The translations under genes and the position numbers were made by a program. The notes under the pieces were generated by a model that was not told the origin of the DNA, did not search any database, and was given only the letters and a program-made list of their open reading frames with translations. 64,000 nucleotides of DNA from Pseudoscleropodium purum (lineage: Eukaryota; Streptophyta; Bryopsida; Hypnales; Brachytheciaceae), in assembly GCA_963969395.1 (NCBI GenBank), contig OZ017795.1, positions 25,215,063-25,279,062 of the forward strand. The letters are read 5' to 3'. How positions within the stretch are numbered: the first letter of the stretch is position 1; each line of letters opens with the position of its first letter. Positions 1 to 64,000 of this stretch are shown here, piece after piece.

Positions 1-855
1 AGCTATTGATTCCAACAAAAAGAGTAAAAACAAAAAGTGCCATCATGTCAAAAAGAACATTAGAGCACATACCCCAAACCACTTGGTAGACTCGAAACAA
101 CAGCGGAACACTGAGTGACCACAAGAGTACTGCAATGCCTTCTCATGGATCTTCCCTTCCTCCACAGCCCCTTCGAAAAACATCCTGTATGACGATCCAA
201 GAACAGGGGAGCCATGAAACAACGAGCTTCGAATCTCAGGCAATTCAAAAAATCTAATTCACGTACAAGTAAAATCAACACCATAACCTCGACATAGTGT
301 GTCCTTGCAAACCATTGTACCTATAATCATGAAAACATACTCAGCTGCAAAGGCGAGGTACCTTGAGAAAACAAAGAGCAATGCCTGGGATGCGAAACAG
401 CTTCAAACGCCGCATCCCTTGGTACCAGGCTTCCTGTGCATGCTTCCACGGGACCATTAGCAGAACTCACAACCCTAATTTCCCCACCGGATGCATCACG
501 TGCCACTAGCTCAACACAGTAAGCTCTCGCACTTGAAAAAAGTTCGCCAGCAACGTCAAGCCTCTTCGAAACGACGCCGCTGGGCTGCGAGTGCAGAATT
601 TGGTTCAATTTTCGCCAATTCCCAGGAAACACAACCAGAAGCTTCAACTCGGCGATAAATGGTGAAGGGGACTTACTGGTGAGAGCAGACGGCGGTCTCG
701 AGAGCTGGCCGTAGAGAGGCGGCATTGGGGGAACAAGCAGTGCCCGAAAAACACTGAACCATCCACACCGCAAATTCCAAACCTGTAAGAATCCCAGACG
801 GACTCCGCCTTACGAATTCAAAATTGCCTAAAACCCCAAAACATCCAGAACCCAC
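1..855 (-). CDS. partial unrecognised minus-strand gene (candidate exons)
   Basis: Weakly supported gene that runs off the left edge. Reading the minus strand, an open stretch starts at an ATG near 855 and reaches a strong donor (CCA|GTAAGT) at about 676. A second open stretch at roughly 586-361 ends in CAAG|GTACCT, and a third covers about 255 to the edge. The second stretch reads as ordinary soluble protein (for example SSARAYCVELVARDASGG). No domain was recognised and the joins are guesses. The start lies about 200 bases from the first plus-strand reading frames, so a shared promoter with the neighbouring PHD-finger gene is possible. It could also be untranslated leader. Confidence 0.3.
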
Positions 856-1010
856 CGTCCGAAAACAAATTCACATTTGAAATCGGATGCGAAATCGTGC
901 TTTGGACAAGAATCGGGTGTTCCCAAAAACGTTCCCAGAAGTTCTAGTAACGTCTTCTGCTGTTCCCGAGCGAGTTCCCCTCCGCTTTGGTGGGCGGGTG
1001 AAGAAATCAT

Positions 1011-2203
1011 GAGTGCCGACTTTCAACCTCGCCGAATCGTAATTTAGGTCTTCTAGTGTGCTTTTCAGATGGTGGCGACTCGAAGGTGCGGCACTGTAGC
1101 GATTGATTCTTTCAGTGAGGATGATGCGCTTAGAGGGAGAAATCGACAGGCCAGGTGTGGCTTGTGTTGTCGACGGTTCGTTAGTTGGCGCTGTGATTGT
1201 GAAAACAGGGGACACCGCAGGAATTGGTTCGGAGATGACGGATCACGCGGTGGTCTGAAGTATTCTGGGACGATAGACCTTGAAAGAAATTATCTGTGGC
1301 AGGTATGTTGTGAAAAAGCTTCTTGGCGGCGGCAATTGAAGGTTTGCTGCCGCGTCTATGTGTGTTTGATGAATTTTGGTGACGGTTAGGATTATCTAAT
1401 TGCACTCTTGGAGCGGTGTTACTTTTTATTATCAGAAGACCGCGATCGGCAGCTCCTTGCACTTGAGAAGGAAACAATGGTGGTAGCTTAGTGCACATTA
1501 CATACAGTGGAACGTTAGTGGCAAGAAGTCTGAGAAGTTTTCGATGCGAGTGTCTTAGAAGCCGAAAACGTCTGCGTGTCGTGGAAATCGTGCAGACGGG
1601 AACGAGAATTTGATTTCGTCTCGTTCCGTTCTCGTCCTTGTGGATCAATAGCTGCCGTCTTCAGTGTTCGTAAAACCACGGGGTAAACGATACAAGAGAG
1701 AAAGATTGCACACGCTGGCATACAAGTCGAGCCTCTAGTAGGACAGGGAATACAGAATGGCTACGAAAATGGCGCGGTACAACGCTGGACGGGGAAATGC
1801 GTGGTGCTGTCTGTCGATCTTGCTGGCTTGGCTACTGGGAGCAGTAACGACTTTGAAATTCGCTTCCGTGAGCAGTAGCCTCTGCTTCTCTTTTGTGAGC
1901 GAAGAAAATGTTCAGGAGGATCATAAATCAAGTCTTAGTGTTTCGCGAGATGAATTTTACTCCTGCACCAGATTTTGGCACGGGTTTATGGTAATCAACA
2001 AGGACACTAACGCACGGTTGCTCTCGATTGTGACAGGTATAATATTGGTGAATGTGAAGTTAGTCATGATAAAGAACTTTACCATCTGGTGGTGAAGCCT
2101 CAGTAGGGCAGGAATGGCAAACGATCATACTTTGCTGATCGTCGTGGCTGCTGAGCTGTGAGCGCAAGGACCCATGGTTTAGTTTAGTGATACAGGAGGA
2201 GGG
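1011..2203 (+). other. leader/promoter region of the PHD-finger gene
   Basis: Region between the candidate minus-strand gene and the first ATG of the large plus-strand coding exon. It contains short frames at 1069-1389 and 1757-2095; the latter would encode 112 residues with one hydrophobic stretch (CCLSILLAWLLGAVTTL). Neither resembles a known protein. They may be upstream open reading frames or intron. The sequence just before the chosen start (ATACAG at about 2190) could be a splice acceptor, so a 5' UTR intron is possible. Confidence 0.35.
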
Positions 2204-5200
2204 ATGCCTCCCACAGTTTCCATCCCTCCACAGCCCGTGGAAATCATACTGGAGCAACCGTTGGAGAGTATGGGTACTCCCGGTTACCAGGATTTGCACT
2301 CGAAATGCGTTCCAAATGGTGTTTCACAAGGTGGCAATTTAAAGTCGAGGTCTACCCTTCAGGGAAAAGCAGAGACGCGGTTCGCGAAGAATTCCATGAG
2401 CGGTTCTCGGCAAAATACCTCCGGAGCTACTGAAGGTTCTCTTGCAGAACACACTTCCGCCACAGTAATGGAGTTGGATAAACGTGGGCCTCCATCTGTT
2501 CCTACACCTAAAAGTGCTGGCGCAGGTCTCATGCGAGGAAGAACTTCGCGGGCCGAGGATTTGAAGGTCGCTGGATTTCCTCGATCGCTCTTAAAATCCG
2601 GAGGGATGAGCGCCGAATCTTTTAGTGGTGCTCGATCGCCGATGTTGTCGTTCAGCAGTCTGTTAGAAGGTGCCATTAATGCTTCTGGAGTTCAACCTCG
2701 AACCTCTGGACACAAGATTGCAGAGTCAGGCACGCGAGGTGAGCTATCGTTACGTGGAGTCACCGTTGGCGGCAGAGTACCGCCTGTGTCATACTATTCG
2801 TTTTTGCAAGCTCAACTGGGTGATGATCCTGTCAAAGTAATTGCAGCTCCTTCTTGCAAGACAGCGGGAGCCTTGCATTTGAATGTGGAGGCTCATTCCC
2901 CACCTATTAAGTTTCACTTACGGTCTGCTGAAGTAGAGGGCGGTTTTTTGGCTCTACTGAACCAGACCACTCGATCGCTTGCCCCTGTTGCTCAATGGTC
3001 AAGTTCACCACGGGCTGATACAGGTGGTCACTTTTCTGATAAGCTCTTGCAAGTTGTGGCTGAAGATGCATCAGGGTCTGCAGACATTGTGTCCGAGAGG
3101 GATGGTAGCGTCGCCCTGATAGCTACTGCGGTCCCTACATCAGCTGTGCTGGCAAGATCCGAAGGTGATGTTCCACGGTTGAAGGCTGTGGTGGAACGAC
3201 AAAGTTCAAAACTGTCTGATTCGGAGTGTTTTGATGAGGATGCGTCGGACACTCCGCATCCGGAAGATTGCGGCGGTCCCTTAGCTGTAAATGAATCACG
3301 GTCTGCAGACCTTCTCTCAGATAGGCTTGCCTTTTTCTCTGATACGGCTATGGTCCCAGCATCACCAGTCCTCACAAGAAGAGAAGAGGATGTATTACGG
3401 GCAGATGCTGCGTCAATTGAGGACGAGATGTCAGATGCTCAGCTTTTCGAAGAGTTAGAGCGAGGTCTTACTATAGAGGGTTCAAGGTTTGCAGACAATG
3501 CGTCGAATATGGGTTTTGTAAACTCGCCAGAAGCTGCTGCGACCTTGAAATCGGCTGTACCTACAAGAATTCAGAGTGTTCTACGGGAAGAAGTCGTGGT
3601 GGAACGATCAATTGTTGCGGTGGCCGACTCGGTGTCTTCCAACAAGAAGGCATTGGATGTTGAATTTTCTGAGGAACCCTCTGGTCCCCTAGGTGTAGAT
3701 GAATCATGGTTTGCCTGCAATGTCTCAAAGAGAGATTTCACAGACTCTTCGAATGCTGTTCCAGAAGTTCCTGTTTTGACAAGACTACAAGAGGCCGATC
3801 TTCCTACAGGGATCGAACGAGCAAGTTGTGCGGTGACTGATATGATATCTGATGTTCAGCTTCAGGAAGAGGTCCCACAGGCCCTTGTTTTCGATGAATC
3901 TGGGCGTGCTGAGTTTGTTCGAGAGAGAGATCCCATTGACTCGTTAGGATCTGCAACAGTACTAGCATCGCCTGAGCTTGTAAGAAGGGAAGAGGATGTT
4001 CCACAGGTCGAGGTTGTGGTGGCTGGTTCGATGGATATGGACGAGGAGATGTCTGACTTATTCGTTTGGGACGAACTGTCACAAGCCCTTGCTTTGGATG
4101 GATTACGAAACAGAGGCATTGTGATAGGGGAGGATCCAGCTAAGTTGCCAGGAGCTGCTGCGGAGCCACTTTTGGATACACGAACGAGAGAGGATGTTCC
4201 TTTGTCAGAGGCTTTGGTCGAAACGGAGCTAGGGCTTTGTGGAGATGCAGTGGGGTACTCTGAACAGAGCAAAGATCACCTTCTGTCTTTCAATCGTTCT
4301 GATGAAGAATTGTCGGACGGGAGGATACAGTCTCCGTCACAACGTCTGGAGACGGAGAAACGTAGTGCTGACGGCTGTGATGGTCTTATAGATGGTGTGA
4401 CTGCCTTGGCTTCATCCTGTGAGGCGGGTTTGAAACAAATGGGTGACGCAGACGCTGATTCTGCGAATGCAGAGACGATCTTGGAATGGTCTTGCAAAGC
4501 TGGCTGGAAGGAAATGGAGGACGTCGACAGAGATGTTGTAGGTCTACGAGAGGAGACCTCATGCGAGGTTCAGCGAAATGTTGTACTGGATTGTATCTGT
4601 GAAGGTAATGAAACATGCCCTTGTGGGTGTAGAGCCGACATTGTAGCTGCAACAACAGAGGTTGGATGTCTCCGTCATGCAATTCCTGAGCGAATAGAAA
4701 ATCAGAAGAAGGAGCGCAAGGATGAGATGTGCGATGCTCATATACCTTCTTCAACAGAAAAGGTTCCGGTGACATCAAAGACAGATATCGATTTGTTGAA
4801 ATTTGTGGTGCAAAAGGAGTTAAATATATCTAAAAGTGAACCTGTAGATTCTGTACATCCTGAAGTGGTCGAAAGAGCTGAACAGAATGTTGCACGGGCA
4901 GTTGCTGTGGTGGAACGAAGAAGTGCTCTGGTGGCTGACTCGACGTGTGTCCTCGAAGAGGCGTTGGATGCTCAGCTTCCAGAAGAAGGCGATGGGACCT
5001 TACCTGTAGATGAACTAACGTCTGCAGGCATTCGTTCACAAAATTTTGCCTTGGATTCTCGAAAAGTGGCTACAGTCCGAGCATCACATGTACCCACACG
5101 CACAGAAGAGGATGTGTCACTGGCAAAGGTTTTGGTGGATCCCGTAAGTGTCCTGGTAGTTGATTCTGTGTCTACCGATGAGCAGATGTTGAATGTTCAA

Positions 5201-8200
5201 CTTTTGGAAGAACTAACTGGGACCCTTGAGGGAAGTGTATCACTATGTGCTGAGGGCATCTCTGAACCTGTTGATGAAGAGGCAATTGTAAGATCTTCCT
5301 GGCAAGCAGGTCCTGAGCATATTGAAGTCAGAAATGGCATCATTGGATGGGATCAAAAGGATAACAACTGTCCTATTGAAATGCGAGAAGATCTGATGGT
5401 TCAGAACGCAGGAGCTATTGCGGAGCACTTGATTGGAAGTGATTGTGGAAGTGACCAAGAGAAGAATTGTGGTGGATCTGTGGGAATGACATCAACCACT
5501 GCATCCCCACATGCGAACGGAAATCTACGAGTTGCAAAACCTACTCATATGGATGGAAGTGACCAGATGGTGATTCTTGCGGAGGAGAAAGTAGGAGAGC
5601 TACGCATGTTGGAATGCCTTGAGGATTCAAATGAGGTTTTTTCGCCGCTGGAGGGAGAGCACCACAAATTATATGATTTTGCAGATGGGGCGTCTGGGGT
5701 GAAGAGGGCGATTTTATCTTATTCAGAAAGCCGAGCAGGTTTCGTTGCTAGTGAAACGGGATATGAGTCTGAGCTAGTTTCTCCATCAGATTTAGTTGTA
5801 ATCGAGCAAGATGTACGAAACGAAGAGGAGAGAGTGCCCGAAGGTCACATTGGAGAGATTGTCAATGTTGCAACAGATTCTGGTAATTCTGGGATTCCAG
5901 CCGACCAGGCCTTGAATGCAGATCCTGATGCATTATCCGAGGGGTTAAGGCAAGTGATTCTACGGAATAGTGACGCCGCGGTTTCAGAGTCGCTGGAATC
6001 TGTGCAGGTTTCTGGAGTAGAAATTGGTGTTGCTCAAGAGGCAGGAAAACAGGTGCAGTCACCCCTGGGAACTAAGGCCAAAGACGGGCACAGTCGACAT
6101 GTTGATGGTTTTGAAGACAGACATACTGATGATCTCACAGTCCAACGTACCAGACATCTTGACGAGCTCGAGGATAATGGAGATCAGCCATACGTTTCTC
6201 CATTAAACGTGACCGTCGATGATCAGTTGGTGAGCGCTGTGTTAATACTCATAAATGTTTATCTGCTGTGGTTTCCTGGCATATATTTAGTGCTGTGATT
6301 TTCTCTGTCCGTATCATATTAGAACTCATACTCTTTACGTCAATCGACTGTACTTCAGGTTCGTCCTCTCAAAAAGAGGGGCAGGCCACGCGCATACTAT
6401 CACGACAAAACTCCACATGAAACAGGGAGGCCCCCTCCTTCTGGATCTAAAAGAAGAAGCCAATTACAACACACCAGTAATCGATCCAGGCGAAATCGAC
6501 ATATTAATCCAGACCAGCCAGTTCTCGTCCTTGTTGAAGGTCGCGATGAGGTATCAACAAGGGAATCAACAGCTTCATGTGGACTATTTATCCTCACAAG
6601 TTCGGATATTGAATATGTTGTGAAAGCAGTAGAAATTAGGTAATGAGGTAATCTGGTAATCTGGTATATAGTCTGTTGTACGCCCTGTATGTTTTTGTTG
6701 CAAATCATTGTAATGTTTAAATGAAGTAAGATTGCACTGTTGGGATGGTACTCAGAGTGTTATAGAATCCTGCTTAATTCTTTTGGTTTTAATTTACTAG
6801 GATTTTGAGGACGCGGATTGCGGTCCATTTTGCCGATGGGTCACACATCAAGATGAAGGGTATGCTGCACCATCCCCAGCTGTTAGGAAAAGAGTTCGCA
6901 AGCATGACCAAGAATGGGTAAAATCCAGAATAGCAACTCCATCATTCCGGGTTGTGCCAGACTATGAAGATACACGGCAAAATGTTGAGAAGAGGAGGAA
7001 GGTTGTGATGGAACAGCATCGTGGTACTTGCGAGGTAATTTCGTTAAACTTGGAGTTTTTCAGCTGCTTTGCAGTTGTTGTTTTTTCATTTTTTATGAAG
7101 TGCCAAAGTGGCGACATTAAATGCTGTAGTGGTGCTCCAAATTTCAACATTCATCCACATTTTGGATAGAAAATATCACATTAGCACATATCACATATCC
7201 ATAATTCTGTTTTCATCCACAATCTGGCGATTTCATCGAAGTTTTTTTTTCAAACTTGAAGTTTGCTGGCGATTTGTCGCCCTTTCAGTACTATTTGTGT
7301 TCTAAGGGCGTGGTGCAGGGCCCATTACTTTGATGCAAATGGTTGCCTAATCGCAAAAAGAAAACATGCTACTGCTTTGCATGGAAAGTCTGGAGTTTCG
7401 GAGAGCTTGCCATCCCATTGGTTTGTCCTGCCTGGGAGTGCGTCCAGTATCCTTGTTTATCACCTTACTCGGAATCGTTGTTCATGGTTCGTAGATGCAA
7501 ACCTTAATGAGCTCGAGGACAGTGCGGGACTATGATATGGATGATGAAGATGAGAGATGGCTACACGCTTGGAACAAGCGGCTCGCACGAGGGGTCTTAA
7601 AGCAGCCCATATCTGAAGACAAGTTTGAAGAGATCATTGAGTATTTTGAGAGAATGCATGCTCAGATGGAAGTTGCTCCGGCTGATAATTTTCCAGGATT
7701 CCCGGTCTGTCAACAGTCTTCGGCACATTCTGTACCTGGTAGTTCTTTACCAAGCACCTCCCAATCAGGTCTGGGCTGTCTAAGTATCAGTCCAGCCGGG
7801 ACAGGTGTTCCAGTTCCGGAAAATGCACCTGCGTCAAATCCTTCTAGCGTTAGATCTCGACATTCTCTTTGGACTGGTGGTTTGAAAGATGTGCCGATCT
7901 CGGGGAACAAGGCTCCAACACAACAAAAACCGTCTGACGGTTGTTGCATATGTAATGGAAGCGAAGATGATGAGGATAACCCAGTAAGTGTGCTTCTATA
8001 TCCAGTGTGTTGTAATGCTTGGAGGATCCTCTAGGTGCAGCGATCACCAAGTCGTGCAAGCAGTGCCTTCTTAGGCTTCGTCTCTCTTTGCATTAGATTC
8101 TTTTAGTGGTTTTTTCGTCCCATGATTTCGGCCTAACTTGACCTTGTAACATTTCTACAGAATAATAAGGCGCATTACTCTTCAAGAATGATAACTGGTC

Positions 8201-11200
8201 CGGATGTATATGATGTGCTTTGCAGGTGTACACTTGCAAACAATGCTTGATACACGTGCATCAATCGTGCTATGGAATTCGTGAAAAGTTCTGTGATGCT
8301 CTAGGTCACGTTGTTGGGCCTTCAAGCTGGTGTTGCCGCAAGTGTGAGGCGGTGGCTGTTGGCAGGGCACAGCCTAAAATCAGGTATGCGCTATGTAAAG
8401 TGGTGTTGTGAGTTCATGTTTTGAACTAAGTTTTGTGGAAATTTGTTCAGTTTACGTAGGAGTATCTTTAGTCTCTGAGCGTGGGTTGACATTATTTTCC
8501 TCGAATTATGCCAATTAACTCGTGGTTAATACTGAACGAAACTATCATTTCGAATTGCAAACTTGTAAGTAAGAAAAGAGAGATGTTCATGAGTTGTGCA
8601 TCTGCTTTGTCGTTTTTCGTTTAACTTGTTTATAATTTTGGGTCAGCTAGACAACCTGTCGGTACTTGTTGCTTTCGATTAGCATCTGAGCATCTTGAAG
8701 CTGGTTTTCCTCACATCTGCTACTGAGAGTTTCGATTGGATATTATGGTGCAGCTGTGCCCTTTGTCGAAAAAGAGGAGGTGCTTTGAAACCAACGGTAG
8801 CTCCCCGAAAGTGGGCCCATGTCGCTTGTGCTCTCTATACCAACGAAACCTTTTCTGTTGACCCTGATGCGATGGAACCAATCGATGGTATTGCAGCAGT
8901 GGCGGCGAGGGCCCAGGATCGACAGGATCCTTGTGGGTTATGTGTAGTGAAGAGGGATGGATGTTCTCTCTGTTCTGTAAAGGACTGCAGAGCTCCATTT
9001 CACATCTCTTGTGGTGTAAGCGATGGAGCTTCATTCGAGGCAAGTTTACTAACTTCCTGGATTGTTTGTGAATAACACTCAAGTTAGATCTTACAAGCTT
9101 TCTTTATTCCTGTTTCTTGTAGCTTTCGAATTTTAAATGATAAGTGAGCTCGTTGTTGAATGGGGATTGGGTATTGTTCAGTAGGATTGTATTCTCATGT
9201 CTGAAATCTGGGGTATGTTCTTGTCGCCCATTGTGTTCAGTTGCGGCAATCTAAGCAAAAAATGGTAAGTGTCCATTCCTTGTGCCCTCGCCATGCGCAT
9301 TCGACTCCAACCTCAGCCCCCTCAACTGGATTGAATGAGGGGCACCTGTTGAGCAGTACCATGAGCGGGGCCACAGTTTCCGCGACAGCCAGCAGCAGCA
9401 TTTCAACAGCTTCGTCCATTGATCACCGGGAGGAATGGCGTTCTCAGCTAAACACCTCATGTATGGACGGAAGTTTCGTAGAACCAGCTAGGCAAGCTAC
9501 GAATGCGGCCACATACGTTGGTAATTTGACGGATAATGTTACGAGCATGACTAGGAAGGGTTTTGAGGATGTGGGTAGAGGGAGGTCCAATGGTTTGCGT
9601 TTCACTTTAAAACGAAGATGGACCGAGTCTTGCACGCAAGTATCCGAAGATGGAGTCTCCAGTGACCTACAGAAGAAATCTGGTAACGGAAGAGAAGTTA
9701 ATGGAGACAAGATCAATTCTCCAGGATGTAAATCTACGTGGCATGTGGTGGAGCTTGGGCAAAAGCTGAAGAGGAGCAAATTCAAATTGGGAAGGCTTGC
9801 TCAGAATGAGTATCCAGAGTCCTCTCCCACCCTTGCCCAGCAGGGGAGTGGTAGCGAGAACCCGGAGGCAGAGAAGATTAAGGTCATTCCTGTAGTCGGT
9901 GAAGCCTCTGGTGATGCTACTGGAAATCGCAGGGACATTGTGTTTTTCAATGGTTTCTCAGAAGACAGGTTCGCGAAAGAAGTGAAAGAACTCACCATCT
10001 TGGAACAGGCGATGAAGTCGGATGTTGCGCCGGTACATATCATGCGGGAAGCATTTGTGTATTGGCGTGCCAAGCGAGCTGAGCACAAGGGTTCACTACT
10101 TTCCGAGCTAAAGCATGTAAGTTTGCTAGTGAATGTTTACATGCTTGCCGTTGCTTGATCTTGGCTAGTTAGTGTTTTGACCACTGACATCTAAATTTGA
10201 GGGCAAAAATGTATGCCTTGCGATGATAGAAACTTGACATGTTTGGAATGTCGGTAGGATTGGCAGACTTATTATACCTGAATGTCCTGTCTCGCATAAA
10301 TCAGTACACGGAGTTTTCTGAAGGGTCATTGACATCATTCGTGATGCAGAAGCAATGGTCGAAATCCCACGGCATCTTTAATGTCCCTGGGGATGTGGGT
10401 AACCTTGCTACTGGAAAGAGGGCTTCACCAATGCGTATTCCACTGGCACAACAGCTGTCACCTGAGAAGGTATATCTCCTTTGATAAGGTTACCTCGTAC
10501 ACTTCGTGACTGAATGTTCTGATCCTCATTGCTTGGAAGTTCTGAAATGCAAGAGTTTTAGCGAGCTCGTTTAGGATGTTTTCCTTCTGTTGCTCAGCCA
10601 GTAGGACTTGACATTTTAGCGTGAAGCACCGGTGTTGTAAGAACATCTGCAAGGTCACCGTAGCTGGAAATCTTCTTGTTGATGGCAGTTGGACACGTGC
10701 ATCTCGTTTTTCAACTTGAGAGTTTGATGATTTTCCTTTGGAGAGACTAATGCTTGTTGAATGCTGTAGAGGGACCTGAGGATCGTAGGGTTAATTGCCG
10801 AATCCTTGCTCGAGTGTCAGTGATAGGGAAGGATATTTGCACATGAGCTACTACGGGTCGTTTCAAAGTAAATGGTGGAGTTCTTACAGTGGCGGTCTTG
10901 GCATGCTATAAGCGAATCAGTATGTAGTTTTCATCTTCTGCAAGTAGTAAAGGTCAATGTTTTCGGGTTAGAATGTAGAATGCCCCCCCTGCAGTATACA
11001 CAGGCACCCCTAGATGTCTCCTGTTCCAAGATGTCTCTACTAGGGTCATCTTGCTGCTTAAGTGAACGATTCTACATCTGTCCCTTTGATCGTCATGGGT
11101 TGTATGGTTGATTGCTTCTTGTGTTGTCCTTTTATGTGTGGCAGATGTTGGAAAAAGCAAAGAAACTTCGGGTGCAGCTGGATCGTGCGCGGTCCTTGGC

Positions 11201-12038
11201 TCAAATGGTGGTACGACGAGAGAAACTTAAATACAATCATCAGCTTGTGCTAATGACGATAGCCTCTGCGGAGTATAACAGGTCTGAAAGTACATCAGAG
11301 GAGCGGCGTTGCATTTGGTGTCCTTCAACCAAGACACTGTTGAAGTGCGGAACTTGTCCGCGCAGCTTTTGCTTCAACTGTTTCAAGAATCGGAAGGGAT
11401 TTGGAGTGAAAGGGTGGATGGCTGCGATGAAACACCCCGGGTACAGCTGTAAATATTGCCAAGAGCTCTTGTATAAAGTAGCAGACTTGTCTAATAATTT
11501 GGAACCAGGTCCGAAGGAAATTGCGAATGCTGGGTTGGTTAGCAACCAAGTGATTCCGAGTGAACCTACTGATGGGATGTTTATCACATCATTGCTTACG
11601 AGTGGTCCTACAGGTGGGGTTAGAAGGCAGGGAATAGGTAAAGGACGTGGTAAAGGGTTGGGTTTGCAAGGGTTTGACTACCCCAATTCTGCACCATTTA
11701 GACGAGCTGAAGGTGGGGTGGTCGCTTCAACGAACAAGACTGTGGATGTAAATGAAGTTCGGAGTAAGGGACTGGGTATAGGACGTGGTAAAGGAAGTCG
11801 TTGGACAGCAAGTGGCAATGCACGGCCTGGTCCTGCTAGACGTGGTTCTGGGAACGGAGCGAACAATCAGAGTAAGACCAGTCACCTTGAGACTGGTTTG
11901 AGCACGTTCTTCAGCATCACCAATGGCCAGATGGAACACTCTAGCTTTGAAACAACGCTTCGAAGATTGAAAATACTCCGGCGTTCAAACACAGATATCA
12001 ACCAAGAGCTGACGATTTCTGCTGACATCCCATCTTAG
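2204..12038 (+). CDS. EPL1-like/PHD/extended-PHD chromatin protein (BRPF/JADE-like architecture)
   Basis: Nine exons with consistent phases: 2204-6229, 6359-6550, 6801-7034, 7495-7983, 8226-8383, 8754-9039, 9241-10116, 10350-10469, 11145-12038; 2424 residues. Exon 1 (residues 1-1342) is acidic, with degenerate repeats and no known domain. An AT-hook (KKRGRPR) lies near 1347. YDMDDEDERWLHAWN near 1497 matches the EPL1-type segment before PHD fingers in BRPF/JADE-type proteins. PHD1 runs about 1633-1690 (CCIC, YTCKQC, HQSCYG, WCCRKC). An extended PHD follows at about 1701-1822 (CALCRKRGG, WAHVACALY, CGLC, FHISCG, SLCPRH). A third Cys4 module (CIWC, CGTC, CFNC, CKYC) is at 2183-2232, preceded by a probable coiled coil. 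By family knowledge this is a nuclear histone reader, perhaps in an acetyltransferase complex; that role is inferred. The first ATG of the long exon was taken as start. Exon 6 needs a GC donor. The C-terminus may be longer (see 12039-12326). Confidence 0.82.
3117..5280 (+). repeat. degenerate ~65-75-residue repeats inside the PHD-protein N-terminus
   Basis: About eight diverged copies of one unit are visible in translation, beginning near 3150, 3370, 3560, 3774, 3973, 4170 (partial), 4867 and 5095. Each starts with a T/VRxEEDV-like segment, continues through a VVER-like and a DEExSDxQLxEE-like acidic stretch, and ends near VDES/xxA. Examples are LTRREEDVLRAD, LVRREEDVPQVE and PTRTEEDVSLAK. 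The unit does not match a family I know. Confidence 0.7.
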
Positions 12039-12326
12039 GGGATAGCAGAAGAGAGTGCAGATGTGAGAGCTTCGGGGCCTGTCATTAATGAATTGGAAGC
12101 TCTTAAGCGGGGCGCAATCAATGGTAGCAATGTGCATGTTCCCGTGTCTAGTGCTCCTGCTTCTGCATTGCTGGTGTTCAAGAAGAAAAGAAGGTTGAAA
12201 TTGGGTCCGAGCTCCGAAGCTCCACCATCAGCGTATGAATTTGCAGATTACGCTCTCTCTTCTCCCGTCAGGATGGAGAATGGGGCATTAGATAGACGTG
12301 TGGGGTTATTGCCTAGTGGACAGTGA
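12039..12326 (+). other. in-frame open extension after the PHD-gene TAG
   Basis: Directly after the TAG at 12036-12038 the same frame stays open for 95 codons to a TGA at 12324-12326. The extension looks like protein and holds a basic, nuclear-signal-like stretch (FKKKRRLKLG). The sequence before the TAG (TTTCTGCTGACATCCCATCTTAG) is also a good 3' splice site, so a short spliced intron could remove the stop. Donor candidates of the form CGTG|GTAAAG occur near 11647 and 11787. Confidence 0.5.
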
Positions 12327-12784
12327 ACTGGGAGTTGGAAAGGCTTAAGGATCGTTCCTTGTGTCCTGGAAATTCAGTGTCCATGTGGCTGCATAGCATT
12401 CAGTAGTTTCAGATTTTGGTAGCAGCTATCCTGCGCCATTGGTATATGCATGTTCCTCTATTGAAATGGAATTAGTGGAATTTGAGAACGTTTTCGAGTA
12501 GTTATTGTTTGGCTCTTGGTCGTGGAATTCGTTTCTTTTCTGATCGCAGTAGTCCAACTTTCGAGCGATCTGCTTGGTTTGCTATGAAGCTCTCAGGTGC
12601 AAGTCACTGATTGAGTGACTACTTCGATAGGATGCAATATTTTAGAGAGTTTTCCGACAAAATCTTCGTAGCATTTTGTGGTAGTCTGAAAGACTGACGT
12701 CTCATTTCTATTATGAGGGATCGTCTACATGGGAGCATTATACTGACTTGTGCATGTAAGATCAAGGTCACATTTGTAAGCCTG

Positions 12785-13180
12785 AAAAAAGTCCAAAATG
12801 ATGGTGCTTCTTTGAATTCATTCTTTAAGTCAAGTTGGATAGATGTTTGAAGAATTTTGGATCATTTAAAATTGTACAACATATAGGAAAAAAATAGTAA
12901 GTCAAAAGAAGTAGAGAATGATTCAAAATAATAAATTGTTAAGAATTTAGTTATGGAATTGAAAAATTTCAATTCCAATGGTCATAATGTTATAATAGAC
13001 AATCTACATCCTATGATTTTATTTTTTCCCAAAAATATTGGAAATTGAGTTAAATAAAGGACTTCAAAGTTTATTTCAAAGTAGAGATTCTATAACTACT
13101 TGCAAACTAAAACTCCTTGATCATAACTTTCATCTCATTAATCAAAATGGAGTGATTCAAATCTTTCCATGTATATATAA
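12785..13180. repeat. dispersed AT-rich repeat, copy 1
   Basis: Clearly homologous, base by base with small gaps, to 45610-46225. Shared landmarks include TTTGAATTCATTCTT, ACAACATATAGGAAAAA, AAATTGTTAAGAATTTAGTTA, ATCTACATCCTATGAT and TTTCATCTCATTAATCAAAA. It has no coding capacity that I can see. The second copy contains an extra 226-bp insertion absent here. Confidence 0.75.
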
Positions 13181-15355
13181 ATAAATAAATTCAAATTTTT
13201 CTTATGAAAAAAGTGATTTTTTTTTATTACCCAAGTTGCATGGGTTGAGAAACAAATTACATATCATACAATAGCATTTTAACCATATAGTCAAAAGTTA
13301 TGAAAATTGTTGGCTTTAAAGAAAAACATTGTATAGTTGTACTCATGTTGTGTGAAAATCTCAAAAGCATAAAAATAAAAATTCCATTTATAGTGAACTT
13401 CCCCAAATCGCTATGTTGCCAAAAAAAAATACAGTTTGGTCCTTAGGGATTAAGCCTACCTATCTCATCAATGACAATGACAATAATAGATTTTTCAAGG
13501 AATATGTCACTCATTCCTAGATAGGAGATGAATTTAGAGTCCTAATAGTTTATGAATTTCCTACCTTAGTGGCCAAAAAGAAGTTGGAAAGGAATTGAAA
13601 AAGTTGGAACCAAAAAATAAAGTCATGACACTTCAACTTCAATGGAGCCCATTTGTGGGTAGATAGGAGCCTCTCATTGTATGAGGGAAGGCATGTTATT
13701 TTCTATAACATGGGATTTCTTTACCATCATGATGCCCTTCTCTTTAGAACCTCAATTGAATAGGTTGACCAAAATTCAATAATCCCAAATTAAAGTTGTG
13801 TTTAGTAATGCAAAAGCAAAGCTTTACTATGAGAAAGAAAAAAACTTTTTTCTCTTGAGGCTTAGTACATTATAATGGCATAATGAGGTTCTACTTTAGC
13901 ATTACCTAGTCCATTTAATCTCTTGAATTGGTGCAGTTTAGAGCAATTTTCCTACTGCATAGACATTTCTACTATTGATGGGCAAATTGAGTTGCTTTAA
14001 GGCTTGGAATTAGGCCCTATTAAAAAGCCTTCGAGTCTAATTTCAATATTCAAGCTTAACACCTTAGAGAGTTGGCCTCACTACGTGAATTATAAATTAA
14101 TGTTTTGAAGGACTTACTATGGGAGTTATAAGAAATAGATGAAGTGCATTCAAGTATGCTAAAAAAGAAAATTTTGTCTATTCTTCTTTTGTATAATTGT
14201 CGTGGTTACTCAATGCTTCATGATTATTGTGCAAGGTTTTAAATAAAAACATGTAGAGATGAAAAAGAGAAGATCTTGCAAAAATAAAGAAGTGATGTTT
14301 AGATTATACCCATGCTATAATTTATTATGACAATAAAGTTTAAAATGTGAATTTGTCTTCAATCAAGAAGTCATAGGAATTAAGGGTCAAAGTCATGTAC
14401 AAATGCATCATGCCAAAATCCTATTGTGCCAACATGAAAGACAACGTGCCACTAGTCAATAGTAATCCTTGTAATTGGCTAGAAATATAATCACACCAAG
14501 ACTTAATAGCTCATTGCAAATGGTGGCTATTGTAGCCATAGAAAAAATGCCATGTGACTTGTAACGCATGTTACAATCATGACAAGACCTTGAAAGCAAT
14601 GACAAAATGCAAAAACACCCTATGTCTACAAGCACTAAACACTAGCAACATCCATAGCAAAGCAAAGCAAATAAAAATCCATGATACACAAGTACACCAA
14701 GTGTAGTAAATAGGTTATTGTAACCACTCTTTACCTGCCTCCTTGGTCAGTTTTGAAGTCTATTTTACATTAGCAAACTTAGTATTTTTTTAAAAGAACC
14801 AATAATAATCCAATGTAAATCCTACAAAGATGAAGATGCTTGTCAATGGTTCAAAACACATTTGGGAGAAATCCATTAGCCTATTGGAATTTCTTGCAAT
14901 GGCAAACTCATGTCCATGTACCACCTAGTGGAAGAAATATCACACTACACGATTGTGGCAACATGCTTAGCACTTCCACACAACACACATTTTAGCCCAA
15001 TTGAAATCCATGAGCTACTAGAATCAATCCACCTATCAATGTGTAGCAAATGACACTACATACAATTGTACATGTCATCTTTCTATATTTTTCCGTCACA
15101 ACCTTCCGAGAGCAATACTTCCGATTTGAAAACCTCACACTAGTAGAATTCTACACCGTGCAATCACATCAAGCATAATTGGCTACATTTGCTACAAGTA
15201 GGCATAGTTTGTTAGTAGAAAACAATATACCTAAAGCCTTTAGCCTCCTCCCCATATCATAACATAACGCAAAGTGTCTTTGTAATGCACAATAGAAGGG
15301 TTTTTCAAAGTCATTGACATTACTCTCTTATATAGTTCCGTACATTACTCACATA

Positions 15356-15660
15356 TCATACCCATATATTTGAGTCATTTGTATTATTTAGCATAATGTC
15401 AACATCGTACTTAATGGCCATTGATAAAACTGGATGGCATCCAAACATGAGATAATGAATTGAAAAATAAACTAGAAAGGCTTGCTTATAAAACCGGTAG
15501 CCCATTGCTATCCATATAAGTTGCAAGTTCCAATCTCCATGATGCCCCTTCTTCAAGCTATACTTTAGATTGAAGCCTATTCTAGCAGTTTGCACCATGC
15601 ACTCCATCAATCCATCATTCCATCCACTTTGGGATGATCTCTCAAAATAATGTGGTAATC
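15356..15660 (-). pseudogene. Ty3/Gypsy-type integrase relic
   Basis: The minus-strand translation carries recognisable pieces of the end of a Gypsy integrase core: RDHPKVDG, then MVQTARIGFNLKYSLKKGHH, DWNLQLIWIAMGYRF, KQAFLVYFSIHYLMFG and HPVLSMAIKYD. These match, by family knowledge, the DGLAERMVQT ... MGYR ... SPYYLLFGRHP order. Frames shift and stops interrupt it, so it is dead. No LTRs were identified. Only this fragment is assigned; the flanking AT-rich DNA may belong to the same element. Confidence 0.6.
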
Positions 15661-17613
15661 AATGATTTCTTGTTCACATTAGGCTTAATACTCTTCAAGA
15701 AATTGTCGTCCTCACATACTCCAAGCTTAATCCAAGCTTAATCCAAGCTTAATCACAGTTTACTCACTGTGATTTTTTTTCAATGTAGTGTCAATGCCCA
15801 CCTTTACTATATGGCCATAGTACTATGTCACACTCTCCAATTTCATTCAAAAATCTTTTGTTTAAACTCCAACAACATACATGCAGTCATGCAATAAGAA
15901 TCATAGCACATTGGATTGTTTTTTCTCTTACAACTACCCTCAAAGAATAGTCCATAGTTCATGTCAACTTCATTACAAGCAAGCCATCGTATTGAAACCG
16001 CATAAAAAGAGACACCCCTATCCTTCTATTGTGACCTAAATCCAACCTTGTTTGCCAAGCTAACATTGGTTCTAAGTCTTAACATCGCTCAATAATGGTG
16101 TCTTTTTAATTCATTCTACAACCTTGTAAACTCAACCAACCAACTCCAATCCTCTTTCATGCAAGAATAATCCTTGACACTATGGTTCGTGCTCCTCTCC
16201 ATTCATTAATTGTTGTTCATTCTTTGGAGAGAGATGATCATTATTCATCCTTGTGAATCTAGGAGCATATCCCATTGTAAGTACTCTATTGGCACTTTTT
16301 TTGTTAACTCAAGAGCTTTTGGCCCTTAAACACATCCAATGATCCAAATATGCCCTTATCTAGCTAATGTGGATGAAGATCTATTTGTAAGGCATAGGGT
16401 CCTAAAACCATGGCTATAGGGCTTAACTTGAAGCCCATTTTGCACCTTCAATAGACAATAAGTACTACAAACACCCCAAAACTAGATTTTTGAAGTATAA
16501 GATGTCATTTTTCCGCTACACTTATACCTATATAACGACATAATTTAATTTTTTCAAATAATAAGAATGAAGAAAAGCTCTTGTTGAAGCTAGAAAAAAT
16601 TACATCATCCTTTAAAAATGTATACATGCTGGAATGAAGTCACAAGGCAAAGTCTTTTACTCCATCATTTAGAAGACTCAACTTAAAATAAACAAGTCTT
16701 TAAATCTATGTATAGAAGACATGGAAAAATGAAATTGCTAATTAAGGTATTAAGACACATCCAAGGCCTCACTCTAAAACTAAAGTCAAACAATGTTCCA
16801 TCATAGTCCAAGTCATCTTACACAAACACCATCAAGCTTCGCAACATCAGGGCTAATGAAAATTCTATGCCATGCTTCTTACATAACATCGTTCAAAATT
16901 GAGCGAGTCCCCAATACATCTCAATTATAAGTAGATGTTCATTGTTTAATGTTCAACAATAAATCTAGATAATAAATAGACATTCATCACACAATGTTCA
17001 ATACAACACTAGAAGAAAATGACGGGTTTAGCAACTTGCAATTTGCAACTCGTTTTCTAGTTGCAGGGGCATTTTGCAATTGGGTGATAATTTAGAGATT
17101 GTAGTTGCAATGAACAAGTTGCAAAGTAGTTGCAAGTTTGATCTCATCCAATATTCTATGTGGAAGTTCATCGATGAATTTTTTTGACATAGTTGCTAAT
17201 GTGGAACTTGCTTAAGTGCAACTTGTTTGCAACTCATGTGCAATTTGTTTGCAATTGATTTGCACTTTGTTTGCAACTTATTTTTGATTTGTCTATGATT
17301 TGTAGATTTGTAGAATTTGAAATTTTAATCTCAATAATTTGTAGATATCAAAATTTCAGATTTAGATTCTTTTTTAGATTATCATACTCAAATATTGATA
17401 TTAAATAGATTTCACCAATTCACAAAACTTTACAGCTTCACAAGTTCTAAAATTTCTTAAACTTTAAAATTTGGTGATTTCTATAAACTACAGAAATCTA
17501 CAAATTATAGAAGTCTACAAAATGTAGAAATATTAGTTTCCATAATTAGAATTCATTACATAAGAATGCTATAACTTCTAATTCTTATATGTCCAATCTA
17601 GTGGTATTCTTGC

Positions 17614-17901
17614 ATTAGAAGAGTTTTGGGGGTCTAGAAGCCTATTTTGGGCTTGTTCCCCCGCAGCTGTTCCGCGTAGAGAGGGGAACGGCTTGCTATC
17701 AGAATTTTTTTTTTCATAAAAAAAAAAATTAAAAAAAAAATTCTTTTAGTCTCCAAATGCAAAAAATTAATTAATTAATTAATTTTTTGGTCAATGATGT
17801 GGCAGGGTCTCAACCACGTCAAACCGCTGCGGCAAACCTGTTTTCTGCGTTCGTAGGCTATGATAACTTGCAAGCATCTAAAGGCCCCAAAAATCTTCTA
17901 A
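17614..17901. mobile_element. MITE inside the CACTA element
   Basis: Inverted ends TTAGAAGAGTTTTGGGGG (left) and, on the other strand, TTAGAAGATTTTTGGGGCC (right). The related CACTA copy lacks this block: near 32035-32065 the flanking sequence runs on through GGTACTTTTC and GGGACAATTGATATA, which gives an empty-site comparison. The centre holds an ATTAATTAATTAATT run. It shares this layout with the element at 46953-47233. Confidence 0.65.
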
Positions 17902-18090
17902 GGACAATTGATATAGAACAATTGTAATTGCTTCCTAGATGAACTCTAATGGTAGTCTAGTTGCATTCTAATTGCTTTCTAGTTGAATTGCAATTGAATT
18001 TAGATTCTATGCAACTATAGTTTGACTCACTAGACTCTACAGAACAGAAAGTTGTTTACATTGACAATTGTAACAAATATTGGATGTAGA

Positions 18091-18245
18091 CAGGGTTGAC
18101 GAATCTCAACGTCCGCCCCAAAATAGCGTCCGTTTTCCGGACGTCCGGACGCTAGAGGACGCAGCGTCCCTCCCGCTGTCGAAAGGCGGACGCGCGGGGT
18201 GGGGCAGACGGGCTGGGCGGACGGTCGGGGCGGACTTCGCATTGC
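18091..18245. repeat. left terminal GC-rich array of the hAT-like element
   Basis: Begins with the terminal inverted repeat CAGGGTTGAC, then a dense run of GTCCG/CGGAC motifs including TTTTCCGGACGTCCGGACG. Base composition changes abruptly to AT-rich at about 18245. It matches the right end of the small derivative at 23642-23948. Subterminal motif arrays of this kind are transposase-binding regions in hAT elements generally; that role here is inferred. Confidence 0.75.
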
Positions 18246-18537
18246 CATTAGTCATTAGAAAATTTTATATTGCTATGTAATTTGAATGTTACACAATCAC
18301 AAATGAATGCATCCACGTAAAATAAGATGTACATATAAAAATATTTTTATACGCAAATGAAAATATAGCATCTTTATATATAAATATATATGTATAAACA
18401 AAATACATGAAAACATAGTTCCAATATCACTATTGAATCCTATACGATCTTTTTAAGATCTAAATCTTTCACATTTTTTTTTGTTTTTAAACAATGAAAG
18501 GACCATTGTTTTTAAAAAACAAAATTCTCCTCAAATC

Positions 18538-21500
18538 CTACTTTCCACCGGATGAACCACTACCTTCTCTCAAAACAAAAGGAAAATCTGCTGTACCGAG
18601 GAGTTTAACAAATGATTGACGAGTTGACCGTTGTTGACTTGGACGGACTATTCGCCCTCCAGATTGAACTTTGATGTCCACCTTATGAAATTGTTTCTTG
18701 GTTTCCGAAGAGAAGTCATCGTCTTCTTCACGCTTCCTTTTTTGTTTTCTTTTCGGTGATAAATTGACTTCGTCTGCCTTCAAGGTTCTCAAGTTGTTCT
18801 CCACACAATCTACCATCGCTTGAACAACTTCATCATCTCCTTTCCCTTGCCATACTGTGAGGCAGTCTCCATCCTATAGGAAAGCCTTCCAATGCCCTAT
18901 AATATCGCCAATGCGCCTATCAAATGCTGCTGCCACATTTACAGATGAATGTCTTGTGTTTATTTGTCCATTTGTATCGTAGACAGCACAAACTTTTGTA
19001 GCCTCTTCCAACTTCGACAATAGAAGGGCCTTACCTACGAGAGTGTGGTCGTATGCCTTATACTGCTCATCGAACTCTTTTCCATGGTTCACCTCCACCT
19101 AACTGTCTTCTGGTCCTCTCTCCACTTTTTTATCTGGAAAACGAAAGAACTTTTTGTGTTGCAAGCTCCAATGTCCCCCCATGTTGCGACAAAACATTTC
19201 ACGCGCCGCGTCATCTACGATTCCTCGAGCCCGCAATTCCACCTCTCTATTGTGAGTCATCACACATCCAAATCCAATGGTTGCTGAGATTCCTCGTACA
19301 AATCATGCCTCTGTTCATTTGCATTCCACCGGATTGGCTTCCCCCAATGTTAATAATTTTGAAATTTGTACGGCACTTGATGAAAAGGAAGATTCCAACG
19401 ATTGTACTCGTGGCCTGGAGGCATAGCTTCCAAGATACCAAACATTTCGTAGAACCTAGCACTCAATGGACTACGCCACTCGACACACACCAAACGAATG
19501 AGTGATGCTTTTACAATGCAAGTGACATGGAAAGTGTGGTGACATTGGCCCATGGTTACCGCACCTTCTGATCCGAAGAGGCCTTGGCAAAGGCTACAAC
19601 AACCATCCAAGATTGGAGAGGCTGGATCACAAGCATGCACCACTTGCTTGTCTTTCACATTGATGTGTGCTGAAAGTGTGTTGTAAGGGACTCATCCTTC
19701 CTCTACTTCCAAGGCCCAATTGATGGGTGGAGCTTGGTCCTTCTTTGTGTGGTTTAACCACTCAAACATGGCATCTATGTCTCCCCAACATGTGATCTCC
19801 GTATATCCCTTTGAAGGATGTTGGTCAAACATAGTCTTGAACCAACTCAAAGAACTTTAAATGGCATCGCAATTTTCATTCGACTCCATTGCCAATGCTT
19901 GAAGACTTGCCATTGCTCGAGATACTATAGAGGGTCTATCTTGGAGTCTTTGTACCCATGCTAACCATCGAGACTCCAAGTCGCTAGATGGCATAAACTT
20001 CTTCAAATCCAAGCACAATTGCAATCGATTCAACTTGGATTCAACAATTCATTTTGCTTCAATTGCTTCCTCCAATTTATGCTTCAACTCTTCAAAGTCA
20101 CAACTCTCCGTTTGCGTCTCCACATTCACGTAAACGGATGAAAGCTTTTTCATTGATGGTTGTTGTGTCGCTTTTAACATACTCATGTCGTGATTTTCTT
20201 GTACATTCACAATGGCAGGATTGTCGCTTGCTTCGGCCTTATCAAAAGGAAGAGAGAGCTTATCTTCACTCTCATGAGTCTCTTGATTGTCTCCAAGTAC
20301 AATCACTGGTGAGATTGCAACCTCACTCGGATTCTTGGAGGTCCCTTGTAATTCTGCAATCCGTTTACGCATCTTCATCAACTCCTCCATTTGCCTCGAT
20401 GATTGTTGATTTAAATGTTCAACCTCACTCTCCGAAGTCTTTAATTTCAACTCCAACACTTTGCACCTTGCTTCCACTCCTCCAAGGTCAGCAATTTTTT
20501 TTTCATATTCCACCAATTGTAGTATGTGAACATCTCTTTCTTCGAAAAGTGGTCCGAAAGTCTTCGTGAGATTCTGAAATGCTATAGCACCTTTCAACAT
20601 CTCTGGTGCCATGAAAGAAAACTCCTTGGCCAAATTCATAAAAGTCAGAGCAACTTTCGCTAAAAATTCAGCTGACATCGTCATCTTGAAATCTGTATCA
20701 AGTATATGTGCAACATTCTTTGGATCTGCAAGTGGACTCACTAGAACAGCAGTAGCACCATCATCGGGGTTAGATGATCCGCCTATTTCTTCATGAAGGT
20801 TAGCAAACTGAACCGAGAGCTTCAAAAGATTTTCCAATTGTTTTGGATTGGACATGTCTTGCAAGGTTCGATGTAGAAGACTTGGCAATGACGTTGTAAA
20901 CGGAAACTCCTCCGCCCACCTTTTACGCTCGGAACTCTATAATGAGGATATATTATCAATTGTCACGCCTTGTCTACGAGGCGTATGTACTTTGTCTTCT
21001 AAACTTAACGCTGGACTAGATTCAACGCCTTGATGCACAGGCGGAGATTTGTAGACCAAACTATCAAAACAATTGTTGGCTATCAGACTATCAATTGTAG
21101 CATTAGCCTTTGCCACTTTTTCCGCCAAGACTTCGTCTATTTTACTTTTTGAAGTTTCCTCACGTTCCGTGTAAACATTGCCTTCGTTTACAAACTCCGT
21201 TTGCGTTTGTGCCGCAACATTTGGTGTAAAGGTCAAACGCGTTGGAGCTGTGGAAAAGACTTCACCCTCCTGCGCCTCTACATCTTTCTCGACATCTTTC
21301 CCCACATTTTTCGAAGAGCTTTCATTGATTGCTTTTGTTGGAGATTGTACAGACCGTAATTCTTCAACATTTGAGGCTTTCTCCACACCATCCGTTTTCA
21401 CCTCCATAGTATTTTTTAATATTTTTTCTGTTTCTCCTTCTGAATTGTACAAGTCGGGAATGTCTTTTTGATTGGCTTCAAGTAGAAATGGGCAAGCTGT

Positions 21501-21944
21501 TGTTGTCGGAAACGTGCTCCAATCGATCTTACGCTTTAATATAAGTTCAATGTAAACCATACACGCCACGCTATAATTAATATAGCCTTTGCTTCTGCGC
21601 TTGTTTCCGAATAGAATACGCCACACCTCCTCAGATTGATGGACAAAATGTTTGTTGTTGCAAGTCCATGGTTTACAACAAAAATCCCGTGTATGATTCT
21701 TGTGCGACTCCTAAGGCCACAACTTGTCAATGTAGTACATTTTAACATAGGTCCTACACATTTTTGATGTCCAATACTCCGCATCTTCATCTTCCCACCC
21801 GCTCTCTGCTTTAATTGTAAGGTCATTTAAAATGTCAAGCCGAAGGTCATGTGTAGCCCCCTTCACTTTGCTCTTTTTCTTGGCTTCGCTTCTCGGAGTC
21901 ACCCCATCCATATTTCGATCACCTTCGCCGTTCATGATTGTCAA
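18538..21944 (-). pseudogene. transposon-borne RING-finger/coiled-coil protein, broken
   Basis: Reading from ATG at 21944 to TAG at 18538, about 1135 codons, one frame holds to about 19265, where a single frameshift occurs. Eight in-frame stops interrupt it (low coordinate given): 21711, 20937, 20049, 19857, 19692, 19350, 19099, 18874. The N-terminus has a domain with YVKMYYIDKLW ... HFVHQSEEVWRILFGNK ... MVYIELILKRKIDW, shared with the gene at 25569. The middle is Ser/Glu-rich with probable coiled coils (EYEKKIADLGGVEARCKVLE region). A RING-like module (CSLCQG ... CHHTFHVTC) lies near codon 780; its last Cys pair reads CVEW, so a zinc ligand seems lost. The C-terminus has a nuclear-signal-like SPKRKQKRKREED. 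Function unknown; a ubiquitin-ligase or DNA-binding role would be inference. Confidence 0.7.
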
Positions 21945-22153
21945 TTGGATTCAATAACCAATTGAAGTGAATAAAAAAATCTCACGTGATAGTCAAAAGT
22001 GATGGCATCAACCGCAACACAGTAACAAAAGATAGAGGACCCCAACTCTCCACCCTGTAGAAGCAACTAGTGCATAAAGCAATAGTAGCACATCCAACTT
22101 GGCACCGAAGGAGAATTGAAGTGAGAAGAAATGAAAGTCACTCCTTCCTTATA

Positions 22154-22370
22154 ACTGTCCGCCGTTGGACCTAGAGGCCGTCCGCCGTCGGACTTGCCCC
22201 GGACCACACGAAGCAGCCCCGAACCTCGCGTCCACCCGTCGCCCCGTCCGATCGCCGTGTCCGCTCGGACTGTCCGCACTGTCCACCTTCCGACGCCGTC
22301 CACGCTTTGAACATGTCAACCGCCCCACTTAAACACTGACCGCCGCCGACGTCCGCCCAGCTGTCCATTG
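22154..22370. promoter_or_regulatory. GC-rich GTCCG array upstream of the RING gene
   Basis: A sharply bounded GC-rich block with repeated GTCCG/GTCCGCC words in AT-rich surroundings. It lies about 210 bp upstream of the start of the minus-strand gene at 21944. The same word set forms the element's two ends and the blocks upstream of the other two genes, so it may be a promoter or a transposase/regulator binding array. No TATA box was assigned. Confidence 0.55.
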
Positions 22371-22497
22371 GTGCATCCTATGAGGCCATTATTATTCAAA
22401 AAGAGCAGTAACATTTCAAAAATAAAACAGCCTAATAATCACTACTAAATGAGGATCAATGTAATTGATTTATCATTTTTTTGTTTTTTTTAAATGT

Positions 22498-22535
22498 AAA
22501 CCCTAAACCCTATACCCTAACTACCCTAAACCTTT
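22498..22535. promoter_or_regulatory. telomere-like CCCTAAA run (telobox)
   Basis: Four near-consecutive CCCTA(A)A-type units (AACCCTAAACCCTATACCCT and following CTAACTACCCTAAACC). Short telomere-like boxes occur in many plant promoters. Here it lies just outside the GC array that precedes the minus-strand gene, mirrored by the box at 25076. Confidence 0.55.
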
Positions 22536-23641
22536 TCTTTTCTCCCCTAAATTGTTTTACGAATGAGGGGAATGTGGTTAAGTTGAATATGTTTGGATTA
22601 TTTACTGATATTATCCCTCTAAATAGGTTTTGAGAAGATCTGATAATGGTGGGGATTTTTTTAAAGTTCATTAGGAAATCAAATGTTTTGCAGAAATAAT
22701 CAATTCCATTTTCATTGTAAGCAAATGAAATTTTAAAAAAAGGCCCCAATACATAATTAGAATAACAATTTAATGGATTTCAACCTCATGATATTTAATG
22801 AAAGGTTGTGATTTCTCATTAAAAGTGCATCACGATCTTCAAATGAACATCGAGTCTTTCATATATTTTAATGAAATTTTGATTAGATTTGAAAACAAAG
22901 AAAAACAATCCATGTTTTAACTTTCAAATCATGTATGGCTATATTTTTCCTTAAAAACATAGAAAAATTCGTTACTTGAGTTGGTTGAGTAGAATACATT
23001 ATACACTTATACATGTGCTATATTTATTCTGAAGGATAATTCCAATATTCTTATTTTAGATGTTTTTAAATATTAATTTAAAAAAAGAGGATTCATTGTT
23101 TAAAGATCTAAAAAATTGACAAATATAATTTCTATTATAAATAGGAATTGAATTCGGAATTCGATTTTTGAAATGATTCAAATGAACAAGATATTGATTA
23201 TAAAATATTTCTTTGTTTGAGTTTTCAAAATGAATTCACAAAACAATTGCAAACTTTTGAACTTAGGTATATGATATTGTTTTTGGTTTGTACTTTGTAG
23301 AGTATAATACTTCAATTTTAATCCTAAATAAATGAAAAAACTCCACATGAATGAAATATTTCTATGTATTGCACAAAAATTTCTACCAATTACTATGATA
23401 ATTAAATACATTGTTACATTTCATAAAATATTCTACATAGAAAAAAAAAATCATTTCAGTTTTCAATTATGATAAATGATGTCTTCTACTCTTTCTGTTA
23501 TATGTTCATTTTGTATAACGTATACATTGTACAATCTTTGGGAGTAGGGTAGTTCATTTTTGGCTCTCATTGAAATAGAAAATATATTTGTGTTTGGATT
23601 TTGAAATCATTATATATTCTACGGTCTTGCAAGAATGCATC

Positions 23642-23948
23642 GAGGGTTGACAGGACGTTCGGACGCGGACGTTGTGTCCGCAGCGTCCGCTGACATTCGC
23701 GTCCTAGCGGACGCTGCGTCCGCTTGTCCCCCGTCTGCCTGTCCGCCCGTCCGTCCGCCTGATTACGGTCGTCCGATCGACGCGCGGACTGATCTGGTCC
23801 GCACGATCTGGGCGTCCGCCCCGTCCGTCCGCCCCACCCGTCCGCTTTCCGACGGCGGTCGGGACGCTGCGTCCGCTAGCGTCCGTGCGTTTGGACGTCC
23901 GGAAAACGGACGCTATTTTGGGGCGAACGTTGAAATTCGTCAACCCTG
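23642..23948. mobile_element. 307-bp hAT MITE derived from the surrounding element
   Basis: Ends GAGGGTTGAC (first base changed from CAGGG) and GTCAACCCTG, flanked by the perfect 8-bp repeat AATGCATC at 23634-23641 and 23949-23956. Its left half resembles the reverse complement of the 12-kb element's right end (shared TCCGCAGCGTCCG and TGACATTCGCG). Its right half resembles the reverse complement of the left end (shared TTTTCCGGACGTCC). It is thus an internal-deletion derivative inserted in the opposite orientation. Very GC-rich and non-coding. Confidence 0.87.
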
Positions 23949-24837
23949 AATGCATCTTGCTCCTTCCTTTGAATCCTTTTGATATTTTCTTTTTTTTCCT
24001 TTGTTTTCTCTCTCGTAGGGCTCTTATTCTCTTATTCTCTTCATTTGACCAGCCTATTTGGCTTGGCTCTTAGTTTTTGTTTTTTTTAATGCAATGGTTT
24101 ATGCATATGTTATAAAAAATATATATTATTTATCTAAAATTAATATATTGATGAACAAACGCATAAAGGCATTGAATGCTTTCACATTTAAAGTTATAAA
24201 TCTATCATAAATCACTCTTGCAAATTTGAATGATTGAATCGAAAATTTGAAAATGTAATTACAAGAGCTTTCAATTCAATCAATTGCATAAATCATAAAT
24301 GTTGAAATGCAACTCGTATGAGTTTAGCATCTATGAAGATTAATTCATGCCATCCACATGCAATTTTCCAATTTAATAAAATGCAATTGAGTACTTCAAT
24401 TTTTTTCTTTCCAATTCTCCAAGTAACATTCACTTCATATCTTTCTCTATTTGTTTATTTAATTTTTGGGAACAAATGGAGAAACCATCTTTGTCTATAT
24501 TTGAACATGCACTCTTATTTGATTGATGAAGAATAGATCTATGAAATATATAATCATTGATTTGTTCATGTTGATTTTTCTAATATATTTTATGTATGTA
24601 TATATATTTATATATATATATCATTAAAGGAGTATGAAAGACAAGATTGACAGATTGTGTTCGAATGTTGTTGATTTTGAAATGATTTAGTACTATATCA
24701 TTTATAAGAATATTATAATAGTGTTATGTTATAATATTCCTAAAACAATTGCAACAAATATTAAAATACATGCTAAGTTAGGTTTGTTAGCCTACCAATT
24801 GTTCATTAATAGACATAATTGAGTAGCCCCCTTAAAT

Positions 24838-25070
24838 GAAACATTCAATATCTAATATCTTACAATCCAAATGGTGGATTTGTCTAAAATTTTTTCCACA
24901 TCTTTTCCAAATAATTTACTACAAGATCCTACGGTTACATATGCCCCAAAGTATTTTTCTTCTAAGACTTGGTATTTGCACTACTAATGGCAGTTTTGAA
25001 GTGTTTTTAGTAAAAAGAACTTTAGAGGTTAAACATCTATACCGTGGGATTTTGAAAAAAGAACAATTTG
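24838..25070. repeat. AT-rich repeat, inverted relative to 45420-45545
   Basis: The reverse complement of this stretch aligns with about 45420-45545. Shared landmarks are GTAGGATCTTGTAGTA-like, AGATGTGGAAAAAA and GATTGTAAGATATTA-like words. It shows that part of the hAT-like element's interior is made of the same dispersed AT-rich repeat found outside it. Confidence 0.5.
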
Positions 25071-25075
25071 CTTCA

Positions 25076-25092
25076 TTAGGTTTAGGGTTTAA
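25076..25092. promoter_or_regulatory. telobox before the GC array of the second gene
   Basis: TTAGGTTTAGGGTTTAAG-type telomere-like box directly left of the GC-rich array upstream of the plus-strand gene at 25569. Together with 22498-22535 it gives a mirror-image order: gene, array, box ... box, array, gene. Confidence 0.5.
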
Positions 25093-25093
25093 G

Positions 25094-25347
25094 ATGAGCC
25101 GTCCGCCCTATCCGCCCCGTCCACCGCGATATCCGTCTGCCCTATTCGCTCGATCCGGAGTCCGCCCTGTCCGCCTCGACTGCCCTGTCCTACCCGATAC
25201 CCATCTGTCCAGTCCGCCCCGTCCGCCCGATCCGACGTCTGCCCCGTCCGCCTCGTCCGCCCGGTTACGGCCGTCTGATTGACACGCGGACTGATGTGGT
25301 CCGCATGATCTGGACATCCGCCTCGGGGCGTCTGCATATATATATGG
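25094..25347 (+). promoter_or_regulatory. GC-rich GTCCG array with TATA box upstream of the second gene
   Basis: Dense CCGTCCGCC/CGTCCGCC words in an otherwise AT-rich stretch, followed at 25334-25347 by CATATATATATGGG, a good plant TATA box about 225 bp before the ATG at 25569. This is the best promoter candidate of the three internal genes. GC-rich sequence continues to about 25430. Confidence 0.6.
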
Positions 25348-25568
25348 GAAGGCGGACGACTCATTCCGAACCATCGTTCTCTTTTGGAGTGGGCGGACCA
25401 GTGCATTGGAAGCTCTGCGCGCCCCTTCCACTTTGAGTGAACGATTGTTGTGGCATTGTTACAAATTTTCACAAAGTTCACGTTTGTAAAATTTTAATTA
25501 ATTAATTAAATTAAAATTTTGGTTCTTAAGCTTTCTAATTGTTCCATTCTCTTTGCTTCGGCTTCATC

Positions 25569-26831
25569 ATGCCGAAAGATAAAACACCCAAAAAAAATAG
25601 TCGAAAGGGAAGACCCCAATTGTTCGATTGGGATGCTTAGGCCGATCCATTGTGCGTGGGTAAACTGGGATGGGAAAAAGAACCAACAAGAGTGTAGGAT
25701 TGCTCAATGTACAAGAAGTATGTGAAAATGACTCACATTCAAAAACTTTGGCGACGTGAACGTGTAGAATACCAAGCGTCACGTTGGGAAGGACAAATGT
25801 CTACGTGCCAAAGTGAGCACTTCAAACAACAATACACACAAGTGCATCGAGTTCTTGGCATTAAAAGCGCCAAACCAAATATAATGAATTATAATGTTAT
25901 GGCAATGGTTTGGGCAGAGATTGTACTCCACAAGGACGTGGATTGTCGTACCGCTACAGGTCGCAATGTGGAGAACTATACGTGCACGGATGCCGTTATA
26001 GATACACAGTGGAGGGGCGCAAGCGATTGCATGCCAGAGTGGTCCAATCGAGGTTATCGACAACAACCTTCAGTTGTTCTACGAGATGCTGAAGATGCGT
26101 GGACAGATGACGATGATGACGATGATATGCAAGCGCCTGTCACATTTGGAATTAGGCACGAGCGGGTAGAAGAATGAGAACGAATTGAATTCGAACAACA
26201 AATGCAAGAGGCAACACGCAGAAGCCTTCAAGATCGTGGACGGCAAGATAGGCATGGTGGGTCCTACGGACATGAACATGGAACGCGAGAATCTGAACAT
26301 AGAAGAGGTGATTCATACTCTGGTTACAATCTTCAAAATAGATATGAAGGTGGAAGAGGGAGCTATGGATCCATGCATTATGGTGGTTCAAGTGCAGTTG
26401 GTTCTCATTATGGCACTCCCCCTGAAATTGGCTCTCAAGGTGGAGCAGGTAGTTATGGCAACACGCACTATGGTAGGTCTAGTGAATCTGGTTCATATTA
26501 TACGACGCCCACTCAAGTGGGCTCCGAAGGTAGTGGAGGAAGTCATGTAATCCCGTAGTATAGTTGCTCTCTTCACGGAAGCGCCCAATACTATCCGGGA
26601 TCAACTAGAAGTGATTCATACGGGCATCATGGGGCCTCTTATTATGGGGCTTCAAATAAAAGAGGATCAGAGCCTACTACTCCGATTCCTCCTCCTACTT
26701 TTGAAGGTTCAAATTATGGACAAGGAGGTGCACCGAGTGGATATCACGGAAACTACGGAGGTGGTCTGTTCATTGGAGTACAAAGAAGAGGCAGCGGTCA
26801 ACAATTTGAGTCCGATTCAGATTCCAAATAA
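25569..26831 (+). pseudogene. transposon-borne gene with shared N-terminal domain and Gly/Ser/Tyr-rich tail, broken
   Basis: A 421-codon frame from ATG 25569 to TAA 26831 has no frameshift but four in-frame stops: TAG 25638, TAG 25695, TGA 26175 and TAG 26556. The N-terminal ~140 codons carry YVKMTHIQKLW, then HFKQQYTQVHRVLGIK and MVWAEIVLHKDVDC, aligning with the start of the minus-strand gene at 21944. A run of Asp follows (DDDDDDDM). The C-terminal half is low-complexity, rich in Gly, Ser, Tyr and His, with loose repeats such as GSYGSMHYGGSS and GSYGNTHYGRSS. No known domain was recognised. A DNA-binding N-terminus with a prion-like tail is a guess. Confidence 0.68.
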
Positions 26832-27427
26832 AAAAACATGCAAGTATATAGTGAGCATATATTTGCTCAATTTTTTCATTTTTACTCTCACGACAAGTAT
26901 AGAGCACTAGATTGATAGAAGTAGTACAAAATTTTAAATGAATAGAACAATTTTGAACAACAATTTTGTTCACTTTTTCAAAAAGTGTTGTGTAATAGTG
27001 TACACCAAGTATGTATGTAGGCAAGCATATTGTTGAAGACATCATTGTATTATTTTATAATAGCGTTGATGTAGAAGGCTATAAGCGACTTTGATAAAAA
27101 ATAAAAATATGAAGAAGAAATGTAACTTTGTAAGAGCCATATTATGTCTATTTTTGAATTTAGCATTCGAGATTAAATATAAACTAGTATGGTGTGTATT
27201 TTGAAATTATTGTTGTGTGTTTATTACATTTAGAAACTCGTAAATGGTATAAATGTATTTCTAATTAATTTATAAAAGATTGAATTATTTGAATATTTGA
27301 AATTTTTTAATTTTTCATTCAACGATTGCTAAAAACTAAAATGATTTCTTATTGGTATGAAGAAATGCCCAAATTAAACAATTAGTGGTTCTTCTTTAGA
27401 TTCTATTTTCAAATATGGAAAATAAAT
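26832..27427. other. AT-rich spacer between the two plus-strand transposon genes
   Basis: Low-GC sequence with no reading frame that resembles protein. It presumably contains the 3' end of the preceding gene. No terminator or repeat was identified. Confidence 0.5.
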
Positions 27428-27770
27428 CGGATCGGGCGGACGCTTGATTTGTCCACCTGTGGCCATCCGATCAGGCGGACGGGGCTCGAGGGTTTCGGGG
27501 AGGCAGATGGCCAATGTGTCCGCCGCCCATGGCTCGTCCGATCGGGCGGACGGCAGATTTGTCTGCCTGTGGCCATCCGATCGGGCAAACGCGGCTGTAG
27601 GGTTTCGGGGAGGCGGACGGCTGATGCGTCCGCCAGCCGCGGCCCGTCTGATCAAACGGTCGATTTGGGGCCATCCGCCGCTGCCCGTTGGATCGAGTGG
27701 ACGACCGATGTGTCCGCCACCCCCGTCCCGTCCGATCGGGCGGACGGGCCATCCGCATTGTCACTTTTGC
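27428..27770 (+). promoter_or_regulatory. GC-rich array upstream of the kinase-like gene
   Basis: Contains internally repeated units of about 125 bp beginning near 27430, 27540 and 27640. They share GGCCATCCGATC(A/G)GGC, GGGTTTCGGGGAGGC and CCGATCGGGCGGACG words. The block ends about 180 bp before the ATG at 27952. It is the third internal GC-rich block of this element. Long frames on both strands here arise from high GC and are not genes. Confidence 0.55.
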
Positions 27771-27951
27771 TTTGCCCCTTGTGAATGCAAGGTGGAGCGG
27801 AGAGCTTGGTAGTTCATCCTCCATTGGCTCCTTTCCGAGGCAAGGCAAGAGTGGTTTATTGGGGCCCCCTTGTTGCCAATTTTTTGGACACTTGCACGTG
27901 AATTCAATTTCAAATTAAAAAATTTGATCTATATCAATTTCATTTGTCACG

Positions 27952-29442
27952 ATGCTAAACGGGAAGAAAAATGTTGCGAAATTAAAACATGGAGAGGGAC
28001 CATCAAACTTGGAGGTAGCTCGCCAAAGTCCTTCGGAAGAATGTAAGAAATTCATGATCGAGCGCATCGTTCAATTTTATAAATCGGAAACATTGTCTTT
28101 AGACAATAAGTACATCAGATATCAAGAGGAGTGCGTGTCTAAATTCAAGGTAGACATGACACAGATGTTGTTGGATGCATTGAATGTGGCGAAGTGGCAT
28201 GACGAAATGCATAAAACGCACTTCACCAAATGTTTGGAGAACAAGGTTCATGACGCTTTGTGGAATTCCAAAGTCATCTTGGTTAAATATGGCAAGGAAT
28301 ATCGACTCAATGACGCCCAGTTTGAAGAAGTGATTCTGAAAGCGGACTTGTTTAGAGGGCGATGTGCTCCATTCGCCAAAAAGCACAATTGAGTTGGTTC
28401 AATTGGTTGGTGGAAAAGCAATAATGGAGTTGCTGAAGCAGAAAGGAACAAACGGCACCTCATAGCACTTCCAGATACAGCACGCGTGATTGCTGTTGAT
28501 GATAGAACGATGAGAGGTGGATATGCAACGATTTGAAAGGTTCGTATTGAAAGATGTCCAGGAATACTTCCTTATTGGGAGTTTGCGGCAAATAAATCCA
28601 TTCACCACCAAACTCGACCCGATCTTGCAAAGTTAGAACATCAAAACGAATCAATGGTTGTTCGAATTCCACACGCGGGTGTGATACGATTTGCTGCAGT
28701 GTACGGAATGACATGTCAAGGTTATGCGTATTGGTGGAATGGTGGAACTCTTTGACAAATGTTGAATATGGATAAGGACTATCCAGACAACATTTAAATC
28801 CGTTTGATGTATATAAATCCAACCGAAGAGGAGGTTGTAAAAGCTCACCGTTTAGGGCGATATCGGAAGAAGTGTACGGAGTTGACATGGGCGTTTATGC
28901 ATATAATGTATGCAGTGCATCTTGTTGGACTTTTGCACAATAATCTTTTTCCGGACAACATCTTGTTGCATTTTCCAGAGGATGAGTCACGTGTGTACAT
29001 TGGAGTTTGCAATTGGGGCATGACCACCTTAGCTTCTCAGCCAATGAAGTCTTTGTACACATTCTCATCAGTAGATGAGATGAAACAAACTTTGTAGAGG
29101 AAATGGTGGGTGGATCCACGTATTGCATATTTGCATAAAGCAGGTACAGATGTGGAAGTCATTCCGATGTATTCACGTAAGTCGGAAGAGTATGCCATTC
29201 GAAAAATTGCTCGGCGGATGAATGGAAACAACATGTCAAAGGCATATTTCAATTTGCTACGAAAAACACCTAGTGCGACACAATTTGCCTTTCATGACTT
29301 TGCAAAAGTGTTTTATGCTTACTTGAAGCGCATTTCTTCGAAGACTAACGATGAAAATACTAGTTTGGCCCATGTGATTACGCGATTTTCTAATACATAT
29401 CGTTGGCCGATGCTAGATGAACATTTCCGCCATTTATATTAG
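27952..29442 (+). pseudogene. transposon-borne protein-kinase-like gene, broken
   Basis: A 497-codon frame from ATG 27952 to TAG 29442 has no frameshift and five in-frame stops: TGA 28390, TGA 28534, TGA 28753, TAA 28795, TAG 29095. The C-terminal two thirds resemble a divergent protein kinase. There is a glycine-loop-like GGYATI-KVRIERC across the 28534 stop, a lysine-region candidate EFAANKS, a catalytic-loop-like HNNLFPDNILLHF, and VYIGVCNWGM in place of DFG. The Asp positions of the catalytic loop and DFG are Asn here, each one G-to-A from Asp. The N-terminal ~145 codons are uncharacterised and helical. The family function is unknown; the kinase call rests on motif order only. Confidence 0.65.
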
Positions 29443-29859
29443 ATTGGTAGTACAAAAGTAGTAGTTGAATAGGTTATATAGGCATTAAAAATTAGTTTAG
29501 AAATATAGAGTTGGAATGAAAAAAATTATATGTGCAATTAGTCAAATGTGCACAATGTATGGTATTTTATATTAAATTGAATACATTTTGCCCATATTGA
29601 TTATGTTTGTATTTGTGTTGATCTTGATTTTTTAAATAGTATATATATATATTTGAAGTCACAAACTTTTTTAGTTTGCCTTCTGAAAATGAATTGAAAT
29701 TTTTTCATAGTTTCAAGACTATCATGGACTCATGGTCAAACTTTATAATCTTTCAACTTATAAGAGACATTGTTTTAATAACAAATTGCGAACCATTGCA
29801 CTTCATTTAACATTTAATTGTTTAAAGATTAAGGGAGTGACCATGGGGCAGTTTGGGTA

Positions 29860-30057
29860 GGGCGGTCTGGGGAAATAGGGCCGTCAAAGCGGATGGGGTG
29901 GACGGGCGGGGCGGATGGTCGGGGCGGATGGGGTGACAGGCGGACGGGGCGGTCCCGGCGGACGCTGCGTCCGCCGGGACCGCGAATGTCAACGGACGCT
30001 GCGGACACAGCGTCCGCGTCCAGACGTCCCAGACGTCCGGACGTCGTGTCAACCCTG
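29860..30057. repeat. right terminal GC-rich array of the hAT-like element
   Basis: Dense GTCCG/CGGAC words ending in GTGTCAACCCTG, the inverted terminal repeat. Apart from the outermost ten bases it differs from the left array, and it corresponds to the left half of the small derivative at 23642. The 8-bp duplication GATGTAGA follows at 30058. Confidence 0.75.
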
Positions 30058-30544
30058 GATGTAGAATACCTCACATTAATTCTTTTGATACATCCTTGTA
30101 ATCCTAAACTTTACCGTGCGACTATTTTACAACTACTTTGCAACTAGAATAATGTATATCTTTGTTCACGTGAAATCTGGCACAAATACACAGGGCTACA
30201 GTCACAAGATAGTTAAATAGGACACATAGTTGCATTGCAATCAATTGTGGTGAATACATTTATCTTTTAGTCCAAGAACATTCAAATGAGGGGACATTTT
30301 TTTTTAACTATTAGTTAAATTTTGACCATTGATAACTTTTTAATATAATATTCAAGTGCTATTTTTAGATTTTATAAGTTAACTTTAACAATTATCATTT
30401 TGTTCAGAATTTATCAACACTCAATCATGGTTGTTAGAATTTTTTGCTATGATTCAAGCAATCCTACGTTGAACTTGATTGATTTTGCATCCATCCATTA
30501 AGTTACATTGCGTTTCAATTTTATTTGTTTTGCTTTGTTTGTTT

Positions 30545-31410
30545 GTTACAATAGAGATCTCCTAGACCATGTATCCTATGGTTGTGTTTTTGGTATCATT
30601 AGAAAGCTCTCTACAAGGAGGAGTGAACATACTTTGTTTTATGGTATTTTGATCTATAGTGTGAAAGTTATAGATTTTGAGTTATTTTAGGATCTTAAAT
30701 TATGCTGAATTATATATCTTTTGGATTATACATTATTTGATCACATTTTTGATACCATAATAAAATTCTCCATAAGGAGGGATGCACAAATTTTGATTCA
30801 CAGCGTTTGAACCTATGGTGTGAAAGTTATAGATTTTTGAGTTATTTTTGGATCTTAAATAATGCTAAATTATGTATTTTTTAGACCATGCATCACTAGG
30901 TTGGGTTCTTGGTGCCATTAGAAATCTCTCTATGAAGAAAGGTGCACAAACTTTGTTTCATGGTCTTTGAACTTATAGTATGAAAGTTGTGGATTTTTGA
31001 ATTATTTTTGGATCTTTAATAATTATGCTAGATTATGTATCTTTTGGACCATATGTCACTTGGTTGCATTCTTGATACTATTAGAGAACTTTCTACAAAG
31101 AGGGATGCACAGACTTTGATACATGGCATTTGGACCTATAGTATAAAAGTTATTGAAGTTTGAAGTTTTATGATTTGAAAAATTAGAACATTGTTTTTAC
31201 TTTTATTTAAAATGTGGTAACATTTGGCACATGGCACACTCGTCAAGCTTGAAATGAATCTGTTTCTTGTTTTTTGTTGTTATGGTAAAATCTTTGGATG
31301 TGTGTGTCCATCAATTGTATTCTTCATATTGTTGGAAAGCTCTATGTGAGGAGGGGTGCATAGTCTTTGTTTAATGATGATCGGACCTATAGTGTGAAAG
31401 ATATTGAATT
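30545..31410. repeat. ~160-bp tandem repeat, four copies plus a diverged one
   Basis: The landmark GACCAT(G/A)... recurs at about 30565, 30723, 30884 and 31047, spacings of 158-163 bp. Each unit then shows a GGT...ATTAGAAA-CTCTCTA-AGGAG segment, CTTTG-TT-ATGG, and TATAGTGTGAAAGTTATAGATTTTTGAG. A fifth, more diverged copy ends near 31410. AT-rich and non-coding. Confidence 0.75.
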
Positions 31411-31487
31411 TCTAAATTTTTCTAAATTTTAAATTTTAAAAATTATTTTTACTTTTATTTTGGTTGTTGCAATGATATAGGGCATAA

Positions 31488-32568
31488 GAACATTCCCACT
31501 AAGGGGGATTCCCTATCCCTATTTCAATGAATTCCATTCGAATAGGGAAAAAAACTTTGCCATCAAGGTCACTAGAAGAAAATGAGGGGTTTTACAACTA
31601 CAATGTGCAAACTCGTTTTGTAGTTGCATAGGACGTTTGCAACTAGGTGACAATGTAGAGCCCGTAGTTGTAGTGGACAAGTTGCATTAGTTGCAAGGTT
31701 TTTTGTCATCCGACATCATATAAAGAATTTCATTCTTGAGTGTAACTTGTAAATTTGTAGATTTTAAAATATTAATCTCAATGATTTGTAGATTTCAAAA
31801 TTTCATATTTACTTTCTTTCTAGATTTTAGAACTTCAGATCTACTTTCTTTCTAGATTTCAAATCTACCTTCTTTCTAGATTTCAAAAATTCACTTTCAT
31901 AGATTTAAAATTTTCTTTAATTTTAGTTCCTTTTCTATTTCTATCAAATTATAAATAGCTTAAAATTTTGTCAAAATAATAGATTGAATATGACTATTAT
32001 GACTTATGAGTCTTATATATTCAATCTAATGGTACTTTTCATAATTGATATGGGACAATTGATATAAGACAAATGAGAATGAACTTTGAAAACAAGTAAA
32101 AAACAATTAGAAAACAACTCATGTACAACTAAGAAACAACTAGTCATTTTAGAGTTGCATGATAGTTGCATAGGACATTAGTTGTTTCCTAGTTGTTTTT
32201 TGCAACTATAGAATGACTACTTTGCAACTAAACAATGTTTGAATGTTGTAAAACAACAACAATTACATTAAATTTGATGCAAATAGAGAGGAAACTAGTT
32301 GCATGATAGTTGCATAGTAGTTGGTTGTGCTAGGCATATTTTTCTTCTAGTGGATTCTCTATATATCCTTAAATATTTAGGGAGTTCAATGCCCAATTCC
32401 CTATACAAGGGGGAGATTTAGGGAATTCAAAATCATCTTTTTCTATATATTTAGGATAGAACAATACTAGTGGCCTAGTGGGGAAGAGCATTTCTTATCC
32501 CTATATTTGGTCTTTCTTCATCCACATGGAGATAGGATAGGAATAGGGAAGAACTTGTGGGGATGCTC
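31488..32568. mobile_element. Harbinger-like element interrupted by a CACTA element
   Basis: Inverted ends GAACATTCCCACTAAGG (31488) and, reversed from 32568, GAGCATCCCCACAAG, followed on both sides by related TTCCCTAT-type sequence. The GAGCATC start resembles plant Tourist/PIF-Harbinger termini. Without the nested CACTA element it is about 300 bp. The expected 3-bp TAA/TTA duplication was not clearly seen, so the class is tentative. Confidence 0.55.
31570..32352. mobile_element. short CACTA element, nearly intact ends
   Basis: 783 bp from CACTAGAAGAAAATGAGGGG to TTTTTCTTCTAGTG, with perfect inverted terminal CACTAGAAGAAAA. Flanking triplets are GGT and GAT, one mismatch. Subterminal regions are packed with GTTGCA/TGCAAC motifs. 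It aligns with the 17007 element along most of its length and encodes nothing. It sits within the Harbinger-like element at 31488-32568. Confidence 0.8.
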
Positions 32569-33723
32569 ATTTAGTCGGGCTTGAAATTAGACCCTAAATC
32601 AAATATCGACTAAGACTTTATAGGTATTTGGGTTCCATCAAGGATTTCTCCATGTGGCACCGACTGACATTGTGCACCCAGCGATCACAAAACTGGCTAA
32701 ATTTTGCTCATTTTCTACTTAATTTTTTCATGCTCTTAGTATAAATTCAGAAAAAAAAATCTTCCAAAAATGAACATTTGGCTAATTACTCTGAACCCAT
32801 TCTGTAATCACTGGTGCTCACCATCGTCAAGGATGGGTGTGTGTGTTCAATTACAGTGTTAAGTTTACTGGCGAAATTTTAACATTAGCAGTTTGCCAAC
32901 TTGGAGTGCGCTTGCTACGGCATGCTTATTTTTCGTTTTATTGTGGAGCAATAGCTGGTCTTTGCTGAAAATACTTGAGCACAGTGAATTTGACGTCCTC
33001 GCAATACACTGATTTATATACTTTTCTTCTTTGTCACGTTTTTGCTAGCAATTAACCATTAGGTTAGGGTTTAGGTTTTTAAGGGTTTAGGGCAACACCA
33101 ATTTTCTTGTGGAGTTCGAATAGGAAGAACGTTCAGCTGTTTTTCAGGAAACGCATTCATTAGCTACCTTGCACTAAATCGCAGACGCAGTGGAGACGTA
33201 TATGCACTTCTTTTACCAATCTACAATTGTCGTTTAACTTTTAATTAGAGTTGACGTACTTATGGAGGAATCTTTTCTGTTGACTGGAAGTTATCTTTGA
33301 TGCTACATTGCTGGATTCCTCCATGGCTCCATTTAACTAGCAGCTGAGTCTTGTTGATAGTTGGTTTTGAAAATTTGAATTTGTTTGTCTCCAGCATCTT
33401 CAAATACATGGCTCAGAGTACCTGTTTCCTGTCATTGATATGAAGCATCTTCTACCTGTTTGGGTCTGGTACAATAATTCCCTCTCATCTGGATATATCT
33501 AGCTTGCAGGATGAGCAGGAGTGGGCATTGTTTGAGAACGTGCTTCTTTGGATGAAACTATTGAAAATGTGTATTTGCAAAGCATAACCCTAGGGGGCCC
33601 TCCTAGTTTGCAGAATACGATGTGAGGTATGGGATGCATATGGAGCGGGAGTTTTAGTTAGGTACCAACCAGGGGCATTTTTGGTGTCCATTTTAAGAAG
33701 CTTTCAGTGTCGTCACGGATTCA
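32569..33723. other. intergenic region upstream of the kinase pseudogene
   Basis: No reading frame resembling protein. A telomere-like stretch (TTAGGGTTTAGG and AAGGGTTTAGGG) lies at about 33063-33095, a motif common in plant promoters. It may be the former promoter and leader of the pseudogene that follows. Confidence 0.4.
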
Positions 33724-34905
33724 ATGGAGCCCAAGGAAAGATATTTGTCGACCGAGGACGATTTCCCGGAGCATCTAAGAATTTCAGCATCCGACTTACA
33801 TGTATGGCGCCTCATTGGAAGAGGAAGCTTGAGTGAAGTCTCTAGAGATTCCTGACTCGGTTGCGAGGTTGCAGTGAAGCAAGTTCATATATGCAACTCG
33901 CTGAAATGCAACCTTGTGAGCAATTCTGTGACGGAAGATCATGGTTTTCGATGGACCTCCCATACGGAAGGTGATGACGAGACATGTTGCGTGGAAATGG
34001 CAACTATATTTGAATCCTTGCCGAAGTATCTGTCAGTAATCCACGCCGATGTGGAGTGAAGGCGACTCATTGGAACAGAGGGATACAACGAAGTATACCA
34101 AATGAATTTGGTCGGGTGCACGTTTGCGGTGAAAAGGTTCAAGGCGTCGTCTGGGGGTTTAAAAGTATGATTGAACTTTCTTGTAAAGCTCCAGCATCCC
34201 CACATTGCACGACTGATGGGCTTTCTCTGGACGACAAAGGGGGTGGATCATGATGGAGCGCATGGATATGGTTCTACGAAAACTGATCGATTCTCGCACA
34301 AGAAAGAAGAAGAGATCTGCATGGACACATCAGCTCCTTTCGGTGATGGTGAAGTTCGGCAACTCTGCTACCAAATAGCTCTGGGAATGAATTTTCTGCA
34401 CTCAAAACAGACTGTTCACAGAGACATCAAAGCAGCGAATGTGTTGGTGCATGATCGTGAAGGATAATTTGATGTCAAAATTGCCGATTTTGGTGTGTCT
34501 CGTCGCATTGGGAACCCCAATGTCGCTGGATGTGCAGGGACAGATCTGTGGTGAGCACCTGAGATTCTATAAGGGATGAGGACACAGACGAGAAGCTCAA
34601 AAAATCGGATGTTTCTGCTGCCAATTTTCCCTTTGAAGAGGACGTGGTTGATGCCCTCAATAGACCTTTTCGAGGCCATGTGCGTAGCGGGGATTTCTTC
34701 TAGGGTGCATGCCGACGCTCCCTGCTGAACTGAATCGGGACTTATTGCAGCTCATCTCCGACTGTTGGTACGCTGACCCTGTAGAGAGGCCTGACTTCGC
34801 CGCAATATGCGAGCTACTTGGAAGCAACCCCCTTTGCAATCTGGTTGTACCGCAGCATAGAGGTGTTTCATTGTTTGAGTTTTCGTGGGAAGCTTTCCTC
34901 TACCT
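33724..34905 (+). pseudogene. serine/threonine protein kinase pseudogene with duplicated N-lobe start
   Basis: Starts with ATG at 33724. A first nucleotide-binding region reads LHVWRLIGRGSLSEV, then a stop, then EVAVKQVHI. A second, about 300 bp on, reads RRLIGTEGYNEVYQMN and TFAVKRFKA. Further along are HPHIARLMGF, FLHSKQTVHRDIKAANVLVH, VKIADFGVSRR, GTDLW-stop-APEI and ADPVERPDFAAICELLG. Stops and frame changes separate these blocks, so no intact product is possible. HRD and DFG are still present, which suggests loss was fairly recent. No receptor region was seen. Confidence 0.7.
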
Positions 34906-35128
34906 CGTGCGATGGTTGTAATCCACCGAAGTTTCGAGGAAATGCGGTTTGGGGTGAGATTTTAGAGGCATATAACTTCGACAATATTGAGTTGGAGTTT
35001 ATTAATGAGGTATGTGGGTGGTATGGAGCCTATTTGAAATCTTGAATTGTGAGTGAATTCGAATGCTGTGTTTTGGTGTCCAATTAATGAATTTCCCTCG
35101 TCCCTACCTAGACGCAAATAATTACAAC

Positions 35129-35281
35129 GTTAGAATGCATTGAAAACGATGGTGTGTCAAATTGACGTGAAGTTGACATCAATGCAATCATTCTAACCTT
35201 ACATGACGTGTAGTTTTTTCAATAAAATGGCGTTATCCTCAATGTAACGTTGACCATCCATCAATTTGACGTCATTCTAAC
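35129..35281. mobile_element. 153-bp MITE-like inverted repeat
   Basis: Starts with GTTAGAATG and ends with CATTCTAAC, with inner complementary stretches (GTCAAATTGACG / CATCAATTTGACG). A further internal CATTCTAAC occurs near 35188. Non-coding. No target duplication was identified. Confidence 0.5.
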
Positions 35282-35456
35282 TTCAAAATTTCTTGCCTCT
35301 ACCTTTAAAATGCTTGCATACATTTTGCTATTGCTGACTAGGTTTCATTTCAGACAATCATATGGCTCTTATCATAGTGTCAGGCCCGCTGTACCTTTCA
35401 CTTCGCGATGCTCATCTTCTTTCAAGTACATCAACAGCCCCCCAGTTAACTGCCAC

Positions 35457-35935
35457 TAATAATATTCTAAGTTACGTTAGCATCCACGACATCGCTGAAT
35501 AGTAGCCAGAATGGGTAGTTTAGTCATTCCAGGCATCAATGAATGGTTGGCAGGATGGTCAATTACATTGTCTTTTTCTTGTGGCGAATTTCCGCCACTC
35601 TGACAGGTTTGAGCCTCAAGAATTGCACCCAGTGCTGTGAAGGCTTGTGGCAGTTCACTGTTAAAAAAAACCGCTGCCCGATTATTTAATCTGGGTATAT
35701 GATATGCGAGTACGTCATGGAGTCGGTGTTCATGGAGTCAGTGTTGCCATGGAGATTTGTTTTCAATTCAGACAGAGACTCTTTTTTCTTTTTTTTTGAA
35801 ACAAATGTAACGGGATTTCACATACAGGGATTCTTTAGTCTAGATCTTCTCGAGGGTTCGAGTAATTTGAAGATTTACTCTAAATCACCCCTATTTCGGT
35901 CTGAATCCCGGATAGCATAACTTAGAATATTATCA
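35457..35935. mobile_element. 479-bp MITE-like element
   Basis: Inverted arms TAATAATATTCTAAGTTACG at the left and, reversed from the right, GATAATATTCTAAGTTATGC. The interior lacks a convincing gene. Class not assigned because no target duplication is clear. Confidence 0.55.
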
Positions 35936-37391
35936 TCTAGTCCTGCTGGTGCTCGTACGTTACGTGTCACAGCATCTGATTAAGAGATAAGCTATACTAG
36001 GCAAAAATTTATCACATGAATCACTGGGGAATGGCATAACTTCATTGCCAGCCCTTTCGTAAAAAATTTATGAATCTACTCGAGAATATCTGACTGTTGC
36101 GACAAAACTGGCAATAGTTACCGTCTATTTTTGATATCAAGTACCTGGACTGAAGGCTGTAGAGACTCCAATGAGAAAAACGTGGGCAGTATGACGCTAG
36201 TAGCTCGTGCTGCCGGCAGGTCACTTCAGGTACTGTTGACTTCTTGTCAAGAGCATGGATTTGCGCGTGTTTTACTTGCTGCATTTCTGCGATCCCCAGA
36301 AAAGAAATTTGCTAGATGCGCTACAATATGCACGTCATAAAGGTGATGTGACGCTTAGTTGCATAACCCTTTGTAGGTTTACATCATGAACGCTGGTAGC
36401 CCTTCTGCGTGTAGTGTTATCAAATGGCATTATAAATTCTATAGTTCAAATGCTACAAGGCCAGTTTCTCATGGGTTAGGGAATAACCGGATAAGGGGAA
36501 CACCTGCCAGAAGACTGTCACATTTGGATCCTATAAGTACTCCTGTTAGTCCTGTACCTCCAAATCTGTGCAACTTGTTGAATATTCAATCCGTGCAGAC
36601 CAGCGACAGAGGGAGTGGCTGTAAGTCAGTGCTTCGTGACGTCTTCTAGGAAACTGCCGGATTCATGAACGTTGCAGACATTGAATTAGCTGTCCATGTT
36701 CAATACAGTACCTCTACTTTTGAACTGCTATTCTTGTACTCAAAATACCGCCAGGAATTCTGGGTACGACTGTCCACTGGCCTCTGCCGGTTTTCTCGCT
36801 ACCAATGCTGCATCCGCAAAGCTGTTACCGCGTGTACGACTTCTCCTTTTGAAATACGGTGAAACACTCTTTGTATGTATTACGTACATTTCAACCTTGG
36901 TATCTACTGATTTTGTAGGTTCAGCAGATACTCTTCATGTCTGCACTCCGGAGTACCGTATCAAATTTACTGCCCGAGTCCTGGGATTTTCAATGGCTTT
37001 GCTCACGTTCCAAATGTTTTGACAAGGATGATTGTCTGCCAGGCTAGATATCTAGAACGAAGGCTTGGACAAAGAATCAAACAATGAATCTTCCTTGAAT
37101 TGGGATGTGGAAGCTTCATTTAAAGAGGCCTTCGTCGTGTTTCGACCAAACATCAAATTCCTGCGACCTTGGACGATCAAGAGCACTGAAGGATTGTTCA
37201 ATCCTATCTGAAGGTTGGCAAGCTCATGCATCACGTCCAGATTTTTCAGTATTGTTTCTCCCGTCTATCATAGATTCATACAACAGTGCAGACAGAGGAC
37301 CACATATAGTATCGAAAAAACTTTTTTGAATCGGATTTCGATGTTGATGTTGACGTTGATTTTGTGATGATGTTGTGCAGATTGAGTCAAG

Positions 37392-40300
37392 ATGGTTCTC
37401 TCTGGCAGTGATCACAAGGATGAGTCCTTCTTCCTGAAATCCCCTCGGGAGCTTTTCTTGCTCTTTGCAGGCGGAGAAGTGACAACCTCCAAGCCCAAGC
37501 CCGATCCTGTTCCCGAGATTCCCAAGGAGACGGTCCCTCTGGCCGTGATGTCTTCGTCTCAAGCGACTACTGTGGTTACCAACCACCCTTTCTTGCTGGA
37601 GAAGCTGAATCCCTTCGGAGGGAGCTTCTTCCTCTTTGGAGGAGCCTCCCACGACCCTTCCAAAGACCCCAAACTGGTGCTCTATAAAGCGAAAGTCACC
37701 ATTTTGAGGGCCAATGTGGCCGGCATTGACGTCGGCAACCCCATTTCGGATCTCGTGGAGCTGGGACAGGAGGTTATCAACAATCACATTACTTTTCAGC
37801 TCGTCAGCAACGAAGTGGATCCTGGTAAGCTTCTCAACAACCTATTGTGTCTCTATGCCTGGATTTGCGGTTGTCAGTGACGAAGTTCATCCTGGTAAGC
37901 TTTAAAATAGGTTAGATACAATGACGTACTATTGTGACTCTACACGTGGATATACGTTTATCAGCAACAAAGTTCCTGTTAAGCTTTACAGTAGGCTAGA
38001 TACTATGGTTGTTATGTCTGGATCCTCGGATTTGCGTTTATCAGTTAAAATGGTGAAATTTCAAATGATAGGCCCTTTTCCAGTCGCCCGACTGAACCTC
38101 GTTAAATTGGCGATATTCCAATACTTTGGCGCGGTTCAGGGCGGGCGGCTTGAACCCAAAATCTATACAGGCTGTCCTCGTTTGTAGTCTGAAATTATAC
38201 CTTTGTGAAGACATATGTCACAATGTTTGGCTGGGCGAGTATCGCCGATTTAACGAAATCGACGTTGTCGTATCTACTCCAGTCCGAGTTTTTAGTGCTT
38301 TTGTGCACTTGAATGTCACAAATTCTACGCTCTGTATCTAATATGACCATGTTTACCGATCGGAGCAGGTTCTATTGATTTTGTTCTACCGGTCTTAGTT
38401 GTTCTTTTTGTGTGTGTTGTGTTGTGGCAGTGACGAAGTCGGGAAAATTGAGTGGGACGGTGACAGTGGAGCACTGGGGCAAACCCAGAGACTTGTTGAT
38501 ACCGACGCCGTTTGAGTACAACCTCGACTTCTATGTGGCCAAAGACTTTGGCGTGCCGGGGGCGATCGTTGTGAACAATGGACATAAAAACTTCGTACTG
38601 GTCATCAGCAAGATCACCATCTCGACCGAGTTTAAGCTCACCGAAGCGTATGTCACCATGCCGGACAAGAGTGTGGTTACATTCGCGTGCAATTCCTGGA
38701 TTTACGCGTCGGAAATGAAGAAGCATGAGGGAAGGGTGTTCTTTGTCAACAAGGTAACTATGTTCCTCGTTCCTCGGTTTGCCAAATTTGAATCGCAATC
38801 AACCGATCTCTTATAACCGGTCTTGACATAATCAATTTGATGTGATTTTGCAGGAGTATACGCCTGCTGACACTCCCGCTGGTTTGGTGCAACTGAGGGA
38901 AAGCGAGCTGAAGGAGCTGCAAGGAGATGGAACAGGGGAGAGGAAGGAAGGGGATCGAATCTATGACTACGATGTGTACAACGATTTGGGAACCCCAGAG
39001 AACGTCAGACCTATTCTTGGAGGATCGGCTGAGTACCCATACCCGCGTCGATGCCGCACGGGCAGAAAACTGAACAAAGGTATTTTTTAACGCCTTTACT
39101 GTGACCTCCTTCAAAATGACATCTTGTACCCTTGCCACACATTCACAGTATCATTGACCTTGACATACTTGTCACACATTCAAACTGGGACCCCAGGGGG
39201 TAAGATTAAGAGAGGTTTGAGTGTCCTCCACTGGTGGCACCGTGTAAGTTATTGAAAGATTCGTTGAAAGATTTACATGGTGTGAATGTAGTACCTTGCT
39301 GTACATAGAAAGAGTTCAGGGGCAGCGTGTTTGGATTTGTCTTCTGCTTTACGTTCATTATGAGCCCAATGCTATGAATGTTTTAGGCCTTTGAGTATGA
39401 AGTTTTTCTGTGTGCCTGGGAACAGATGGGAAAACAGAGACACGACTCACCGGCGGCGCTCTGGCGAGCAATTATATTCCTAGAGATGAAGTGTTCGACG
39501 AGGTGAAGAGATCTGGTTTCCTGGGCAACTTCATCAAGGGTCAGAAACACAAAGCTGTGGCTGACCTCTTCGACCTGGATAAGTCAGAGTTCCGAGACTT
39601 TGACGAGATTAGGGGCATGTACGCTCCGGTTGGGGAGGAATCCAATCTGGAGACTGTGGCAGGTCACCAGGCCAAGCCTTTCGAGCTCCTTCGCAACTTC
39701 GCTTTCGCCTCTGGGGAGAACAAAAACACGTTCAAGTACCCTACACCCAGAATCATCGCAGGTAATGAAGGGTTGGGAGAACACTGGATTGTAGCTTACC
39801 CCAGTGCTGTAGGATTTCTATTCTAACTCTACCGATCAAACACCTTAATTAGTACTTTACATGATGGGAATTTTATCATAATTGGGTGCAGCTGATAAGA
39901 ACGCTTGGTCCAAAGACGTGGAGTTCGCTCGTCAAGCGTTAGCCGGCATGAATCCCTTGCTCATTGAAATTCTTAAGGTACGACTGTCACCCTACTTATC
40001 TGAATTTATGAAGATTCAATTGCGAGTGATTGCACTTTCGGTTCTGTATCGATCGTCTTCCTATAGACAAAAATACTGATGACGCACTCTGTTGCAACAG
40101 GAATTTCCACTGAAGAGAGCGTCTGCTGTAACTGCAGAAATCGTTGAGCCTCATCTTGAAGGCCTCAGCATTTCCGAGGTAAAAAATTTTCCCCATGACG
40201 TAGATGATTTTTTAGGCTGAACCACGGCAGCATCTCGTATTCGAACCATAAATGCATATGAAGAAATGACTCTGCAGCCAACTCGAGGGGCTTGTGAAGA

Positions 40301-42977
40301 ATTCTGCTGCCTGAATTTCGCTTAAGCGATGTCCCGTTTGTTAGATTGATGTAAGTTGACCCCAGTATTGCTCATGGTACCATCCCAGGCCTTGAAGAAC
40401 AAGAGGCTGTTTGTGTTGAACTACCATGACCGGTTCATGGGCTACATCCAGCGCATCAACGAGCAGAAAACCAGTCAAGCGTATGCCTCATGGACACTCT
40501 TCTTCCTCACCAAGGCCGGGATCTTGAAGCCCGTTTGTATCGAGCTCGCTCTTCCACCAAAGTCGGAGGGAGACAGTCCCATATTCCGAGTGTTCCGCCC
40601 TGCTGAGCAAGGCGCAACCACCAACTGGGCGTGGGAGCTTGCCAAAGCGCATGTCCAGAGCAACGACGCTTCCTGGCACCAAGTCATCAGCCACTGGTAT
40701 TTTCATTCTATTCAGTATCATTGATGACATATGCGACACAAAAACAGCTTGTCATAAAATATCGAAAGTTTTGTTCATTGTGTACTTTGGGACCACCTTC
40801 AAGTAGCTTTTGAATTCATGAATAAGTTACTCGAGCATCAAGTTGCCAACACGGGATCCAAAGCCCACTTAGTAAATGGTGTTTATCAATAGATACAATG
40901 GTATATGGTGTTCATGGTGTTCATGGTGTATTATAGGCTTGCAATATATTGTATCATACACTGAATAGGATAAGCAGTGAAAGATGACACGCACACTACA
41001 TTGGGCTTACGTGATCATGTTGATGTGTTGTGATGCAGGCTGCGAACGCACGCCGTGATTGAGCCCTTCGTGATCGCCACCAATAGACAATTGAGCGTCT
41101 TGCACCCCGTGCACAAAGCTCTTGTCCCACATTACAAGAACACCATGGACATCAACCAGCAGGCTCGCACCACACTCATCAATGCAGGCGGGATTGTGGA
41201 ACAAACTTTCACTCCACAGAAATACGCCATGGAAATCTCTGCCGTTGTATACCGAGGATGGCGCTTCGTCGACCAGGCCCTGCCGAATGACTTGGTCAAG
41301 AGGTACGTGACAACCAGCTTCTCTCTAGCTGCGCCTGGCTGTACTCACAGTCGTTCATAGGCCTTACAACAATTGATTGTAACCTTAAAATGCTCATATT
41401 TGTTATATTGGGCGTAATATTACAAATTGGTGCATTAGGAAAAAGGGGGATCGGAACTCGGAACCAGAGGAGATTGAGACACATCTCTGGAACTATATCG
41501 GTTTGAGACACTCATCTGAAATCTCAGATGTAGATCCATCTTAAATTTAGAGCTCTGAGGTTTCAGTCGGGCAACTAAAACTTTCATTTTAAGCACTAGA
41601 AAGTCCTAATTTTCAGCAGCACTGGAAGGTTCCAATTTAGGACCCTGAAATTCGCCAAACATGAGGTTTATTATTGAGAGCTCTGAGGTTTCAGTTGGGT
41701 AATTAAAACCTCATTTTAAGCACTGGAAAGTCCTAATTTTCACCAGCATTGGCCGGAAGGTTCCATTTTGGAACCCTGAAACTTGTCAAACATGAGATTT
41801 TGATTATTGTGGCAATTGTGTGACGTATATTTTCCAGGGGCCTAGCTATCCCAGACCCTTCTGCCCCCCACGGTCTCAATCTAGTGATTGAGGATTACCC
41901 CTACGCCAAGGACGGTCTTGAACTCTGGGCCGCCATTCGCGCCTGGGTGAAGGACCACATCGACCTCTTCTACGCCACCGATGCCGCCGTGAAATCCGAC
42001 GTCGAGGTGCAGAATTGGTGGACGGAAGCGAGACTCAAAGGCCACAGCGACATCACCGAGGGCTGGATCCTGGCGGACTCGAAAGACAATTTGGTGCAGA
42101 TCATCACCATCATCGCCTGGCTCGCCTCGTGCCACCATGCAGCAGTGAACTTCGGACAGTACTTGTACGCGGGATTCATGCCCAACCACCCTTCCTTGAC
42201 TCGGAAACTGATCCCAGAGGAAGACACGGCTGAGTGGGAGCAGCTGCAACAGAAACCGGAGCACTTTTTGTTGTCCATGCTGGCGAATCCAATTCAAGCG
42301 AGGATTAACATGACAGCTGTAGAGATTCTGTCCACGCATGCGACGAATGAGGAGTATCTCGGGCACAGACCGGCTGGTTGGACTTCGAATTCCAAGGTAT
42401 AATTATTTGCTCACTTCCTGTTTTTCCTTTTCGTATTCCATGGAAAAAAAGGATGAAGTTGACATTTGTGATATATCCATCTCTGTTTTTCTTAGTGATG
42501 TATGTGACTCAATCTCATTCGCTTTGCACTTAACGATTGTTGCCCAATGCACACTTGTTAACAGTAATCTGCACTCATTACTTCTTATTTGGTAGCTATC
42601 AATAGATTGCTTACTACTTGCATTGTGCTGTGTCTTGTTTTGGGTATATGCACTCGGATGGCTATAGGCCATCCCGGACTGCTTGTAGAATGCTATCCAG
42701 TTCATGATGTAAGGAGCTGGATTTGTATCAGTGACGATGACAGGGGCAGCCTCATAGAATTTCTTTTGTGTGTGTGATTTGATTGATTCAGGTGGAGGCC
42801 GCGTTTGGGAAATTCTCAAAGAAGATTGAGGAGATTGATGCTCTCATCAAATCAAGGAATGCAGATCCTTCATTGAAGAACCGAAATGGTCCCACGAAAG
42901 TACCGTATGAACTCCTCCGACCCATGTCCGGTAGTGGGCTCACAAACAAGGGTATCCCCAACAGTGTATCCATCTAG
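37392..42977 (+). CDS. LOX: plant lipoxygenase (linoleate/linolenate dioxygenase)
   Basis: Ten exons in phase: 37392-37824, 38431-38753, 38854-39079, 39426-39761, 39892-39977, 40101-40178, 40389-40696, 41039-41302, 41838-42396, 42792-42977; 932 residues. The enzyme adds O2 to polyunsaturated fatty acids to give hydroperoxides, the entry to oxylipin synthesis. An N-terminal PLAT/beta-barrel (roughly 90-240) is followed by the linker [21 protein letters not shown] and the catalytic domain. Predicted iron ligands are H596 and H601 (SHWLRTHA), H785 and N789 ([12 protein letters not shown]) and the C-terminal I932 (PNSVSI). Their spacing closely follows soybean LOX-1. The first ATG in the PLAT frame was chosen; about 90 residues precede the barrel, without a clear chloroplast transit peptide. 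Nothing appears broken. Positional specificity (9- or 13-) was not assigned. Confidence 0.93.
37800..38060 (+). repeat. tandem copies of the LOX exon 1 donor junction within intron 1
   Basis: The true exon end and donor (GTCAGCAACGAAGTGGATCC then TGGTAAGCTT, from 37803) recur as GTCAGTGACGAAGTTCATCC plus TGGTAAGCTT near 37875. A decayed copy ATCAGCAACAAAGTTCCTGT plus TAAGCTTT lies near 37959, and a trace (TTATCAGTTAAAATGG) near 38038. The period is about 73-84 bp. The second copy keeps a full GTAAGC donor. Confidence 0.75.
41551..41808 (+). repeat. 128-bp tandem duplication in LOX intron 8
   Basis: AGCTCTGAGGTTTCAGT begins at 41551 and again at 41679, followed in both by CATTTTAAGCACT-GAAAGTCC, GGAAGGTTCCA and CCAAACATGAG/GTCAAACATGAG. 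Two copies diverged by a modest number of substitutions. Non-coding. Confidence 0.8.
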
Positions 42978-45359
42978 ATCCTGCCACATGGTGAGCCATG
43001 TTCGTTGTGTAAATTTGTGTAGTATCTCAAACGTGGCGCGACAAACTTTCAAGAGCAATGAACAATGAAACACAAGTTTGCAGGTTCACTTGGAGGATGA
43101 CTTCCAGACAGAAGAGTGGCTAGACTTGGTTTCAAAACATATCACAAGTGCACTTTATTTCTGGTCACTACTGTACTGTTACCAGTTCTCTTTAATTAAG
43201 TGCTGGTATTCTCTGTACTTGAAGAGAGTCGTGCCGTGTGGACAATTTGATTGATGCTAGTCATCTCCTTGACATTTTCAGTATATGATCTGGGTAGATC
43301 TTGTTTTGATTTGGAATATTTGATTGTTACAAGCTTGGGTTCGGAGGAATGTTCGGGGTTAATCATCCACCGAAAAAATGGATGTCGTGGAATTATGGGT
43401 TTCTATATACGAGTGTATTAATCTCTGAGTACCGAGCAATCATAGTTTTATTGAACTCAAATTCGGAGCTAAGCATTCTGATTTAACTGACCATGTACAA
43501 AATTTGTATTCTAGTACATCCCTTCAGGAAGTGGGAAGATCATATCAATAGACAAGCACTGGCATGCCTTGGAATAGTTCAAACAAGAGTTTTGAGTGCA
43601 AGCCTATGATTGCCAAGTAACTGTTAGAAACGTAAAGAAGCTTTCCTTCGCTCAGAGGAAAGCAGGTAGGTGCCCAATAAGTACTGCAAAACTGCAAATA
43701 GACTAGGAAAATTTGAATTTTAAAAAAAAGAGAATTCAACGACATGATAAGTTATTGCATGTAGACTATCTTGCGCCCTTGCAGTGTCTGAACTCTAAAG
43801 TCTTCACTCGCCCTCAATATATACGGCAATGTACTGTAGGCCCATCCTAGTCACTACACGTGCAGAGTGCGTTGAACCATTACAGGGGTTAAGTTAGGGA
43901 TAGTCAAGACACGTCCAGCCAGTGCGTTGAATCACAAGCACAGGGCAACAATTCTAGCGCATGAGCTTAACCCTGTAAGAACGGGTTGGTCTCCAAAGGA
44001 ATCATCATTTTCTAATACCGTGTTAATCAACACTTAGAAAAAATGGAAAAGTATTCATTGGAAGTCAAACTATTGTAGAAGATGTTCCCTTTTTACAATA
44101 AAACTCCGAGGATGAATAGTTGCACTTCTCTCCTATACGGGAGAATTTACTATCATCCATTGGACATACAGCAACATTACAAGGTTAAAGACGTGAGCCT
44201 TGAACCTAATTGTAGGCACATACCTACAATCATTTTACGGTGTTTATAACATATGTACCTACAATATAGGTGTACTATAACATGAAAAGAGTTTACAACA
44301 TAAGTACCTAGAACATAAACACCTAGAACTATAGAAGGTGTCTAAAATATAAACTCTTAAGCTCATGGATTTCTAGATTCTATGCTCACATACTAGCACT
44401 TTCTAAAGAACCATTAAGATAGCATGCTCATATTTTGTCCATGCTTGAAGAATTGCTACTAGATTATAACATAACTGAATTGTTTTTGTAAGAATGAAAA
44501 ATTGTGTAGTAATGAATTAGTAGCAATTTGGGATTATTGTTGTACAATGTTATTAGCGGTTGGGGGTTGAGTTTGATTTGGAAGTAGACAAAATTTTAGT
44601 ATAAATAATGTAGAGTTATGGGTGGTGGGACACTTTGTGCCATCCTAGGCAATTATATGCACCATGTTGTTTCAATTTAGGATTTGCATGTCTTCATTTT
44701 TTAACTTAGTTTACACCATTGATGAACAATTGTTTGGAATTAAATGATAGTATATGTGGTCTCGAATAGTACCTTATTGCTATGTACATGTGGTCTTGAA
44801 TAGTATTGCTATGAGCTTTAGAAAATCATATCTAATTTAGTTTAAGTCTCAAATTTACGAATCAAATTGTGATGGATGTGTCTCCCTCCTTTCTTTCCCT
44901 AAAAATTTGTTAGAAAATGATTTGATCCATGTAGAAGAGATCCTAAGCCAATATGCTCTTAAATGGGTGATTTTTGCACTTTTTACATTATTTCATTGTT
45001 AGCCAGTGGAATTGGGAAAATCAATTGCAATTTGAAAACATAAAAAAATCCAATGAAAAAATCTATAAAATTTCTATTTAGAATGAAAAATAGAGAAAAC
45101 CTCCAAACTTGGTATTTGAAAAAATGGTTCAATATGGGAATTAAAGAAAAACACTTGATAAAACTCAAAATATCCCAAATATTGGCACAAGAAATAGGAA
45201 GCAATGAACTTCACATGAATCCAATACACCCCTTCTAACCTTTTTCATTCTAAAACAAAACAAAAATTCAAATTTTTAGTTTGCTCTTTGTAGAAAACTA
45301 ATATTATTTCCTCTCATTATTATGTCTTTAAAATGGGTCTATTTTAAATCCTAAAGTTC

Positions 45360-46225
45360 CTTGGCTATGTTTTTGCCAAAAACACTCCAGAATTACCTTT
45401 TCTTGTATAAGTTTCAAATTTTAGGAAAAAAAACATTTTTCGACACATACAACCATAGGATCTAGTAGTACATTGGCTTAAGAAGATGTGGAAAAAAATT
45501 CAAAAGCTCCTACCATGTAGATTGCAAGATATTAACATTTGAATTGACAAAAATCTTTTTTTTTTGGCCCTACAAAAAAATGACCAACTATACTTCACAA
45601 GGTCACCTTTGTATGAAAAATTGTCTAAAATTATGGTGCATCTTTGAATTCATTCTTCAAATCAAGTTGGCTATATACTTAGAAAATTCCACATCATTTA
45701 GAATTATACAACATATAGGAAAAAATCAGTAAGTCAAAAGAAATAGAAAATGATTTAAAATACTAAATTGTTAAGAATTTAGTTAGAGAATTGAAAAATG
45801 TCAATCCCAATGGTTGTAATGTTGTAATAGTAATAATCTACATCCTATGATGTTATTTTTTTTTTTAAATATTAGAAATTGAGTTGAATAAATGGCTTCA
45901 AAGTTTATTTTAGAGTAGAAATTCCATAACATTAAGAAAAATCCAAAACCCTAGGAGGGCCATTAAGCTTTCATTTTTCAACCTCCTATAGTGCAAGTAT
46001 AGAAAAAAACAATATGATGTGGTGATGACTTAGAATTAGTAGTGCCACATCAGATTTTTAAATATAAAAAATAAAAAATAAATTTTTTCCTCTATTATTG
46101 CATTGTGTGTGTGCAAAACTCTCAGCCCTTCCATGGCCTAAAATTTTTCCTAAGGCTACCTACAAACTAAAAATCTTTATAACTTTCATCTCATTAATCA
46201 AAACAGAATGATTCAAATCTTTTTT
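45360..46225. repeat. dispersed AT-rich repeat, copy 2 (interrupted)
   Basis: From 45610 on it aligns with 12785-13180. From about 45420 to 45545 it aligns, inverted, with 24838-25070 inside the hAT-like element. The repeat family is therefore longer than either partner copy. It is interrupted by a 226-bp insertion at 45931-46156. Confidence 0.65.
45931..46156. mobile_element. 226-bp insertion (MITE-like)
   Basis: Present in this repeat copy but absent from the one at 12785-13180: flanks CATAAC and TACCTACAAAC join directly there as TATAACTACTTGCAAAC. Ends are weak inverted repeats (ATTAAGAAAAAT and, reversed, CCTTAGGAAAAAT). Non-coding. Confidence 0.6.
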
Positions 46226-46952
46226 TTTCATGTGGTTCAGTGGTTTTGTCTTTCCATAGTAAAAAAACTCTTGATTTAGATGAAAACTTAGCCTTGAGTC
46301 ATTTTTCAAACTTAAATACTTCAAGAATTGTTCATCATGGTGTGTCTAGAAAGCAATATGAAGCCAATCCAAGGCCATCTCATAAATAAATATTCCATGA
46401 GTAGTGCAAGTGGACAAGGGCTTGATTGGTTGAAGAAATAGTTGTACACAAAGGGAATATTGTTTTCTTTTTGTACCTCATTTGATTACAAGGTTGTGAA
46501 AATAATCTTTCATAATTAATTCCAATCCTTATAAAATTTGGTATGTACATTTTCAATTATTCATGATTGCATGTGGGCAAAAATTAAAAGGAAATTTTTT
46601 CTCTTATGAACATCTTGAAATAAAGTCCCCAAAGTCATTGTGTTGAGGACAAAAATTGAACATTGATTGAAAAAAATTCAAAATTTGAACAAACAATGGC
46701 TATGAAAACTTTAGAGTAGACTAATTTGGTAGTAGTGAAGAAGATTTTGTGGAGTTTAAATTGAATTCTAAAAAGTGAATATACATTGATTGCAAAAAAA
46801 ATAATTTTGAGATAATTTTGGAGGGAGAAATCCAATACCCACTTAGGGATTGAACAAATTTTTTCATCTTTGTTTTAACAAATATAACTAAATTTTACCT
46901 CTCAATTATGGGATAATTTTTCCCTAAGTAAGAATCAATTCTATGTAGCAAT

Positions 46953-47233
46953 ATCATTAGATGTATTTTGGGAGGTCTGCAGGCCCGTCAGGGCCTATTC
47001 CCAACTTTGTTCTCCCTATAGTCCAAGAATGGTTGATGTCAAAAAATTAATTAATTAATTTTAAAATTAAAAAAAATCGATTTTTAAAATTTTTGAAGAA
47101 TTAAAAAGAAAATGACATGGCAATCATTGTACCACACCATGCAACTGCTGTAGGGTAGTGCACAAAATCTAGGAACACAAATGAATGCAAGGGAACTCAC
47201 AACCCTCCCAAGGGCTAAATCTCATCTAATGAT
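46953..47233. mobile_element. 281-bp MITE with 11-bp inverted ends
   Basis: Perfect terminal inverted repeat ATCATTAGATG / CATCTAATGAT, then TTTTGGGAGG-like inner sequence on both arms. The centre has ATTAATTAATTAATT and a GACATGGCA word, as in the element at 17614-17901, so the two probably belong to one family. Confidence 0.6.
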
Positions 47234-49200
47234 CATGATGTATTAGTAAATGAATATGATCAGTTTTTAGTTAAAATTTTTTTTTTTCTAAATATACAAA
47301 TATGAAGCATGTATTTTCTTGAAATATTTTATAAACCATTTTGTATACATTAGTTATGGAAATTTTTTCTTTTATATTTGAATCATTTAAGAAAATTATT
47401 GATAATGGAATTTAATATTTTAATTTTAATTTATTATTTGGTTTATTTATTTTCTTTTAAAAGTGCATATTTTTTTTTAAAATATCTCATTTGGCATAAA
47501 GCCCAAAAGTGTTTCTTACAATGATCTACAGAAACACTTTTTCAAACAATGTATTCTATTTATTATATAGCCCAATCATTTATCAAACAAAGGCTCCAAC
47601 AAGGTCAGTAGGCAAAGTAATTAATATGAAATAAAGTGAGATGTCACCTAAAAAGAGAAATAAAGATGAATTAAATGTAGTTCAAATGAAAGAAATGAGC
47701 ATTTATCCAAGTGAATTGTACCTTCATAAATGTAGAGAATAAATAAACCCCACTTGAAAGATGTTCAACAATACTTTTTTTGAAATGAAAACATACATTT
47801 GAAAAATCTTCCATTCAAACTTTTAACTCTTATCACATTTGCATCACAACACTCAAACACCACTATTTGGATGCAATTCAATTTAGTCAAAATTTACCCA
47901 TTGAAGAGTAATACATCAAACCTCAATGACATGATATTATGGTTGAAAGAAAAATTTGCCAAATACTCCTAATATCCATTAATTAGTACAAATACCATAC
48001 TAGGAGTATATTAAAATTCTTAACCAAATTGTATTTAGAGACTGTAATTGGTGAAAAATTCTATGTGAAAATCTATATCAAATTCATTAAGTGAGTACCA
48101 TCTATAATTGATCACCTTACTTTATTTTAGTTTTGAAATTAGCAATTTCAAATAATACATGAGCTACTAAACAAAGTTCTTTTCCAATATTTTAAAATTT
48201 CTTTTAAGTAAAATCCATTGTAAAGGTGGAGTGTTTGGGGGGATAGAAATCATTTTTCATCTACAAAAATTGTAATCTTTTTTATTCTATTTTGATGATT
48301 TCATCCATGTTTTCAAGAATATCATCCATCATTGGCTACGAGAAACATGAATTTTTTTAGAAGAAAATGAAAATTGTTTCTTAACCCACAACTAGGCCCA
48401 AAACCAATATTGAGGATGTTTTCCAATTGATAAATGACAAAGAATCTCTCAATGCAAGACAAAAATGCAACTATTCAACCTCTAAATTTTGGTATAAAAA
48501 GGGAAGGTTATCTAGAATAGTTTGCTTCTAATGAGTGCTTTTGCATTTTTTTTAAGCCAACAATTTCTATGGTACCAAAATAGATAATTTCTATGGTGAC
48601 TAGTCCATTGTTTTACCCCTAAATGCCTAAGGCACCAACTTTTGGTGTTGACAATACTTTGAAGTTACAAAATCTAAAAAATTTTCCATTTTTAGTAATT
48701 CATATTTAAAAAAAAAGTCTTTTGAAGTCTAGTTTTAGCACCAAAAATCTAATTTTGAAATGATTGATTATGATTTTTCTATTCAAGATTTTGAGCAAGG
48801 GTGTCCATTGCAAATGAGTCTCAAATACACTAGATATCAAAGATGTTTTACATTAGAAATTCATTTAAAAAATTTGTAGAAGAGATTTCAAGAAACTATA
48901 AATTGATAGGGATTAAATATGTTATGTCCTTTCACCTCATATTTTTTTTGGTGACTAATTTTTTAGATTTGATATGTGAAAAGAGGATTGAAAGACTTCA
49001 AATAACTTTCAAAGTTTTAACACCCTCATGATCAAATATTATAATCTTTCAATTTATAAATGATTTTGTTGTGCTTTTTTTTTCCTATGTGATCTCTAAC
49101 ATATTTAGTATGAATTTGTATGGTCTCACTTAAAAAAAATTGACACAAGGTATCAAAATGTTGTCTTTTTTTTCAATTTAGAGAAAATTCCTAGAAGTTC

Positions 49201-51555
49201 AAAAAAGGCCTTGGACATTTAGGGCATAAGGGTTAAAAATTCTCCGCAAATACTGACCTTACTGCCAAAATTTCTCCAGCAAAATTCAAGCTGACGGACT
49301 TGGACGGACTTGGACGGAACCCAAGGACGACATGAAAGTCGTGCATGGAACCCAATGAGTGGACAGACAGCCCAATAATTCTGCATTCCATCTCCCCGTC
49401 CATTTCTACCAACGGCCCCGATCAACCGACCATGCCCCCCCGACAAAATTCTCCGACAACAAATAGTAAGAGATACAGTCCGTCGGATCCACTTCCATCT
49501 AACGTCTTAGATAACCCCAGTCGACTCGTGCGTTCAGAGCACACGGAGTCCGCAGCAGCCACGAAGCTTCGCTCCCCGTCGTCCTCCCTTCTATAACCCT
49601 GCTCTCAGAGAGAGCCCCTTCACAAATCAGACCTCGTCTCACGCTGTTTTCGGAGTCTTGCAGAAGTCTTGTAACCCTGCTATTGTCCGTCATGTCAAGT
49701 CAAGTCTTTCCCAGGTCTTGAACAGCTGCTAGAGTTGTTCTTCAGTTTGGAAGACTCTTAAAAAGCCGATGTGTAGAGCTTAGCAGAGATGAATGGCCGG
49801 GGTGGTATTTGTTTCTGCAAAGCTATACACATCAGCCTTTTATGGGTCTTCTGAGATTGAATTCAATTGAGTAAATGGAGTTCGGAATGCTGGCCTCCTT
49901 TGTTGCTCCGTTGGAGGCTGATCTGGATAGTCTTGCATGGCTGGATGGCCCATGAGGGAGGGGTTGTCCATTTGCTGTGCAAAACTATACACATCAGCCT
50001 TTAACCGTGCAGCAGAATTTGATAATTTGGTGGGCGTGGTAATACTTTGGAGCACGGTTTGATTGTTGATTTTTATAAGGATTGTGTCCATGAAGATATG
50101 CTTAATTAGGATGTTGGTTTTGGCAGTCAATACTAGCTCTTGCTGATGCCAATTTTTCCTTATGGTGCTTGAGATTCTGCAATCGAATCATCACTGCAAT
50201 AACATGATGCTTTTGATGCCTATTGACTGATTCCTGTCACCAGCGGCAACTCGTTTATTGCATTATACTTCAGTTAGCAAGTTGGGTGTGTAAATGTTTA
50301 TGGCAACTAAAATGTCTGTCTGGAATGGAAATGGAGTTGTGTGTGGTTACTTCAATGGCTGTCACCTCCCCGTTTTGTACGATTGCATAGAAAATTCCTA
50401 CTTTGAGGTTAATCATAAAGTGTGTGCAATGAGGAACCAGGAGCTGGAGTTTGAGAAAAACACAGGACGAAACTCCTTAAAATGCCAAAACTGGGGTCCG
50501 ATGGAGTTTGGTGTTATGCTTCTTTTGCACCATTCTTTGTTAAGCCTTCCTCTTGACACGTCTGTTACAAACTGGGGAGAACTTTACGATTAACTCTAGT
50601 GATAAAAATTTGATAGGGAGATTTGGCTCTTGCACCTACAGTGATCTCTCCAGAGTGATCTCTCCATAGTGATCTCCCAAGAATCACTCCTGGAGTCCTT
50701 GAAATAAGAAAGTGAATCAAATGGTATCCTCATGCATCTGAAGACCTGTTTTCAGGCTTGTATAAACTCTTAAGACTTTCCTCTCGGGTCAAATAATGTC
50801 AGTCAATGGCCTGAAACGAAACATCTCCACAAACTGGAAGGGCAGATAGAACCATTCAGTTTTATATAGATTACGATAAACCTAAAACACCAGTAGCAAT
50901 CAACAATAGCTCCGAGCAAGGGACCAGTGAGGTTCTCAGACCACGTTCCCAATATAATTTATTCTTTTCATGAAGGTGCTGCCTGAAGACAATCATTTAC
51001 CAAACAAAGGTAAAGGTTTACGAGGGTTACGGTCTCAAAATGGAAGGGTTCAAACCGATTTATTATTTACCTATCCATATTTATGGATCAAGTACAAAGA
51101 GGTGGTAGGATCAGATTTAATAACTGTCTATTTTCAACGAGCACCCAACTACATAGCAAACTTCTTTCATGCACACTTGCCTGAAATTTCCTTATCAATT
51201 CTATGCACTCTCTGAAAGGTTTTAGTTCCCCCCAAACCTTGGACAAGCTTACATTCTCTTTGCAAATATCTAGTTTGAACAACCCAAAACTTACACTTCA
51301 ACGAGGTAAGATTAAAATTGCCCACGCAAACGGATGGATACCACAAGAATGCATCCAGTAAGAAAGGCCTGGAGACATGTAGGGACAAGAGATTATTTAG
51401 CATACAACATGCAGATTGTCAGACCACGTTAACAGTAGAGCATGTAGTTTTGGGTTACTCGAGAGTCTCTCGATGAATGCAGAAAACGGAGAGGAAAAAA
51501 GGTTTCATTATTGCATAATAACATATGCTACGGTACACGGCTCATGCCAACCTCC
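49201..51555. other. intergenic region downstream of the fusion gene, with kinase relics
   Basis: Short frames here do not resemble complete proteins. On the minus strand, a KADVYSF-like kinase fragment appears twice, near 49817-49840 and 49980-50000. A GACTTGGACGGACTTGGACGG duplication lies near 49297-49320, and GTGATCTCTCC-type words repeat three times at 50640-50680. No gene is called. Confidence 0.4.
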
Positions 51556-54500
51556 TTATGATCGAAAACTTGGTAACCACTTGGGGGATTTCTTCTCATC
51601 CTGTTCTGCCGACTGGGCCTTTCTCAACGCACGGACCACTTCCGTCATTTCTGGACGGTCTGCCCCGAATGGTTGTATGCATTGCCTCGCAACCTCGATC
51701 ACCCGTTTCAAGGCCTTGGGGTTGTAATGGCCACCTAAACTGGGATCTGCGACGGTTTTCAGTGTCCTGGAACTAGCATTGGGATTGTAGTGTTCGTCCA
51801 CCTGAAATTCAAGAGTAGTTTCCAGTCACGAAGTCAGCATCTCATACGAGTTCCAAGTAATACGGTGGTGCAACACTCTTCAGTTGAGGAGCCTCACTTC
51901 TACACTTCAGAAAAAAAATCAATACTGCTCATGTGAAAATGTTGATGCGTATTTCGAGAATATGTATGTAATAAATAGACTTACAATCCTCCTGGGACGT
52001 TCCCATAGAGTGTTAGCTGAGTATGTAAATGAGTTTAGGGCCTCAAAATTTATCTAAGGGTTCAAAAAAACAAACACTTCAATATCTCACCCATCTACAT
52101 CTACCAATCCCAACCATCCACTAAAAATCAAGCCACTATGGGCAGTAAGAGATATATAAAACTTTTCATGGTCTTATGTCAAAGTATATCCCATCAAGAA
52201 GATAAATAATCTTTTTTGGTTTTATAGGTATTCTAAACAAATTGAACATCTCTCATAATGTTATTAACCCATGGGATGTCTTTCGTGAACAATATAGTAG
52301 AGACGGGTAAAGTTTGTTGGTTTTGGTTGCATAAGGTTAAGAATCTGATAATTGGAGATTTTTCTACCTCTAACCATTCAATGAATGGAACATATGGAAC
52401 ATTTTGACTTATTCCATAATGGAAAGTTTCCAACAAGAGACTCCAAAGAGGTCACTAGACTACATTGTTAAAAGTGACAAGAGATTGCGAGTAGCTTACC
52501 CAGTCACCGATGAAGCATTTTTTTTCAGAATTTTGGATTGGTTTCCGGCCTGTAATGATTTCCATTAGAATAACTCCAAAACTGTACACATCACTCTTCT
52601 CTGTTAGTTGGCCGGTCTTGAGATACCTGCACAAACATATTTTGAAAGTGAGATATGTGCACTAGTTAGTAGAGTTGCGATTTCTAACTTGCTGTTCATG
52701 TCGAGTAGTGCAACCCTTCGATAGTGGTTGCATCACATTATAACATGAAGTAAGTTTTAAGACCTAATGCTAACACCATTGTTGCATGCAAAATATCGGA
52801 GAATCAATGACATTGAAGAACTTAGTCTCCATGACTGATGCAACAATAAAATCATTGCATTGAAAAACCGAAAGTGGATTCAAAACATACTCTGGGTCTA
52901 GATACCCAAGGGTTCCTTTCACCATGGTTGTTACATGTGTCTTGTTCAAATTTTCTTGGTCAGCACCCAACTTCGATAGGCCAAAATCAGCAACCTTGGC
53001 AACCATATTTTTTGTAAGAAGAATATTTTGACTTTTGATGTCTCTGTGAATAATTCTAGGATTGCAACCGGTGTGCAAGTACTCAAGCCCTAACACAAAA
53101 AATTCCCACGCAAGTTAGCAAGTCTCAAGTCTTACCAACTCAGTCATAAATCAAAACGGAAAACATCTTTCAAAAATGAAGAGACCATTAAGGATTCTCC
53201 ATGCCTAGAACATTTATCCATAAACGAAGTACATTATGAAAAGTTTTAATGCACTCATAAGCAAGGTAAACCAACTGAAAGTGATTCTGAATTGTACCAT
53301 ACAAACCATGCCAAAGTCGTTTAAGATAAAAAGAGATTTGCCATGCTTATAACATTCAAAAAAATGTAGGAACAATGATCATACCACAAGCAGACTGTAA
53401 CGCTATGTTGAGACGTTGCTTCCAATCTAGGAATGTACCCCTCGCTGCAATACATTGCATGAAATGAATTAATTCAAGAGCAAAGCTCAACTACAAAAGA
53501 TACTCACACTGGCACAAAAAGCTCTCTCTAATGCTGAATGCAAATAGTAAACGCATATTTCTTAGCAGACACGAATCTGACCTTGAAGATGGTCCCATAT
53601 ACTCCCTTCTTCTGCGAATTCATATACAAGAACTTGTCTCTCATCTTGGCAGTAACCTAAGAGTCTAATCAAATTCACGTGGTTCACTCTTTTGAGAAGG
53701 TTCACCTGTCACAACATGACCAAATCAATGCGTTCAATACGATCCAAAAAATACAAAAGAAATCATACAAAGTTAAGCAAAACTCTAGTAGTAATAATTG
53801 TGATTCCACGAACGACACATAGTAGCGGGCCTCAAAACAAAATAGTGAAGGGATACATCATACAGACTAAGAATGATCGTGTATACAGAAATATTACTTC
53901 CCTAGATACTCGTCAACAAATTTGCTTTGTCCTATTAGTGAGGGAGAAAAATTAATATCACCTACAGAATTAGTATCACTACAAAAAATAATTCTTAAGA
54001 AAATTGGGATAATACAGTAATATTGTAACCACTAATTTAAATATTTTACAAACAGTGTGAGTTTGGCACATTAGTGTCACATGCACTAATAGAACAAATC
54101 AATGTACACTAATGACTTTCATTTGTGTAAACCAAAAATATTCCAAAATCTTGCACTGGCATGTAAGAAGAACTGTAATCAAACCAACCGAAGATCTATA
54201 TAATATGAAACACAAACCCTCATCAAAAAGTGCACATCGAAAATTGACATAGCACTGTCCGTCATACCTCATTGAGAAACTCAGATATGCCTTGCTGAGA
54301 AGATGCATCAAGGATTTTTACCGCCACCTCTTTTCCATTCTCCAACTTGGCTAAATAAACAACCCCAAAACCACCCTTTCCAAGTTGTTTGGAAGTCAGA
54401 TTATCCGTCATCTCTAGAACTTGGTCCCAGTTGTACTTCTTGACAACGTCTTCAATAATGGAATCACTTGTCATTATTTGCGGACATGAGGCATTGCGAG

Positions 54501-57500
54501 CAGTCTCAGGTCTCGAAGTTTGATGATTGAATGGCTCAGTTGCACAGATTGTTGACCTTTGCAGCTCATGCACTTTGTCCAATTCTCCAAACGCTCTGAG
54601 TGAACCAGAATTAGAAAATTCCTCCGAGCTCATGTCAGAGGTAGAGCTTGATTTGTATGTTTGTTCAGAAGAGACTGGACAGCTGCTCTCCGAGGCATTG
54701 CTCGATTTGCACACAGAAGACAGTTCAGCCAATTCATGTTGCTTGCTGCTTAATCTCTGCCTTGTTGATGCTTCATCCGGCCTACTCTCTGAAGTGCTAC
54801 TTGTTGCGTATGCTTGTAATGGTTCAGAAGAGTACTCCTGTGATCTACTCTCCTGGCCATTACCGGACTTATGCACTGAAGGTAATTCAGAAGGTTCAAG
54901 TCGCCTGCTCTCTGAAATACTGCTTGTTGTGTATGCTTGAAATGGTTCAGAAGAGTATTCCTGTGGTCTATTTTCCTGGCCATTGCCGGGCTTATGTACT
55001 GGAGATGATTCAGAAGACTCAAGTCGCCTGCTCTCTGAAGTGCTGCTTGTTCCGTATGCTCGTATTGGTTCAGAAGAGTATTCTTCTGGTCTGCCCTCCT
55101 GGCCATTGCCTGATTTATGCACTGGAGAGAATTCAGAAGACAAGACGCTTGGCACCCTTTCATATTGAGTATAAGGAAACACCTGTGACCGACTCTCAAA
55201 GGTGTTGCTTGATCGAGGTGACATAAATGGTTCCGAAGATTCGTAAGCTCTGGTCCCGAAGGTCTTACTTGGTCTGTATACTTGTGGTGCTTCAAAGCAC
55301 GATTTATCCTCAAAGCTGTGACTTGACTTGTATACTTGTGGGGATAGGGGAGACTCATGTGGCTTGCTCTCCGTTGGTCTGTACACTTCTGGTGCTTTAG
55401 AGTACGATTTGTCCTCAAAGCTGTGACTTGACTTGTATACTTGTGGGGATAGGGGAGACTCATGTGGCTTGCTCTCCGTTGGTCTATACACTTGTGGTGG
55501 TTCAGTTGCACGTCTGTCCTCTACACAACTCCTTGGTGGTGGTACAAGCACTTCCTTTAAAATGCGGGGTTCATGTGGTTGTGGTGATTCCGAGCCTGAC
55601 ATGCATGGTGGAGGTGGTGGTGATGCAGAAAATTCTTGTGAACTGTTCTCCACAACCTTGCTTAAGTCATGTCCTTGCGGTGGTAGGTCTTCTGCAAGTG
55701 GATATAGATCCCTCAACTCATTAAGAAGTCCATAAACTTGATCAAATTCTCGTTGGTTCACGAGAGCATCTAAAGGTGGTTCCTTTGTCGTCATCATCCC
55801 TCGTAGAGCTTGGAATTCCTTCCTTATAGATGTTGCCGTGTCTAACTTAAACGACTCAGCCAATCGTGTGAGTTGAAACGGTGAACGTGAGCGTCCGTTT
55901 GTCTCATCCAGTACAGATGTTAATTCAGCGTAGAGCTGCGAATCGACAGCATCTTCCAACCCTTTTGATCTTTTGAGCTGACTATGGACAAGATCAACCT
56001 GGAGCAATAAGAAAGATACGATTAACATCAAGGATGTCATCGGCAGAACCTCGCAACTTGCTTCAATACAACCCCACTTACAAAAAACATGAATATTTGT
56101 TAAGAGTCTTGAAGAGCAACCAAAATTTCAAAGCAAGGCTACTATAGATTGAGAAGCCGTTAGAATTTACCTGCTCTCGTACTTCTTCTGGAATTTCAAG
56201 CGAACTCGGTATCTTGTCCAAGGCTTGAATCAATGCTATGTTCACCAAGGAGAACTGTTCTACCACTTTTCGTTGTTCCAAGATCTAGAACAGAAAATGC
56301 TCGTCAAACTCATTACCATCAAAAAAGAATCCTGAGAACTGAGAGACTAGCTTACACAAAAGGCAAGTCTTGAAACTAATAACACGGTGAAGGAAAATCA
56401 CTTCCTCCAACAAGTTTCAAACCATAACAAGACCACAAACCACATAGAGAAGTGAACAGATGAGAAAAACAAGTTAGGGTCGTCCAATATTTGCAAGCAC
56501 ATATATTAGGCGTTCTCATAATGAAAAATTTTAACAAACTAAAACTCACCAGGTAAAGTTTACTTCCTTCATTGCACAAGAGAAGCAAGGCTTTGGCAGT
56601 GTTGAAGGCTGCTTCAAACGCATTGAAACATATAATGACTGCTTTCGAGAAAGATAAATCTGAAACCCGGAATTCTTCAAATAGTGGGACAAGCATGTTC
56701 GCACGCCTTATGAAGGTGGAACACTCCTTTTTATGGGCCTGAAAATCTGCAATGGAGCCAATCATGTGGACAGTCTCAATTATCTTATGCACTAGAGAGA
56801 TATGTGAGTTGCTCTCCATGGAGTGGCTTGATCCATTTGCTGAAGAAAATTCTTGTGACTTAACTTCTGCACTATTGCTTGATCCAAACGCTAGTGGTGG
56901 TACAGAAACCTCGTCAAACCTAATCATTTGAATGCCACTTCTTGGAGACGATATAGGTAACTCAAGCTGTTTGCTCTCATAGGAAATAACCCCATGCACC
57001 TGTAGTGGTTCAGAGTGTTCATATGGCCAGTCCTCCAATTCCTTGGATGCCGGTGATAAAGTAGGAAATATAGCTGGTCCACTTTCCAAGGCGTTGCTCA
57101 AGCCATATGCTTGTCGTTGTTCAGAAAACTCCTGTGGCTTGCCCTCTATAACAATACTTGATTCATGTGCTCGTGGTAGTGCAGGTAAATCTCCTTTGTA
57201 ACTTGGCTCTAGAGTTGACTTCAGCCACTGAACCTCAATAGGCTCTGCAAAGTCTTCTGACCTAACCTCCTCGGTGCAACTTGAAATTAGCGCTGGAGAT
57301 GGTTCAGGTAGCTCACGCGGCACAATTGATCCATGTACTTGTGGAAGTGGTGGTGCAGAAAATTCACATGCTTCATTTTCCACGGTATTGCTAAAGCTAT
57401 AAAACTGTGTATTTTCCTCTAATCCAACATCCACAACATTGCTTGGTTCAACATTTTCTTGTGGTCGTTCAAAAAACTCCAATGGTTCAAATGCTAGTGG

Positions 57501-60500
57501 TGGTTCTACAATTCTCAGCAACCTACTCTCCACATTGTTATTTGATTCACACACTGGTAGTGGTTGAGGAAATTCCTGTAAAGGCATCTCAGATGTATTG
57601 CTTGACTCTTGTAGTTCAGAAGACCTACTCTTCATGTTGTTGAATTTACATGCCAATGGAGGTTGAGAACTATTCTCTAAGGTGACGTTGCATTCAACTG
57701 CTTGTAGTGGCACGTAACTCAACTTTGGCGACCTAGTCTCAACAGTCCTACTCGGTTCATGTGGACTAATCGCATTGAAATTTCTTGATTCGTGTGGTCC
57801 TGATGGGTTGATGGGATCATGTGGATTCTCAGAGGGATGATACACCTACAAACAAGACGTGGAATTTAGAAGGCAACAAATTTGTTACATTGAATTCAAC
57901 ATTACTTCAACTTCGTGATTGAACCACATAACAAAGGCTTGCCAACACCAATTCATAGCATTCGTCATTAGATTCACCCCTAACAAAGCCAACAACCCCA
58001 TTTTAAATCAATCAAATTCTTCATCCCAGATTGTTGTAGTGAAGACTTGCAAGAAAGGTACTTTGATGTTGGAAATTCAGACCTGAATGGGAAACCTTTG
58101 GCAGCGCTCGTCATTGTCATTCACTCCACTAGTGACAACGTCAATATCCTCCTGCAAATGAAATTTCGAGTCATTGCAACCTTGCTTTTCATTGTTACTG
58201 CTTGCTTCTAATTTGAAAGTATTTGAAGGGAAAAAAAAGTTGCCCTTGACAAGCACTGTCTTCTTGAGAACAATTTTAATACAAAAATACAAGTTCAAAA
58301 TATCTCAAAAAGCTATGGTTATCGAGAATTGAATAATTTACCATATTAACCTCCACCTTCTTCCCAGTTGTTTTATCTTTAGCTAAAGCCGTCAAGATAC
58401 CGTCAGCATCAATGTCAAAACGCACAAGGATCTGAGGCACACCACATGGAGCAAGAAGAATCCCAGAGAGTTCCATGGTGGCAATCAACATATTCCCGCA
58501 TGCTTGAAGATTTTCGCCTTCGTAGATTTGGATAAAAATACCTGGCTGGTTGTCATAACAAGTAGTGAACAACTGCTCACAGCTCTTGGGAATGCTAGAG
58601 TTTCGTGCGTGCATCACATGCATTGTCCCTCCAACTATCTCCAAGCCTAAGGACATGGGCACCACGTCCACTACCAGATAGTCTGCAAAGGCTTTGTACC
58701 CACGAGAGATTCCCGATCGAATAGCAGCACCACAAACAACAACATCATCGTTGGCTTTCTTCAATTTTGCTTCATCATTGAAAAACTCCGCCAAAAGTTG
58801 TTGCACCTTGGGGATATGAGTAGAGCCCCCAATCATCACCACTTCGTAGACGTCGGTTTTATCCATCTGTGCACGTTGCAAACACTCTTCCACACATTGG
58901 ATGCATTTCCCAAAAAGGTCAGCGTTCATCTCCTCGAAGCAGGCTCGGGAGATGGTAGAGTGGAAGTCGAAATCTTCAAGCAAGGCATCAATCTCAATGG
59001 CAGTTTCCATCTCCGAGGAAAGGGCTACCTTGACCCTCTCCACTTGCTTCTTCAATTTCCTCACCACACGTGGATGACTAGTGATGTCCCTCTCGTGCTT
59101 TTGCGTGATTTCATGAATGAAATGATGGAGCAATCTTAGGTCAAAATCCTCCCCTCCCAATTGACTGTCGCCACTAGTTGCCTTGACTTTAATAACCCCC
59201 TCTTCAATGATGAACAAAGTCACGTCCAGTGAACCTCCTCCAAGGTCAAAAATCATGATTTTTTTCTCGCCAAGGGATGGATAGGTACTATTGGCTACTG
59301 TATACGCGAGGGCAACACAAACAGGCTCATTAACAAGGATCACAGTCTCCAAGCCAGCCATGCTGCAAGCGTTTCGAGTAGCTTGTCTTTGTGCAGAGTT
59401 GAAGCAATGAGGAACACTAATGGAAGCTGCATTGACAACAGACTCAGAGGAAACCTCGGCGAGATCTTTCATCTGTCCCAGGATCATAGCGTATATTTCT
59501 TCCGCAGGAAAGACTTTTTCCTTGCCCTTGTATTCGACATGGATCACGGGCTTGTCATCCTTCCCACAAGCCACTCGAAATGGCCACCGGATGTGCGCTT
59601 TGTCAGAATCGGTTCCCAAGGTACTGAATTTTCTCCCAATCAACCTCTTCGCATCTACAATACAAACAAGTAGCATCATGGTCACATTAGGTAAAAGTGG
59701 CATGTTTCAAAGCACCAAAAATTAAGACATTCAAGTGCCCAAAGCTCCAAAAGTAGAACTAGTATAGATTTGAGGTTGCATTATGATGCCTTGAAACTAA
59801 TAAGATGATCACTGTCAACTGATTGCCTAGAATATGACTCAATTTTGACTCGAGAAACAAAATGTGCTAAAACGTGCTAGGAAGTATCAATCTATTGCCT
59901 ATGACTTTTTAATTCTGCAGTACTGAGTGATGGTTGGCAAAGTTGAGCAGGTCCTATTGGGGACTTTCTTTTCTCCAATTTTAACTATTTCTTAACCAAC
60001 ATATAGAATGGTTTTTACTGATATTGCGGATACAAAATTTTGCCCCATCTTAAGGCCGTTTCACACATGGGTCGAAGGTCGAGAGTCTGTCGGCCTCCAC
60101 CAATCAAATTTCAAAAAACCCCGACTTTGGCCTCTCGACCCTTCACACAAGGCGACACAATCCAAAGTCCATCACCCTCCAAACTGCCTACATGGCAACC
60201 CAACTCCTACATGGCAATGGCCTTGCTACGAACTCTCAACCAAGAGTTTGGGTTGCCACTTTGTGGCAACCCAAACTTTGGTTAAGAGTCCATCAAATTT
60301 TACATTTATTGCCCATTTCTTTGGACTCTTGCCCACAGTTTAACCATGAACTCCCACAACCTCTCGACTTGGTTGGCCCATGTGTGAAGCGCCCCTTAAT
60401 TATGGTATTCACAACAAGATCAATTAAATTAATCATTTCCAAACCATGAACCCTTGGTCCCTTCAGGATAAAAAACACGACACTAAAACATGCTAAATCA

Positions 60501-60782
60501 TTGATAAACTTCCCTTTTCTTTAGTCTCAAGAAAGCACCTAGAATGACGAGAAACGCACCGAAAATTGTGTTGGCAGGGTTCTTCGACACTTGATCCTTG
60601 GCCGCGTCGCCAATGAGACGCTCCGTTTCTGTGAAGGCGACATAGCTGGGCGTACTTTGACTCTTGTGATCGTTGGAGAAGAGCTTGAAAAGATTCTCCT
60701 CATCCAACCAGATCCCAACACGACTGTTTGTGGTCCCCAAATCGATGCCAATGGCCCGGCTAGTATCCTCCGATTCAGCCAT
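51556..60782 (-). CDS. predicted Hsp70 - U-box N-terminal domain - receptor-like kinase fusion
   Basis: Eleven exons, all phases agreeing: 60782-60560, 59654-58342, 58151-58083, 57845-56550, 56284-56171, 55998-54268, 53705-53582, 53444-53385, 53089-52891, 52626-52500, 51801-51556; 1833 residues. Residues 1-512 are an Hsp70 ATPase plus start of the peptide-binding domain ([57 protein letters not shown]), without the lid. Residues ~878-1080 match the N-terminal domain of plant U-box ligases ([38 protein letters not shown]), but no U-box follows. The linkers on either side are Ser/Pro/Glu-rich. Residues 1544-1833 are an RD-type kinase ([11 protein letters not shown]1566, HRD at D1660, DFG at D1678, [26 protein letters not shown]). 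No signal peptide or membrane segment, so probably cytosolic. An upstream in-frame ATG exists at 60821. The weak point is the 58083/57845 join, whose donor is CAG|GTCTGA; otherwise two genes lie here. Confidence 0.72.
54800..55500 (-). repeat. two tandem repeat families coding the linker of the fusion protein
   Basis: A 123-bp (41-residue) unit is present three times ([15 protein letters not shown] and TSSTSESR blocks; landmark GCCATT(A/G)CC near 54855, 54978, 55101). A 105-bp (35-residue) unit is present twice plus part ([28 protein letters not shown]), between about 55260 and 55500. Both stay in frame. The segment is Ser/Pro-rich, probably disordered, and lies between the U-box-type N-terminal domain and the kinase. 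Confidence 0.85.
60053..60395. mobile_element. 343-bp PIF/Harbinger-like MITE in intron 1 of the fusion gene
   Basis: Inverted ends AGGCCGTTTCACACATGGG and, reversed, GGGGCGCTTCACACATGGG, flanked by TTA on both sides (60050-60052 and 60396-60398). A 3-bp TTA duplication with G-rich ends suggests PIF/Harbinger. The interior repeats AGAGTTTGGGTTGCCAC-type words and encodes nothing credible. It lies wholly within the first intron (60559-59655). Confidence 0.78.
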
Positions 60783-63700
60783 CGTATCAACAGGACTCAA
60801 AACTCGTCGCCCAAAATGCACGTTGGAACTCTGCTTTGATTCGACCTAGCAGACTCTGTCAAATCCTAATAGTTCGCTGCATAAGATGTTGAAATTCCTG
60901 AGAAAAGTCTTCAATCAAACATCCTCCAGCAGAATAAACAACGCAATCTTCTCATATCCAACCGAGCAATAGATTCTAGTTCTAATTATGCCATATTATT
61001 CAAATTTCAGCTCTCCTGAAAGTACATCTCAGCAATTGCAAACTATACACGATCTGACACGCAATGTGCACCTCATTGTGTGCTAATGTCTACTCTCGAA
61101 CAAAGATCCCTGCTAATAGAACAAGAAAACTAAGATTCGTCTCTCAATGTCAGCTTGTGCGTCTTGCAATTGCTGCCATCGATCTTCTGCACAAAACGGG
61201 AGCACAAAGGCAGTGAAACACGGAGGTTTGTTTAGATCTCTACCTGTGGTTGAACTCGTCACACGAAGGCGGTGGCACCGACACTCAACCACCATTCAGC
61301 ACACAGCACACAGTCTCCCATACCCTGAAGCGACCTCAAATCTCGAATCCTGGCACCGCCATGGCGACCCAAATCTGGATCCCACAACTCTCCTTTGCTG
61401 CGCTGTGGTGAAATCCCGTTCTACGCCTCAAAAATCTCTCGTTAAAGTGACAATTTCATCACCAGCAAACCACCACGACAGAAAACAGAGTTGCACCCGC
61501 AATCAAAACTGCGCACAGTGCAAAAACAGAAAACCAAGAAAGCTACGCTCCAAGTCCGACAGTGACACTCTTTCTCTCTCTGACAAAAGCGGGCACGAAT
61601 CACGACAACTTCTGACCCCTGTCAATTTCTTTACAAGAAAGTGGATCCCTCAGTTCTTGCAAATCTTTGTAATCGGGTTTGGCGCTTGAGTACCTAGAGC
61701 AATGTTTCTGTAGATTGAGAAGTCTCCGAACGAAGTGTGCGTCCAGGAATGGATCAATCGATCAAGGAAACAAGTTGCCAAGCAACGTCGGCTTGTAGTG
61801 AGATCGAATACAGATGAATATGTAAATGCTCCCTGAGTCACTACCCACAAACTTCGACTGTTTCCCACTAAGATACGGCACAGAGCAACACAAGGGGAAC
61901 AGTGGTAGGCAGCAAACTGGGGGCCTCGTCACTCACCACTGTACAATATTCTGCCCGCCCATATCGGAGCGAGGGAATTCTTTAGGTTTCCACGCAACTG
62001 CGCACGTAACAAGAGCTCCCTGCACGAATTGATCAAGTCAAGGGGCCCTCCAAGCTCCAGCACTGCTGCAAAACAAGCAGTTTGTACGCTACAAACACTA
62101 TAGCTTCTCTGTAGATATAGGTTATATCTCTGCGTTGTCAGATTACCGTAGAAGTGTAGAAAGGTCGTGTCTGTGCCCAAAGTACTAATAAAATACAAAA
62201 AAGGGGGCTGGGTGCCTGGGCTCCACTTGTTGCGAGCGTCTGGGCGAACGAGGTAGAATTTCATACGGAGTATCTGTTTGTAACCCCCCTGAAGGAAGTC
62301 GTGCTGCAATTTCGACCCGATAAGACAGCATCCTAAGCAGATCGTATCCTCGTCGCACATTGATTGATTGAGAATGTCATGTATCAAAAGAACAGAAAAA
62401 GTGGGCTTAGTGGTGGGATCCAGGCATCCAGGCATTCTCGAGCATCGGGTCAAGAGGACTGGAGATGCCCACCACAAGAGAATGATTCGAATACTTAAAT
62501 ACAGTACTCAAACAACACCGCTTGACTGACTGCTTGAGACTAATGACGAAATTATTGTCGCCGTCAGTGAAAAGTCGGCGATAACCGTGTGGAGAATATT
62601 CTCACAATGGCGGTCGTAGGCTAAGACCGTGACGTCGAGAGGGAATCTTTTCGTTTCGGAAGGAATGAAATTCCGTTTTTTGCAATTGATTAGCCGATCG
62701 CTCTGCTTGTTGAACCATAGTCGAGGCGAAGGGTGCGCGGGATCACTTCCATGCTTGCGATGAGCGTATGCCACGAATCCAAGATGCCTGAAGGTTTGTA
62801 GACTGTCAGTTTCGGGTTTGGACAGCTGAAAGAATGATGTGTGGCTTTTGAATTTATGTCACGGGTGCTGTTGCTCAAATCTTTGGCGATGGTAGTACTG
62901 TTGGACTCTGATTTTCAGTCTTTCTGGGGCTGCGCTAAATCGCTAATGGCTTTGTAGGGTTCAAATAAATTGGTGTGTCTGCATAATTTAATCCTTATTC
63001 TGTGTGGTGTTTTGTAAATCGTAACTTCTACTTTTCAAATTTTAGGGTTTAGGTTGTGGGCCAGAGTTCTTCTGCAATTTTCACGCAGTAAGGTATCCTT
63101 ATTTGAAGGATCCTATTCTCTTTCTTGTGCTAGATAGTGTCGAGTAGACTGCCTCTTCTAGCTCACTGTTGAGCAGAACGGTTGTTCTCATACCGGTAGT
63201 ATCCTAAATCCTTGCAGTGTCAACTTCAGAGCTCCTGTGAAGCTGATACCGTTGGAAAGACCATTTGATCAATCTTGTCCCTCATCTGGTTAGAATGTAC
63301 ATTTTGGGATAAAGTTGTGCTAGAAGGTGTAGCCCACAGTGCATACTGCCATACTGGTACTTAGCACAACTTTGAACATTCTGAGATTATTCTGATGCTT
63401 GAATTGCACAATGCAAAACACTCCAGCGCCGATTCCACTAAGCTTACCTGTGGCAATGTTCCCCAGTTGTTGTTCTTTGGTAGTCAACATTTCGTTTTTT
63501 AAGATTCTGTGAAGAATCTTTGAAATCTCTACAGAATCTGAAGAAATACGTTGGTAATATCATTCAGTGGTCTCGGTACTTCGGTAAGTAGTTGTGAAGT
63601 CAGTCTCAAATCATCACTTACGAAGGCGTCCTTGAATTTTGCTGGGACAGTTGCGATAAGCAAGACACTAAATCCTGCCCACGAAGTGGTTCAGCAGGGT

Positions 63701-64000
63701 AATTTATCCACAGGGGTTTTCTGTGGATAAAAGTTTAAAAAAAGCCCCCTATTTTGAGCCATGTTTAGAGTAATGTTCTAGACTCCTAGCTAATTTGGGG
63801 TCTCTGTTTGTAAACATGAATTCAAAATTTGCAAAAAAAAATTGTGAAAAAATATTCATGCTCATTTCCCTAGGACAAATCCAACTTGTTGGGCCCATTT
63901 CATGGGCATGATATAATGCCTTGCGTTGTGATATAGCTCATCAGAAGCTCGAGCTTTATGTTTTATTTATCATATGTATTGTACCAGTATGGCTACAACT
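60783..64000. other. upstream region of the fusion gene; no gene recognised
   Basis: Contains the probable promoter and 5' leader of the minus-strand fusion gene. Frames at 61147-61689 (+, 180 codons) and 61929-62477 (-, 182 codons) are open but have no recognisable domain and overlap in a region that looks like leader or intergenic DNA. A TTTTAGGGTTTAGG telobox lies near 63041. From 63100 to the end nothing could be identified. Confidence 0.4.

Follow-up and report, generated by a model that had tools for sequence, protein, structure and literature searches.

A predicted moss protein joins a lid-less Hsp70 to a PUB10_N helical domain and a kinase of the RLK/Pelle type

In the moss Pseudoscleropodium purum, one predicted reading frame joins an Hsp70 that has lost its lid, a PUB10_N helical domain and a protein kinase, and this architecture of the predicted protein is well supported at the sequence level. 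Hsp70 is usually a free-standing chaperone. Fixed without its lid ahead of a helical adaptor and a kinase, it would provide a natural test of whether client binding can gate phosphorylation directly. Our preferred reading, to which we give a probability of roughly 45%, is a cytosolic kinase fusion: the altered Hsp70 would act as a sensor of clients or as bait, clustering would be passed on through the helical domain, and the kinase would signal. Such a protein would bring mosses, and a chaperone as the sensor, into the range of kinase fusion proteins, which are known as resistance genes of cereals.

Eleven exons form one frame across three domains

Exons rebuilt from the sequence of the window (i.e., the whole 64,000-nucleotide stretch of DNA analyzed) run from 60782 to 51556 on the minus strand and splice into a single frame of 5,502 nt, or 1,834 codons, whose sole stop is terminal; all 10 introns are bounded by GT..AG (Table 1). 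This is the same count, stop codon included, as in the original prediction, where the eleven exon phases had likewise agreed. The prediction had also read the frame as joining Hsp70, a PUB-type N-terminal domain devoid of its U-box and a kinase, and both the exon rebuild and a Pfam search of the spliced protein bore this out: HSP70 matched at aa 10–515 (profile positions 1–499 of 599, E 4.4e-152), PUB10_N (PF25368) at aa 907–1017 (E 8.2e-23, 81.8 bits vs a cut-off of 32.6), and the kinase at aa 1541–1811 (E 2.7e-51), while no U-box family was among the 8 Pfam matches of the whole spliced protein at E ≤ 0.1. The three domains are spaced by two long Ser/Glu/Pro-rich linkers. Within intron 1, at about 60050–60400, inverted ends (CACACATGGG...CCCATGTGTG) beside TTAA, together with an inner palindrome, resemble by eye a small transposon.

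Table 1 Coordinates of the fusion gene in the window, with related sequences and gene pairs found in the searches
Feature	Position or identifier	Strand	Content
Exon 1	60560..60782	(-)	Hsp70 N-terminus; ATG start at 60782; phase-1 donor
Exon 2	58342..59654	(-)	Remaining Hsp70 ATPase domain, linker and beta substrate-binding domain
Exon 2, 3' edge	58342	(-)	ATG|GTAAAT, without lid; edge identical in 7/7 related sequences
Exon 3	58083..58151	(-)	23-codon link, last residues PIQ; donor CAG|GTCTGA
Intron 3	57846..58082	(-)	237 nt; disputed junction; stops per frame 4, 8, 4
Exon 4	56550..57845	(-)	Ser/Glu/Pro-rich linker 1 and first half of PUB10_N
Exon 5	56171..56284	(-)	PUB10_N middle
Exon 6	54268..55998	(-)	PUB10_N end, more predicted helices, linker 2, kinase glycine loop, VAVK
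Exon 7	53582..53705	(-)	Kinase
Exon 8	53385..53444	(-)	Kinase
Exon 9	52891..53089	(-)	Kinase
Exon 10	52500..52626	(-)	Kinase
Exon 11	51556..51801	(-)	Kinase C-lobe, tail, stop codon
PUB10_N helical domain	55963..56732	(-)	aa 907–1017, spread across exons 4–6
Kinase domain	51625..54393	(-)	aa 1541–1811, exons 6–11
Tandem repeat, linker 2	55269..55521	(-)	105 bp x 2.4; multiple of three; 35 codons
Tandem repeat, linker 2	54780..55141	(-)	123 bp x 2.9; multiple of three; 41 codons
Further Hsp70-type sequences	P0121, P0122, P0123, P0126, P0127, P0128, P0130		72–82% identical to the Hsp70 part
Hsp70-family gene pairs, genome G000	C40 16865299 / 16895743; C47 21398251 / 21431904; C1 12073782 / 12104545	opposite	Own-genome search

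The same architecture occurs in Ceratodon purpureus

The search for homologues with the same domain order, proposed with the original prediction, led to Ceratodon purpureus M758_1G176500 (P0017; 1,890 aa, from a cluster of 3 sequences), a gene model annotated “hypothetical protein” that, from its sequence, is evidently the orthologue of the window fusion gene. Pfam placed HSP70 at 10–521 of this protein, PUB10_N at 930–1040 and the kinase at 1599/1600 to 1816/1867 by two models. The two proteins align end to end with 61% identity and share the domain order, the junction residues and a similar length, but they differ in the lengths and repeats of their linkers. Conservation is far stronger in the domains than in the linkers: identity reaches 78.6% and 77.2% in the Hsp70 part, 62.3% in the helical domain and 81.3% in the kinase, vs 38–48% in exon 3 and the linkers. 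Linker 1 of the Ceratodon protein has a period of 20/41 residues.

That two mosses have the predicted fusion, one of them the laboratory moss Ceratodon, speaks for a stable protein and against an accident. It also qualifies the earlier claim that no described protein has this order. The order was already public in P0017; the claim holds for the open-licence literature searched, in which we found no recognisable description of a plant Hsp70–kinase fusion. The architecture is a variant of the kinase fusion kind, which public data hold under the label of hypothetical protein and which the literature searched does not describe.

The join between exons 3 and 4

The central doubt concerned the splice 58083/57845. 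If intron 3 is retained, the frame ends with a valine and a stop at the TGA immediately past 58083, and the exon 3 donor (GTCTGA), which holds this TGA in frame when unspliced, is off consensus at +3/+4. Both features would suit two neighbouring genes, i.e., a lid-less Hsp70 ending at that TGA and a separate downstream PUB10_N–kinase gene, with the fusion an illusion of annotation. Databases do contain further models combining Hsp70 with a kinase that look like two adjacent genes merged, such as Anopheles P0098, in which a partial kinase precedes a full Hsp70. We nevertheless consider two genes highly improbable here. Exon 4, as the original prediction had noted, opens at a TTTGTAG acceptor with GTG and is free of ATG over a long stretch: Met first occurs at codon 71 (aa 606, base 57635), yet the 70 Met-free codons are conserved in Ceratodon. 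The join itself falls at identical residues (PIQ|VYHPS) in both mosses’ proteins, amid poorly conserved linkers, and intron 3 is closed in every frame.

The conservation at the start of exon 4 was well above that of controls. Its first 45 residues, all upstream of the first Met, aligned to Ceratodon with a score of 83, whereas none of 2,000 shuffles exceeded 58 and none of 82 other stretches of Ceratodon linker exceeded 47; exon 3 scored 36, barely over its controls (shuffles ≤35, linker stretches ≤27). The matching predicted protein in a second moss makes the join look real, and gene finders merging neighbours in both genomes would not be expected to leave a conserved peptide flanking the same splice in each. 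We regard the fused predicted frame across 58083/57845 as confirmed from sequence comparison, and the central doubt as much reduced.

Coding potential lent this splice weak support. Codons 1–73 of exon 4, which were excluded from training and take in the first Met (codon 71) and two further codons, scored 0.169 vs ≤0.051 across 264 intron stretches, the compared introns having also served as training set. By frame, this stretch scored 0.169, −0.059 and 0.160, such that the frame of the exon was not singled out, and the frames of exon 3 (0.103, 0.071 and 0.099) were not separated; the score of intron 3 was negative in all frames. Since retention of intron 3 would yield a separate lid-less Hsp70, both products are possible, and the spliced fusion and a free lid-less Hsp70 may both be made.

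The Hsp70 part belongs to a diverged clade

We searched with the Hsp70 part among long proteins (about 1,000–3,200 aa), where the 7,982 candidates sharing most words were scored and 592 passed. Among the best 120 of these 592, down to 480 bits, no PUB10_N was found beyond P0017, three Rhizopus rows having incomplete domain columns. A search with the helical domain gave P0017 as the sole match among 1,521 candidates. Among proteins of ordinary length, 7,997 candidates were scored, and the best 120 of 7,565 matches, down to 556 bits, included at least seven further sequences 72–82% identical to the Hsp70 part over shared columns; ordinary Hsp70s of Physcomitrium (P0138), Sphagnum (P0137) and Riccia (P0156) were 51% identical over shared columns. 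All seven further sequences, known from their Hsp70 part alone, have the lid-less exon 2 edge in common and run beyond the end of exon 2 into a valine codon, like an unspliced GT donor, and six of the seven enter exon 2 from slightly upstream of its acceptor. One of them, P0122 (520 aa, 12 member sequences), is unbroken through the position of intron 1 and may be a form without introns or one from a spliced model.

In a tree of 28 proteins, the two fusions and the seven further sequences formed a clade with 100/100 support on a long branch (0.89). Within this nine-member clade, the window and Ceratodon proteins sit in separate supported subgroups (99/95 and 100/99), so that the fusion, if of single origin, predates the split of these subgroups. 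The Physcomitrium and Sphagnum Hsp70s among the best 120 of 7,565 matches were of the ordinary kind. As a close orthologue from either would rank high, the fusion may have arisen after their split, or they may have lost it; a differently cut gene model could also hide an orthologue. Two ordinary Hsp70 genes of the window genome grouped with Physcomitrium and Bryum (95/90), the fork that places them beside Bryum being weak (82/47).

No second gene with exon matches 1–65 and 62–503 was seen among 42 Hsp70 matches in the moss’s own genome, which were checked by their pattern of longer exon matches; a paralogue of the Hsp70 part elsewhere in this genome is possible. As a side observation, three pairs of equal-scoring Hsp70-family genes lie in opposite orientation 30–34 kb apart (Table 1), as if from large inverted duplications.

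What the Hsp70 part has kept and lost

Intron 1 interrupts the same codon in the same phase as the first intron in two of this genome’s ordinary Hsp70 genes (L005 and L007), a third (L004) having no intron there. Because of this match, the Hsp70 part most likely derives from an ordinary cytosolic Hsp70 gene. A retrocopy origin is unlikely, the position and phase of intron 1 being those of the two ordinary genes.

The nucleotide-binding domain with its phosphate loops is retained, as are the hydrophobic linker, where DLLLLD has become DYLVVD or a near variant, and the beta substrate-binding domain (Pfam profile to 499). The lid and the C-terminal EEVD are missing: the HSP70 profile match stops at 499/599 and the frame runs on into the linker, in line with the original statement that the Hsp70 stops short of its lid. 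Equivalents of K71, E175, D199 and D206, which we take to be ATP-site residues of Hsp70, are present in 9/9 clade members, and that of D10 in all three of the nine that reach the site. T204 is replaced by S throughout the clade (9/9). R171, presumably the main J-domain (J-protein) contact arginine, is T, I or S in 9/9 clade members and R in 3/3 ordinary Hsp70s, and the equivalents of N174 and T177 vary within the clade. Compared with ordinary moss and liverwort Hsp70s (P0138, P0137 and P0156), the Hsp70 part thus combines about 51% identity, and the first intron and phase of L005 and L007, with fusion to other domains, the absence of lid and EEVD, and changes at R171 and T204.

A lid-less Hsp70 should bind clients weakly and exchange them fast. 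With the J-domain arginine and the lid gone, the Hsp70 part may be only a scaffold or bait. It could alternatively act as a constitutive chaperone in cis whose sole task is to keep the long chain with its kinase in solution or in place, with no part in signalling. The retained ATP site, the lost regulatory features and the long Ser/Glu/Pro-rich linkers would all fit such a role, but losing the J-domain arginine and the lid should weaken chaperone work, and we judge this explanation unlikely. The original prediction had drawn an analogy with CHIP, which binds the C-terminal EEVD tail of Hsp70. The analogy is weak because the fusion has neither a U-box nor an EEVD tail, and its helical domain also gives weak MCAfunc and MLKL_N matches.

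Helical domain and kinase

PUB10-type plant U-box ligases share the PUB10_N domain with the fusion, but here there is no U-box, and the PUB10_N match is internal, beginning at aa 907 rather than at the extreme N-terminus, and is followed by a kinase. When the domain was cut out, weaker MCAfunc and MLKL_N matches appeared in both mosses over much of the PUB10_N residues. For MLKL_N, the cut-out domain gave E 4.2e-6 (26.8 bits) in Ceratodon and E 0.0056 (16.7 bits) in the window protein, both under the Pfam cut-off of 27; the whole Ceratodon protein gave 22.2 bits, and MLKL_N was not among the window whole-protein Pfam matches at E ≤ 0.1. A structure model of the helical domain (Ceratodon piece) was all-helical with a mean pLDDT of 61.5, too uncertain for structural placement, and the helices after PUB10_N were predicted on the Ceratodon piece with low confidence.

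A kinship with MLKL would allow the helical domain to be a membrane-damaging four-helix bundle, freed by switching of the Hsp70 or the kinase. Besides the MLKL_N matches, this executioner role would have a parallel in the wheat resistance protein Pm13, which consists of an MLKL-type bundle, connecting helices and a kinase with all key residues, in that order (PMC10951266). However, MLKL_N stays under the cut-off in both mosses where PUB10_N matches far more strongly, and the domain lies inside the chain; HeLo and RPW8 domains, by contrast, depend on a helix at the extreme N-terminus (PMC12881547). We find such an executioner improbable.

All five kinase motifs examined (G-loop, VAVK, HRD, DFG and DPEY) are intact, and the nearest solved structures are SYMRK and FERONIA. 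No membrane span is apparent in the whole protein, in which the highest 19-residue Kyte–Doolittle mean (1.55) lies within Hsp70. The receptor-like kinase of the original prediction thus stands as regards the kinase sequence but not as regards a receptor’s membrane span, and an RLK-type sequence without such a span looks like a cytoplasmic RLK/Pelle-type kinase.

Comparison with other fusions and proposed working

Kinase fusion proteins such as Pm13 provide a closer comparison than CHIP. Like Pm13 and plant MLKL proteins, the moss protein has a possible weak MLKL_N kinship, predicted helices after that domain and, as in Pm13, a kinase with its catalytic motifs; unlike them, its helical domain is internal and nearer PUB10_N, with Hsp70 ahead and long linkers. 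Triticeae fusions (Sr43, Lr9 and Pm4) likewise join a kinase with intact motifs to an unusual non-kinase domain, and such fusion events are described as not rare, but Hsp70 is not among the fused domains named in the available part of PMC10260397. A passage on Hsp70 in PMC9614308 concerns chaperones generally. Annotations join Hsp70 to signalling modules in legumes as well: the models P0073, P0075 and P0091 (Lotus and Trifolium) have an N-terminal Hsp70, although NB-ARC and TIR take the place of the kinase and the Hsp70 profile match reaches 537 and 546 in P0075 and P0091. By annotation, these proteins hint that Hsp70 was joined to signalling modules more than once.

We infer by analogy that models for Pm13 and other kinase fusions may transfer to the moss protein. 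On the scheme proposed for Triticeae, the Hsp70 would be an integrated bait bound by Hsp70-targeting pathogen effectors, with the kinase signaling. PMC10260397 states a resistance-protein model for kinase fusions with an integrated sensing domain, and Pm13, with its MLKL-type N-terminus, and the legume Hsp70s ahead of NB-ARC and TIR are compatible with it, as is an Hsp70 part that has diverged far more than ordinary Hsp70s while retaining its ATP-site residues. Against a bait, the moss fusion is conserved between two species, with some 80% identity at either end, while the cereal resistance genes are described in the same paper as apparently unique to Triticeae, a 12-million-year-old clade. 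An immune bait is possible, if on balance rather unlikely.

We therefore return to the cytosolic kinase fusion that senses clients. The sequence shows how the parts are arranged, that two mosses have this predicted arrangement and that the ATP-site and kinase motifs are kept; each step of how it would work is inferred. The Hsp70 part would still switch with ATP and briefly hold unfolded segments, outside the usual J-protein cycle; the PUB10_N domain and the further helices, set between flexible Ser/Glu/Pro repeat linkers, would form a relay for interaction or oligomerisation; and the third part would act as an RLK/Pelle-type Ser/Thr kinase, its motifs being intact. A bound misfolded or foreign client, or an altered nucleotide state of the Hsp70, would be the trigger, changing clustering via the helical domain and thereby switching on trans-phosphorylation by the kinase, whose output would be a proteotoxic-stress or immune signal. 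The coupling of client binding to phosphorylation is, as judged from sequence, plausible for this protein. A bolder variant would make it a sensor class so far confined to mosses, in which the Hsp70 ATPase takes the role of NB-ARC in NLRs and client-triggered nucleotide switching of the lid-less Hsp70 oligomerises an MLKL/RPW8-related bundle and the kinase, for a cell-death signal in stress or immunity; this we regard as a long shot.

Elsewhere in the window, open frames at 41824–42399 (+) and 7495–8031 (+) match a lipoxygenase and an enhancer-of-polycomb-like protein, respectively.
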